Shown here piece by piece: positions 1 to 47,245 of a stretch of 47,245 bases of DNA (positions within the stretch are counted from its first letter, which is position 1; each line of letters begins with the position of its first letter). Location of the stretch: the IMG/VR virus record IMGVR_UViG_3300015360_000068, positions 1 to 47,245 of that record; one strand, written 5' to 3'. The stretch is from a virus. The notes beneath the pieces were generated by a model. The model saw nothing but the letters and a program-made list of their open reading frames with translations, did not search any database and had not been told where the DNA came from. The position numbers and the translations under genes were made by a program.

Positions 1-2
1 AC

Positions 3-1073
3 TTCCGCGCACGTCGCGTGCAGGAAGCTCGGGGGTTGATCGAGCAGTGGAAGGCGGAGCGGGTCTACCCCTTCGAGGGCGAGCCGAGAAGCATCATCGA
101 ACGCACCGAACGCGAAGTGTTTGACGTGGTGGCGAAGAACGTCAACGACTACCTGCCCGACTTCGAGGGGAGCGACGCCAAGAGCAAGCGGTTCTCGCTC
201 CGGCTGCTCAAGGAAGTGATGGAGTCGAGCCCGAGCGCCACGAAGCGCATAATCCGCGACGTGCTCGAACTCCCAGCCGATCGCGCCAAAGACCTCGCCG
301 AGCTGCTACAGCGCACGACTTTGACCGCGATCATCAACGCCTCCAAGACCATCTCGAACCGGCTCGACTTCCTGTCCGGCCTGGATCTGCTGCTGTTCGA
401 CCCCACCTCCAAGCAGCAACTGCTGGAGCGCGCGCAGTTGCAGAAGATCCTGGAGGATCAAGCGTGGGTCTTCGGCGAACAGTTCGCGCTGACGGTCGCC
501 GATCAGAGCCTCAACGAAGTGCTCGCCAAGCATCGCGAGCTACTGGGCCGCGAGCCCGGTGCAGACCGCGAGGCCGAAGTGGAGTTGCCCGACGGTGGGC
601 GAGGCATCGTGGACTTGATGCTGTCGCGGTGCCTGATCCCCCAGACCGACCCGGAATCGCGCCACCACCTCGTCATCGAGTTGAAGCGGCCGAGCCAGAG
701 GATCACCAACAAGGTGCTCGGGCAGGTCGAGGACTACGCGCTTGCCGTGGCCAAGGACGAGAGGTTCCGCGACTCACGCACCACGTGGGAGTTCTGGGCT
801 GTCTCCAACGCAATCGACGACACGGCGAGGACCCGCACGACGCAGAAGGGCCGCCCGAGGGGACTGCTCACGGATTTGGACGACCCGGCAATCCAGGTCT
901 GGGCGATGCCCTGGGCTCGCATCCTGGAGGGAGCGCGGGCACGCCTGCACTTCTTCCAGCAGCGCCTGGAGTTGTCCGCCAGCGCAGACGCCGGGTTAAG
1001 CTACCTGCACAAGGTGCACGAGAAGTATCTGCCGCCCGTGTTCGCTAACCAACCGCGCAGCGTCGCCAAGTAA
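3..1073 (+). CDS. C-terminal part of an ATPase/nuclease defence-type protein (5' end outside window)
   Basis: The reading frame is open back to the window edge, so this is the 3' part of a longer gene; a GTG at 18 is only an internal candidate start. The last ~200 residues contain a conserved block beginning WVFGEQFALTV, then GIVDLML and VIELKRP, which match the D...ExK core of a PD-(D/E)XK nuclease. From memory, this arrangement occurs at the C-terminus of large HATPase-type 'ATP-binding proteins' and resembles the Shedu/DUF4263 nuclease. The ATPase part would lie upstream and cannot be seen. A defence role is inferred from the domain type and from the TIR gene 0.5 kb downstream. It does not look like a phage structural or replication gene. 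Confidence 0.6.
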   Translation, partial: FRARRVQEARGLIEQWKAERVYPFEGEPRSIIERTEREVFDVVAKNVNDYLPDFEGSDAKSKRFSLRLLKEVMESSPSATKRIIRDVLELPADRAKDLAELLQRTTLTAIINASKTISNRLDFLSGLDLLLFDPTSKQQLLERAQLQKILEDQAWVFGEQFALTVADQSLNEVLAKHRELLGREPGADREAEVELPDGGRGIVDLMLSRCLIPQTDPESRHHLVIELKRPSQRITNKVLGQVEDYALAVAKDERFRDSRTTWEFWAVSNAIDDTARTRTTQKGRPRGLLTDLDDPAIQVWAMPWARILEGARARLHFFQQRLELSASADAGLSYLHKVHEKYLPPVFANQPRSVAK

Positions 1074-1565
1074 CCGGCCTACCCGCCGGTGGCGCCAACG
1101 CACGGCCATGGGAACGGCGACGCCGGCGCCGTCAGATCGTCGGGCAACCGGCCCGTGCGCATCCCCAGCCTCTCGAACGTCTCGCGCACCTTCGCTTCAG
1201 GCGCGCAAGTTGATGTTCGACCACGAGTTCGCGCGAGCACTTCTGCAGCAGTACGATCGCCATCGAAGCGGTACTGATCCAGCGCGCTGATTCAGGCGCT
1301 GCAACCCCTTCGGGCGTAAGACTGCTCGGGAACGGCGGTGCGCTCGGCGATCCGGAGGGTCGCACTTGTCGCAGGCTCGCTCCAACCGGCTCGGCCCTCG
1401 TTCTGGCCGCCGTGCTCGACCACACGTTGAACACCGTGTCGATGCCGGGGACCGGTGGAGGGTCGCAAGTCGGGGTCGCCCTAAGCAACGCCCGCGGTGG
1501 CCGCGGGCGAAGTGCTTGTGGCAGACTTGTCAGGAGCGGCCCGAACGGCAAACTGCCGACCACGC
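1074..1565. other. Gene-free stretch of about 490 bases
   Basis: No convincing gene was found here. Short open frames exist on both strands but have arginine- and serine-rich compositions typical of out-of-frame high-GC DNA. On the minus strand, one frame across roughly 1090-1270 reads more like protein (it contains EAKVRETFERLGM) but has no start codon after its upstream stop, so it may be a gene remnant. A weak 6-bp hairpin (1073-1090) follows the preceding stop codon and has no T-tract. Confidence 0.5.
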
Positions 1566-2018
1566 ATGTCCGACGATCCCGAGTCTGCATCCAGCAGCGA
1601 CGCAGGCGAGTTCAAGTACGACGTCGCTTTCTCGTTCTTGGCCCAGGACGAATCGCTCGCGACCCAGCTGAACGACGCTCTGAACGGCCGAGTCTCGACG
1701 TTCATTTACTCGCGGCGACAGGAAGAGCTCGCCGGAACCGACGGGATGGAGACCTTCGCGCGCGTGTTCGGCGACGAGTCTCGGGCGGTGGTGGTGCTGT
1801 ACCGGAACGGGTGGGGTGAGCGCGGGTGGACGATGATCGAGCGGAAGGCGATCCAGGACCGTACGCTCGCGCGCGGGTGGGACTTCCTTCTCGTGATTCC
1901 GTTGGATCAACCGGCGCAGGCTCCACTCTGGCTGCCAAAGTCTCGACTGTGGTTCGAACTCGCGCGTTGGGGGATTCCTGCCGCATGCGCCACGAGTTGG
2001 TCTCGTGGCGTGTGCTGA
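1566..2018 (+). CDS. TIR-domain protein, apparently truncated at its C-terminus
   Basis: The 150-aa product starts best at ATG 1566, because residues upstream look non-coding. From about residue 17 it reads as a bacterial TIR domain: YDVAFSFLAQDE (strand 1 and helix), FIYSRRQEELAGTDG, SRAVVVLYRNGWGERGWT, then MIERKAI, whose Glu fits the catalytic position of NAD-cleaving TIR domains. It ends with LPKSRLWFELARWG followed by an unrelated tail (IPAACATSW...) and a stop. In related proteins the sequence normally continues past this point, so the gene appears broken or cut by a junction. TIR domains usually act as NADase effectors in anti-phage systems. The partner sensor is not visible here. Confidence 0.6.
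   Translation: MSDDPESASSSDAGEFKYDVAFSFLAQDESLATQLNDALNGRVSTFIYSRRQEELAGTDGMETFARVFGDESRAVVVLYRNGWGERGWTMIERKAIQDRTLARGWDFLLVIPLDQPAQAPLWLPKSRLWFELARWGIPAACATSWSRGVC
1989..2009. repeat. Perfect 8-bp hairpin at the broken end of the TIR gene
   Basis: GCCACGAG and CTCGTGGC form a perfect stem around a 5-base loop, inside the aberrant last codons of the TIR gene. There is no T-tract. It may be a weak transcription end or a trace of the rearrangement that truncated the gene. Confidence 0.4.
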
Positions 2019-2045
2019 CGGAGGTGCTGCGCGACATCCACACCG

Positions 2046-2270
2046 CTAGCGGCCGAGCAGCGCGTTGAGTCGGACGTGTTCGGCGACGTAGACGACCGTG
2101 TTGCTGGTGATTGTGCGGAGGTAGCGGCCGAGGGATGGCACGGTGGCGGCCGGCAGGGTGGGGCTGGGCAGTTCGATGTAGGAGAGCGACCGCAGTTCCC
2201 TGGGCACGGTTTGTCCGTCGCAGGGGCCACCGATGCAGGTCCAGGCGGTGAAGGGTCGGCGGCGTGCCAT
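2046..2270 (-). CDS. Small conserved phage-type protein (GGPxDG motif)
   Basis: The 74-aa minus-strand product starts MARRRPFTAWTCIGGPCDGQ. The CIGGPxDGQxVP start, the YIELPSP middle and the YVAEHVRL end resemble small proteins of unknown function that recur in phages and prophages of high-GC hosts. The longer open frame upstream of this ATG looks non-coding. TATCCT lies 8 bases before the ATG, with no ribosome binding site, so the mRNA may be leaderless. It converges with the TIR gene and diverges from the + strand virion operon. It is taken here as the leftmost phage gene. Function unknown. Confidence 0.5.
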   Translation of the reverse strand: MARRRPFTAWTCIGGPCDGQTVPRELRSLSYIELPSPTLPAATVPSLGRYLRTITSNTVVYVAEHVRLNALLGR

Positions 2271-2278
2271 CTGCCGCG

Positions 2279-2284
2279 AGGATA
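2279..2284 (-). promoter_or_regulatory. Candidate -10 element (TATCCT) for a leaderless transcript
   Basis: TATCCT on the minus strand sits 8 bases before the ATG at 2270. This is the spacing expected when transcription starts at or next to the start codon. No clear -35 box was seen. Confidence 0.35.
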
Positions 2285-2431
2285 CCGCAGGGACGCTGGC
2301 GTGCGATTGCTTCGGACGGTAAGCTCGCCGTTGTTCCAGGCTTCCTCCCCGGTGTGAGCAGCCAGCGGCGCGGCGCGCGCCCTGGGCACATGCCCGCGAA
2401 GCTCTAGTTCCTTGGGACGAGAGGTGACACG

Positions 2432-3022
2432 ATGGCACGGACGATTCGGCAAGTACAGCTTCACCAGAACGCGCGGTTTGGTGACTCCACGGCGGAAGCT
2501 GTGGACTTCGACGGGACGGTCGGTCCTGTGGCGAACACGGCTGGCGGCGTGACGCGTTCGGCGACGACGGCGCGACCGACGGTTCGCTACGTGTTGACGT
2601 TGACCGCGGCGGTCGTGTCGATGATCTCAACCGCCGACTTTGGCTCGGTGAAGCTGGTCGATCTGCCCAACCGCAAGCTCCTGCTCAAGGGCTGCGTCGT
2701 CGATCTGGCGGTGACCATCGCCGGCATGACCACGCAGGCGGTCACGAGCCTCACCGTCGCGGTGGGCACGGTGCTCACGGCGAGTACCGCGTTCGCCAAC
2801 GCCGGTGAGAAGAACGTCGTTGCCGCGCTCACGGGCGTGGGCGGCACGGCGACGGGCACGGTCAACGGAGCAAGTCTCTCGGCGGAAACGAACGTCCTCA
2901 TCGCGGCGGGCGCGAGCAACGCTGTCTACCTGAACGCGAGCCAGCCGGTCACGAGCGGTACGGGCACGGCCACGTTCACGGGCACGGTCGAGCTGTACTT
3001 CGAGGACCTGGGCGCCGCGTAA
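2432..3022 (+). CDS. Putative virion structural protein
   Basis: The 196-aa protein is rich in Ala, Thr, Val and Gly, has no membrane segment and reads as beta-rich. It contains KLVDLPNRKLLLKG and repeated T-V-T runs, as in small capsid- or decoration-associated proteins encoded near phage terminase genes. The start is supported by GAGAGGTG about 8 bases upstream of ATG 2432. It opens the + strand virion gene cluster. Placement and composition suggest a virion component; no family is assigned with certainty. Confidence 0.5.
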   Translation: MARTIRQVQLHQNARFGDSTAEAVDFDGTVGPVANTAGGVTRSATTARPTVRYVLTLTAAVVSMISTADFGSVKLVDLPNRKLLLKGCVVDLAVTIAGMTTQAVTSLTVAVGTVLTASTAFANAGEKNVVAALTGVGGTATGTVNGASLSAETNVLIAAGASNAVYLNASQPVTSGTGTATFTGTVELYFEDLGAA

Positions 3023-3036
3023 GCGGCCAGCGTCTT

Positions 3037-3153
3037 GAGCGGCCACGGGGCCCCGAGAAAGGTGTTGTGTTCATGCCTGCGGCGGTTGTAGACGGCGACC
3101 GTTGCAGGGTTCAAGTTCGAGAGGGTAGTGACGCTCGGACCCCGTGGCGGCTC
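3037..3153. repeat. Long inverted repeat enclosing ~90 bases between two genes
   Basis: GAGCGGCCACGGGG (3037-3050) pairs with CCCCGTGGCGGCTC (3140-3153) at 13 of 14 positions, and TTT follows the right arm. Transcribed, this would close a ~117-base stem-loop just before the small terminase gene. It could be a processing or termination signal or a structured leader RNA. Confidence 0.45.
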
Positions 3154-3165
3154 TTTCCCGTCTAG
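3073..3165 (+). CDS. Possible 30-aa peptide inside the inverted-repeat loop
   Basis: ATG 3073 opens 30 codons ending in TAG, reading MPAAVVDGDRCRVQV and ending WRLFPV. GAGAAAGG lies about 11 bases upstream, a loose ribosome binding site. Composition is plausible but no homology is recognised, and the ORF could be chance. Confidence 0.2.
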   Translation: MPAAVVDGDRCRVQVREGSDARTPWRLFPV

Positions 3166-3204
3166 CGCAACATGCGCCGGGTGTGCTACTTTACGAGCAC
3201 TCCC

Positions 3205-3807
3205 GTGGACATCCCCACTGATCGTGACCGTGGCATCGTGCGCACCATGGCGTCGTACGGTGTGCCGTTGGCTGCCGCTGCTGCTGCCCTGGGCACCAAC
3301 ACGGACGACCTGATCCGGCAGTTCCCGCAGGAGGTCTTGGCAACGCGTCCGACGAAGACGTTGACGACGGAGGTGCGTTTGCGTGTCGATGTGCTGGCGT
3401 CCTACGGCGTGTTGCCGGAGGACATCGCGCGAGTGGTCGACATTCCGTTGGTTGTGCTCCTGAAGGAGTGCCAGCGTGAGTTGGAAACTGCCGCGACCGA
3501 GGCGAGCGCGGCGGTTGCGGAGCGTGTGTTGGCCCAGGCGAAGGACGGCGACCTGAAGGCGGCGACCTTCTGGCTGGAGCGCCGCGCGGGCTGGCACGCG
3601 AAGACGGACATGCGCGTCGCGGTGGAGCACAGGGAGCAGCAGCCGGGCATGCTGCATGCGGACTTGCTCGCGCTCCTTCCGACGGACGACCTGCGGACGT
3701 TGAAGCGGATCATGGCGGACCTTGGGCTCTTGCGGGATGACCAACAGCGAAGACGACTTCTCACTGTCACTGTCGGACCTGGATCTTCTGACGAAGACGC
3801 TGGATGA
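3205..3807 (+). CDS. Putative small terminase subunit / HTH DNA-binding protein
   Basis: About 200 aa. The N-terminal half contains two related helix-turn-helix-like segments, one around MASYGVPLAAAAAALG and one around LASYGVLPEDIARVVDI, which look like an internal duplication. The C-terminal part has ATFWLERRAGW, a hallmark of phage small terminase-like proteins that precede the large terminase. Such proteins bind phage DNA and load the packaging motor. The start is uncertain: ATG 3172 has no ribosome binding site, while GTG 3205 lies 12 bases after TACTTT, a possible -10. The gene overlaps the large terminase by about 70 bases. Confidence 0.6.
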   Translation: MDIPTDRDRGIVRTMASYGVPLAAAAAALGTNTDDLIRQFPQEVLATRPTKTLTTEVRLRVDVLASYGVLPEDIARVVDIPLVVLLKECQRELETAATEASAAVAERVLAQAKDGDLKAATFWLERRAGWHAKTDMRVAVEHREQQPGMLHADLLALLPTDDLRTLKRIMADLGLLRDDQQRRRLLTVTVGPGSSDEDAG

Positions 3808-5263
3808 GTCGAGTGACATCGACCGACGGTTGTGTGAGCGAAACCTGCACGACTTCGTGCGCACGTTTTGGCATGTGCTGGAGCCGTCGCAGCCGCTGAT
3901 TGACGGTTGGTGTCTCGGCGCGATCTGCGAGCATTTGCAAGCGGTCACGGACGGGCAGATCAAGAAGCTGCTCATCATGGTGCCGCCCGGTTGTACTAAG
4001 TCGCTTTCGACGAGCGTTTTCTGGCCGGCCTTCGAGTGGGGCCCACGCAACCTGCCGCACATGCGGAGCATCCTCGCGAGCTACAGCGACCTGCTGACGA
4101 TCCGCGACAACCGTCGTTGTCGCACGGTTCTCATGTCGCCGATCTACCAGCGTTTCTGGGGCGACCGGTTCAAGTTGCTGGAGGGCGAGCAGAACGCCAA
4201 GATGCGGTTCGACAACAACAAGACCGGCTGGCGAATCGCGACGTCGGTTGGCGGCCTGGGCACGGGCGAGCGAGGCGATCGGTTCGTCGTAGACGATGCC
4301 GCCAAGGTGGGCGAAGCCGAGTCGGTCCCCAAAAGAGAAGCCGTCCTGCTGTGGGGCACGGAGACGATGCCCACGCGGTGCAACAACCCCGAGACGAGCG
4401 CATTCGTCATCATCGGCCAGCGCACGCACGAGCGGGACCTGCAAGGGCACTTGCTCGCGAGCGACTTGGGCTACGACGTGCTGTGCTTGCCGATGGAGTA
4501 CGACCCCACGCACCCGCACACACGGACGACGTCGATCGGGTTCACTGACCCGCGTCGTGTGGAGGGCGAGTTGCTCTGGCCGGAGCGATTTTCGCGCCGC
4601 TACCTGGACGAGGAGCTGAAGCCAACGCTGTCATCGCACGGGGGCAACTACGCCGTGAGTTCGCAGCTCCAACAAGCGCCTGCGCCGCGCGGCGGCGGTC
4701 TGTTCCAGGCGGACAAGATCCTGTTCCTGGACCGGGCGCCGGAAGGGACGACATGGGTGCGCGGGTGGGACTTGGCGGCGTCGACCACGACGAAGTCGGC
4801 GTGGACCGCGGGCGTGCTCATGGGCAGAACGCTTCGGAACCAGTACATCATCGCGAACGTGGTCCGTGCCCGGTTGACGCCGGGTGGCGTGGAGGAGTTG
4901 CTTCGGGCCACGGCGATGAGCGACGGGATCAACGTCAAGATTTCGATCCCGCAGGACCCTGGCCAGTCGGGCAAGGCCCAGGTGGCGGCGTTGGCTGGGC
5001 TTCTGGCCGGGTGGGACGTGCGCTTCTCGCCGGAGAGCGGCGGCAAGGACGTGCGTGCGACGCCCCTGGCTGCGCAGTGCGAGTCGGGGAACCTGTACCT
5101 GGTGAGGGGGTCGTGGACCGACATCTTCCTGGGCGAGTTGAAGGCGTTCCCGGTGGGCACCTACAAGGATCAGGTCGACGCGGCGTCGCGGGCGTTTGCG
5201 GCGTTGATCCAGGACACGGGGCGAATGCGGATCGGAGGTGGACCTACGCTGGTGCGCAGGTAG
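3737..5263 (+). CDS. terL: Terminase large subunit
   Basis: This 508-aa protein is the packaging ATPase and headful/cos nuclease that pumps DNA into the prohead through the portal. The ATPase domain shows a Walker A-like MVPPGCTKS (about residues 81-89) and a Walker B-like FVVDDAAK (about 183-190). The nuclease domain shows GWDLAAS (about 343), DPGQSGKAQ and the C-terminal YKDQVDAASRAF. These are typical of the large terminase family with an RNase H-fold nuclease. ATG 3737 is preferred over TTG 3722. The gene follows the small terminase and precedes the portal, the standard order. Confidence 0.92.
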   Translation: MTNSEDDFSLSLSDLDLLTKTLDESSDIDRRLCERNLHDFVRTFWHVLEPSQPLIDGWCLGAICEHLQAVTDGQIKKLLIMVPPGCTKSLSTSVFWPAFEWGPRNLPHMRSILASYSDLLTIRDNRRCRTVLMSPIYQRFWGDRFKLLEGEQNAKMRFDNNKTGWRIATSVGGLGTGERGDRFVVDDAAKVGEAESVPKREAVLLWGTETMPTRCNNPETSAFVIIGQRTHERDLQGHLLASDLGYDVLCLPMEYDPTHPHTRTTSIGFTDPRRVEGELLWPERFSRRYLDEELKPTLSSHGGNYAVSSQLQQAPAPRGGGLFQADKILFLDRAPEGTTWVRGWDLAASTTTKSAWTAGVLMGRTLRNQYIIANVVRARLTPGGVEELLRATAMSDGINVKISIPQDPGQSGKAQVAALAGLLAGWDVRFSPESGGKDVRATPLAAQCESGNLYLVRGSWTDIFLGELKAFPVGTYKDQVDAASRAFAALIQDTGRMRIGGGPTLVRR

Positions 5264-5274
5264 GGGTGACCGTG

Positions 5275-5280
5275 TAGAGT
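5275..5280 (+). promoter_or_regulatory. Candidate -10 element (TAGAGT) upstream of the portal gene
   Basis: TAGAGT ends 7 bases before the portal GTG at 5288, and no Shine-Dalgarno sequence is present. It matches the pattern seen before several other genes in the window and suggests a leaderless transcript starting the head operon. Confidence 0.4.
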
Positions 5281-5287
5281 CCCGGCC

Positions 5288-6769
5288 GTGGTGACGCGCA
5301 ACGGAACGGCCGTGGGCGGCGGGTTCCTGGACTCGATGTTCAGGTTCCTGCGCGGTCGTTCGTTCGCGGAGAAGGAGCCTCTTGGCGCGGGTGGCACGCA
5401 GGTCGTGGGTGGCTACCTCGTCCGTGCCGACAGGGACGCGCGGCTGCAAGGTCAGGCGCGCTACACGACGTTCAGCGAGAACCTCGCGAACGTCGACATC
5501 ATCGCCGCGGGTGTGCGGCACTACCTGGACCTGATCGGCGCGGCGAGCTGGCGCTTCATGCCGGTGGATGAGTCGGAGGAAGCGAAGCGGCTGGCGGAGC
5601 AGGTCGAGAAGATCCTGCACGACATGGAGACGCCGCTGTTCCGTGTCGTGCGGCGCGCGGCGACGTTCAAGCTCTACGGTTTCGCGGTGTCGGAGTGGAC
5701 GGCCAAGATGAACGACGACGGCGTCGTTGGGCTCTTCGACGTTGAGCCCCGCCCGCAGGCGACGATCGAGCGGTGGGACGTCGACTTCACGGGCACCGTG
5801 CACGGGATGGTGCAGCGGTCGCCGCACGACAGCAGCGAGATTTACCTCCCGCGCGCGAAGGTGCTGTACCTCGTCGACGACGCGCTTGACGACAGCCCGG
5901 AGGGACACGGGTTGTTCCGCGCGTGCGCGCCGCACGCGAAGCTGCTCACTGCGTACGAGAAGCTGGAGCGCATCGGCTACCAGTCGGACATCTCGGGGAT
6001 CCCGATCGGGCGTGTCCCGTTGGCGCTGTTGGAGGAGGCCGTGACGCAGGGGCGCATCTCCAAGGAGGAACGGGACGCGAAGGTGCAGGTGGTCATGGAC
6101 TTCCTGGCGGGGCACGTGAAGTCCGAGGACCTTGCGATCTTGCTCGACTCCACGCCGTACGAGTCGACGGGCGACGGCCGCCGCGCACCTGGGCAGGTAC
6201 GGCAGTGGGACGTCGAGGTGATGAAGTCGACGCCGACGGCGCAGGAGTTCCTGGCAGCAGCGGTGGAGCGAAAGACGCGCTCGATCGCGCGCATCCTGGG
6301 CGTCGAGCACTTGTTGCTCGGGTCGGACAGCCGGGGCAGCAACGCGATGGCGGAGGGGAAGACGAAGAGCTTTGGTCTCCTCGTGGACAGCGCGTTGTCG
6401 GCGGTGCGTGCGTCGATCGAGTCGGACTTGATCTGCCGCCTGTTCGAGCTGAACGGCTGGCCGTTCGAGCTGATGCCGATCGTGACGACGGACCTGAGTC
6501 GGTTCCGCGACATCACCGAGATCACGACGGCGCTGAAGGACATGGCGACGGCGGGTGCGCCGATGGCGCCCGACGACGAGGTGCAGAACGCGGTGCGCGG
6601 GATGCTCGGGCTGAGCCCTGCAAACCTGAAGGCGTTGGCGGAAGCTGCTGAGGTCCGCATGGAAGCGGAGCAAGCGGCTGCGCAAGTAAAGGTCGAGGCA
6701 GTCGCGCAGGGCGCGGATGCAGCGACGGGTGACCCGAAGCCGAAACCAGAACCAGACGACAACGAGTAG
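5288..6769 (+). CDS. Portal protein (DUF935/Mu gp29-like)
   Basis: The 493-aa protein would form the ring at the capsid vertex through which DNA passes. It reads as a DUF935-type portal: an N-terminal part with NVDIIAAGVRHYLDLIGAASW, a central FKLYGFAVSEW, and RILGVEHLLLGSDSRGSNAMAEG before a helical C-terminus. The tail is charged and Ala/Glu-rich (DPKPKPEPDDNE). It follows the terminase as expected. Two GTG codons (5288, 5291) could start it; the first has the TAGAGT element 7 bases before it. Confidence 0.85.
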   Translation: MVTRNGTAVGGGFLDSMFRFLRGRSFAEKEPLGAGGTQVVGGYLVRADRDARLQGQARYTTFSENLANVDIIAAGVRHYLDLIGAASWRFMPVDESEEAKRLAEQVEKILHDMETPLFRVVRRAATFKLYGFAVSEWTAKMNDDGVVGLFDVEPRPQATIERWDVDFTGTVHGMVQRSPHDSSEIYLPRAKVLYLVDDALDDSPEGHGLFRACAPHAKLLTAYEKLERIGYQSDISGIPIGRVPLALLEEAVTQGRISKEERDAKVQVVMDFLAGHVKSEDLAILLDSTPYESTGDGRRAPGQVRQWDVEVMKSTPTAQEFLAAAVERKTRSIARILGVEHLLLGSDSRGSNAMAEGKTKSFGLLVDSALSAVRASIESDLICRLFELNGWPFELMPIVTTDLSRFRDITEITTALKDMATAGAPMAPDDEVQNAVRGMLGLSPANLKALAEAAEVRMEAEQAAAQVKVEAVAQGADAATGDPKPKPEPDDNE

Positions 6770-6778
6770 GGCAAAACG

Positions 6779-7258
6779 ATGGCGAACTTCATCTACAACA
6801 CGGGGGCAGCGCGCATGTGGTCGGCGTCCTCGGGCGCGGTCGACCTTCTCGCGGACACGATCAAGGTGATGCTCGTTACGAGCGCCTACGCCGTCGACCG
6901 TGACCACGAGTTCGTGTCATCGGCAGCGGCAGCCGAGATCGTGGCGACGAACTACACGGGCGGTTTCGCCGGCGCGGGTCGCAAGACGCTCGCGAGCAAG
7001 ACGGTCGTGGCTGATCTTGCGAACGACCGTGCGGAGTTCGACGCCGCGGACGTCCTGTGGTCCGCGATCGGTGGCGCGACGAACGCGACGATTGCCGCGC
7101 TCGTCGTCATCAAGGAGGTCACGAACGACGCGGCGTCGATCCTGCTCGCCTACATCGACACGACGACCGGTAGCCCTGGGCTCCCGTTCACGACCAACGG
7201 CGGTGACCTGACGATCAACATCAACGCGGAGGGGCTGCTCCAGCTCAAGACGGTCTGA
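6779..7258 (+). CDS. Conserved phage virion protein
   Basis: 159 aa. Segments such as DTIKVMLVTSAYAVDRDHEF, TGGFAGAGRKTLASK and NDRAEFDAADVLW match a recurring phage protein family of unknown exact role, annotated in many genomes as a structural or hypothetical protein. It is the first of four genes (6779-10359) placed between portal and neck genes, which look like a cassette of surface or decoration proteins. The start is ATG 6779, 9 bases after the portal stop. Confidence 0.6.
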   Translation: MANFIYNTGAARMWSASSGAVDLLADTIKVMLVTSAYAVDRDHEFVSSAAAAEIVATNYTGGFAGAGRKTLASKTVVADLANDRAEFDAADVLWSAIGGATNATIAALVVIKEVTNDAASILLAYIDTTTGSPGLPFTTNGGDLTININAEGLLQLKTV

Positions 7259-7262
7259 TCCT

Positions 7263-7544
7263 ATGGCCACACTCACAGATCTGGAGCGGGCAGACGAGTG
7301 GGCCAAGTTCATGGCCGCTGGGCACTGCCCAGCGTCGCTTACGAAGCCCGAGTTGCGTGCCGGCATCGACGCCACTGACAACTGGGTCGAGGCCAACGTG
7401 GCGTCGTTCAACGCAGCACTCCCGCAGCCATTCCGCGGAGCGGCGACCCCTGAGCAGAAGTTCGCGATTCTGACCTTCGTCATCCAGCGTCGTGGGCGTG
7501 GCGCAGGAGTCGCTGGCGCTGGCGCTGGCGCAGGAGTCGAGTAA
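7263..7544 (+). CDS. Small conserved phage protein
   Basis: 93 aa. It contains LTKPELRAGIDATDNWVEAN followed by FNAALPQPFR and QKFAILTFVIQRRG. Similar short helical proteins occur beside the preceding family in other phages. The C-terminus is a low-complexity Gly-Ala repeat (GVAGAGAGAG). It lies 4 bases after the previous gene and 2 bases before the next, so the three are probably co-translated. Function unknown. Confidence 0.5.
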   Translation: MATLTDLERADEWAKFMAAGHCPASLTKPELRAGIDATDNWVEANVASFNAALPQPFRGAATPEQKFAILTFVIQRRGRGAGVAGAGAGAGVE

Positions 7545-7546
7545 GA

Positions 7547-8053
7547 ATGGCGACCGTCTACACGCCTCTTCCGATCGGATCCGCACAAAACGACCCGGAC
7601 ATCAGCGCCGGCAGGATGCAGCGGGTCAACGGGACGAACTTCGCACGGCTCGTCGTTGCGTTCGATGCGGCGACGAAATGGACGGTGTTCTGGTCGACGC
7701 CGGTCATCGACTACGCTGGCGGAACGATCACGGCGCGGATCCGTTGGTCAGCGGCGACGGCGACGAGCGGTGTGGTGCGGTGGGGTATCCAGGTGGCGGC
7801 GGTCACGCCCGAGACCGACAGTGGCTCGCTCGCGAGCAAGGCGTTCGCGACCGCGCAGACGGTAAACGACACGCACCTGGGCACCACCGCGCAGCGGATG
7901 ATGGAGACGACCATCGCGATCACGAACCTCGACACGGCGGCGAACGGCGATCAGCTCTACGTCTCGTTCTACCGGGATGCGGCGAACGCTGCCGACACGA
8001 TGACAGGCAACGCGTATCTGGAGCAGTTGACCCTGGAGTGGTCGAACGTCTGA
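7547..8053 (+). CDS. Putative virion surface protein
   Basis: 168 aa, predicted beta-rich. Its core (WSTPVIDYAGGTITARIRW, ASKAFATAQTVNDT, ANGDQLYVSFYRD) resembles phage proteins with a jelly-roll-like fold found near tail fibre or decoration genes. The product has no signal peptide or membrane segment. It directly precedes the LamG/repeat protein and probably acts with it on the virion surface; this is inferred from position. Confidence 0.5.
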   Translation: MATVYTPLPIGSAQNDPDISAGRMQRVNGTNFARLVVAFDAATKWTVFWSTPVIDYAGGTITARIRWSAATATSGVVRWGIQVAAVTPETDSGSLASKAFATAQTVNDTHLGTTAQRMMETTIAITNLDTAANGDQLYVSFYRDAANAADTMTGNAYLEQLTLEWSNV

Positions 8054-8067
8054 TCGACTGATGCGCC

Positions 8068-10359
8068 ATGCTCTGGGTCGGTTTAAGTGGAACGGCTGAC
8101 GTTATAGTCCAGGCCAACCCGCTCGCGGAGTTCGAAGACCTCTCTGCCATCATTTGGGTTCGCGCAGAGGCGCTTCTCGCGCACGGGACGTTCTCGTACG
8201 TCTTCAGCTTCGACGACGACTCACCGAATAGCTACTTCCACGTCTATCACGACGTGACGGCAGGGAAGTATCATTGGACTGTCTTTGGTGAAGTCGGATC
8301 GGCCAGTGGAGAGATCGGCACGATCACGATGAACACGTGGATGGCGATCGCCATCACGAAGACAGCGGGATTCGTTGAGGAGACGGTTCGCGTAAGGAGC
8401 TACCTGCGGCTGTTCTCGTCGGAGGATGCGTGGGGGACGACGACCGACTCTGGCGACGTATCCGCAGGAGGAACCGCAGGAGAAAACGCGTGGACCAAGA
8501 TGCGGATAGGGGGCAACTCAACCGGGGTCGGTGCGCGTGCCTACATGACCGCGTTCAAGATCTGGAACCGCGTGCTCAGCAGCGAGGAGCTGTTCCGTGA
8601 ATCGCAGACGTTTCGCGCTGCGTCGGATGACGGTCTGCTTGGTGCCTACCCGCTCGACGCTGTAACGAGCGGCACTACCCACCCATTCCTTTATCCGCTC
8701 GACGTTGGTGATGCGTTCGCGGTCATTACGGGGTTCCCGGGCGATGCTGCGACCCAGCCTCCGATCTTCTGGGCACCGGATGCGGACCCCCGGCGGGTTC
8801 TTGTCACTGATACGATGCGACCGCCGCCGACGACGGCGCTGTTCGCTGCACCGTCGATCGCGCTGACCGTGGGAGCAGTGACGATCAACCTGACGCCAGC
8901 GGGCGGTGGGATCACGCCGACCGCACCGGAACCTGTGTTGGAGGCGACGGTCTTCCTGACGCCGGCGGTGGCGACGTTCGTGGCACCTGCGCCAGTGGTC
9001 GCAGGAACAGGCACGCTGGCACTGACACCCGCCACGGCACGATTCGTCGGCGCAGCGCCGGCGTTGACGGCCGGCGCGGTGACGTTGGCCATCACGCCAG
9101 CCGTGGCGACGTTCGTCGCACCTGCGCCGGTGACTGTTGGTGTGGCGACGGTCGCGCTGGATCCGGCGGTCGCTGCGTTCGTGGCCACGGCGCCCACGCT
9201 TGCCGTTGGCGCGGTGGCGCTGGCTCTCACGCCAGCGACCGCGACGTTCGTCGCACCTGCGCCAGTCGCGAGCGGTACCGCCGCGCTCGCGCCCGACCCG
9301 GCAGTGGCATCGTTCGCTGCGCCGGTGCCCGTTCTGACGGCAGGCGCCGTCTCGGTCGCGCCGGACCCCGCGGCTGCGGGGTTCGTCGCCCTTGCGCCCA
9401 CACTCACGGCGGGCGCTGTTTCCTTGGCGCTGACCCCGGCGGTAGCCGCGTGCGCGGCGCCCGAGCCGACCCTGACGGCGGGCGCGGTTGTGCTTGGGCC
9501 CAACCCCGGGGCCGCGACGTTCGTGGCTCCGGCGCCGACCCTGACGGCGGGCGCGGTGACGCTTGTGCTCACCCCGGCGGTTGCGACGTTCGTGGCCCCC
9601 GATCCGGTGCTGCTCACCGGATCGTTACTGGTGCCGGACCCGGCCACGGCGGCGTTCATCGTCCCTGCGCCTGCCATCACCACCGGCGCGGTCACGCTCG
9701 CGCTGACCCCTGCCGTGGCGACATTCGCGGCGCCGACGCTGGCGTTGACGATCACCGCCGGCGCGGTCTCGCTGGATCCGGCCATCGCGACGTTCACGGT
9801 GCCAGCCCCGAGCGTCGCCGGCACCGCGACGGTAGCCCCGGACGCGACGGCGGCGCAGTTCGTGGCGCCGCAGCCCGCGCTGACGGTTGGTGCGGTCTCC
9901 CTGACGCTGACCCCGGCCACGGCGACGTTCGTGCCTGCGTCGCCGGCGTTCACGGTGGGCGCTGTCGCGATATCGCTGACCCCGGCGGTGGCGACGTTCG
10001 TGTCGCCGGCGCCTGCGGTGGTCCTTGGGACTGTCACGGTCTCCCTGGTCCCCGCGACCGCGACGTTCGTGCCTGCGTCGCCGGCGTTCACGGTGGGCGC
10101 GGTCTCCCTTGGGCTCATGCCGGCGAGCGCGACGTTCGTGCTGCCGGCGGTGGTCATCGGCTCCCCGATCGCGGACGCGATCTCGGAGTTCAACGCGACA
10201 TGGGACAGGGAGATCGCGGCCAACGCGACGTGGCAGCAGATCATCGCGGCGGTGGCCGCGCGTGAGGCACTCTGGCTAGGCAACGCCACGCGGGACTCCG
10301 AACACGCATCTTCTGCCAGCCAGGACCTCCGCTACGATGCGGACGGTGACATCGACTGA
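8068..10359 (+). CDS. LamG-like head domain fused to an 18-unit repeat shaft
   Basis: The 763-aa protein has three parts. Residues ~1-245 look like a concanavalin/LamG sandwich (IIWVRAEALLAHGTFSYVFS, YHWTVFGEV, MTAFKIWNRVLSSEELF). Residues ~297-700 are tandem 22-23-residue units of the type LTPAVATFVAPAP plus LTAGAVTLA. The last ~60 residues are a helical, Trp-containing tail (ISEFNATWDREIAANATWQQ). LamG-type folds commonly bind sugars. The repeats would make an extended beta-rich stalk, so a receptor-binding or decoration fibre is likely. Its site between portal and neck genes is unusual for a fibre. No trimerisation or peptidase domain was recognised. Confidence 0.6.
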   Translation: MLWVGLSGTADVIVQANPLAEFEDLSAIIWVRAEALLAHGTFSYVFSFDDDSPNSYFHVYHDVTAGKYHWTVFGEVGSASGEIGTITMNTWMAIAITKTAGFVEETVRVRSYLRLFSSEDAWGTTTDSGDVSAGGTAGENAWTKMRIGGNSTGVGARAYMTAFKIWNRVLSSEELFRESQTFRAASDDGLLGAYPLDAVTSGTTHPFLYPLDVGDAFAVITGFPGDAATQPPIFWAPDADPRRVLVTDTMRPPPTTALFAAPSIALTVGAVTINLTPAGGGITPTAPEPVLEATVFLTPAVATFVAPAPVVAGTGTLALTPATARFVGAAPALTAGAVTLAITPAVATFVAPAPVTVGVATVALDPAVAAFVATAPTLAVGAVALALTPATATFVAPAPVASGTAALAPDPAVASFAAPVPVLTAGAVSVAPDPAAAGFVALAPTLTAGAVSLALTPAVAACAAPEPTLTAGAVVLGPNPGAATFVAPAPTLTAGAVTLVLTPAVATFVAPDPVLLTGSLLVPDPATAAFIVPAPAITTGAVTLALTPAVATFAAPTLALTITAGAVSLDPAIATFTVPAPSVAGTATVAPDATAAQFVAPQPALTVGAVSLTLTPATATFVPASPAFTVGAVAISLTPAVATFVSPAPAVVLGTVTVSLVPATATFVPASPAFTVGAVSLGLMPASATFVLPAVVIGSPIADAISEFNATWDREIAANATWQQIIAAVAAREALWLGNATRDSEHASSASQDLRYDADGDID
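8956..10170 (+). repeat. Tandem coding repeat, about 18 units of 66-69 bases
   Basis: Each unit encodes roughly (L/P)(T/D)PAxATFVAPAPxLTxGAVxL. I count 18 units by eye, with a further degenerate one just upstream. Some neighbours are nearly identical (for example the two FVPASPAFTVGAV units near 9930 and 10070), which suggests recent unequal recombination. The bias leaves the opposite strand open for over 500 codons, which is an artefact. Confidence 0.85.
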
Positions 10360-10368
10360 GGTAGCGAC

Positions 10369-10740
10369 ATGACGGTGACCGCGAGCAAGCTCACGTTCTA
10401 CGCAGGCAACAAGCGCTTGCTACGCTTCACCGTGGTCGACAAGGATGCGCCCGGTGACCCGCCGCTCGACCTCACGACGCTCACGATCAAGTGGGCGTTG
10501 AGCCGGTTCAAGAACGGCCGCTACCTGAGCACGCCGATCCTGGAGAAGAGCACGACGGGCGGCGGCATCGTCAAGATCGACGCGATCAACGGCATCCTCG
10601 AAGTCACGCTGTTGCGCGCGGACACGGCGAGTCTGCTCGGCGACTTCTGGCAGGAGCTGGAGGTCACCGACGTGGGCGGCGAGTGCGAAGTCGTCGCCGT
10701 TGGGCCAGTTTCAGTTCTCCTGAATGTGGTGAACGCATGA
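10369..10740 (+). CDS. Putative virion protein (BppU-like N-domain type)
   Basis: 123 aa. The pattern AGNKRLLRFTVVDKD, DLTTLTIKWALSRF, TGGGIVKIDAINGILEV, DTASLLGDFWQELEV resembles the small beta domain used at the N-terminus of BppU-like baseplate proteins and in stand-alone phage proteins. It would suit a connector that holds a fibre to the virion, perhaps the repeat protein just upstream. GAGGTAGCGAC before the ATG is a plausible ribosome binding site. Its last codons overlap the next gene (ATGA). Confidence 0.45.
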   Translation: MTVTASKLTFYAGNKRLLRFTVVDKDAPGDPPLDLTTLTIKWALSRFKNGRYLSTPILEKSTTGGGIVKIDAINGILEVTLLRADTASLLGDFWQELEVTDVGGECEVVAVGPVSVLLNVVNA

Positions 10741-11294
10741 CCATCACCGTTGGCACGAACAGCTACGTCACGATCACGGAATCGAACACCTACCTCGCGC
10801 AGTCGATGCGCGCGGCGAGCAGTGGCACGTGGACCCTCGCCGATGCCACAACCGAGAAGGAGCCAGCACTGGTCACGGCGACTCGGCTCCTAGAGCGGCT
10901 CACGTGGGCGGGGGCGAAGACCGCGGTGCAGACGCTGTCTTGGCCGCGCACGGGCGTCACCGACCGCTACGGCAGTGCAGTGGACAGCAGCACCGTGCAC
11001 CAGCAGATCAAGGATGCGCAGGTCGAGTTGGCCTTCGAGCTGCTGAGCGACCCGGAAGCCCTGGAGAAGGCGACCGACGCCAACGTGCGGCTGAAGCGCG
11101 TCAAGGCGGGCAGCGTCGAGGTCGAGTTCTTCACCACCATCTTCGCCGGCAAGTTGCCGTCGATCGTGTGGGACTTGATCGTTGAGTTCCTGGCGTCGTC
11201 GACCGGCACGGGTGGCGTGGGCGCTGCCCTTGGGTCCGCTGAGCTGAGCGGCTTCGCCGACACCGATTGGACCTTGAGCAGGGGGTACGCGTGA
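10737..11294 (+). CDS. Head-tail connector, DnaT-like family
   Basis: 185 aa, starting at the ATG of an ATGA overlap with the previous stop. MTITVGTNSYVTITESNTYL, then KEPALVTATRLLERLTWAG, QTLSWPRTGVTDRYG and IKDAQVELAFELL, is the signature of the phage 'DnaT-like' helical protein family found in neck operons. Despite the name, position and architecture indicate a head-completion connector that binds below the portal. The next gene starts inside its stop codon (GTGA), so translation is coupled. Confidence 0.6.
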   Translation: MTITVGTNSYVTITESNTYLAQSMRAASSGTWTLADATTEKEPALVTATRLLERLTWAGAKTAVQTLSWPRTGVTDRYGSAVDSSTVHQQIKDAQVELAFELLSDPEALEKATDANVRLKRVKAGSVEVEFFTTIFAGKLPSIVWDLIVEFLASSTGTGGVGAALGSAELSGFADTDWTLSRGYA

Positions 11295-11656
11295 AGCTCT
11301 TTGGCATCGACATCGCGAAAGAGATCGCGAAGGCAGTGGCTCCGGGCATGTTGCCGGCGACGCTCACGCGCGTGACGCCGGGCACGCGAACTGCGGCGAG
11401 CAGTAGCGGCACCACGCCGACGACGACGTCGCACGCAGCCCGAGGGCTTGTGGACGACTACACCGACTTCGAGATGGACGGCACGCTGGTGCAGCGCGGG
11501 GACCGTCGGATCTTGCTGGTTGCGAACTCGATCACGGGGCTGGCGTTCCCGCGGCCAGGGGATCGCATCACCATCCTGGACACGATCTACACGGTCGTTC
11601 GGGTGAAGTCGGACCTTGCGTTGGCCACCTACACTTGCCAGGTACGAGGGGTGTGA
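11291..11656 (+). CDS. Putative head-closure / head-tail joining protein
   Basis: 121 aa from GTG 11291, which overlaps the previous stop (GTGA). An N-terminal helix (FGIDIAKEIAKAV) and a Ser/Thr linker lead into a beta domain (DDYTDFEMDGTLVQRGDRRI, RPGDRITILDTIYTVVRVKSD). This is the usual shape of small phage head-closure proteins. Its position between the connector and the head morphogenesis gene agrees. No exact family is claimed. Confidence 0.5.
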   Translation: MKLFGIDIAKEIAKAVAPGMLPATLTRVTPGTRTAASSSGTTPTTTSHAARGLVDDYTDFEMDGTLVQRGDRRILLVANSITGLAFPRPGDRITILDTIYTVVRVKSDLALATYTCQVRGV

Positions 11657-11657
11657 G

Positions 11658-11876
11658 ATGGACGAGATCGTGCTCCGGGAGCAGTTTTTCGTGAAGGTGC
11701 GCGCTCGTTGGGAGGCGGGGGCCAAGGAGTACGGAGACCGCAGCTTTGGGTCCCCGGCAGTGTGCACGATCGACGAGATCCAGCAGGAACTGGCTGACGT
11801 GTGCGGGTGGGCGGCGATCCTGTACGTGCGGCTGGCGAAGCTGAAACAGGCGGCGCGGGCCGTGGATCCAGGGTGA
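11658..11876 (+). CDS. Small MazG-like all-alpha protein
   Basis: 72 aa starting at ATG 11658. RWEAGAKEYGDRSF followed by DEIQQELADVCGWAAILYVRL resembles short phage proteins with an ExxxELxDV helix pair, as in MazG-type all-alpha NTP pyrophosphohydrolases. A nucleotide-related role is possible, but the protein is too short to carry the full four-helix active site alone; it could dimerise. It is out of place among neck and head genes. The following gene starts in its stop codon (GTGA). Confidence 0.4.
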   Translation: MDEIVLREQFFVKVRARWEAGAKEYGDRSFGSPAVCTIDEIQQELADVCGWAAILYVRLAKLKQAARAVDPG

Positions 11877-12718
11877 CGACGACACGGGAAGTAGGCATGG
11901 ATCTGCACGCGACGCGCCTGCGCCGTGTGCTGCTTCGCCTGATCGCGGATGCCCGGCTGGACCTGTCTCCCGGTGTGCTGGACCCGCTGCTGCGCGCTGG
12001 GCGCTTGCGCGAGATCGAGGCGGCACTCGACCGTGTGGGATCCCGCTTCGCGGAAGAGGTGCTGGCGCTCTATCTCTTGGCTGCTGCCACGGTGGGGCGG
12101 GACTTCGCGGGGTTCGACGTGACGGGCCCGCGGGTGGTGCAAACGTTGGCTGCGCGGCGGCAGGCGGTTGTCGCGTCCTTCGGCACGGAGCAGCGGGGGA
12201 TGCTGCGGGAGGTGTTGACGAGCAGCGTTGTCCGGGACGAGTCCCCGCGGGAGACCGCACTTCTGGTGTGGATGCTGTTGGGGTTCACCCAGCGCCAAGC
12301 GCGGGAGTTCCTGGCCTACCGGGCCAACTTGTTGCAGCAGGCAGCCGGGGCGAAGACGCGCTTCCCGACCAAGGCGCAGTTGACCAGCTCGGCGGTGCAG
12401 CGCCGGGTGGCGGCGAGCGACGCCCTGTCCTGGGCAGAGGCGTCCCGCAGCGTGCGCAGCGGGGAGATAGAGGCGTACGCGCAAGCGGTCGATGCCGGGT
12501 TGCTCGTGCCGGAGGACATCGTGCAGGTCTGGCGCACGCGGCGGGATCTCCGCGTGCGGGACACCCATCGGCCCATGCACGGCCAGGAACGGCTGTTCGG
12601 CGTGCCGTTTACCTCTGGCGGTGGGGCAAGTCTCCGGTATCCTCACGACCCGTTGGCACCGTTCTCCGAGACGGTGTCGTGCAGGTGTACGGTGGCGACG
12701 CGCGTTTCGCGGCGCTGA
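11873..12718 (+). CDS. Head morphogenesis protein (SPP1 gp7/Mu gpF-like)
   Basis: 281 aa from GTG 11873 (ATG 11897 is an alternative). The helical body is followed by the family's C-terminal signature: RVRDTHRPMHGQERLFGVPF, a Gly-rich turn, then a proline-containing YPHDPLAPFSETVSCRCTV. The His, Asp and Cys residues there are typical of minor head proteins of the SPP1 gp7/Mu F group, which associate with the portal inside the prohead and affect DNA ejection. In many phages it is next to the portal; here it is about 5 kb away, separated by the fibre cassette and neck genes. Confidence 0.75.
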   Translation: MTTTREVGMDLHATRLRRVLLRLIADARLDLSPGVLDPLLRAGRLREIEAALDRVGSRFAEEVLALYLLAAATVGRDFAGFDVTGPRVVQTLAARRQAVVASFGTEQRGMLREVLTSSVVRDESPRETALLVWMLLGFTQRQAREFLAYRANLLQQAAGAKTRFPTKAQLTSSAVQRRVAASDALSWAEASRSVRSGEIEAYAQAVDAGLLVPEDIVQVWRTRRDLRVRDTHRPMHGQERLFGVPFTSGGGASLRYPHDPLAPFSETVSCRCTVATRVSRR

Positions 12719-12724
12719 AGATTG

Positions 12725-13147
12725 GTGACGGTGGTGACGACGGAACTACGCAAGAGCTTCCAGGTCGAGGTCCTCAAGGCCGACGCGTCGCTCGGCCTCG
12801 TGTTCGGCCGCGCGATCATCTGCACCAAGAAGGGCAGGCCCTACTTCGACACCCAGGGCGACCACTGCCCCGAGGACACGATGATGAAGGCGGCGCTCGA
12901 CTTCATGGAGTCGAGTGCAGAGGTCGACGTGCAGCACGACAACGTGGCCCAGGGGACGATCGTGTTCGCGATGCCGCTCACCGCCGCGGTGGCGAAGCAG
13001 TTCGGCATCACGACCAACTGGACAGGCTTGATGGTCGCGGCGCGGCCGTCGCCGGAAGTGTTCAAGCGTGTGGTCTCAGGTGAGCTGCGCGCCTTCTCGA
13101 TCGGAGGCGTTCGGGGAGAGGACGATGTGGTGGAGGAGGACGACTGA
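12725..13147 (+). CDS. XkdF-like putative prohead protease
   Basis: About 140 aa. LGLVFGRAIICTKKG, DHCPEDTMMKAALDFM, a VDVQHDN segment and GELRAFSIGG fit the XkdF-like phage serine protease family; the His of HDN and the Ser of FSIGG are the likely catalytic pair, by analogy with prohead protease S78. Such proteases cleave scaffold and capsid during maturation, and the scaffold gene is immediately downstream. The start could be GTG 12725 or TTG 12722; no strong ribosome binding site is visible. Confidence 0.6.
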   Translation: MTVVTTELRKSFQVEVLKADASLGLVFGRAIICTKKGRPYFDTQGDHCPEDTMMKAALDFMESSAEVDVQHDNVAQGTIVFAMPLTAAVAKQFGITTNWTGLMVAARPSPEVFKRVVSGELRAFSIGGVRGEDDVVEEDD

Positions 13148-13149
13148 GC

Positions 13150-14364
13150 ATGGGCAAACACGGGCCCGGAAAGCGTCGGATCATGCGCACGTTCGCGTTG
13201 GGCAAGATCAGCCTCGTCGATGAGCCTGCGCAGGAGGGCGCGGACGTCGTCTTGCGCAAACGGGCTTTCGTCATCGAGAAAGCCAAGTTCGCCGTGATGA
13301 CCAGCAGCGAGGAAGGGCACGCGCACCTGATCGAGGCGTGGTCGTACGATGGGGATCCGTTCGCTGGAACAACGTCAGCGGCTCAGAGCGAGGGCGAGGA
13401 GCAGGCTCATAACCATCCCTGGATGGTGAACCTGGACGGTGGGGTCGTGCTGGGGGAGAGCGGCGGACACACGCACACCGTGGAACCCGTGGCCATGCTC
13501 GCGGCGATTTCTCGTTACGGCAGTGCGCGGATGGAAGAACTGGTAGCACGCGCGAAGAACGCACGTGCTACCGACACAACGGGCGAACCTGCGGCCCGAG
13601 GAACGCAGGGTGTTGGCAAGGACGCCGGAGACCCCGGCGAAGGTGACGGAATGACGGTGAAGAACACCCCAGCCGCCCCCAGCGCAAGCGGGGGCACGGA
13701 CGAGGCAGCGATGGACGCGTTGCAGAAGCGACTCGCGCGCGCGGAGGCGATGTCGGCGTTGAACGACGCGGGCAAGACGTTCCTCAAGGGCTTGTCGCAG
13801 GACGAGCAGGACAGCTTCCTGGCGAAGTCGGTCAAGGACCAGGACGTCGCGGTCGCGGTGTCGCTGGCGAAGGCGGCGGAGCAGGATCCGATCGTCTACA
13901 CGGACGCCGACGGTCGCACGTACCGCAAGAGCGCGGATCCGCTGCTTGTGCAGATGGCGAAGCGTGTCGACGCAAGCGAGACCGTCGCGAAGGCCGAGCG
14001 CGCGCGTGCGCGCACGCTGGAGCTGACGAAGCGCGCCGAGACCGAGCTGTCGAATCTCCCTGGCGATGCCGTCGTGAAGTCGGCGCTGCTGGGCGCGATC
14101 GAGCAGATCGCGGACGAGACGACCCGCACGGGCATCGCGTCCCTGCTCAAGGCCGCGAACACCGCGAACGCTGGTGCGTTCGTACGGAAGGGCAGTTCCG
14201 CCGGCGGCGAGGGCGCGGTCGAGACTCGCGAGGATGCGGAGGCAGCCTTGGAGAAGCGCGCTCGTGACGAGATGGCGCGGAACCAGGGCATGACCTACGC
14301 GAAGGCGTATCAGAACGTTCTGCGCACTCCCGAGGGCGCTGTCCTCTTCCAGAAGGCGAGCTGA
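13150..14364 (+). CDS. Capsid scaffold-like protein with histidine-rich insert
   Basis: 404 aa. The N-terminus has ISLVDEPAQEGADVVLRKRA, a short motif common to phage protease and scaffold proteins. Residues ~55-110 hold three His motifs (GHAHLIEAW, HNHPWMV, GGHTHTV) that could bind metal. From about residue 160 the protein is Ala-, Glu- and Lys-rich and predicted helical or coiled-coil, as expected of an internal scaffold. It ends with YAKAYQNVLRTPEGAVLF, typical of scaffolds in this gene position. It sits between the protease, which would degrade it, and the decoration and capsid genes. Confidence 0.6.
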   Translation: MGKHGPGKRRIMRTFALGKISLVDEPAQEGADVVLRKRAFVIEKAKFAVMTSSEEGHAHLIEAWSYDGDPFAGTTSAAQSEGEEQAHNHPWMVNLDGGVVLGESGGHTHTVEPVAMLAAISRYGSARMEELVARAKNARATDTTGEPAARGTQGVGKDAGDPGEGDGMTVKNTPAAPSASGGTDEAAMDALQKRLARAEAMSALNDAGKTFLKGLSQDEQDSFLAKSVKDQDVAVAVSLAKAAEQDPIVYTDADGRTYRKSADPLLVQMAKRVDASETVAKAERARARTLELTKRAETELSNLPGDAVVKSALLGAIEQIADETTRTGIASLLKAANTANAGAFVRKGSSAGGEGAVETREDAEAALEKRARDEMARNQGMTYAKAYQNVLRTPEGAVLFQKAS

Positions 14365-14367
14365 GCC

Positions 14368-14739
14368 ATGGCAACCCAACAGGCTTCCATCGAAGTGTCT
14401 CTCCCGGCGAATGCCGATCTCTCGGCGTCGCAGTTCCTCTTCGTCCTCCTCAACACATCCGGGCGTGTTGCCGTCGTGGCGAGCGCCGGTGGTGATGCGG
14501 ACGGGGTGCTGACCAACAAGCCGACGGTGGCTGGCGAGGCTGCCTCGGTGCAGATCGGCGGCATCGCCAAGGTCGTCGCCGGCGGGACCATCACCGCGGG
14601 TGACAAGGTCCAGTCCGATGCCGCCGGCAAGGCGCTGACGGCTGCATCCGCCGATCACGTTTTGGGTCGGGCCACGATCAGCGCCGTCTCTGGCGATCTG
14701 GTCGAGGTCCTTCTCACCAACCACCACATCCTGGCCTGA
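14368..14739 (+). CDS. DUF2190-like capsid decoration protein
   Basis: 123 aa. The beta-rich sequence includes GVLTNKPTVAGEAASVQIGG, KVVAGGTITAGDKVQSDAAG and HVLGRATISAVSGDLVEVLL, the usual pattern of DUF2190-type proteins encoded just upstream of the major capsid gene. These bind the outer capsid surface and stabilise it. The gene starts 3 bases after the scaffold stop. Confidence 0.7.
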   Translation: MATQQASIEVSLPANADLSASQFLFVLLNTSGRVAVVASAGGDADGVLTNKPTVAGEAASVQIGGIAKVVAGGTITAGDKVQSDAAGKALTAASADHVLGRATISAVSGDLVEVLLTNHHILA

Positions 14740-14759
14740 TCCAGGGAGGCCCAACAACC

Positions 14760-15764
14760 ATGTCTCTTCAGATCATCAGCAAGGCACAGCCGACCCCGGG
14801 CGACGTTCACGTCAACCGGCCGCTGTCGAACCTCTCGGTCGCGTTCATGCAGGACGCCACGGACTTCGTGGCGTCGCAAGTGTTCACGACCCTTCCGGTC
14901 CCGAACAAGAGCGACACGTTCTACACGTACGATCGCGGGCACTTCTGGCGCGACGCCATGAAGAAGCGCGCGCCGGCGACCGAGTCGGCCGGCATCGGGC
15001 ACTCGCTCTCCACGGGCAGCTACGTGGCCGACGTGTGGGCACTCCACGAGGACGTGAGTGACCAGCTCGTCGGCAACGCGGACCCCGGCATTCGTCCCTT
15101 CGAGGACGCCATGTCGGTGCTCATGCAGACGGCGCTGGTCTCTCGCGAGGTCGAGTGGGCCACCAAGTTCTTCGCCACGGGCAAGTGGACGACGGACCGC
15201 ACGGGTGTCGCGTCAACTCCGACGAGCACGGAGTTCCTTCAGTGGAACGACTTCGGCTCGGATCCGTTGGCGGATCTCGCAGCGGACATCATCCGCATCA
15301 AGGAGCGGACGGGCATGCGTCCCAACACGCTGGTGCTGGGTGCGCGCGTGTGGCAGTTCCTCAAGAACCACCCGGACCTGCTCGCGCGCGTGAACGCCGG
15401 CCAGACGTCGGGGCCGGCCATGGTGGCGCGGAGCACGCTCACGGCGCTCAGCGAGATCCCGCGCATCTTCGTGATGGAGGGTGTGAAGAACACCGCTGCC
15501 GAGGGCGCGACGAACGCGTTCTCGTTCATCGGCAACAAGGACGCGCTGCTGGTCTACAGCGAGCTGTCCCCTGGGCTGCGGAAGCCGACCGGCGGGTACA
15601 CGTTCGCGTGGACCGGCTACACCGGCGCGACCGAGTTGGGCACCCGAGTCAGTCGGTTCCGCATGGAGCACCTGAAGTCGGAGCGTGTCGAGCTGGAGAT
15701 GGCGTTCGACATGCGGCTGGTCGCGGCCGACCTCGGCGTCTTCTACAGCGGGGCGGTGGCGTGA
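14760..15764 (+). CDS. Major capsid protein (HK97-fold)
   Basis: 334 aa, preceded by a strong ribosome binding site (AGGGAGG at 14742-14748), the best in the window, as expected for the most abundant product. Features of HK97-fold capsids include the N-terminal arm, VNRPLSNLSVAFMQDATDFV, VSREVEWATKFF, RTGMRPNTLVLGARVW (a strong match to phage capsid P-domain sequence) and a C-terminal beta segment (ERVELEMAFDMRLVAADLG). The length is on the large side of unprocessed capsids. Gene order protease-scaffold-decoration-capsid supports the call. Confidence 0.85.
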   Translation: MSLQIISKAQPTPGDVHVNRPLSNLSVAFMQDATDFVASQVFTTLPVPNKSDTFYTYDRGHFWRDAMKKRAPATESAGIGHSLSTGSYVADVWALHEDVSDQLVGNADPGIRPFEDAMSVLMQTALVSREVEWATKFFATGKWTTDRTGVASTPTSTEFLQWNDFGSDPLADLAADIIRIKERTGMRPNTLVLGARVWQFLKNHPDLLARVNAGQTSGPAMVARSTLTALSEIPRIFVMEGVKNTAAEGATNAFSFIGNKDALLVYSELSPGLRKPTGGYTFAWTGYTGATELGTRVSRFRMEHLKSERVELEMAFDMRLVAADLGVFYSGAVA

Positions 15765-16183
15765 TGAGCAGCTCCCGGAGCTACCCGGTGCACAAGGCGT
15801 TCACCTTTGGTGGACGTGACTTCGTGCCGGGGGACACGTTCGACGCGTCCGGTGTTCCGGGAGCGCGTCTCCAGACGCTCATGCACGCGCACTACTTGCG
15901 TGGGGATGGCGAGGCAGAGACCGCACTGCTGCAAGGCGGGCAGGGCGGTCTGAGCCGCAGCTACCCGGTGCGGAAGCCCTTCACCAACAAGGGAAAGGAC
16001 TACACGCCTGGGGATGCGTTCGACGCGGCGGGCGTGCCGGGTGATCGGCTCTTGAGCATGGTCCGGGCGCGCTACCTGATCGGCGACGGAGAAGCGGAGA
16101 CACTGCTGCTGCGTTCGCGGGCAGCGGCAACGAGCAACCTCCGACGAACGGCCGCAGCGAAGCTGCTCAAGCAGCGGACCTGA
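15764..16183 (+). CDS. Small protein with a duplicated ~53-residue domain
   Basis: 139 aa from ATG 15764, which overlaps the capsid stop. Residues 4-56 and 64-116 are clear duplicates: both begin SRSYPV, share PGDxFDAxGVPG and end GDGEAETxLL. The unit is a small beta-type fold of unknown function. Single-copy relatives are common downstream of capsid genes and may contribute to head completion. The C-terminus is basic. The duplication could give two binding faces. Exact role not known. Confidence 0.55.
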   Translation: MSSSRSYPVHKAFTFGGRDFVPGDTFDASGVPGARLQTLMHAHYLRGDGEAETALLQGGQGGLSRSYPVRKPFTNKGKDYTPGDAFDAAGVPGDRLLSMVRARYLIGDGEAETLLLRSRAAATSNLRRTAAAKLLKQRT

Positions 16184-16188
16184 CGCCC

Positions 16189-16602
16189 ATGGCGAAGCGG
16201 GCTTTTCGTACGGTTCGGATTCGGGCTCGGGATGTCATGGACGACTTGCATCAGTTCACCGAGCAGTTGGTTCAGCAACTGTCTCTGGAGCTTGTGACGA
16301 TCCTGACCAACGTGCCGGGTGCCGGTGGCACGCCGATCGACACCGGGTGGGCTCGATCGAACTGGCTGCCTTCCGTGGGCAAGGTTGCGGATGGCCCGGT
16401 GGGTAGCAAGATGACCGTGACGTTCGGGCCCCAGGCCGCGGGGATCGCGGCGTTGGCGGGGTATCACCTGGAGCAGGGCACTGTGTTCCTCGCGAACCAC
16501 GTTCACTACATCACCCGGCTCAACGACGGGTCGTCGGCACAGGCACCTGCTGGTTTTGTGCAGGCTGCCATCGACCGCGCCATCGCGGAGGTGCGTCCGT
16601 GA
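16189..16602 (+). CDS. Tail-completion protein, HK97 gp10-like
   Basis: 137 aa. An N-terminal helix (MDDLHQFTEQLVQQLSLELV) is followed by GTPIDTGWARSNWLPSVG, LANHVHYITRLNDGSSAQAP and a C-terminal helix (GFVQAAIDRAIAEV). The PIDTGWxRxNW and YIxRLNxGSSxQAP motifs identify the gp10/tail-completion family that joins tail to head. The next gene starts within its stop codon (GTGA). Confidence 0.75.
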   Translation: MAKRAFRTVRIRARDVMDDLHQFTEQLVQQLSLELVTILTNVPGAGGTPIDTGWARSNWLPSVGKVADGPVGSKMTVTFGPQAAGIAALAGYHLEQGTVFLANHVHYITRLNDGSSAQAPAGFVQAAIDRAIAEVRP

Positions 16603-17024
16603 CGTCGACGACCATCCCGGCATCGGTCGAGGCGATCTACGACCATTTCACGACCACGTGGGCGTCAGCAACGGAGATCGGATTCGACAACGAGAACTTC
16701 CGGCCCTCGGCACAGAACGTGTCCTGGGCGCGTGTGTCCGTCCGGCACCGCACGAGTCGACAGGACTCGTTGGGCGCGCCGGGTGGGCGGAAGTTCATGC
16801 GGTTCGGTGCGGTGATGGTGCAGCTCTTCGTGCCAGTGGATGCCGGTTCGGCGCCGCTGGCCACGTTGATGCAGACCGCGGTATCAGCACTAGAGGGCGT
16901 CGTGTTGAGCGGCGTCGGCTATCGCGTGTGGCTCGCAGCAGCGTTGGCGCGCGAGCTTGGGCAAGATGGAATCTGGAACGCGGCACTCGTTGAGGTCCCG
17001 TTCTCCTACGAGGAGGTCAAGTAA
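16599..17024 (+). CDS. Tail terminator-like protein (DUF4128-type)
   Basis: 141 aa from GTG 16599, overlapping the previous stop. IPASVEAIYDHFTTTW, ENFRPSAQNVSWARVSVRH, GRKFMRFGAVMVQLFVP and WNAALVEVPFSYEE follow the alpha/beta layout of phage tail terminators related to lambda gpU. These cap the growing tail tube before it joins the head. Position just before the tail tube gene agrees. Confidence 0.7.
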   Translation: MTSTTIPASVEAIYDHFTTTWASATEIGFDNENFRPSAQNVSWARVSVRHRTSRQDSLGAPGGRKFMRFGAVMVQLFVPVDAGSAPLATLMQTAVSALEGVVLSGVGYRVWLAAALARELGQDGIWNAALVEVPFSYEEVK

Positions 17025-17030
17025 CAAGCC

Positions 17031-18557
17031 ATGGGTCGCGTACTCACCAACAACTTCGAGTTGCTCTATGGCATCGAGCCCAGCCTCGCTGCTCCCCCGA
17101 CGGTGTGGAAGAAGACGGAGCCCAACTCCGTCGGTTCGTTCGGTGCGGACATCACCACGGTGCCGCGCCGACCGATCTCGCAGGATCGGCAGAAGCGCAA
17201 GGGCACGCCGACCGATCTCGACAGCGGCGCTGAGTTCGAGTTCGACCTGACCATCGACGGTCTGCACGACTTCCTCGAAGGTTTCGTGTTCGCCGAGGCG
17301 GCCAACGCGGACTTGGTCTTCAAGGCAGCGAACATCAGCGCTACGCCGGACGGCTACGTGATCCCGGCAGCCACGCAGCCGCAGGCTGACAAGCTCCAGT
17401 GGGTCACTCTGACCGAGGCCACGTTGCTCTTCGCGCGTGGCTACGTGAACGCGGGCAATAACGGCATCAAAGTGCTCACGGCGGATGTGATCCTGAACGA
17501 CACCAAGATGGTCTGCGCGGGTCAGTCGCTCGTCGTGGAGACGGCGCCGGCGAACGCGCAGGTCGAGGTGTGCGGTATCCGTGCCGGGGCCGACGACCTT
17601 TCGATCTCAGTGACATCGGGAGTGGCGGTCATCACCAGTGCGGCCAACGTGGACTTCACGTCGCTCGGCCTGAAGCTGGGCCAGTTCGTGCACGTAGGTG
17701 GGTTGGTCGTAGCGAACCAGTTCGGCGCAGGTGCGTCGATCGGGTTCGGACGCGTCACCGCGATCACGACGCTGACCCTGACGCTCGACAAGATCACGTC
17801 GACGCTCATCACCGACAACGGTCTGGGCGACAACATGGACATCCTCTTCGGGCGCTTCTTCCGCAACGTGTCGGTGGACGCGGCCTCGGCCGACAACAGG
17901 TATCTGGAGCGCACGTTCCAGTTCGAGGGCTCCTACCCGAACCTCCAGGTCCCTGGGCCAGGTGCCGAGTTCGAGTACGCCAAGGGCAACTTCTGCAACG
18001 AGTTGGCGCTGAACCTGCCGCTCACCGACAAGGCCACGGTGTCGGTGGTGTTCATCGGCACGGACACGGAGGTCTTCACCACGTCCCGAAAGAGCGGTGC
18101 GTCGACGGCGACGGCGCCCTTGCTGACCACCGCGTTCAACACGAGCATGGACGTTGCGCGTCTCACGACGCGATTGGCGGGATCTGCGCTGGACACCAGC
18201 TTCAAGAGCTTGACGCTGACGCTGAACAACAACGCCAGTCCGGAGAAGAAGCTCGGGCAGCTCGGTGCGGCGTTCGTGAACGTCGGCATCTTCGAGGTGA
18301 CGTTGGAGGCGCAGCTCATCTTCACGGACAGCCGGGTGCCCAACGCGATCCGGAACAACTCGACGCTGACGTTCGACGCCATTCTGAACAACGGCGAGGG
18401 CGCGATCTGCATCGACATCCCGAGCCTGACGTTTGGCGGTGGTGACAAGGAGTACCCGGCGGATGCGTCCCTCCTCATCAACGTGACGGGCGACGCGTTC
18501 CAGGACGCCACCCTGGGCACGTCGCTGGGGATCAGCTACATCCCGATCACGCCGTGA
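17031..18557 (+). CDS. Major tail tube protein
   Basis: 508 aa, longer than typical tube proteins, so it probably carries extra surface domains. It begins GRVLTNNFELLYGIEP and is beta-rich throughout, with FELDLTIDGLHDFLEGFV-like and FEGSYPNLQVPGPGAEFEY segments found in large siphophage tube proteins. It would polymerise into the flexible tail around the tape measure. AGGAGGT (17010-17016) precedes the start at a long spacing. It ends the first + strand block; the PadR-like gene converges on it 2 bases later. Confidence 0.7.
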   Translation: MGRVLTNNFELLYGIEPSLAAPPTVWKKTEPNSVGSFGADITTVPRRPISQDRQKRKGTPTDLDSGAEFEFDLTIDGLHDFLEGFVFAEAANADLVFKAANISATPDGYVIPAATQPQADKLQWVTLTEATLLFARGYVNAGNNGIKVLTADVILNDTKMVCAGQSLVVETAPANAQVEVCGIRAGADDLSISVTSGVAVITSAANVDFTSLGLKLGQFVHVGGLVVANQFGAGASIGFGRVTAITTLTLTLDKITSTLITDNGLGDNMDILFGRFFRNVSVDAASADNRYLERTFQFEGSYPNLQVPGPGAEFEYAKGNFCNELALNLPLTDKATVSVVFIGTDTEVFTTSRKSGASTATAPLLTTAFNTSMDVARLTTRLAGSALDTSFKSLTLTLNNNASPEKKLGQLGAAFVNVGIFEVTLEAQLIFTDSRVPNAIRNNSTLTFDAILNNGEGAICIDIPSLTFGGGDKEYPADASLLINVTGDAFQDATLGTSLGISYIPITP

Positions 18558-18559
18558 GA

Positions 18560-18862
18560 TCAGTAGACGGTGCGCGCGATCTCAACGAGACGCGCGTGCC
18601 GTGCGGCTGCGCGTCGTAGAGCGCGCCGTCCGTTGGGTGTGATGCGCACGCGGTAGCTGCGATGATCCGCTCGGTCTTCGTCCACGACTCGGATCCACCC
18701 CAGGGCGCGGAGCCGGCGCAGGATCGCGTAGAGCGATCCGTTGGTGACGCTGTGCCCGGTGACGCTTGGGAAGATGACACCGATCTCCGCGCCCGTGCGC
18801 GCCCGTTGGGCAAGGGCCAGCAGGATCAGCTCAGTCTCGGAGGGTTGCGCTTTCCATGCCAC
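18560..18862 (-). CDS. PadR-like winged-helix transcriptional regulator
   Basis: 100 aa on the minus strand from GTG 18862. ILLALAQRARTGAEIG, then VTNGSLYAILRRLRALGWI, then DHRSYRVRITPNGRRALR is the PadR winged-helix DNA-binding pattern. The protein lacks the long C-terminal dimerisation domain and has only a short helix. It lies alone and reversed inside the virion operon, like a moron gene. It is divergent from the tail chaperone gene over a 72-base gap, so it may control itself and that promoter. Ligand unknown. Confidence 0.65.
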   Translation of the reverse strand: MAWKAQPSETELILLALAQRARTGAEIGVIFPSVTGHSVTNGSLYAILRRLRALGWIRVVDEDRADHRSYRVRITPNGRRALRRAAARHARLVEIARTVY

Positions 18863-18934
18863 GTTGCGTGCAAGTGAACACTACCCGCGTGAATAGCGCT
18901 ACGGCGTGGTTCTCGGATAGGTAGCGTGCGCGCC
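18863..18934. promoter_or_regulatory. Divergent promoter region between PadR-like gene and tail chaperone
   Basis: This 72-base gap holds a + strand -10 candidate TAGCGT (18922-18927), 7 bases before ATG 18935. It also holds a minus-strand candidate TAGTGT, 15 bases before the PadR GTG. Two minus-strand TTCAC direct repeats flank the latter and could be an operator for the regulator. Confidence 0.35.
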
Positions 18935-19375
18935 ATGACCGCAGACTTCTCCTACCTTTCCGCTCTTGACGTCTCCGCTTCCTCGACCGCCGAGATCGTG
19001 CTGCATGAGATCAACGTCGAGGAAGGTTCCCCTATCCTCGTGGTCTCGCCGGCGACCGCTGAGAACCCGATCTACTTCAAGACGCACCTGCGCATCTTGA
19101 AGCAGAACGCAGCCGCGATCTCGGCGGGCAACATCACGCAGGCCACGCTCGACGCATCGCTGGAACACGCGCGTGAGGTTTTCCCGGTGTGCGTGATCCG
19201 CGGCTGGCGCAACGTGGTTGCGTTGGACGGCACGCCTGTCCAGTTCAATCGCGAGGAGTGCGCGGCGTTCCTGAAGCGGTTGCCGAACTGGATCTTTCGC
19301 CGCATCCACGACTTCTGCGCAACGTCGTCCAACTTCGCGACACGTGTCGACGCGGAGTCCCTGGCAAAAAACTGA
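18935..19375 (+). CDS. Tail assembly chaperone, short (G-type) product
   Basis: 146 aa from ATG 18935. The small protein has PILVVSPATAENPIYFKTHL in the N-terminal part and RREECAAFLKRL-like helices near the end. Its position, between tail tube and tape measure and ending at a slippery site, identifies it as the lambda gpG-like tail assembly chaperone. This family coats the tape measure before tube polymerisation. A GTG at 18926 is an alternative start, but the TAGCGT element favours 18935. Confidence 0.7.
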   Translation: MTADFSYLSALDVSASSTAEIVLHEINVEEGSPILVVSPATAENPIYFKTHLRILKQNAAAISAGNITQATLDASLEHAREVFPVCVIRGWRNVVALDGTPVQFNREECAAFLKRLPNWIFRRIHDFCATSSNFATRVDAESLAKN

Positions 19376-19758
19376 AGGCGCGCTTCCTGTGGGAGCTGCG
19401 CTGTGCCCGAGACGGGTGGAGCGTCAGCACGCGGGCAGCGCGCGGGCAGGTGCTTCCGGATTGGTATCTCGATGAGCCGGAGATCGACCAGCTCGGCGTC
19501 TGGCTGTTGCAGGCGTTCGGGCGTCTCCACACGTGCCGCCGGTACGTGTACATCGGGGCCAACGGCGGTGTCGCGCACGGCCCGATCCCGTACGATGCTG
19601 TGCAGACGTACGCCAAGGAGTGGGGGCTAGACCGCGAGTGGGCGGAAGCGCTTGCGTACGTGGTGTCCAGCTTGGACGATGCACTTTGCGAGTGGCACAG
19701 CGCGAATGCGCCCAAGGCTCCGAAGCAACACAGGAAGCGCGAGGATCTAGGTGGCTGA
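18935..19758 (+). CDS. Tail assembly chaperone, -1 frameshift fusion (GT-type) product
   Basis: A -1 shift at A AAA AAC (19366-19372) moves reading from the G frame into the frame that starts KLKARFLWELRCARDGW and ends at 19758, giving about 274 aa. The downstream frame has 128 codons without a start of its own near the junction. Its product is a helical domain (PDWYLDEPEIDQLGVWLLQAF, EWAEALAYVVSSLDDAL) of the T type. In lambda-like phages the minor GT form links tube subunits to the tape measure. The last bases overlap the tape-measure GTG at 19751. Confidence 0.75.
19366..19401 (+). promoter_or_regulatory. -1 ribosomal frameshift signal: A AAA AAC plus hairpin
   Basis: The heptamer A AAA AAC (19366-19372) is in the required phase (codons GCA AAA AAC TGA). 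Five bases later, 19378-19387 pairs with 19391-19401 in a 10-bp stem with one bulged T and a 3-base loop. The heptamer, 5-base spacer and hairpin form a complete canonical -1 signal, and the stop codon directly after the heptamer ends the unshifted product. Confidence 0.8.
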
Positions 19759-22700
19759 GTTCCGCATCGTCATCACGGTGGACCCCGGCCCGGCGCAAGC
19801 CGGTTCGCGGCAGGCGGAGCGTGCGCTGGCTGGTGTGCAGGCGCAGGCCGTGCGGGTCCAGAGGCACGTCGACGGGATCGGCAGCGCGTTCATGCGCCTG
19901 CGTGTGCCGCTCAGCTCGATCCAGGCGGGGATCGCGAGCGGCCTTGCTCCCGGCGGCGTAGCCGCCGGCGTCCTTGGGCAACAGTTCAACCTCGCGGCGC
20001 GCTCGGCAGCGAGCGCGGCGCGTGAGATTAGAGGCGTCGGACAGTCGCTCGCGCAGGCGCAGGCGCAAGCGGCCAGTTTCGGGAGCATGTTGCTTCGGGT
20101 GCTGGCTGTCGAGGTCTTGCGCCGCAGTGCTGCGGAGGTGTTGCGTGTCGCGGACACCTACACACTGATGCAGAACCGGCTGCGCGTGGTGACCAGCAGC
20201 CAGCGCGAGTTGAACGACGTCACGCGCCAGTTGTTCGAGAGTTCGACGCAGACGCGTTCGTCATTCCAGTCAACGGCAGAGCTGTACTCGCGCCTCGCGA
20301 TCAACGCGAGGGATCTTGGGCTGTCGCAAGCGGAGACGGTGCAGTTCACGCAGTCGCTGAACCAGGCGATCATCCTGTCCGGTGCTACGGCGCAGGAAGC
20401 CAGCGCGGGCCTCATCCAGTTCAGCCAGGGCTTGGCCAGCGGCACGTTGCGTGGTGACGAGCTGCGAAGCGTGCTGGAGCAGTTGCCTGTGGTGGCAGAC
20501 ACGATCGCCGACCGCCTGGGTGTGGCACGTGGCGAACTTCGCGGGTTGGCGGAGCAGGGCAAGCTTACGAGCCAGGAGATTGTGGCGGCTTTCCGCGATG
20601 CAGCGCCGCAGATCGCTGAGCGCTTTGCCAAGACCATTCCGACGATTGCGCAGTCGGTCCAGGTTCTCAACAACAAGATCCTTGAGTTTGTTGGTTCGGC
20701 GGATACCGCTGTTGGCGGGGTCCGGGTCCTTGGCGCGGCGGTGCGCTTTGTCGGGGATCACATCGCAGTTTTTGCAGTAGCTGCCGGGGTCGCAGTTGTC
20801 GCGGTCCTGCGTCTGGTGGTGATGACCAAGGCGGCGGGGGTCGCGTTCAAGGCGTTGGGCCCTGCACTCGCGAACCCGTTCGTTCTTGCGGCTGTCGTTG
20901 CGGCTTCCTTCCTCGCCATCCTGCACAAGATCACAGAGAACACGCGCATAGCGAAAGAGACGTTGGACGGCATCGCGGACATCCAGACCGATTTCGGGAA
21001 GTTCAACGGGCAACTACTGGAGACACAGAAGCGCCTCGCATTGTTGACGAGCAACTTCGAGAAGGTAAAAGCCGCCGCCGATTTCGACGAGTCCGGACGC
21101 ACGGCGAAGACATACCGCCGCGAGATTGATAGGACCACTGACGCGTTGAAGGCGTTGCGCAAGGGGGCAGACGACGCAGCCAAGGCGGCGGAGCGTGTCG
21201 TGCGCGAGCACAAGGCAATCGTCGAACTCAACAAGGAGCTGGACGATGAAGCCAAACTGCTTCGGCTTGTCGGCAAGGAGCTGGACGTCCAGACGCGCCT
21301 GCACAAGGAGCTGAACAAGCTTGCCGAGGAGGGGGCCGTAGTCAGTGACACCTTCATCAAAGAGATCGAAGCCCGCATCCGGAACAACCTGGCAATGCGT
21401 CAGCAGCAGCAGTTGCTGGGGCAAGTGCGCAGCGCGCAGGAGGAACTGAGCACAGGCGTCGCCGCGTTCACCGCCCTGGTGGACACGGGCACGTTGACGG
21501 CGGAGGAGTACGCAGCGGCTCTGCGCATCACATTCAACGCTGACCCGATCAAGAGCCATGTCCTGGCGATCAAGGACGAACTCCGTGTGCTGGAGACGCT
21601 TATCAAGAGCGGCAAGGAAGCTGCGGCCGTCGAGAAGCTTCGGATCGAGGCCAGGAACAAGGGGCTGGGGGCCGATGGGCTTGGAGAAGTTGCGGCAACG
21701 TTGAAGATCAAGGCCGCATTAGAAGCAGTCGCGGATGTGATGGGCGATCTCCGCGGCGCACAGGAGGAGATCGCGCGAGGAGAAGCAGCGTTGAACATGC
21801 TGATGGCCGAGGGAACCTTGCAAGCTGGCGAGCTGGAGAGAGCCATGCGCAAGGCATTCCAGGCCGATCCGATCCGTAGCGCGATCAAAAGCACACAGGA
21901 CGAGATTGAGGTGCTGCGCGTGTTGATCGCGCACGGCAAAGAAGCTGCGGAGATCGAGAAGTTGAGGATCGACGCACGGAACAAGGGTCTCAAGAGCACG
22001 GACCTGGACGTTGGCGATGCTGCGTTTCTCGCGAAGCAGCGGAGTGATCTCCAGGCCGTTGCCGCGGCAACCGAGCAAGCACGTACAGCGTCCGTGGGTT
22101 TCGAGCAGCAGCTCAGGGCTGTTGTCGAAGCACAAGCGGCGCTCACGCCTGAGAGCGAGAACCTGCGGCGATCCCTGCAAGAGCAGGAGAAGGCGCTACT
22201 GGCCAACCGCTTTGGCTACCAGCAGATCACGACGGCGACGACGGTTTATGAGGAAGCGCAGCGCCAGTTGACCGAACAGATTGCGCTGGGCACGCTGTCA
22301 GCTAATCAGATCGCCACCGCGCAGGCTGGCAATCGAGCACAGTTCTTGGGCACCAGCCAAGCAGCGCGGGACATGTTCGGCCCGCTGGCGGATTACACGC
22401 AGCAGTTGGAGGAGTTGAAGATCCTTCAGAGTGACCCCGCCGTGACCGGTGAGATGATCGAGAGGGGGTGGCGCGCCGCGCAGATCACGTTGCTGGAGTC
22501 CCAGCAGACGATAGGCGCGGGCTTCGAGCGCTTCTTCCTCAAGGCGAAGGCACAGGCAGAGGACTTCGCCAAGGTCGCCGAGAGTGCGCTTGGCGTCTTC
22601 GCCGACGCAGCGACGTCGGCGCTGGTCGAGGTCGCTACCACAGGCACGGTCGAGTGGAAGAAGCTCGGCAACGCGGTGGTGCAGGAGTTGATCCGGATCA

Positions 22701-23056
22701 TCGCCCAGCTTCTCATCGCCCAGCTCCTGGGCTTCGGGGCCACGTCGGCGGCAGGAGCAGGACTCGCCGGCGCCAAGCAGACAGGCGGCACCGTGCAGCC
22801 GGGCCAGCGCTACCTCGTGGGCGAAGGCGGCCCGGAGGTGTTCACGCCGGGCCGGACGGGTTCGATCACACCGAACGCGTCGCAGGGCGGGGGCAGCAGT
22901 TCGCCCACCCCGGTCACGGTCCAGAACATCATCGTGCAAGACCCCAACGAGATTCCCCGCCAGATCACCGGCGCGCGTGGGCAGCAGGCGGTCATGGCAG
23001 TCATCCAGCAGAACGCTGGCAAGGTCAGGGCGATGGTGAGCGGAGGAGGAAGCTGA
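19751..23056 (+). CDS. Tape measure protein
   Basis: The 1101-aa protein sets tail length and is expected to be ejected ahead of DNA. From GTG 19751 it begins with a coiled region, then carries the conserved tape-measure domain: TYTLMQNRLRVVT, SRLAINARDLGLSQ and GTLRGDELRSVLEQLPVVA (about residues 135-300). A hydrophobic stretch follows (about 330-400), then a long coiled-coil region with an 84-residue duplication. The end has YLVGEGGPEVFTPGR, the common C-terminal motif, then a Gly/Ser linker. At about 1.5 angstrom per residue the tail would be near 165 nm. It overlaps the chaperone gene by 8 bases. Confidence 0.9.
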   Translation: MAEFRIVITVDPGPAQAGSRQAERALAGVQAQAVRVQRHVDGIGSAFMRLRVPLSSIQAGIASGLAPGGVAAGVLGQQFNLAARSAASAAREIRGVGQSLAQAQAQAASFGSMLLRVLAVEVLRRSAAEVLRVADTYTLMQNRLRVVTSSQRELNDVTRQLFESSTQTRSSFQSTAELYSRLAINARDLGLSQAETVQFTQSLNQAIILSGATAQEASAGLIQFSQGLASGTLRGDELRSVLEQLPVVADTIADRLGVARGELRGLAEQGKLTSQEIVAAFRDAAPQIAERFAKTIPTIAQSVQVLNNKILEFVGSADTAVGGVRVLGAAVRFVGDHIAVFAVAAGVAVVAVLRLVVMTKAAGVAFKALGPALANPFVLAAVVAASFLAILHKITENTRIAKETLDGIADIQTDFGKFNGQLLETQKRLALLTSNFEKVKAAADFDESGRTAKTYRREIDRTTDALKALRKGADDAAKAAERVVREHKAIVELNKELDDEAKLLRLVGKELDVQTRLHKELNKLAEEGAVVSDTFIKEIEARIRNNLAMRQQQQLLGQVRSAQEELSTGVAAFTALVDTGTLTAEEYAAALRITFNADPIKSHVLAIKDELRVLETLIKSGKEAAAVEKLRIEARNKGLGADGLGEVAATLKIKAALEAVADVMGDLRGAQEEIARGEAALNMLMAEGTLQAGELERAMRKAFQADPIRSAIKSTQDEIEVLRVLIAHGKEAAEIEKLRIDARNKGLKSTDLDVGDAAFLAKQRSDLQAVAAATEQARTASVGFEQQLRAVVEAQAALTPESENLRRSLQEQEKALLANRFGYQQITTATTVYEEAQRQLTEQIALGTLSANQIATAQAGNRAQFLGTSQAARDMFGPLADYTQQLEELKILQSDPAVTGEMIERGWRAAQITLLESQQTIGAGFERFFLKAKAQAEDFAKVAESALGVFADAATSALVEVATTGTVEWKKLGNAVVQELIRIIAQLLIAQLLGFGATSAAGAGLAGAKQTGGTVQPGQRYLVGEGGPEVFTPGRTGSITPNASQGGGSSSPTPVTVQNIIVQDPNEIPRQITGARGQQAVMAVIQQNAGKVRAMVSGGGS
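21416..21991 (+). repeat. 84-residue coding duplication within the tape measure gene
   Basis: Copy 1 is 21416-21667 and copy 2 is 21740-21991. Each encodes exactly 84 residues, aligns without gaps and is roughly half identical, with both ending EKLRIxARNKGL. Offset is 324 bases (108 codons). Confidence 0.75.
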
Positions 23057-24366
23057 TGGGCTGGCACACTGGAACGGCGACGGACTACAAGGACCTGCTG
23101 AGCCAGCTCGTGCTCATCGCGACGCGGCAGGGGGCGACGTCGCTCGATTCGATCGTTGCTGCCGGCACCGGCTACGCCGTGGGGGACATCCTGTCGGTCA
23201 ACGCCGGCACGCCGACGACGCACCCGACCAAGATCCGTGTGCTCACGGTCAGCGCCGGCGTGATCCTGACGGCGAAGCTTCAGGAAGCTGGCGCCTACAC
23301 CACGCCGCCCGTCGATCCGGTCGCGACAACGGTGATCCCCCCCGGCGTGGGCACGGGCGCCACGTTCACGCTCGCCTACGCGAGCAACGGATGGACCGCG
23401 CTGCGCGACACGACCTACACGTTCGAGGGAGACGCGACGCACAAGGAAGTGGTCTTGCAGGGTGTGGGTGGCGGCAGCGACTCGATCCTCGTGGGCGTGC
23501 GCACGTTTGCACGCACGGTTGGCGCCGACGCGACGCGCGCGTGGGTCCTGGCCGCGATGACCGGGTTCACGGCCGGTACGACCTATCCGACGTTGCAGGC
23601 CGGTGAGAGCCCGGGGTGGGATGCTGCTGTTGTCGGTGGCGGATGCTTCGTGCCGCTGGCGACGTTGCTGCACACCACGGTGACGTTGTCCTTTGAGCTT
23701 TCGGTTACGTCGCGCCGGATCGTTGGCCGGGTGCGGCCGTCAGCGACGATCGCGGCGTGGGTGCCGTTCTACCTGGGGTGGATGAACCCGTTTGCCACGG
23801 CGAGCGAGTTCCCTTACCCGATCCTGGTGTGCGGAGCAGCGACGAACCGGGACGCGTTGTTCACGGACGTGACACTCGCAGAGGTCACCGGCTTCGGCGA
23901 GATGATCGCGAAGGACGGGCTCTTCGGACCCGCGTTGTTCAGGCAGCCCGACAGCGAGTGGATCTTCGCGGCGAACAGCACGGGCATTGCAGGTTCACGC
24001 GGACCCCGTGTCACGTACGGATTCTACCCGGGCATGGAGAGTGCCCTGAAGGACGGGATCGTCGGCGACGGCAACTTCGCGTGGCACTCGATCATCCTCC
24101 ACAGTGGTGACCCTGGCCCGGCGACGCTGGTGATGAAGCCGACGCCGGGGACGGGCGCTGCGTTCTACCCGCTCGTTCCGATCACGCTTGTGCAGAGCAG
24201 TGGCATCGACTTCGACGTGCTCGCTGAGATGGACGGGTGCTTCTGGGTGACGGGGTCCGGCCTTGGCGACCAGGACACGGTCAGCGTCGGCGACGATCGT
24301 TACCGCGTCACACGCAGCGGGCACCGCAACCAGCTCTACTCCTTCTTCGCGATCAAGGAAGCCTGA
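23056..24366 (+). CDS. Minor tail / virion structural protein with a GYxVGDIL domain
   Basis: 436 aa from ATG 23056, with GGAGGAGGA just upstream as ribosome binding site and a 1-base overlap with the tape measure. Residues ~29-112 form a compact domain (GTGYAVGDILSVNAG, GVGTGATFTLAY) that recurs in the gpJ-like protein downstream. The rest is a beta-rich virion protein with WTALRDTTYTFEGDATHKEV near the middle and a C-terminal RNQLYSFFAIKEA typical of phage tail proteins of this position. It probably forms part of the tail tip or side decoration. Confidence 0.55.
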   Translation: MGWHTGTATDYKDLLSQLVLIATRQGATSLDSIVAAGTGYAVGDILSVNAGTPTTHPTKIRVLTVSAGVILTAKLQEAGAYTTPPVDPVATTVIPPGVGTGATFTLAYASNGWTALRDTTYTFEGDATHKEVVLQGVGGGSDSILVGVRTFARTVGADATRAWVLAAMTGFTAGTTYPTLQAGESPGWDAAVVGGGCFVPLATLLHTTVTLSFELSVTSRRIVGRVRPSATIAAWVPFYLGWMNPFATASEFPYPILVCGAATNRDALFTDVTLAEVTGFGEMIAKDGLFGPALFRQPDSEWIFAANSTGIAGSRGPRVTYGFYPGMESALKDGIVGDGNFAWHSIILHSGDPGPATLVMKPTPGTGAAFYPLVPITLVQSSGIDFDVLAEMDGCFWVTGSGLGDQDTVSVGDDRYRVTRSGHRNQLYSFFAIKEA

Positions 24367-24372
24367 CCCGTC

Positions 24373-25371
24373 ATGACCCACACCATCGGTACCGCAACGG
24401 GTGTCGTCAACTTCTTGGACCAACTGGTCGCCTTCGCCCTTGACAACGGTTGGGCGATCGACGACCCGGTCGGCGCACAGACGGCATCTATCAGTAGGGG
24501 CACGGTATTTGTTTCGTTCTCCTATGCGGCAACGGCCCCCACCGCGTTCGGGATCTACCAATCGCTCAGTTACGACGCAGCCAACCCTGGCGGCAAGCCG
24601 GACGACAGCGGCAATGGATTCTTCGACGTATCACTTGCCCAATACACGAACGCCAACATCATCAGTGGCCGGAGGCTGTTTTTCGAGACAAGCGGCGCGA
24701 TCCCGTACTTCGCCTTCTTCGAGTTCGACACCTACATCCACTGCGTGGTTGAGATCGCGACTGGTAAGTTCCGGCACTTCGGCTTCGGCATCACCGAGAA
24801 AGTCAACAACTGGACCGGAGGTGAGTACGCCTACGGACAGGTAGTCATTGGTAGCAGCGGCTCCTCCATCGCCACCGAAGCGACGGCGTTGCTCGATTCC
24901 CTGGCGCTATCGAACCTCGGCTACGTTGGCACCTTGCACGTTGAGGGCCTGCCCGGCGCGCCTACTGGCTCGAAGTGGGGGCTCTGTTGCGCGTCGACGA
25001 CGGGCCTAGGCGACGACCGACAGGCGGGTACGCCACGCGCGCGCGTGATGACGCCGGGCGGGTTCCGCGGCGGACCCTACGCGCGCGGGCTGGGCACGTT
25101 CAGCGCCGGATCGCAGTCTGGCAAGGTGCCCATGTACCCGATCGCGCAGTGGTACAGGGATCTCGTCAGCGGGACAGGGATCGACATCTACTTGCTGGGC
25201 TACATGCCCGACGTCCGGGGCGTGAACATCCGTGAGATCGCGCCCAAGGACGAGGTCGTGATCGGCGGCGACACGTGGGTCTTCTATCCCACGTCGCAGA
25301 AGGACACGACTGGCGCCGTCATCGGCGCGAGCTTCGTGCAGGGAATCGCCTACAAGAAGGTGCTCGCGTAG
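24373..25371 (+). CDS. Minor tail / virion structural protein
   Basis: 332 aa. GTATGVVNFLDQLVAFALDNGW, FFETSGAIPYFAFFEFDTYIH and KFRHFGFGITEKVNNWTGGEY are typical of siphophage virion proteins that follow the tape measure. The C-terminal GIAYKKVLA resembles the end of the preceding protein's family. The product is predicted beta-rich and without membrane segments. It is likely a tail-tip component next to the Dit-like protein. Specific role not known. Confidence 0.5.
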   Translation: MTHTIGTATGVVNFLDQLVAFALDNGWAIDDPVGAQTASISRGTVFVSFSYAATAPTAFGIYQSLSYDAANPGGKPDDSGNGFFDVSLAQYTNANIISGRRLFFETSGAIPYFAFFEFDTYIHCVVEIATGKFRHFGFGITEKVNNWTGGEYAYGQVVIGSSGSSIATEATALLDSLALSNLGYVGTLHVEGLPGAPTGSKWGLCCASTTGLGDDRQAGTPRARVMTPGGFRGGPYARGLGTFSAGSQSGKVPMYPIAQWYRDLVSGTGIDIYLLGYMPDVRGVNIREIAPKDEVVIGGDTWVFYPTSQKDTTGAVIGASFVQGIAYKKVLA

Positions 25372-25375
25372 CGCC

Positions 25376-27157
25376 GTGGCGGACTTCGCTGGATTCCTAT
25401 CCGCAGGGCTCGTGCTGCTCGCGAGCGACTACCCGGGCCGCGTCAGCGCGGCGCACACGCATACCCGGCACACCTACCTCCCAAGCCTGCTGGGCATCCT
25501 CGCGCTGTCGCAGGGCGGTGGCGTCCTGCTGGCGTCTGGCGTCATCCCGGGAGGGCTGACGCTCCCCGCGCTTCCGCGCAACGACCACGGCGGGCACCGC
25601 GACGACCGGCAAAACGGCGGCGACATCTGGTTTGAGCACGTGCACGTCATCCAGCGTAGCTACGCGTTCGGCAACATCCTGACGACGATCACGACGACGA
25701 TCGAGCCCTACAACGCCTACCGGTCCGCGCGGCGCATCCTCAGCGCCGTCGTGAACAACGTCGGCATCGGGATCGAGTTGCCCAACCTGCCGGTGCTGCC
25801 GGAGATCGTGCCCCCGCAGAGCAGTATGCTGGTTGGCCCGACGATCACGTTCTCGCCGTCGCCGCCGACGCTCGACAGCGTGGTGCGCCTGACGCTGCGG
25901 GCGACCATCGAGGGCGTGGCGAGCTTCGACTCGACGATTGACTTCCTGTGGGATCTCGGTACCACGCGTGTCGATGTCAGCGGCCAGCGGGTCGTCTTCC
26001 TGTCGACCGAGTTTGATGGCGTCGAAGAGCACCTGGAGTTCCTGACGGACGTCATTTCCAAGCGGGCCGGCAAGGAGCAGCGCAAGTCCCCACGGGTCCA
26101 CCCGCGGCAGGCGTTCCGCGTGCGCCACCTGCTCAGCGACCGTGACCGGCGCGAGATGCACTCGATCCTGTTCGACTGGCAGGCGAGGTCGTTCGGGCTC
26201 CCGCTCTGGCATGAGGGGATCCGGACCACGGCGGCGGTGTCCATCGGAGCCACCAACGTGCCCGTCATCAGCACGTCGTTCATCGACTTCCGCGTGGGCA
26301 AACTAGCCGCGATCTTCACGGACTCGCGCACACACGACGTGCTGGCGATCACCGCGGTCAATGCGACCTCGCTCGACTTCCTCACGCCGACAGCCAACGC
26401 GTACCCGGCGGGCACGCTCGTCATGCCGGTGCGAACGGTCCAGACGGTGCCGGTGATCCAGGGGAGCCGCTTCCCGGTCACCCTGGATGGGTTCGACATC
26501 GAGTTCGAGTGCACCGACAACGTGGTCATCGGGCTCGCCGACGTTTCGGCGTTCTCGACTTACAACGGCAAGGTCTTCCTCGACGACTCGAACCTGATGC
26601 GCGGGACGTCGCCGCACAGCTACTTCCGCCCGATGCGTCGGATCGACAACGAGACCGGGACGCTTACGCAGACGAGCACGTGGGACCGCAGTAAGCGTGG
26701 GCATCAGAAGACGTTCCACCCAACGACGAGGCAGGCGCTCTGGAACCTGCGCCGCTTGATGTACGCGCTGCGCGGCAGGCAGGTCTCGTTCTACATCCCG
26801 ACCTTCATCGAGGATCTCGTCATCACGCAGCCGATCACGGCTGCGACCGCTGTGCTGACCATCGAGTTGATCGGCTACGCGAAGTTCGTGCGCAGCCGAT
26901 CGCCACGGGACACGATCCGGGTGACTTTCACCGACGGCACCAAGTTGATCCGCGTGGTCACGGCGGCGGTTGAGGTGTCGACCACGGAGGAGCAGCTCAC
27001 CGTCGACGCGAACTGGCCCGACAACCGGACGGTCGCGGAGATCACCCGCGTGGAGTTCATCGAGTTGGTGCGCCTGGACACCGACGACGTGACGTTCGAC
27101 CACGAAGGCGTGGGCCGCGCGCGATGCACTGTCCCCCTGCAAGCGGTGTTGACGTGA
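25376..27157 (+). CDS. Tail-tip protein, distal-tail (Dit)-like
   Basis: 593 aa from GTG 25376. The N-terminal ~90 residues contain a histidine-rich patch (AAHTHTRHTYLP, NDHGGHRDDR, FEHVHVIQRSY). The middle has HLEFLTDVISKRAGKEQR and FDWQARSFGLPLWHEG, a pattern found in large siphophage tail-tip proteins that join the tube to the tip. Later segments (STWDRSKRGHQKTFHP, LMYALRGRQVSFYIPTF) fit the same group. The next gene starts in its stop codon (GTGA), so the two are co-translated. Confidence 0.6.
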   Translation: MADFAGFLSAGLVLLASDYPGRVSAAHTHTRHTYLPSLLGILALSQGGGVLLASGVIPGGLTLPALPRNDHGGHRDDRQNGGDIWFEHVHVIQRSYAFGNILTTITTTIEPYNAYRSARRILSAVVNNVGIGIELPNLPVLPEIVPPQSSMLVGPTITFSPSPPTLDSVVRLTLRATIEGVASFDSTIDFLWDLGTTRVDVSGQRVVFLSTEFDGVEEHLEFLTDVISKRAGKEQRKSPRVHPRQAFRVRHLLSDRDRREMHSILFDWQARSFGLPLWHEGIRTTAAVSIGATNVPVISTSFIDFRVGKLAAIFTDSRTHDVLAITAVNATSLDFLTPTANAYPAGTLVMPVRTVQTVPVIQGSRFPVTLDGFDIEFECTDNVVIGLADVSAFSTYNGKVFLDDSNLMRGTSPHSYFRPMRRIDNETGTLTQTSTWDRSKRGHQKTFHPTTRQALWNLRRLMYALRGRQVSFYIPTFIEDLVITQPITAATAVLTIELIGYAKFVRSRSPRDTIRVTFTDGTKLIRVVTAAVEVSTTEEQLTVDANWPDNRTVAEITRVEFIELVRLDTDDVTFDHEGVGRARCTVPLQAVLT

Positions 27158-27981
27158 CGTTCCAGGCATTCGAGACCAGCGACGAACTCAGCCGGCCGGT
27201 CGAGCTGTACACGATCACGATCGGCACGGATGTGTTCCGGTACACGTCCACGGAGGGTTCGTTCACCCGTGGTGGCAACACATTCCTGCCGGTTCCGATC
27301 AGTCGTGGCGAACTCACCTACGGTCCGGACGAGCGTGCGAGCCCGCTGGAGATCATGCTCCCCGCAGCGCACGAGATCCCGCGTCGGTACATCATCATCC
27401 CGCCTGGGCTTGCCGCCGTCGTCTCCGTCCAACGCACACAGGTCGACGATCCTGACCAGGAGATCATCGACCTGTTCAACGGCCAGATTCATGCGGTCCG
27501 ATTCGACGAGGACGGCGAGCGTGCTGTCCTGACGGTCTTCTCGATCGAGCACGACCTCGGCGCCGAGATGCCGCGCTTTGGTTACCAGTCGCTATGCAAC
27601 CACGTCCTGTACGACAGCGGTTGCACGGTGGACGAGAACGACCCCGCGTTCAAGTTCACCGGCATCGTGAGCGCGGAGAGCGGCAGCACGATCACCGTGA
27701 TTGCAGCAGGCTCGCACAACCCTGACCCGGGGTTCTTCGTCGCTGGTTTCGTGAAGCCCCAGGGATTCACCGACTTCCGCATGGTCATCGCGCAGGCCGG
27801 TGACTTGCTGACACTGTTGCTACCGTTCCCCGTCCCTCTGCTCCATTCGGTGGTCACGATCAACTCTGGGTGCGACCACCTCGTCCACGGTCACTGCGCG
27901 CAGCGATACAACAACGTCATCAACCACGGGGGGTTTGGATTCGTCCCCGTGCGCAACATTTTCATCGGTGGTCTCGATTAG
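27154..27981 (+). CDS. Tail-tip protein, DUF2163/BR0599 type, gpL-like with four cysteines
   Basis: 275 aa from GTG 27154, overlapping the previous stop. The N-terminal domain (VELYTITIGTDVFRYTSTEG) is the usual DUF2163-type start. The C-terminal half has two cysteine pairs, LCNHVLYDSGCTV and GCDHLVHGHCAQRYNN, and ends NHGGFGFVPVRNIF. These are the only four cysteines. Lambda gpL, in the equivalent position, binds a 4Fe-4S cluster through four cysteines, so the same is likely here. The protein would sit between the Dit-like protein and the gpJ-like tip. Confidence 0.7.
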   Translation: MTFQAFETSDELSRPVELYTITIGTDVFRYTSTEGSFTRGGNTFLPVPISRGELTYGPDERASPLEIMLPAAHEIPRRYIIIPPGLAAVVSVQRTQVDDPDQEIIDLFNGQIHAVRFDEDGERAVLTVFSIEHDLGAEMPRFGYQSLCNHVLYDSGCTVDENDPAFKFTGIVSAESGSTITVIAAGSHNPDPGFFVAGFVKPQGFTDFRMVIAQAGDLLTLLLPFPVPLLHSVVTINSGCDHLVHGHCAQRYNNVINHGGFGFVPVRNIFIGGLD

Positions 27982-27983
27982 CC

Positions 27984-30900
27984 ATGGGATTCCTGGTCAC
28001 CCTCCTGATCTTCGTCGTGCTCACGGTGATCTCGGAGCTGCTTCGGCCCAAGCCCGAGATCGAGGACGCACGCCCGGCTGGGCTAGGCGACTTCGGCTTC
28101 CCGACCGCTACTGAGGAGCGTGTTGTGCCGATCGTGTGGGGCACAATCCGCATCGCTGGGCCCAACGTCGTGTGGTACGGCGACCTGCGCGAGATCCCGC
28201 TGGTCAACAAGACCAGGACGGGCATGTTCACCAAGGTCAGACAGGTCGTCGGCTTCCGGTACCACGTCGGCGTGCAGTTCGCGCTGTGCCGCGGCTTCGA
28301 CGCACTGGTGCGCGTCGACGTGAATGACCGCGAGGTCTTCGTGGGCTCGCAGGGCGCTGGCACGCTCCTCCTCGACTTCCCGTTCCTGTTCAGCAAGAAC
28401 ACGTCTCGCGCCGGAGACTCGCCCACGAACGAGGGGATCTTCGGCAACTTGACGATCTACACCGGGACGACGACGCAGTCGCCGGACCCGTATCTGGCGC
28501 AGTTCCAGAACATCAGCGGCGCGACGCCGCGCTACAGCGGCACGGCTTACTGCGTGTGGGAAGGCGGCTGGCTCAGCAACAGCACGCAGATCCGACCCTG
28601 GGCCTTCGAGGTCCGTCGCATCCCGAACGGGCTCAGCCTGGCTGAGCCCAGGGTCAACGCTGCATCGCGCGCGTCGTCAGCGCCGTTCTCGGCCGCCGGC
28701 ACTGGCTACGTGGTCGGCGACATCCTCCGCGTGTCGGGCGGCGTTGGAACTGTGGCGAAGCTGCGCGTCTTGGAGATCGGCGCGAGCGGCGTCGTCGTCG
28801 CGGTGAGCATCCAGGAAGGCGGCAGCTACACGGCGATCCCGAGCAACCCGGTCGCCACCGTCGCGGAGACCGGCGTTGGAACGGGCGCGACGTTCAACTT
28901 GACCTACGTCACGGGGCCCGATGCGAGCATCCCGAACGTCATCTACGAGATCCTCACGAACCCAGAGTGGGGTCGGAAACAGCCAGCGAGCAGCATCGAC
29001 CAGGGCAACTTTGTGGCGGTCGCGGAGGTGCTCCGCCTGGAGGGGAACGGCTGGTCCGGCATCCTCGATCGGCCCACGCGAACGGGGGATGTGGTCCGCG
29101 AGCTGGAACGGCAGATGGATGGCGTGTTGGTCTTCAACTGGCTCATCAAGAAGTGGCAGATCACCCTCGCCCGGGCCGACTACGTCGTCGCCAACCTGCC
29201 ATTGATCGACGACAGCGTGGCGACCAAGGTGCTCGACTACAGCCGCAGCACGTGGGCCGACACGGCGAATCAGGTGAAGGTCCAGTTCAAGTCGCGTGCA
29301 CGGGTCTACGAGGGCAGCTACGGACTCGCACAGGACACGGCCAACGTGCGCGTCCAGGGTGGTCGTCTCGTTCCATCGACAGCGACGTTCCCCGGCGTGA
29401 AGGACGAAGCCCTGGCCAACGCCATCGCATGGCGTGGCCTCCGCGTGCAGAGCTATCCGCTCTCTCGGGCACGCATCGAGGTCGACCGCTCGTTCTACGC
29501 GATCCTCCCCGGGGCCGTGGTGGCGTGGACGAGCGAGCGCTACGGGTTCATCCGTTTGCCCATGCGGGTCGCGCGCGTGAACCTGGGCACGATCCAGAGC
29601 AACGGCATCGTGCTCGACTTGGTGCAGGATGTGTTCCTTGCGGCGGCAGGGTTGTACGGCATCCCACCACCGCCCGGCGGTGGGATCCGCAGCGACAACC
29701 TGCTGGCGTTCATCAAGACGACGGTCTTCGAGGCCCCACGGGCTCTCACGCGGCGCGGTGGCGAAGGCGACGACATCACCCGGATCTGGTGCGGCGCCGA
29801 GCGGCGCGGCATCGAAAGCGGGTTCGTCATCTTCTACGACACGGCGGCCACGCCCGACTACGTCGACAGCGGCGCGGTGTACTCGCTCCTGCACGTGTGC
29901 ACGCTCGATGTGCAGCGCCTCCGTGGAGCCCTGACCATCGCGTCGATGAGCATCACGGCGCAGAGTGCGGCGGAGAAGACGGAGATTCTCGCTGCCATGA
30001 CGACGGGCACGGCGGTAGAGATCGGGACCGACCTGCGCAACCTGATCCGCATCGGCGACGAGTACATGCTCGTCACGTCGGCCGTGAGCGGGGCGGGGTT
30101 CACGATCACGCTGGACACGGTCTACCGTGCGGTGGCGGATAGCGTGCAGGGGGATCATGCGGCGCTCGCGGAGGTCTGGATCCTGCACAGCGGCGGTGGG
30201 CTCACAAACGCGTCGTTCGACTCCGGCACGGTCGTCGACGTCAAGTTGCAGCCGTTCTCGCGGCTGGGTGAGCTGGTGCTCACGGCGATCAGCCCGACCA
30301 ACCTGACGATGGCGAACCGCCTGCGGCGCGCCTACCCGCCGGGCCGGATCTCGCTGAACGGGTCGAGCGAACCCACCACCGCTTCGTTGGAGGGGACGGG
30401 CTCCGGCGACACCCTCGGCATCACCGCCTTGTTGGTGCGCCGCGACTACCGGACGGTCGACGAGGTCATTGGGCGATTCACCGACGCGGCTACCCTGTTC
30501 GCTGACTTCCCCACGGCGAACACGGTCCAGCATCAGTTGAAGGTCTACAACGACCCGGCTGGCGCCAACACGCTCCTCCTGACGCTTGCGTACCAGGCAA
30601 GCGGCACGTTCGTCGTGTTGCGCAACGCGATCCTACGGGCCACCGACGGCGTGCTCCCGGCCAACCTTGGCTACGTGGCCCGGGCCCGGCACACGGTCGA
30701 TGCCGTGGTGTACGAGTCACGGGTCGACCTCGATTGGGACGCAGCGTCGACCACCGCACTCACGGGGCAGGTCAACCTCGGGGCGCTGGATCAGAACGAG
30801 GAAAGCAACGGCTACGACAACCCGATCACGGGGACCGTGTTGGTAACGCTGAGCACCGCGCTGCCTGCCGGTGGGATGGAGTATCGGGCGCCTGCCGGGT

Positions 30901-31070
30901 CGGGCTTCTGGACAGCGATGACCGGCGGCGGCACCAACTGGTCGTTCCTGCTGGGCGACGGTATCGTCTTCTCGATCAGGCACACGTGCGGGTCGACGGT
31001 GGAAACGTTCTGCTCGGTCGCACCTCCGGGTGGCTCGACGCTCGCTTACGCTGTCTTATTCAAGGTCTGA
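27984..31070 (+). CDS. Tail tip attachment protein, gpJ-like
   Basis: 1028 aa from ATG 27984. It starts with a hydrophobic segment (LVTLLIFVVLTVISELL), as many relatives do, followed by EERVVPIVWGTIRIAGPNVVW and VGFRYHVGVQFALCRG, which are signatures of this large tail protein group. Motifs PWAFEVRRIPNGL and VIYEILTNPEWG, normally near each other, are separated by an inserted ~80-residue domain (about residues 230-312) related to one in the 23056 gene. The C-terminal third is beta-rich with fibronectin-like spacing and probably receptor-facing. It acts at the tail end in host contact. Confidence 0.75.
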   Translation: MGFLVTLLIFVVLTVISELLRPKPEIEDARPAGLGDFGFPTATEERVVPIVWGTIRIAGPNVVWYGDLREIPLVNKTRTGMFTKVRQVVGFRYHVGVQFALCRGFDALVRVDVNDREVFVGSQGAGTLLLDFPFLFSKNTSRAGDSPTNEGIFGNLTIYTGTTTQSPDPYLAQFQNISGATPRYSGTAYCVWEGGWLSNSTQIRPWAFEVRRIPNGLSLAEPRVNAASRASSAPFSAAGTGYVVGDILRVSGGVGTVAKLRVLEIGASGVVVAVSIQEGGSYTAIPSNPVATVAETGVGTGATFNLTYVTGPDASIPNVIYEILTNPEWGRKQPASSIDQGNFVAVAEVLRLEGNGWSGILDRPTRTGDVVRELERQMDGVLVFNWLIKKWQITLARADYVVANLPLIDDSVATKVLDYSRSTWADTANQVKVQFKSRARVYEGSYGLAQDTANVRVQGGRLVPSTATFPGVKDEALANAIAWRGLRVQSYPLSRARIEVDRSFYAILPGAVVAWTSERYGFIRLPMRVARVNLGTIQSNGIVLDLVQDVFLAAAGLYGIPPPPGGGIRSDNLLAFIKTTVFEAPRALTRRGGEGDDITRIWCGAERRGIESGFVIFYDTAATPDYVDSGAVYSLLHVCTLDVQRLRGALTIASMSITAQSAAEKTEILAAMTTGTAVEIGTDLRNLIRIGDEYMLVTSAVSGAGFTITLDTVYRAVADSVQGDHAALAEVWILHSGGGLTNASFDSGTVVDVKLQPFSRLGELVLTAISPTNLTMANRLRRAYPPGRISLNGSSEPTTASLEGTGSGDTLGITALLVRRDYRTVDEVIGRFTDAATLFADFPTANTVQHQLKVYNDPAGANTLLLTLAYQASGTFVVLRNAILRATDGVLPANLGYVARARHTVDAVVYESRVDLDWDAASTTALTGQVNLGALDQNEESNGYDNPITGTVLVTLSTALPAGGMEYRAPAGSGFWTAMTGGGTNWSFLLGDGIVFSIRHTCGSTVETFCSVAPPGGSTLAYAVLFKV

Positions 31071-31090
31071 ACCCCCGAAGAGCTTCTCCC

Positions 31091-31285
31091 ATGCCCAACG
31101 TGACCGAACCGCCGATCCGCCCAGGGATCAGGACCACCGAGTTCTGGACCACCCTCCTGACCGTGCTGCTCCTTGAGGTCGGGACGCTCTACAGCCAGCA
31201 CCCCTGGGCCCAGGTCGCGGGGCACATCGGCGCTGCGCTCGTGGCCGCCGGCTACGGGCTTTCCCGAGCTTACGTCAAGCGCTAA
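31091..31285 (+). CDS. Putative holin-like small membrane protein
   Basis: 64 aa from ATG 31091. FWTTLLTVLLLEVGTLY and VAGHIGAALVAAGYGLS are two hydrophobic segments separated by a short polar turn, with a basic end (SRAYVKR). Size, topology and position after the tail-tip gene suit a holin that permeabilises the inner membrane. No catalytic partner is adjacent; the nearest hydrolase candidate is 3 kb downstream. Confidence 0.55.
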   Translation: MPNVTEPPIRPGIRTTEFWTTLLTVLLLEVGTLYSQHPWAQVAGHIGAALVAAGYGLSRAYVKR

Positions 31286-31304
31286 GGCGCCGGAGTAACT
31301 ACCG

Positions 31305-31643
31305 ATGGTGTCCCCTCGACCGGAAGTCCGCCGCTTGAACGACGTACAAGTGACCAAGCTCGACGAGCTTCTGAGCTGTATCTCCAAGCTGGAGGGCCGG
31401 AAGGCCGTACACCGTTTCTGGGACCTCGGCATGAAGGTGCTCATCCCGATCGTCATCGCCGGGGCGACCATGATCGTCAAGCACGAGATCCAGATCCAGA
31501 CGGCCGAGCAGGTCCGGTTCACCAAGAGTGAGGCGAGCCTTCTTGAGTCAAGGCTCAATGCCAGCGCGCCGCCGGGGTGGCTGCGTGAGCAGATCACGGA
31601 GATCAACGGCCGCTTGCGCACGATCGAGCAGAAGGTCCGCTAG
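31305..31643 (+). CDS. Single-pass membrane protein with coiled coil
   Basis: 112 aa. A cytoplasmic N-terminal helix precedes one membrane segment (VLIPIVIAGATMIV, about residues 45-60) and then a charged coiled coil (SLLESRLNASAP, EITEINGRLRTIEQ). The layout recalls inner-membrane spanins or XhlA-type lysis proteins. GGAG occurs about 10 bases upstream of ATG 31305. Its place right after the holin-like gene supports a lysis role, which remains an inference. Confidence 0.45.
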   Translation: MVSPRPEVRRLNDVQVTKLDELLSCISKLEGRKAVHRFWDLGMKVLIPIVIAGATMIVKHEIQIQTAEQVRFTKSEASLLESRLNASAPPGWLREQITEINGRLRTIEQKVR

Positions 31644-31675
31644 GCGGAGGGGTTGTAAAAAGAGAACTCGCCCGG

Positions 31676-31681
31676 TAGCGT
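31676..31681 (+). promoter_or_regulatory. Candidate -10 element (TAGCGT) for the helicase gene
   Basis: TAGCGT lies 8 bases before ATG 31690; the same hexamer precedes ATG 18935 by 7 bases. No ribosome binding site is present. An A-rich AAAAAGAGAAC (31657-31667) lies just upstream. Confidence 0.4.
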
Positions 31682-31689
31682 CCCGCGCG

Positions 31690-34158
31690 ATGTCCTACAC
31701 GCCTCGCCTGCCGATGCTCGCGCACCAAGCCGCGGAGCACGCGCACTCCCGGGAGCTGGAGGTGCGGGCACTTTGGTGGATGATGGGCTGCGTCGACGGG
31801 GAGACCGAGTTCCTGTCGCGGTCGGGCTGGGTGCCGATCCGGCGTTGGGAAGGTCAGCAAGTAGCCCAGTGGGACAGGGCCACGGGTGCCGCGGAGTTCG
31901 TTGACCCGCAGGGCTTCCAGGTGCAGTCGTGCACGCGCGCGTTCCACATCTCCGGCGCACGTGGCACCGATCAGGTGGTCAGTCCCGAACATCGCGTACC
32001 TGTTCTGGCAAGGCGCGGAATAGACCGCGGGCGCGTGCTCCTTGCGGAGGAACTAGTGGCGACGCTGCGTCGCAGCACGAGCAACATACGGCTGCCTTCG
32101 AGCTTCACGATGCCACTGCCCCGCGGCGGCGTGGGCCTTTCGCCGCAGGCGCTGCGCCTTCAGGTAGCGGTGATGGCGGACGGGCACTTCCCGAAGAAGA
32201 GTCGCACGAACCGGTGCGTCGTGCGGTTGAAGAAGGCGCGCAAGATCGAACGGCTGCGCACACTGCTGGCCCTGTCCGGCACGGAGTATCGCGAGCGCCC
32301 AGAGCCCGCGACGGGCTTCACGATCTTCTGCTTCGACGCTCCCGTCCGGCAGAGGCGATTCGCCCCGTGGTGGCGCGTTGTGAACGAGCAGGACCGTGCA
32401 ACGATCCTCGACGAGGTCGTGCACTGGGACTCCCACATCAAGGCTGTCGGCAAGGGCTGGTCGTTCTGCTCGGCTTACGAGGACGACGTGGACTTCATCC
32501 AGTTCCTTGCCGCATCCGTGGGCTTCGTCACAAGCAAGGCGCACTCACGCGGCTACTGGTATCTGTCGGTCCGGGGCACGCGCACCAACGGCTACGTCGT
32601 GACGCGGCACAACGTCAAGGTCGTCAACCCCGGGCACGTGTACTGCTTCACACTGCCCAGCGGCTACTGGATCGCGCGACGCAACGGCCGCATCTTCCCG
32701 ACGGGCAACTGCGGCAAGACGGCCCCTGTCATCCACACCGCGGCGCACCTGTTTCTGGCGAAGAAGATCGACCTGCTCGTCGTCGTGTTGCCCAACGGCG
32801 CGCTGGGCAACTGGTCGCTCCGCGAGATCCCGAAGCACCTGGGCGATCCGGTAGCGGCGCAGACGCGCTGCCTCGTGTGGGCGAGCAAGCGGGCGAAGAC
32901 CAAGACCTTCCAGGCCGAGTGCGAAGCCGCGGTGCAACACCGCGGGCTGCTCGTGGTCGAGATCAGCTACGACGCGATCGTCCGCGCCGGCGGCGATTTC
33001 ATCGTGGCGCTGCTGCACAAGCGGCAGGGCATGGTGGTCCTCGACGAGTGCACCAAGATCAAGACGCCGAGCAGCGAGCGCACCCGCGCAGCGATGCGCC
33101 TGGGCAAGCTGGCGAAGTATCGCCGCGTGCTGACGGGCACGCCGGTCGACGACAACCCGTTCGACTGCTACATGCCGCTGAAGTTCCTGCACCCTCTCGC
33201 GTGGGCGCCCCTGGGCATCTCCACGTACTCATCCTTCAAGGCGTTTTTCGGCGTGTGGGCGACGGGCTACCGCAGCAACAACGGCCGGCGGCAAGAGTTC
33301 CCGTTGCTCACGACCTACCGCAACCTCGGTGACCTGCGGAAGCGACTGGAGGCCGCGGGCTCGCGGCTGCGCAAGTCTGAGGTGCTCGACCTGCCGCCCA
33401 AGGTCTATGTCGTGCGGGAGTTCGATTTGTCGCCCACGCAGACGCGGGTCTACCGCCAGTTGCGCGACGACGGACTCACGGTCGTGAACGGCGGGCTGCT
33501 GTCGATCACTCACGCGCTGGCGCTGCTCACGCAGCTCCAGCAGGTGACCGGCGGGTACACGTCGTCGGAGGACATGGGCCGGCAGAAGCTGGGCGACGAA
33601 CGCCCACGCGTCGACCTGCTCATGGAACTGGTCGATGAGGCCGGTGCCCAGTCGATGATCGTGTGGGCACGCTTCCGCGCGGAGATCGACGAGATCGAGG
33701 CCCGGCTGCGCGCGGACAAGGTGACGTTCGTGCGGTACGACGGATCAACGTCAGCGGCCGACCGGACTGCCGCAGTGGATGACTTCCAGGCCGGCAAGAT
33801 CAAGGTGTTCCTGGCCAACCCGGCAGCGGCTGCGGAAGCGCTGACGCTGCACAAGGCGACGGTGGTCGTCTACTACTCGAACAACTTCAAGCTCGGCGAG
33901 CGCGCGCAGAGCGAAGATCGCGCGCACCGTATTGGCCAGACGTGCTCCGTGCTCTACGTCGACATCGTCGGTGTCCTCAGCAACGGCGAGGGCACGGTCG
34001 ACGGCAAGATCCAGCAGGTGCTGCTGGAAAAGAAGGACGTTGCCGGGCTCATCACCGGCGACATTCCCGGGGTCGCCGTCGTCGACGACCGAACCTCCTG
34101 GGAAGCAACGACGCAGCAACACAAACGTCGCAAACGTTTGCTCGCCATGCTCCGATGA
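31690..34158 (+). CDS. SNF2-type (SF2) DNA helicase with an intein in its P-loop
   Basis: The 822-aa precursor would splice to a 515-aa helicase. Before the intein are 33 residues ending ALWWMMG; after it the sequence resumes CGKTAPVIHTAAH, so the joined P-loop is MMGCGKT. Other SF2 motifs are intact: MVVLDECTKI (motif II), VLTGTPVDDNPF (III), a C-terminal RecA lobe with VRYDGSTSAADR and ANPAAAAEALTLHKA (V), and AHRIGQT (VI). Phage SNF2-like helicases act in replication, branch migration or transcription. The helicase cannot bind ATP until the intein is removed. It lies between lysis-type membrane genes, away from the main replication block. The next gene starts in its stop codon. Confidence 0.85.
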   Translation: MSYTPRLPMLAHQAAEHAHSRELEVRALWWMMGCVDGETEFLSRSGWVPIRRWEGQQVAQWDRATGAAEFVDPQGFQVQSCTRAFHISGARGTDQVVSPEHRVPVLARRGIDRGRVLLAEELVATLRRSTSNIRLPSSFTMPLPRGGVGLSPQALRLQVAVMADGHFPKKSRTNRCVVRLKKARKIERLRTLLALSGTEYRERPEPATGFTIFCFDAPVRQRRFAPWWRVVNEQDRATILDEVVHWDSHIKAVGKGWSFCSAYEDDVDFIQFLAASVGFVTSKAHSRGYWYLSVRGTRTNGYVVTRHNVKVVNPGHVYCFTLPSGYWIARRNGRIFPTGNCGKTAPVIHTAAHLFLAKKIDLLVVVLPNGALGNWSLREIPKHLGDPVAAQTRCLVWASKRAKTKTFQAECEAAVQHRGLLVVEISYDAIVRAGGDFIVALLHKRQGMVVLDECTKIKTPSSERTRAAMRLGKLAKYRRVLTGTPVDDNPFDCYMPLKFLHPLAWAPLGISTYSSFKAFFGVWATGYRSNNGRRQEFPLLTTYRNLGDLRKRLEAAGSRLRKSEVLDLPPKVYVVREFDLSPTQTRVYRQLRDDGLTVVNGGLLSITHALALLTQLQQVTGGYTSSEDMGRQKLGDERPRVDLLMELVDEAGAQSMIVWARFRAEIDEIEARLRADKVTFVRYDGSTSAADRTAAVDDFQAGKIKVFLANPAAAAEALTLHKATVVVYYSNNFKLGERAQSEDRAHRIGQTCSVLYVDIVGVLSNGEGTVDGKIQQVLLEKKDVAGLITGDIPGVAVVDDRTSWEATTQQHKRRKRLLAMLR
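31789..32709 (+). other. Intein (307 aa) with a LAGLIDADG-like endonuclease region
   Basis: The intein spans precursor residues 34-340. Block A starts at Cys1 (CVDGETEFLSRSGWVPI). Block B is VVSPEHRVPV with its conserved His. Block C is RLQVAVMADGHF, and a later FIQFLAASVGFV fits block E, so a homing endonuclease domain is present. Blocks F and G are HVYCFTLPSGYWIARRNGRI and FPTGN. The C-terminal Asn is preceded by Gly rather than the usual His, a known variant. The first C-extein residue is Cys. Insertion falls inside the Walker A motif, a favoured intein site. Confidence 0.9.
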
Positions 34159-34346
34159 CCGTCGAACTGAACCACCGCCGCGCGTGCGTCGTCTGCATCG
34201 TGGTGTCGTTGGCGCTGGTGGCCGTGGCCGCTTGGGACACGGTGACGTGGGTCACACGCGCCACGGTCCTTCTCGCCAGCGTCGTCGTCGCTTCCCTGGG
34301 CATCGAACTGCGCGCGTCCTCTCCCCCTGGCCCGCCACGCACATGA
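34155..34346 (+). CDS. Small two-span membrane protein
   Basis: 63 aa from ATG 34155, in an ATGA overlap with the helicase stop. Two hydrophobic segments, CVVCIVVSLALVAVAAW and VLLASVVVASLGIEL, are joined by a short polar turn. It overlaps the glycosidase-like gene start (ATGA), so these three genes form one translational unit. It could be a second holin or an antiholin; the sequence alone does not decide. Confidence 0.45.
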   Translation: MTVELNHRRACVVCIVVSLALVAVAAWDTVTWVTRATVLLASVVVASLGIELRASSPPGPPRT

Positions 34347-35701
34347 AACTCGGCTGGAACCTGCTGGTCTCGTCCTACTGGAACAACGTCCCCACGCACG
34401 CGAACCTGCTCCGGCAGACGTCGCCGAAACCGCCGGGCGAGTGGGCGATCGTCGTCAACGACACCGTGGCATCGGGTCTGAAGGGCAAGACGCTCTACGG
34501 GGTCGGCATGGAAAAGCTGCAACTCTCCGGCGTCCGCCCTGGGCCCAAGTCGCCGTTCCCCTTCATCGACGTGTTCGATGTCGTGGACGACCAGATCCGT
34601 GTCCGCATCACGGACGATCCGCCCGTGAGCATGCCCTACCTGACGTTGAGCGACACCCAGTGGGTGGCGAATGTCACGGGGCTCAACCCGCACCTGCGCA
34701 CGATGCTCGCCGTCAGCCCCGGGCCGGTGCGTGTGATGGACCTCTGCGGGCCGTACTCGCTGCGCGGGGTGCAACCGCCACCGCATCCGTTCTCCGTGAC
34801 CGGTTACAACATCCGCCCCGAGGAACAGGCCCAGGGGTGGAGCGATCAGTACGGGTGGGCATGGGAGGACATCGCCGCGTTGGCGGTGCCGGACCTCTAC
34901 GTGAACATCCCAACGCACGTGAACGACGCCGGCGCGCGCGAGTGCGGCCGGCTGCTCGGGAAGGCGCTCGTGCAGCAGCCGGGTGGGCCCACGCGCAACG
35001 TGCGTGTGGCGTTCAGCAACGAGGGCTGGCGGCCGGGGAACCGGATCCGCCAGTGGGCCCAGGACACGCTGCTGCACCTGAGCACCGAGGCGGACGCCGA
35101 AGTGCGTCTGGCCGATGCGTGGTGCAAGCACGCGGCGCGGATGGTCAGCGAGTTCGTCGTGGGCTTCCGGATCGCATCTGCGCTTCCGGTGCAGCGTGTC
35201 GTCGAATGGTGGTCGCGCGTCCCCTGGGCGTTCCAGCTCGATCCATGGAACGGTCTTCAACCGGTGTGCGAGTCGGTGCGGGAGACGGTGCGCACGTCCT
35301 TCGACGCCATCGCGATCGCACCCTACTGCGGAGAGGGGGAGGTTTCCGCTACACCGTCAGCGGACCGCATCGCGCGTGACACCGTGCAAGCCGTGAGCGA
35401 GGCGTTCGTGTGGCGCGGGATCGCGAACGATCTGGGCAAGGAGCTGATCGGTTACGAAGGCGGCTTCCACTACGGCGGCGCTGGCGGAGTCGCGTTGCAC
35501 ATGTCGCCGCAGGCGGAGGCCGGGTTGCTGGAGTACCTGCGCGCGATGCGTCCTCACTTCGACGCGTTCTGCCTGTACGGCGCTGCCGGGCCAGAGGCAT
35601 CGGCCAAGTTTGGCACGTGGTCGCATCTCGGCTCACCGAAAGAGTACACGGCGCCCGGGCCAAAGATTCGTGCGATCGCTCGCTTTCTCGGTCTCGGGTA
35701 G
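34343..35701 (+). CDS. GH-A-like glycosidase, possible endolysin or virion hydrolase
   Basis: 452 aa. The second half looks like a GH-A TIM barrel: LYVNIPTHVNDAG, RVAFSNEGWRPG and AIAIAPYCGEG, with ELIGYEGGFHYGG near the end. In this clan the acid/base Glu follows Asn (SNE) and the nucleophile Glu is on a later strand (YEGG), and both are present. The N-terminal part seems to be a beta domain. There is no signal peptide. A two-span membrane gene overlaps it upstream, so a lysis role is plausible. A polysaccharide-degrading virion enzyme is the alternative. Confidence 0.55.
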   Translation: MKLGWNLLVSSYWNNVPTHANLLRQTSPKPPGEWAIVVNDTVASGLKGKTLYGVGMEKLQLSGVRPGPKSPFPFIDVFDVVDDQIRVRITDDPPVSMPYLTLSDTQWVANVTGLNPHLRTMLAVSPGPVRVMDLCGPYSLRGVQPPPHPFSVTGYNIRPEEQAQGWSDQYGWAWEDIAALAVPDLYVNIPTHVNDAGARECGRLLGKALVQQPGGPTRNVRVAFSNEGWRPGNRIRQWAQDTLLHLSTEADAEVRLADAWCKHAARMVSEFVVGFRIASALPVQRVVEWWSRVPWAFQLDPWNGLQPVCESVRETVRTSFDAIAIAPYCGEGEVSATPSADRIARDTVQAVSEAFVWRGIANDLGKELIGYEGGFHYGGAGGVALHMSPQAEAGLLEYLRAMRPHFDAFCLYGAAGPEASAKFGTWSHLGSPKEYTAPGPKIRAIARFLGLG

Positions 35702-35723
35702 TTCTCTTTTCTGGAACGTGGGG

Positions 35724-35729
35724 TAGGCT
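35724..35729 (+). promoter_or_regulatory. Candidate -10 element (TAGGCT) opening the replication module
   Basis: TAGGCT lies 10 bases before ATG 35740. AGTTCTCTTTT (35700-35710) upstream is the reverse complement of AAAAGAGAACT at 31658-31668. No ribosome binding site is visible before the ATG. Confidence 0.35.
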
Positions 35730-35739
35730 TCGCCACCCG

Positions 35740-36279
35740 ATGAGCGACCCCTACGCACAGTTCCGCACGGCACCGCCCGACCCGACCGGACTCAACTCGC
35801 TGCTTCGCCGGCGTGCCGACTTGCAAGAGCTGCACGCGGCGCAGAAGGCCGCGTTGCAGGACACCACGACGCAACTTCAACTCCTCGAAGATGACGAGCT
35901 GCCGGCGGTGATGGACCAGCTCGGCGTGCAGGAGCTGATCCACGATGGACTAAAGTTCGCGGTCGATGTCAAGGTCTCGCACAGTGTGCCCGCGGATCGT
36001 CGGCCAGCGGCGATTGCGTGGCTGGAGGCGAATGGGCACAGCGGCCTCGTGAAGGACATGATCGAGATCGCGTTCGCGCGCGGGCGCGACGAAGAAGCGG
36101 GGAAGCTCTACGAGGAACTGCTGAGCCGTTTCCCTGCCGATATGCGGCGTGAGCGCTGGGTCGAGCCGGCCACGCTCGGCGCGTTCGTGCGCGAGACGTA
36201 CCAGGACGGAGGCCAGTTGCCGGTGGATCTGTTCGGCATCTACGTGCGCCGCTTCTGCAAGATCACCCCGGTAAAGTGA
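35740..36279 (+). CDS. Conserved phage replication-module protein of unknown function
   Basis: 179 aa. The N-terminal half is a helical coiled region (LLRRRADLQELHAAQKAAL, TQLQLLEDDELPAVMDQLG). The C-terminal half has KVSHSVPADRRPAAIAWLEA, NGHSGLVKDMIEI, VEPATLGAFVRE and LPVDLFGIYVRRFCKI. I recognise this pattern from uncharacterised proteins of podo- and siphophages that lie next to replication genes. A DNA-binding or recombination-related role is a guess from context. It is followed after 56 bases by a second conserved replication-module gene. Confidence 0.5.
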   Translation: MSDPYAQFRTAPPDPTGLNSLLRRRADLQELHAAQKAALQDTTTQLQLLEDDELPAVMDQLGVQELIHDGLKFAVDVKVSHSVPADRRPAAIAWLEANGHSGLVKDMIEIAFARGRDEEAGKLYEELLSRFPADMRRERWVEPATLGAFVRETYQDGGQLPVDLFGIYVRRFCKITPVK

Positions 36280-36335
36280 GTTGCGCGGACGTTCCGCGTA
36301 GCCGCCTGCTGGGACAAACGAAGGACCGAAGAACG

Positions 36336-37214
36336 ATGAACGAGAAAGAGAAGACGGAGATCGCGCCGCAGCAGGCGGCGCACGTGTCGACCCACGTGGA
36401 CTACGGCGACCATGCCGGCGGCGGCTGGGGCGACACGTCCCAGAGCGACATCGGGATCCCGATGGTCGGGATCGTGCAAACGAACAGCCCGCAGGTGAAG
36501 CCGCAGCACCCGAAGTACATCGAGGGCGCCCAGGTCGGTGACCTGTTCAACACGGTGCGGAAGACGATCATCGGGCAGCCGTTCGTGTTCGTCCCGTGCT
36601 ACGCGATGAAGGCGTGGGTCGAGTGGATCCCGCGGCAGGGCGCCCAGCCGGGCGGGTTCGTCGCCGCGCATCCGCTGGACAACGTGCCGGAGGGCTGGAA
36701 GCCGGCGCCCGCCGGCAAGAGCGGCAAGGTCAAGAAGGGTCTGCGCGTGTTGCCCAACGGCAACGAACTGGTCGATACGGCGTACTGGTACGGCTACCGA
36801 CTCGCCGAGTTCGGCGGTCTCGACCCGGCGGAGCCGCTGGTCGTCCCGTTCTCCTCCACGAAGTTCGGGCCCTTCCGCGGCATCATGGCGAAGCTCTGGA
36901 CGATGCGCGGGCGCCCGCCCATCTACGCGTTCAGGCTCCGGTTCGGGACGTTCCCCGACACGAACCCGCTGGGCGAGTTCTGGAACTACATGATCGAACC
37001 GGCCACGGTGGGCGCATCGGGTGAGCTGGTCGCAGCGCAGAACACGACCGACTGCATGATCCCGCCGATGCTCGACGGGCAGCCGCACCCGTTGCTGGTG
37101 CTGGGCAAGACGATCTGCGAGCAGGTGCAGGGCGGCAAGACGCAGGCCGCCTACCAGACGAGCGATGACGACCGGCAGGGCGGCGTCGACAGCGCTGCGC
37201 CGCTGCCCTTCTGA
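36336..37214 (+). CDS. Conserved phage protein, possible ssDNA-binding protein
   Basis: 292 aa from ATG 36336, with GAAGGA about 14 bases upstream. SDIGIPMVGIVQTNSPQVKP, YIEGAQVGDLFNTV, FVFVPCYAMKAWVEW and VLPNGNELVDTAYWYGY follow a phage family found near polymerases and helicases. The C-terminus is acidic and ends in phenylalanine (DDDRQGG then PLPF), reminiscent of the tails that single-stranded DNA-binding proteins use to contact replication partners. The ssDNA-binding idea is an inference; no OB-fold motif can be proven by eye. Confidence 0.45.
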   Translation: MNEKEKTEIAPQQAAHVSTHVDYGDHAGGGWGDTSQSDIGIPMVGIVQTNSPQVKPQHPKYIEGAQVGDLFNTVRKTIIGQPFVFVPCYAMKAWVEWIPRQGAQPGGFVAAHPLDNVPEGWKPAPAGKSGKVKKGLRVLPNGNELVDTAYWYGYRLAEFGGLDPAEPLVVPFSSTKFGPFRGIMAKLWTMRGRPPIYAFRLRFGTFPDTNPLGEFWNYMIEPATVGASGELVAAQNTTDCMIPPMLDGQPHPLLVLGKTICEQVQGGKTQAAYQTSDDDRQGGVDSAAPLPF

Positions 37215-37221
37215 AACAAAA

Positions 37222-37362
37222 GGTTCTCGGAAACGGGAACCTGTGCTAGAGTTCAAGTGCTCCGAGAGAGCAGAGAGAAGCCAACCAGAGTGCATGGCCT
37301 TGGTTGGTAACGAGGCAGCGGCCCGGATCATCGCCTTGGCGATGATCCGGGCCGCGTTTTTT
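37222..37362 (+). ncRNA. Candidate structured RNA between two replication genes
   Basis: This ~140-base gap holds three helices in a row. GGTTCTCG and CGGGAACC pair around a GAAA tetraloop (37222-37241, one G-U pair). CCAACCA and TGGTTGG pair around a ~13-base loop (about 37281-37307). The third is the terminator hairpin. A TGTGCTAGAGT (37242-37252) resembling an extended -10 could start a separate short RNA. It may be an independent small RNA or only a transcript end plus leader. Confidence 0.4.
37318..37362 (+). terminator. Strong intrinsic terminator
   Basis: An 18-bp perfect stem (37318-37335 with 37338-37355) has a tight loop and is followed by G and six T residues (37357-37362). It is the clearest intrinsic terminator in the window. 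It stops transcription from the upstream gene or the candidate RNA, directly before the GGAGG of the helicase gene. Confidence 0.9.
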
Positions 37363-37376
37363 CGGAGGCAGGTCGG

Positions 37377-38594
37377 ATGGAAGACTGGGTCTGGACGGAG
37401 CAACAGCAGGCGGCGATCGACAAGGCGACGGCTTGGCTGGCGGAAGGGCGTGAGCCGATCTTCCGGTTGAGCGGGCACGCGGGCAGTGGGAAGTCGGTAA
37501 TGTCCCGCGCGCTGGCGGCAACTGCGAAACGCGTCAAGTTCTGCGCGCCCACCGGAAAAGCTGCCGCGCGCCTGCGCGACTTGGGCTGCCCGAACTCGAC
37601 GACCGTGCACCGGTTGATCTACACACCGGTCAACGACGAGGAGATCCAGCTCCTAGAAGTCGCGCTGACGGGTCTTCAGGAGCTATTCGCACAGACAGAA
37701 GACCCCACGGAGAAGGCGCGGTTGTCGGAGAAGGAGCGCGTCACGTCACAGCAGCTCCGCACCATGCAGAACGAACGCGGGGTCAAGTTCGTGCGCAACG
37801 AGGCCAGCGACCTCCCCGAGGCCGATCTCGTGGTGGTCGACGAGTCGTCCATGGTCAGCAGCGACATGGCCGAGGACTTGTGCTCGTTCAACGTGCCCGT
37901 CCTCGCCCTGGGCGATCCTGCGCAGCTCCCCCCGGTGCAGGGGGTGGGCTTCTTCAGCGAGAAACCGCCGGACGTCCTGCTGACTGATGTGCATCGGCAG
38001 GCGCTCGGGTCCCCTATCCTGGGCGCAGCGACCGCGGTGCGCACGGGCAAGAGCTTCATGCCCTACGTGGACGGGGACGCGCTCCGTTACGTACGGCGCG
38101 GCGAGCGCATGGACGACGACTACGTCAAGCAGACGCAGATCGTCTGCGGCCGCAACGCGACACGCTACGAGGTCAACCGGCGCGTGCGCGACCTCTTGGG
38201 CTTCGGTGCGTTGTCACCCTACCCGGTGGTCGGTGACCGGATCATTTGCAAGCGCAACGACTACAAGCAAGGGCTGCTGAACGGTGATCTCTTCGTGGTC
38301 GAGGAGGTCGGTCAAGTCTGGAAGAACGTGATCGCGCTCGTTGTGTCGCAGGGGATGCGGGCTCTTCCTGTTCTTGCGCAGCTCGACCGTTTCGTGGACG
38401 GTACGGCCCCCTTGCGCAGCATGGCCACGCCCTTCGAGTTCTCCTACGGAATCACGGTGCATGCTGCCCAGGGATCGCAGTGGGATGAGCTGATCCTGCT
38501 CGACGAGAACTACTGCTTCAAAGCCAACAAGACGAAATGGCTATACACCGGCATCACCCGCGCAGCAAAACGCCTGACCATCGTGCAGACTTGA
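37377..38594 (+). CDS. Dda/RecD-like SF1 DNA helicase
   Basis: 405 aa, with GGAGG (37364-37368) 8 bases before ATG 37377. The motifs are those of a 5'-3' SF1B helicase: WTEQQQAAIDKA (Q motif), LSGHAGSGKSV (Walker A, residues ~31-41), FCAPTGKAAARL (Ia), LVVVDESSMVS (Walker B), LALGDPAQLPPV (III), FSYGITVHAAQGSQWDE (V) and WLYTGITRAAKRL (VI). Dda-type helicases clear proteins from DNA and remodel forks during phage replication. The stop codon lies in TTGAC at the end of a TnpB element, so the C-terminus may have been altered by that insertion. All motifs are complete. Confidence 0.85.
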   Translation: MEDWVWTEQQQAAIDKATAWLAEGREPIFRLSGHAGSGKSVMSRALAATAKRVKFCAPTGKAAARLRDLGCPNSTTVHRLIYTPVNDEEIQLLEVALTGLQELFAQTEDPTEKARLSEKERVTSQQLRTMQNERGVKFVRNEASDLPEADLVVVDESSMVSSDMAEDLCSFNVPVLALGDPAQLPPVQGVGFFSEKPPDVLLTDVHRQALGSPILGAATAVRTGKSFMPYVDGDALRYVRRGERMDDDYVKQTQIVCGRNATRYEVNRRVRDLLGFGALSPYPVVGDRIICKRNDYKQGLLNGDLFVVEEVGQVWKNVIALVVSQGMRALPVLAQLDRFVDGTAPLRSMATPFEFSYGITVHAAQGSQWDELILLDENYCFKANKTKWLYTGITRAAKRLTIVQT

Positions 38595-38750
38595 CATCCT
38601 CCCCGCCCTAAAGGGCGGGGATTCCCGGCTTCGCAGCCGAGCGTTCCTGCTTCAACCCCGACTGCACCGCATTCCGGAGAACACGTTGACTGACATCAGG
38701 TCCACAGGCGGCCACCGCGAGTCCCGCGGCCAAAATATTCTTCGCAGCGT
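38591..38750 (-). ncRNA. Predicted omega RNA region of the TnpB element
   Basis: In this family the guide RNA is transcribed from the 3' end of tnpB through the right-end hairpin, and the bases past the element end act as guide. Here the guide would run, on the minus strand, into the helicase 3' end, starting GTCTGCACGATGG. This is inferred from family knowledge; only the hairpin is seen directly. Confidence 0.4.
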
Positions 38751-39810
38751 TGTGGTCTCGGTCGTGCGCTGCGCCGCAACCTTCGCACCGCCAGTTGCGC
38801 GTGCTGAGGTCAAGACGTTCGAGTACCAAACCACAGGCGCTGCACGTCTTGCTGCTCGGAAACCAGCGGTCGACCTTCACGAGCTGACGCCCGTACCAGT
38901 CGCACTTGTATTCGAGCTGCCTCACAAGCTCGGACCATCCAGCATCGCTGATACTTCGAGCCAGCGACCGATTGCGGACCATTCCACGGACGTTGAGATC
39001 CTCGACGACGATCGCTTGGTTTTCGCGAACGAGCCGCGTGCTCAACTTGTGGAGATGGTCCCGACGTCGGTCGGTGACACGGGCATGGAGGCGAGTCAGC
39101 TTGATCCGGGCCTTCTCTCTGTTCTTGGATCCTTTCTTCGTTCGGGCATGACGCCGGGAGAGGATGCGCTTGCGCGCCAGCTCCCTGTTGTCGTGACGGG
39201 GGTTGGGGACGTGCTCTCCAGTAGAGAGCGTGACCAAGCTGTTCAATCCAACGTCGATGCCAACGGCGGCCTTGAGCTTCTTCAGCGGCTTGATGCTCAA
39301 GTCGTCGCAGAGAATCGAGACGTGCCATCGCCCCGTGGCGTCGAGGCTAACCGTGACGCTGGATGGCTCGGCGCCAGCGGGCAGGGGACGCGACCAGCGG
39401 ATGGCCAACGGCTCCGACATCTTCGCGAGATGGACCTCGCCGCCCGCCATGCGGAACGCGCTGCGCGTGAACTCGATCGATCCGCCCTGACGACGCCTCT
39501 TGAAGCTGGGGTACTTTGCGCGCTTAGCGAAGAAGTTGGAGTAAGCCGCCTGCAGGTGTCGCAGCGCCTGCTGCATGGGAACGCTCGACACCTCGTTCAG
39601 GAACGACAGATCGTTGGTCTTCTTCCAAGCGGTCAGCGCGGCGCTCTGCTCGGCGTAGCCGATGGACTTCTTGCCCTCGGTCCATGCCTCCGAGCGCGCG
39701 TGCAGGGCCTTGTTGTAGACCAGCCGGCAGCAACCCAGCGTTCGACGCAGCAACGGCTCCTGCTCAGGGGTCGGGTAGAAACGGTATCGAAAGCTCCTAA
39801 GCACCCTCAC
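38608..39810 (-). CDS. tnpB: TnpB RNA-guided nuclease
   Basis: 400 aa, full length for TnpB. The N-terminal part is the usual RYRFYPTPEQE, then LGCCRLVYNKAL. The RuvC triad appears as GIDVGLNSLVTL (Asp, about residue 188), VVEDLNVRGM (Glu, about 272) and AHDRDHNAAKNI (Asp, about 353). A zinc finger lies between them: CSACG and CEGCG. All catalytic residues are present, so the nuclease could be active. TnpB cuts DNA guided by an omega RNA and promotes retention of its element. It needs a TnpA in trans to move. The N-terminus is at the right map end, and the gene is antisense to the phage operon. Confidence 0.9.
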   Translation of the reverse strand: MRVLRSFRYRFYPTPEQEPLLRRTLGCCRLVYNKALHARSEAWTEGKKSIGYAEQSAALTAWKKTNDLSFLNEVSSVPMQQALRHLQAAYSNFFAKRAKYPSFKRRRQGGSIEFTRSAFRMAGGEVHLAKMSEPLAIRWSRPLPAGAEPSSVTVSLDATGRWHVSILCDDLSIKPLKKLKAAVGIDVGLNSLVTLSTGEHVPNPRHDNRELARKRILSRRHARTKKGSKNREKARIKLTRLHARVTDRRRDHLHKLSTRLVRENQAIVVEDLNVRGMVRNRSLARSISDAGWSELVRQLEYKCDWYGRQLVKVDRWFPSSKTCSACGLVLERLDLSTRNWRCEGCGAAHDRDHNAAKNILAAGLAVAACGPDVSQRVLRNAVQSGLKQERSAAKPGIPAL

Positions 39811-39893
39811 AGGGTAGACAGCCTTCGTGTAAGGGTCAATCCTAAATTGAAAGTCGGCCTAAAGGCCGAGGTTTCTAACCCAAAGGAGCACTG

Positions 39894-40199
39894 ATGACCG
39901 AGGAAACGCCCCCCACACCATCACCCGATCCGATCGGAGACGCGGCGAAGAGCAGCGTCGTCACCGGCGAGGAACAGAAGACGTGCGGCTGCGTCCACAC
40001 GTCCTTCGCCGACGGCCGAACCAAGATCAAGCCGTGCGTGAGTTGCGCGATGCACCATGCCGCGGCGTCGTTGCAGCGCGCTGCGCAGGCACTCAACGAC
40101 GCCGCTGTGGGCGTCGAGGCGACGGCTCGCGCGATGCAGGCTCCTCCCACGCCCGCGCCGATCCTGCGCCCCGTCAGCATCCTTCCGACGGGGTTCTGA
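39894..40199 (+). CDS. Small cysteine-containing protein of unknown function
   Basis: 101 aa, with AAAGGAG before ATG 39894. The central part has CGCVHTSFADGRTKIKPCVSC, a possible zinc site (CxC and CxxC), followed by a helix (ASLQRAAQALNDAAVGV). The ends are Pro/Thr-rich and likely flexible. It is the first gene after the TnpB element and lies 28 bases before the polymerase. The ribosome binding site is close to the element end and may belong to the original phage sequence. Confidence 0.45.
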   Translation: MTEETPPTPSPDPIGDAAKSSVVTGEEQKTCGCVHTSFADGRTKIKPCVSCAMHHAAASLQRAAQALNDAAVGVEATARAMQAPPTPAPILRPVSILPTGF

Positions 40200-40227
40200 G
40201 CATGGGCGCCCCTCGCATCCCGCCACC

Positions 40228-42117
40228 GTGACGCAGCTTCCGTTGTTTCGCCCCAAGGCCGCATGGCGCCCGCCCCGGCTGTCCGACCTTCCCTCGTGGG
40301 CGACCGCGAAGCGGGTCGCGGTCGACGTGGAGACCCGCGACCCGTCCCTGAAGACCCTGGGCCCGGGGGTGCGACGGGGCGCCTACATCGTGGGGATCTC
40401 CTTCGCGATCGAGGACGGTCCTGCCGTGTACCTGCCCATCGCGCACCCGGAGGACAACGTCGACAAGGAGGCCGCGCTGGCCTACCTACGCGAGCAGGCG
40501 GCCGTGTTCCGCGGGGATCTCTGCAACTTCAACCTGGGCTACGACATCGACTTCCTGGCCCAGGTTGGGATCGAGTACCGCCCGCGCTTCTTCCGTGACG
40601 CGCAGATCGCGGACGCGCTCATCCACGAGCTGCACGACAGCTACTCGTTGGAGTCGGTCGCGCAGCGGCATGGGTTCGCCGGCAAGGACACCGAGACGCT
40701 GTACGGCGCGGCGACCGCCTGGAATCTGGCGAACCCGCGAGGGGATCTGTGGAAGCTGCCCGCGCGCTACGTGGGCGCCTACGCCGAGCAGGACGCCCGG
40801 CTGCCGTTGCTTCTCCTGCGTCGACAGGAACGCGAGATCGAGCGGCAGGACCTGCAAGCGGTGTACGACCTGGAGAGCCGACTCCTGCCAGCGTTGGTGG
40901 CAATGCGCCGGCGCGGGGTGCGTGTGGACTTGGGACGCCTGCGCAAGGTGGACCAGTTCGCCGAGGAAGAGATCAACAAGTCGGTCGCCCTGGTCACGTC
41001 GAGCACGGGTGTGCGGGTCACTGCGCACGACATCTCGAAGTCGGCGCTGCTGGCCAAGGCGCTTGCGGCCGTCGGCGTGATCGTGCCGCAGACCAAGACG
41101 GGGAAGCCATCGGTGACCAAGGACTGGCTGAAGGCTGTCGATCACCCGGTGGCCCATGCGCTCGTGCGCGCGCGGAAGTTCGATCGAGTGCGCGGCACTT
41201 TCGTGGAGAGCATCCGCAAGCACGCGGTCGGCGACCGCATCCACACAACGTTCAACCAGTTGCCTCGGGCGAAGGACAACGACGCCGACGAAGAAGTGGG
41301 CGAGGACGGCGGCATCGCCGGCGCGCGCTACGGGCGGATGTCGTGCAGCAAGCCGAACCTTCAAAACCAACCGACGCGCGATCCCGAGATCGGCAAGATG
41401 TGGCGCTCGATCTTCGTGCCGGACGGCGAGCTGTGGGCCAGTTGCGACTACAGCCAACAGGAGCCTCGCATGCTCGTGCACTACGCCGAGGGTCTTGGGC
41501 TACCGCGCGCCGCGGAGCTGGGCGAACGCTTCCGCACGTCGAGCGTCGACTTCCACCAAGCGATGGCCGACATCACGAGCCTGCCACGCGATCCGGCGAA
41601 GACCATCTTCCTCGGCATGTGCTACGGCATGGGCGGAGCGAAGTTGTGCCGGTCGCTCGGGTTGCCCACGGTGTGGTCGACGAACAAGCACGGCCTACCG
41701 ATCGAAGTCGCTGGGCCAGAAGGGGAAGCGCTCATCACCCGGTTCGATCAGATGGTTCCGTTCGTGCGGCAGCTCTCGCGGTTGTGCGAGCAACAGGCCC
41801 GCGCGGTGGGCTTCATCCGCACGATCTACGGGCGGCGGTGCCGTTTCCCGCTGACCGAACACGGGTTCGACTGGACGCGCAAGGCGCTCAACCGCCTGAT
41901 TCAGGGAAGTTCCGCGGATCAGACGAAGCTGGCCACCGTCCTTGCCCACGAGCGCGGCATCCCCCTACAACTCCAGATCCACGACGAGCTGACCCTGTCC
42001 GTCGACGCGCGCTCTGAAGTCGATCCCCTCGCCGACCTCATGCGAACCTGTCTCGTGCTCCGCATCCCTTCTCGCGTCACGCCCAAGCTGGGCCCCTCGT
42101 GGGGCGAAGCGGTCTGA
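40228..42117 (+). CDS. Family A DNA polymerase with 3'-5' exonuclease
   Basis: About 629 aa from GTG 40228. The exonuclease domain has VAVDVETRD (Asp/Glu, residues ~31-35), NFNLGYDIDFL and YAEQDARLPL. The polymerase domain has CDYSQQEPRML (motif A, ~406-416), RDPAKTIFLGMCYGMGG (motif B with Lys and Tyr, ~456-472) and LQIHDELTL (motif C, ~582-590). It resembles T7-like replicative polymerases and lacks the 5' nuclease domain of bacterial PolA. A tiny ORF (MGAPRIPPP, 40202-40231) overlaps its start (GTGA) and might couple translation. The nuclease gene starts one base before its stop ends. Confidence 0.93.
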   Translation: MTQLPLFRPKAAWRPPRLSDLPSWATAKRVAVDVETRDPSLKTLGPGVRRGAYIVGISFAIEDGPAVYLPIAHPEDNVDKEAALAYLREQAAVFRGDLCNFNLGYDIDFLAQVGIEYRPRFFRDAQIADALIHELHDSYSLESVAQRHGFAGKDTETLYGAATAWNLANPRGDLWKLPARYVGAYAEQDARLPLLLLRRQEREIERQDLQAVYDLESRLLPALVAMRRRGVRVDLGRLRKVDQFAEEEINKSVALVTSSTGVRVTAHDISKSALLAKALAAVGVIVPQTKTGKPSVTKDWLKAVDHPVAHALVRARKFDRVRGTFVESIRKHAVGDRIHTTFNQLPRAKDNDADEEVGEDGGIAGARYGRMSCSKPNLQNQPTRDPEIGKMWRSIFVPDGELWASCDYSQQEPRMLVHYAEGLGLPRAAELGERFRTSSVDFHQAMADITSLPRDPAKTIFLGMCYGMGGAKLCRSLGLPTVWSTNKHGLPIEVAGPEGEALITRFDQMVPFVRQLSRLCEQQARAVGFIRTIYGRRCRFPLTEHGFDWTRKALNRLIQGSSADQTKLATVLAHERGIPLQLQIHDELTLSVDARSEVDPLADLMRTCLVLRIPSRVTPKLGPSWGEAV

Positions 42118-42566
42118 TGGCGAAGGAGGCAAGCATGCGTCGCGCGGTGCTGCTGGCGCTGAAGACGCTGGACGCGCAGCCGGTGGAGAACACCGCGCGT
42201 CCGGGGACGCCGGACGTGGAGTTCGTCGGCGGGTGGATCGAGTTGAAGTCGCTGCGCGCATGGCCCAAGCGCACCGCGACGCCCGTCGCGGTGCGTTCGT
42301 GGACGGCGCAGCAACGCGCGTGGCATGTGCGACGACACGCAGCGGGCGGGCACGTGTGGGTCCTGTTGCGTGTGGGCACGGACTGGTTACTCTTTTTGGG
42401 AACAGACGCAGCACGGTACCTCGGCATGATGTGCCGGGCCGAGCTGGAAGCGAAAGCGGTGAAGCGATGGCAGAGACGACTGGATCACGACGACTTACGA
42501 ACCTTCGTATCGGGACACTCAGCTACGCCGAGCGGCTCTTGCTCTGGCGGCGACGGGAGTCCCTGA
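42117..42566 (+). CDS. PD-(D/E)XK nuclease, possible Holliday-junction or VRR-type
   Basis: 149 aa from ATG 42117, sharing one base with the polymerase stop (ATG 42135 is an alternative). GTPDVEFVGGWIELKSL provides the PD...ExK core, followed by WTAQQRAWHVRRHAAGGHVWVLL, where a Gln in the next helix is usual in this fold. Small nucleases of this type resolve DNA junctions or trim replication products in phage replication modules. The C-terminus is Ser/Gly-rich and overlaps the next gene by 100 bases, so it may be dispensable. Confidence 0.6.
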   Translation: MAKEASMRRAVLLALKTLDAQPVENTARPGTPDVEFVGGWIELKSLRAWPKRTATPVAVRSWTAQQRAWHVRRHAAGGHVWVLLRVGTDWLLFLGTDAARYLGMMCRAELEAKAVKRWQRRLDHDDLRTFVSGHSATPSGSCSGGDGSP

Positions 42567-42847
42567 CCCAGACGGCAGCAGCCGCGAAGCTGGGGATCAA
42601 GTTCGGGACGTTGGTGCACCTGGAGTGCGGTGGCGAGCACGATGACGCGCCCACGGTTCCGGTTCAGGCGGAGCTGACGCCATCCGAGCAGTGCTTCCTG
42701 CTGCGGAAGCGCAGCGGGCGGCAGATCGCCAGTGTGGCGGTTGACATCGGAGTGTCGCGCAAGTGGGTGCAGAAGATGGAACGCGACGGTGCTCCGATCC
42801 ACCGGTTGCTGCACTACTGGGCAGAACAACAAAGCGACGACGCGTGA
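42467..42847 (+). CDS. Double helix-turn-helix protein
   Basis: 126 aa from ATG 42467, inside the 3' end of the nuclease gene. Two HTH units are seen: LWRRRESLTQTAAAAKLGIKFGTLVHLE (about residues 25-53, an XRE-type unit) and LRKRSGRQIASVAVDIGVSRKWVQKME (about 78-104). It probably binds DNA and may regulate the replication genes or assist origin recognition. The 100-base overlap with the nuclease frame is long; an internal ribosome start is needed, and GAAGCG before the ATG is only a weak site. Confidence 0.55.
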   Translation: MAETTGSRRLTNLRIGTLSYAERLLLWRRRESLTQTAAAAKLGIKFGTLVHLECGGEHDDAPTVPVQAELTPSEQCFLLRKRSGRQIASVAVDIGVSRKWVQKMERDGAPIHRLLHYWAEQQSDDA

Positions 42848-42866
42848 CCCCTGACCCATCTCCACC

Positions 42867-45260
42867 ATGGAACAACAGGGCCCGGACTACGCCGCATCCG
42901 TCGACTTCTTGCGGCGTTGGAGTCCCGAGCAACCCTGGGTCATCACGGCGATTCGGGTGGGTGGAAAGGGGATCACTACCCGCAGCTTCGCGCCGGTAGA
43001 CGGTGACCAGTTTCAGCAGTGGGCGCAGACGCTAGGCGTCGACCACAACCTCTACTTCACGCCGAACCCGGTCCGGCGTCCGATGGCGAAGAAGCCCGAG
43101 CGGGCCGACATTGCCGCGATGGTCTGCGTGCACGTGGATCTCGACCCCCGCGTCGGTGAGCCGCTGGAAGAGGAGCAGACGCGCATCCTGTTGTTGCTGG
43201 GCAACCCACCAGGGCTGCCCAAACCGACCGTGGTCATCTTCTCAGGCGGGGGGTACCAGGCGTTCTGGCGGTTGAGGGAGCCTAGGGTGCTGTCGGGGCT
43301 GGATGACGCTGTCGACGCGGCGCGGTGGAACCAGGGTGTCGAGTTGGCCCTGGGCGGGGACCACTGCCACAACGTGGACCGCCTGATGCGCCTGCCAGGG
43401 ACGCTGAATCGCCCGGATCAGAAGAAGCAGAAGAAGGGTCGCCGTGTCATGCGCGCGACGGTGATCGACTACGATCACCGTCGCGTGGTTGCGTTGGACG
43501 AGTTCGTCCCGACGCCGCTCGTGCAGGGGGCGGCGGATGAGTTGGGCGGCGTGAACGGAGTCGTCACGCCGGTCGGTGATCTGCTTTCGACGCGTGGCGC
43601 AGACGGCGTTTCGCCCAGCGCGGCGCGGAAACTGGCGGGTGTCGATGAGCTCCCCGACGACGTTCCGGACTACTGCAAGATCGTGATCGTGCAGGGCACG
43701 GATCCGCTGGACCCGGGCAAGTTCCCTTCGCGATCCGAGGCACTGTTCTACGTCTGCTGCGAGCTGGTCCGGTGCGACGTAGACGACGCCACGATATTCT
43801 CGGTCATCACCGACCCCGAGTTCTTGATCTCGACGAGCGTTCTCGAAAAAGGAACGAGCGCGACACGCTACGCGTGGAAACAGATCCGCACGGCGCGCGA
43901 GGAAGCCGTGCATCCGCGGTTGCGTGAGATGAACGCGAAGCACGCGGTCGTGGGCGACATCGGCGGCACGTGCCGCATCGTGTCGGAGGTCTTCGACCCG
44001 GTGTTGCGCAGGCACCGGTTGAGCCGGACATCGTTCGCCGACTTCCGCAACAGGTACAGCCACGTCCAGGTGGCGGTCGAGCGCGGGGGCAAACTGCCCG
44101 GCGCGATACCCCTGGGGTCGTGGTGGCTCGGGCATCCGCAGCGCCGGCAGTTCGAGTCGATCATCTTCGCCCCCGGGCAGGAGATACCGGGGACGTTCAA
44201 CCTGTGGCGCGGCTTCGGCGTCACGCCCAAGGCGGGCGAGTGTGCGCCGTTCTTCGAGCACATCCGCAACGTCGTTTGCGCCGGCAAGGATGAGCACTAC
44301 CGGTACATCGTGGGTTGGCTCGCCGACGTCGTGCAGACCCCTGCGCGCCCTGGGCAGGTGGCACTCGTCATCAAGGGCAAACAGGGAACGGGCAAGGGCT
44401 TCTTCGCGCGAGAGTTCGGTGCGCTATTCGGGCGTCACTTCATGCACGTGACGCATGCGTCTCACCTCGTCGGGCACTTCAACGCGCACTTGCGCGACGT
44501 CGTGTGTCTGTTCGCGGATGAAGCGTTCTACGCCGGCGATCAGAAGCACGTGCCCATCCTGAAGACGCTCATCACCGAGCCTACGCTGATGATCGAAGCC
44601 AAGGGTGTCGACTCGGAGGTCGCTCCGAACTGCGTGCATCTGTTGATGGCGAGCAACGAGCGTTGGGCGGTCCCTGCCGGGCTGGACGATCGGCGCTTCT
44701 TCGTCGTCGAGGTCAGCGACGAACACCGTTGTGACGCGGGCTACTTCAAGCAGCTCGGTGGCTACATGGCGAACGACGGTGGACGCGAGGAGCTGCTACA
44801 CGTCCTGCTCAACTACGACCTGTCGAAGTGGCACAGCGGCGACCGACCCGACAGTGCGGCGCTGGTGACCGAGAAGATGAACACGCTCGATCCCGAGCTG
44901 GCGTGGTGGTACGGAAAGCTCCGCGACGGGCAGCTTTCGTCCGAAGACGGGGAGTGGGTTCCCGTGGTGCTCTGCGACCTGCTGTACGCCGACTACGTCG
45001 AGGCAAATGGCCGCATGGGCACGAAAGCGAACCCGGTTCGGTTCGGTAAGTTCTTGGCGACGGCGTGCCCACCGGTAGTTCGTGTGCGCATGTCGGGCGA
45101 GAAGGTGCTGCACTTGCCGGGCGGTGCCACGAAAGTGCTGAAGCGTCCGTGGGCTTATCGGTTCCCGGATCTCGACAGGTGCCGCACACTGTGGAAGGAT
45201 CACTTCTCGATGCTGGAACCGTGGCCAGACGACGATGTGCGCGATGTAGATTCGTTCTAG
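42867..45260 (+). CDS. Primase-polymerase / SF3 helicase fusion (NrS-1-like)
   Basis: The 797-aa protein joins two activities. The N-terminal ~220 residues read as a RepB/AEP-type primase: CVHVDLDPR (metal-binding Asp pair), IFSGGGYQAFWRL and VDRLMRLPGTLNRP. A linker with SRSEALFYVCCELVRC follows. The C-terminal helicase (DUF5906-like SF3) has IKGKQGTGKGFFAREFG (Walker A, ~502-518), VCLFADEAFYAG (Walker B, ~546-557) and LLMASNERWAVPAG (sensor motif). This form resembles replicative primase-helicases of NrS-1-like phages, which can prime and unwind. With the family A polymerase it would make a near-complete fork. The start has no strong ribosome binding site. Confidence 0.85.
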   Translation: MEQQGPDYAASVDFLRRWSPEQPWVITAIRVGGKGITTRSFAPVDGDQFQQWAQTLGVDHNLYFTPNPVRRPMAKKPERADIAAMVCVHVDLDPRVGEPLEEEQTRILLLLGNPPGLPKPTVVIFSGGGYQAFWRLREPRVLSGLDDAVDAARWNQGVELALGGDHCHNVDRLMRLPGTLNRPDQKKQKKGRRVMRATVIDYDHRRVVALDEFVPTPLVQGAADELGGVNGVVTPVGDLLSTRGADGVSPSAARKLAGVDELPDDVPDYCKIVIVQGTDPLDPGKFPSRSEALFYVCCELVRCDVDDATIFSVITDPEFLISTSVLEKGTSATRYAWKQIRTAREEAVHPRLREMNAKHAVVGDIGGTCRIVSEVFDPVLRRHRLSRTSFADFRNRYSHVQVAVERGGKLPGAIPLGSWWLGHPQRRQFESIIFAPGQEIPGTFNLWRGFGVTPKAGECAPFFEHIRNVVCAGKDEHYRYIVGWLADVVQTPARPGQVALVIKGKQGTGKGFFAREFGALFGRHFMHVTHASHLVGHFNAHLRDVVCLFADEAFYAGDQKHVPILKTLITEPTLMIEAKGVDSEVAPNCVHLLMASNERWAVPAGLDDRRFFVVEVSDEHRCDAGYFKQLGGYMANDGGREELLHVLLNYDLSKWHSGDRPDSAALVTEKMNTLDPELAWWYGKLRDGQLSSEDGEWVPVVLCDLLYADYVEANGRMGTKANPVRFGKFLATACPPVVRVRMSGEKVLHLPGGATKVLKRPWAYRFPDLDRCRTLWKDHFSMLEPWPDDDVRDVDSF

Positions 45261-45264
45261 CTGG

Positions 45265-45270
45265 TAGATT
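45265..45270 (+). promoter_or_regulatory. Candidate -10 element (TAGATT) for the last large gene
   Basis: TAGATT lies 9 bases before ATG 45280 and only 5 bases after the primase-helicase stop. It is the last of the TAnnnT elements found at leaderless spacing and would separate late-type expression from the replication block. Confidence 0.35.
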
Positions 45271-45279
45271 GCGGGGCGC

Positions 45280-47235
45280 ATGACCGCCCTTCTCCCCGCC
45301 GTCAAGATCCAGAACTTCGGACCCGCCCCCTTGCGCCAGTGGGTGCTGATCGGCCTGCCCGACCCTGTGCCGGCGCAGGCGGTGCGCGTGGGACCATGGC
45401 TCGGCTACGCCAAGGGCCACGAACTGCACGTCCTGGCCGACCTGCCGGCGGCGACTGACCAGACGCACGAGATCGTCGCGGCATCTGAGCCGCTGGCGCC
45501 GTACGCCTTCCACGAGTGGGTGGCCGATGACCTGCTCGGCCTCGTGCCCGTCTTCCACATCGTAGTCGGCGGCACCAAGCACTCGATGGCGGCCATTGTC
45601 GAGGTCTCCGAGTTCACGCCAGTGCTGCTCAAGGTGCAGCTGCGCGCGCGACTTCCTGGCCCCGTGTCGATCGAAGGGTGGTACCGGATGTACAGCGGCA
45701 GCCCGATCGTCGAGTTCGAGCTGACGGCGCGGTACGGCACGACAACGCCGGGCCAGCCTCGCGTGCGCGGCTTCGGCTCGCTGAGCATGAGCCTGGCCGA
45801 TTACGCCCACGTCGACTTCGGCACGACCAAGGGGCTACACGCGCCGGCATGGTCGATGATTGGCGGCGTGCTACGGTGGGAGATGGAACTTTGCGCGCCG
45901 ATGGAATGGCACCGCGCCGCGGTCGTCGAGGCCACCGGCGCCGTCTTGTGCCTGCCCAACGTTGCCCGCTTCCCGTCGCTACCCGGCAACGCCGAGGTGG
46001 GACACCTGCAAGTGCGGATGTTCGCGCCGCTGGAGGGGATCGTGGTGCCCACGGCGTGGGCCGGCAAGCTCACCCCTCTCGGCGTGCTGCCAGAGCTGCC
46101 CATTGGCGCGCAAGGGGAGCAAGCGCGACGCCTCAGCATCCTTGCCGATCGCCTCACTCGCACCGGCAGCGAGCAAGACGCCCGCCCCTACGCGCAGCCG
46201 CCGAACGCTGGGCAGACGGGCGAACAACCAGACTTCGGCTACGCGCGCGCCGAGCACGCCGTGGCGATGGGCGCTCCGTGGGCACTGTGGGATCTGCGCT
46301 TCGCCGTCCAGGCATGGAAGCTGCGGCCGTACAGCAACGTCGAGCCGAACATCGATGCCGTCACTGCCGCCGGGCACCCGCGCGCCAACACCTACAACCT
46401 CCGCGTCGATGAACGCTTCTCGCGCGACGACATGCTCGGGTGGCCCAACCCGGTCGGCTGGATCTCGGGCTACCTCACGAGCGACTCGCAGCATCGGTCG
46501 GACAACCTGCTGTTCGCGATGTTCAAGCTCACGCGCTCGGACTCGCTGCGCAGGACCATTCTCGACCTTCTTGAGCTAGAGCGCATGGAGGTTGGGCGCG
46601 ACCGCGTGCCGGCCTTGGGCTCAGGCATGGGCGCGCCTCGTGGGTGGGGCCGCGTGCTCTACTCCCGGCTGCAAGCGATCAACGCCGGGTTCCCCGAGTT
46701 CGAGCCGCTGGCCAGGCGCATGGTCACCAACGCCAACCTGGCCGCGAGCTACAACAAGCTGCCGACCACCGCTTCGGTGCGGGTGTTCTCCGACCAGGAG
46801 GAGAAGTACGGCTGGCTCGATGGCAGCGGGGAGCGCATCCGTTGCTGGCTGCCGTGGCAGGAGGCAATCGCCGTCGTGGCGCTCTATGCGGCGTGGAGGC
46901 TGCTGGGTATTCCCCAGGCTCGCGACCTCGCGCTCACCGCTGCTCGCACGATCTGCATGCACGGCTATTTCCAGGTGGGGACCGACTGGCGCACCTGCTA
47001 CGGCGTGCGCTGGCGCACCGACGCCCCTGGCGAGCCGCTGCCGGCGTCGTCGTACAACCTCAGCCAACCCAACTTCGACGTCTTCCTGGCGGGCATGCAG
47101 CGATGGCAGAACCCCGCGCTCAAGGTGTTGCTCGCGCTGGAACCCGATGGTCTCGTGGCCGATCGCGCACGACAGATCCTCGCCAACTACGGGCCGCCAA
47201 AGTCGTGGGATGACGCATGCTGGGGTGCGGTATGA
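45280..47235 (+). CDS. Large putative virion or carbohydrate-active protein
   Basis: 651 aa. The N-terminal ~270 residues are beta-rich (IQNFGPAPLRQWVLIGLPDP, ARLPGPVSIEGWYRMYSG, GSPIVEFELTARYG). The C-terminal ~300 look helical with repeated hairpins (DNLLFAMFKLTRSDSLRRTI, EAIAVVALYAAWRLLGIPQA), like an alpha/alpha toroid. A beta domain plus toroid recalls PcRGLX/YetA-like or polysaccharide-lyase-type proteins, so host polysaccharide binding or cleavage is possible. No catalytic site is proven. Phage tail proteins of this shape exist. It follows the replication genes and overlaps the next gene (ATGA), which suggests a second late block. Confidence 0.4.
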   Translation: MTALLPAVKIQNFGPAPLRQWVLIGLPDPVPAQAVRVGPWLGYAKGHELHVLADLPAATDQTHEIVAASEPLAPYAFHEWVADDLLGLVPVFHIVVGGTKHSMAAIVEVSEFTPVLLKVQLRARLPGPVSIEGWYRMYSGSPIVEFELTARYGTTTPGQPRVRGFGSLSMSLADYAHVDFGTTKGLHAPAWSMIGGVLRWEMELCAPMEWHRAAVVEATGAVLCLPNVARFPSLPGNAEVGHLQVRMFAPLEGIVVPTAWAGKLTPLGVLPELPIGAQGEQARRLSILADRLTRTGSEQDARPYAQPPNAGQTGEQPDFGYARAEHAVAMGAPWALWDLRFAVQAWKLRPYSNVEPNIDAVTAAGHPRANTYNLRVDERFSRDDMLGWPNPVGWISGYLTSDSQHRSDNLLFAMFKLTRSDSLRRTILDLLELERMEVGRDRVPALGSGMGAPRGWGRVLYSRLQAINAGFPEFEPLARRMVTNANLAASYNKLPTTASVRVFSDQEEKYGWLDGSGERIRCWLPWQEAIAVVALYAAWRLLGIPQARDLALTAARTICMHGYFQVGTDWRTCYGVRWRTDAPGEPLPASSYNLSQPNFDVFLAGMQRWQNPALKVLLALEPDGLVADRARQILANYGPPKSWDDACWGAV

Positions 47236-47245
47236 CGTTCACCGA
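47232..47245 (+). CDS. Start of a further gene (cut by window end)
   Basis: ATG 47232 overlaps the previous stop codon (ATGA) and reads MTFT before the window ends. The overlap style matches genuine gene junctions elsewhere in the window, so a co-translated gene likely continues beyond. Nothing can be said about its product. Confidence 0.35.

Follow-up and report, generated by a model that had tools for sequence, protein, structure and literature searches.

A predicted bifunctional intein with a class 3-like centre in the P-loop of a phage SNF2-type helicase

The interrupted helicase gene and its insert

The stretch analysed here, which we call the window, comprises the 47,245 bp of one virus record. 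It encodes a terminase, a portal, a major head protein, a tape measure and tail proteins, together with replication genes for a Dda-like helicase, a DNA polymerase and a primase; this combined structural and replication gene set indicates a tailed phage with a siphophage-like layout. One open reading frame runs from an ATG at 31690 to a stop at 34158 and encodes a precursor of 822 aa in which residues 34–340 form an insert. The flanks of the insert belong to an SNF2-type helicase, as judged by Pfam (SNF2-rel_dom, 3e-15; Helicase_C, 7e-14) and by a match to the PHROG 62 DNA helicase. The junctions read WWMMG|CVDGETEF...IFPTGN|CGKTAPV, with the Walker A loop split as MMG|CGKT, and the spliced product calculated from the sequence is 515 aa long. 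The gene is divided as follows:

31690..31788, + strand: N-extein of the SNF2-type helicase, 33 aa, ending in WWMMG; aligns to the intein-free helicase L003
31789..32709, + strand: predicted intein, 307 aa, a Hint splicing domain with an inserted LAGLIDADG endonuclease domain; full-length homologues in unrelated exteins, structural model and Foldseek matches
32710..34158, + strand: C-extein, opening with Cys+1-Gly-Lys-Thr and holding the rest of the SNF2 domain, the Helicase_C domain and the stop; Pfam and PHROG 62

Comparison with uninterrupted homologues defined the insertion site. The intein-free helicase of L003, 44% identical, reads GLWWEMGCGKTKPVI and aligns without a gap across the junction, and the site is likewise empty and gapless in several cultured-phage homologues. 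The insert itself recurs in other proteins: tblastn against annotated phages matched it in 175 records, 170 of them with at least 80% coverage of the segment, at 23–33% identity and with E values down to 8e-40. Most matches end exactly at residues 1 and 307, and the host genes encode RtcB, PhoH, a RecD/Dda-like helicase, a primase-helicase, RNR and DNA polymerase. An intein would be expected to recur in this way, as one module with identical ends in unrelated proteins, and an ordinary helicase domain would not; the latter possibility was rejected on the strength of these homologues and of the intein-free helicase relatives.

Single-sequence searches of Pfam, NCBIfam and PDB (phmmer) with the intein alone returned no match, a result that by itself would have pointed, wrongly, away from an intein. 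The Hint and LAGLIDADG similarity expected by an earlier, sequence-only reading of this DNA, missed at the single-sequence level, emerged from family-level and structural searches. Pfam LAGLIDADG_3 was matched in 14 of 49 aligned family members. An AlphaFold2 model of the intein, computed from the alignment of these 49 members (mean pLDDT 95.3), is predicted to adopt the Hint fold and was matched by Foldseek to the solved endonuclease-bearing inteins TliVMA (1e-13), PhoVMA, PI-PfuI and PI-SceI, and to the free LAGLIDADG enzyme I-DmoI (~1e-5). Whole phage inteins match the model at TM 0.8–0.9. Sensitivity differed in the same way in IMG/VR, where a scan with a single protein gave L002 only and alignment-based scans gave hundreds of stretches.

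The insert is thus in frame, has exact junctions, is absent from homologous exteins and carries Cys1, the block B His68, a terminal Asn307 and Cys+1. Homologues, empty site and model together bear out the earlier proposal that an intein with a homing-endonuclease region exactly splits the P-loop of a phage SNF2 helicase. From its sequence and predicted structure we consider 31789–32709 to be a complete bifunctional intein that belongs to a large family in phages, splicing and mainly a mobile element, with a probability of about 0.88. That the segment is instead a decayed, non-splicing insert or an ordinary helicase domain is very improbable: this reading could draw on the weak match to single-sequence profile libraries, but every splicing residue and both exteins are intact, and the module is found in many unrelated proteins and is missing from relatives. 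The window intein is a further member of an already known kind, from a phage intein family that is large and otherwise ordinary. A point against the bifunctional reading is that the window intein shares only 44% identity with its nearest known relative.

Endonuclease domain, insertion sites and mobility

The sequence-only reading had named a LAGLIDADG-like MADG motif. This motif is present (D131) but is not the sole one, as a second, ATILDEVVHWDS (D214), was found, giving two LAGLIDADG helices that each end in a catalytic acid:

32143..32184, + strand: first LAGLIDADG helix, ending in MADG (D131); helix 119–131 in the model; D131 in 46 of 49 members, otherwise Glu
32386..32433, + strand: second LAGLIDADG helix, ending in WDS (D214), motif ATILDEVVHWDS; helix 200–213 in the model; D214 in 48 of 49 members

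With both catalytic acids conserved the endonuclease looks intact; its activity is nevertheless not assured, because Ser215 follows the second catalytic Asp where most relatives have Gly.

Insertion sites were compared over 148 non-redundant members, the sample used for all family counts below. Ninety-seven lie between Gly and the next Walker A residue, G|xGK[ST], 15 lie in RtcB (VDIG|CGM) and 11 in anaerobic RNR (Q|[TC]PF). The P-loop exteins include SNF2, DnaB, FtsK, RecA/UvsX, RecG, Dda, PhoH, primase-helicase and terminase proteins, and the family inserts three residues ahead of GK|T, the classic site described for TerL. The occurrence of one family at the same Walker A position across ATPases suggests that conservation of P-loop codons lets one element spread across gene families.

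Two further observations concern the sites. RtcB RNA ligases split at VDIG|CGM are encoded in L060, L063, L070, L142, L145, L146, L149, L153 and L157, and the likeness of this site to a P-loop is limited to Gly|Cys-Gly. The Dda-like helicase of the window (37377–38594) has an unoccupied P-loop, GHAGSGKS, of a site type that the family has invaded in Vibrio phages.

In a tree of 26 helicase proteins, intein presence needs six changes, five of them forced by supported branches. The helicase nearest to that of the window, from L003, is empty, and the nearest inteins, those of L002 and L071, sit in SNF2 helicases whose exteins are more distant from the window's. An empty nearest helicase and a presence scattered over the tree indicate that the element is, or was, mobile, and the pattern fits homing into P-loop codons with frequent gain or loss. 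We infer that the LAGLIDADG domain, with its two motifs, probably makes a cut at the P-loop codons of helicase genes that lack the intein, whereupon repair would copy the intein in; the scattered presence supports such endonuclease-driven homing. The intein would be kept mainly as a mobile element that by default splices out.

Splicing residues and related inteins

Eight residues, Cys1, Thr6, Glu7, His68, Cys286, Arg297, Gly306 and Asn307, are invariant in the 49 aligned members. The principal splicing positions of the window intein are these:

31789..31791, + strand: Cys1, candidate block A nucleophile; 49 of 49 aligned members and 142 of 148 non-redundant members, Pro in five true members
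31981..31995, + strand: block B S65-P-E-H68-R69 (SxxHR); His in 148 of 148, Arg in 118 of 148; counterparts Ser65, His68 and Arg69 in AceL NrdHF
32644..32646, + strand: block F (C2:4) Cys286, where class 3 inteins have their initiating nucleophile; 49 of 49 aligned members, 144 of 148 and all five Pro1 members
32701..32709, + strand: block G Thr305-Gly306-Asn307, Gly replacing the usual His; G306 in 145 of 148, N307 in 146 of 148

The +1 residue was always Thr, Cys or Ser in the 148 members. Cys1, the block B His, block F and the terminal Gly-Asn|Cys, all picked out in the sequence-only reading, are present and are conserved in nearly all of the family. At the family edge, four distant relatives (L175, L174, L186 and L190) have Cys1 and carry Asp or Ser in place of the block F Cys, which makes them ordinary class 1-like members. 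L151 and L152 hold a second intein of the wider family downstream in the same reading frame (VVRN|CYDDQTE...), which ends in Ser-Gln rather than Gly-Asn and is followed by Thr.

Among solved structures, the one closest in sequence to the family profile is the AceL NrdHF intein (E 8e-10, PDB 6zgq), a naturally split class 3 intein with Ala1 that initiates via its block F Cys124 (PMC7891396). It shares with the window intein Ser65, His68, Arg69, a block F Cys with Pro four residues after it and a Thr-Gly-Asn end, and like the window family it is of phage-like origin. It differs in having Ala1 and Met at B:12 and in being split, without an in-frame endonuclease, whereas the window intein contains a LAGLIDADG domain, begins with Cys1 and has Val at B:12. 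The mycobacteriophage RDF, TOPRIM and TerL inteins resemble the family in their penultimate Gly, P-loop insertion and endonuclease (Kelley 2016, PMC5050341), and the TOPRIM intein is a full-length homologue, 29% identical to that of the window; the classic P-loop insertion, however, is at GK|T, three residues later than the family's G|xGK[ST]. Msm DnaBi1 also combines a helicase P-loop with a block F Cys (PMC6195587), but is a WCT class 3 mini-intein that lacks Cys1, is inserted before the P-loop Ser and has been shown to be oxidation-sensitive. The Deinococcus radiodurans Snf2 intein, compared through its description as cited in PMC3196547, shares the SNF2-type extein and the block F Cys and differs, by that description, as a WCT class 3 intein without Cys1.

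These relatives contradict the suggestion that Asn cyclisation may be slow on account of the penultimate Gly, which had been taken as atypical. Within the family Gly is standard at this position (145 of 148 members). The mycobacteriophage RDF intein, with its natural Gly, splices completely, and its G316H variant needs over 5 h for about half-complete splicing (Kelley 2016, PMC5050341); G145H abolishes activity in AceL NrdHF, whose Arg69 is 2.5 Å away from the scissile carbonyl and whose R69A variant splices more slowly (PMC7891396). Given an Arg at the same position in the window intein, its active site is, by analogy, most likely built around Arg69 and Gly306.

The conserved residues and the studied relatives point to autocatalytic splicing. 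The 822-aa precursor would be made with an interrupted Walker A loop, a thioester would form at the N-terminal junction via Cys1 and/or the block F Cys286, and the chain would then be transferred to Cys+1. Asn307 would cyclise without the need for a penultimate His, probably aided by Arg69, and joining of the exteins would restore MMGCGKT in a helicase of 515 aa.

The initiating cysteine and the interrupted P-loop

Judged by sequence, the window intein is a class 1 intein with a class 3-like centre. Class 3 inteins are considered monophyletic, having arisen once, and an intein that loses its N-terminal nucleophile is normally unable to splice (PMC3196547, PMC4031507). Their W (B:12), C (F:4), T (G:5) triplet corresponds to Val70, Cys286 and Thr305 in the window, two of three, and the presence of Cys1 and the lack of Trp at B:12 rule out membership of the WCT class 3. 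The intein does possess the class 1 initiator, Cys1, but it also has Cys286, and relatives with Pro1 exist.

The account we lean towards is the canonical class 1 route, in which Cys1 initiates and Cys286 has only an assisting part, comparable to that of Asp in many class 1 inteins. It agrees with the conservation of Cys1, with the absence of Trp at B:12 and with literature reports that class 1 inteins with a block F Cys also occur. It sits less easily with the conservation of Cys286, which matches that of Cys1 (144 vs 142 of 148), and with the fact that the cysteine repeatedly lost is Cys1.

Members without Cys1 were found by searches that omitted the first residues and by re-reading the junctions with a family HMM. 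Five carry Pro1. That of L155 (2498–3442) lies in an SNF2 helicase at the same P-loop site as in the window, and those of L156 (2489–3412), L208, L231 and L255 lie at GP[FIY]G|SGK[ST] in terminase-like genes. All five retain the block F Cys, the block B His, the Gly-Asn end and Ser/Thr+1, and none has ambiguous bases. The inteins of L155 and L156 seemed to begin with Leu or Asp because of where tblastn set the boundary, but their DNA reads Pro1; an apparent Pro1/Leu1 copy in L268 reflected a misplaced boundary and was left out of the set. A tree built without residue 1 gave about five separate Cys1/Pro1 changes, with the block F Cys always kept; constraint to one clade was rejected for all five Pro1 members (p-AU 8.7e-5) and for the four at the terminase site (p-AU 0.003). 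The repeated loss of Cys1, with nothing else given up, suggests that splicing in this family can be carried by the block F Cys, the direction from Cys to Pro being assumed from the majority state.

A second, more tentative possibility is that Cys286 can or does initiate and that Cys1 is dispensable or auxiliary. The active site matches that of AceL NrdHF, which has Ala1 and is proven to be class 3; Cys286 is nearly invariant; the five Pro1 members, one of them at the very site of the window intein, have otherwise kept the splicing residues through five independent changes that a single clade does not explain; and a change from Cys to Pro (codons CCA, CCC and CCT) takes at least two base changes. 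Against this, Cys1 is retained in ~96% of members and so is probably important in those that have it, the class 3 Trp at B:12 is missing, and the Pro1 members are putative splicers, with the direction of change again assumed. In its widest form, which we hold just as tentatively, the family would consist of dual-nucleophile inteins with a dispensable Cys1, class 3-like forms would arise repeatedly through the two-base Pro change, and the window intein would be a Cys1-retaining intermediate.

Whichever cysteine initiates, the interrupted P-loop makes it likely that the helicase precursor is inactive before splicing. The sequence-only reading extended this to a regulatory role, in which the helicase would stay switched off until triggered, for example by redox state or temperature. 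The location in the P-loop and the two invariant cysteines are compatible with such a role, and DnaBi1 offers a precedent: it too interrupts a P-loop, its nucleophile is a block F Cys, and it is sensitive to oxidation, upon which this Cys enters a disulphide (PMC6195587). A switch is conceivable by this analogy only, and we regard it as improbable: nothing in the window sequence points to one, with neither a regulatory residue nor a conserved non-catalytic extra cysteine seen there, intein-free relatives are common, and related inteins with the same active site splice fast.

Natural pairs within the family, such as the Cys1 intein of L158 and the Pro1 intein of L231, make the step from class 1 to class 3 directly testable. 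If the block F Cys does carry the reaction, class 3-like inteins would arise repeatedly, as opposed to the single origin of the current literature.
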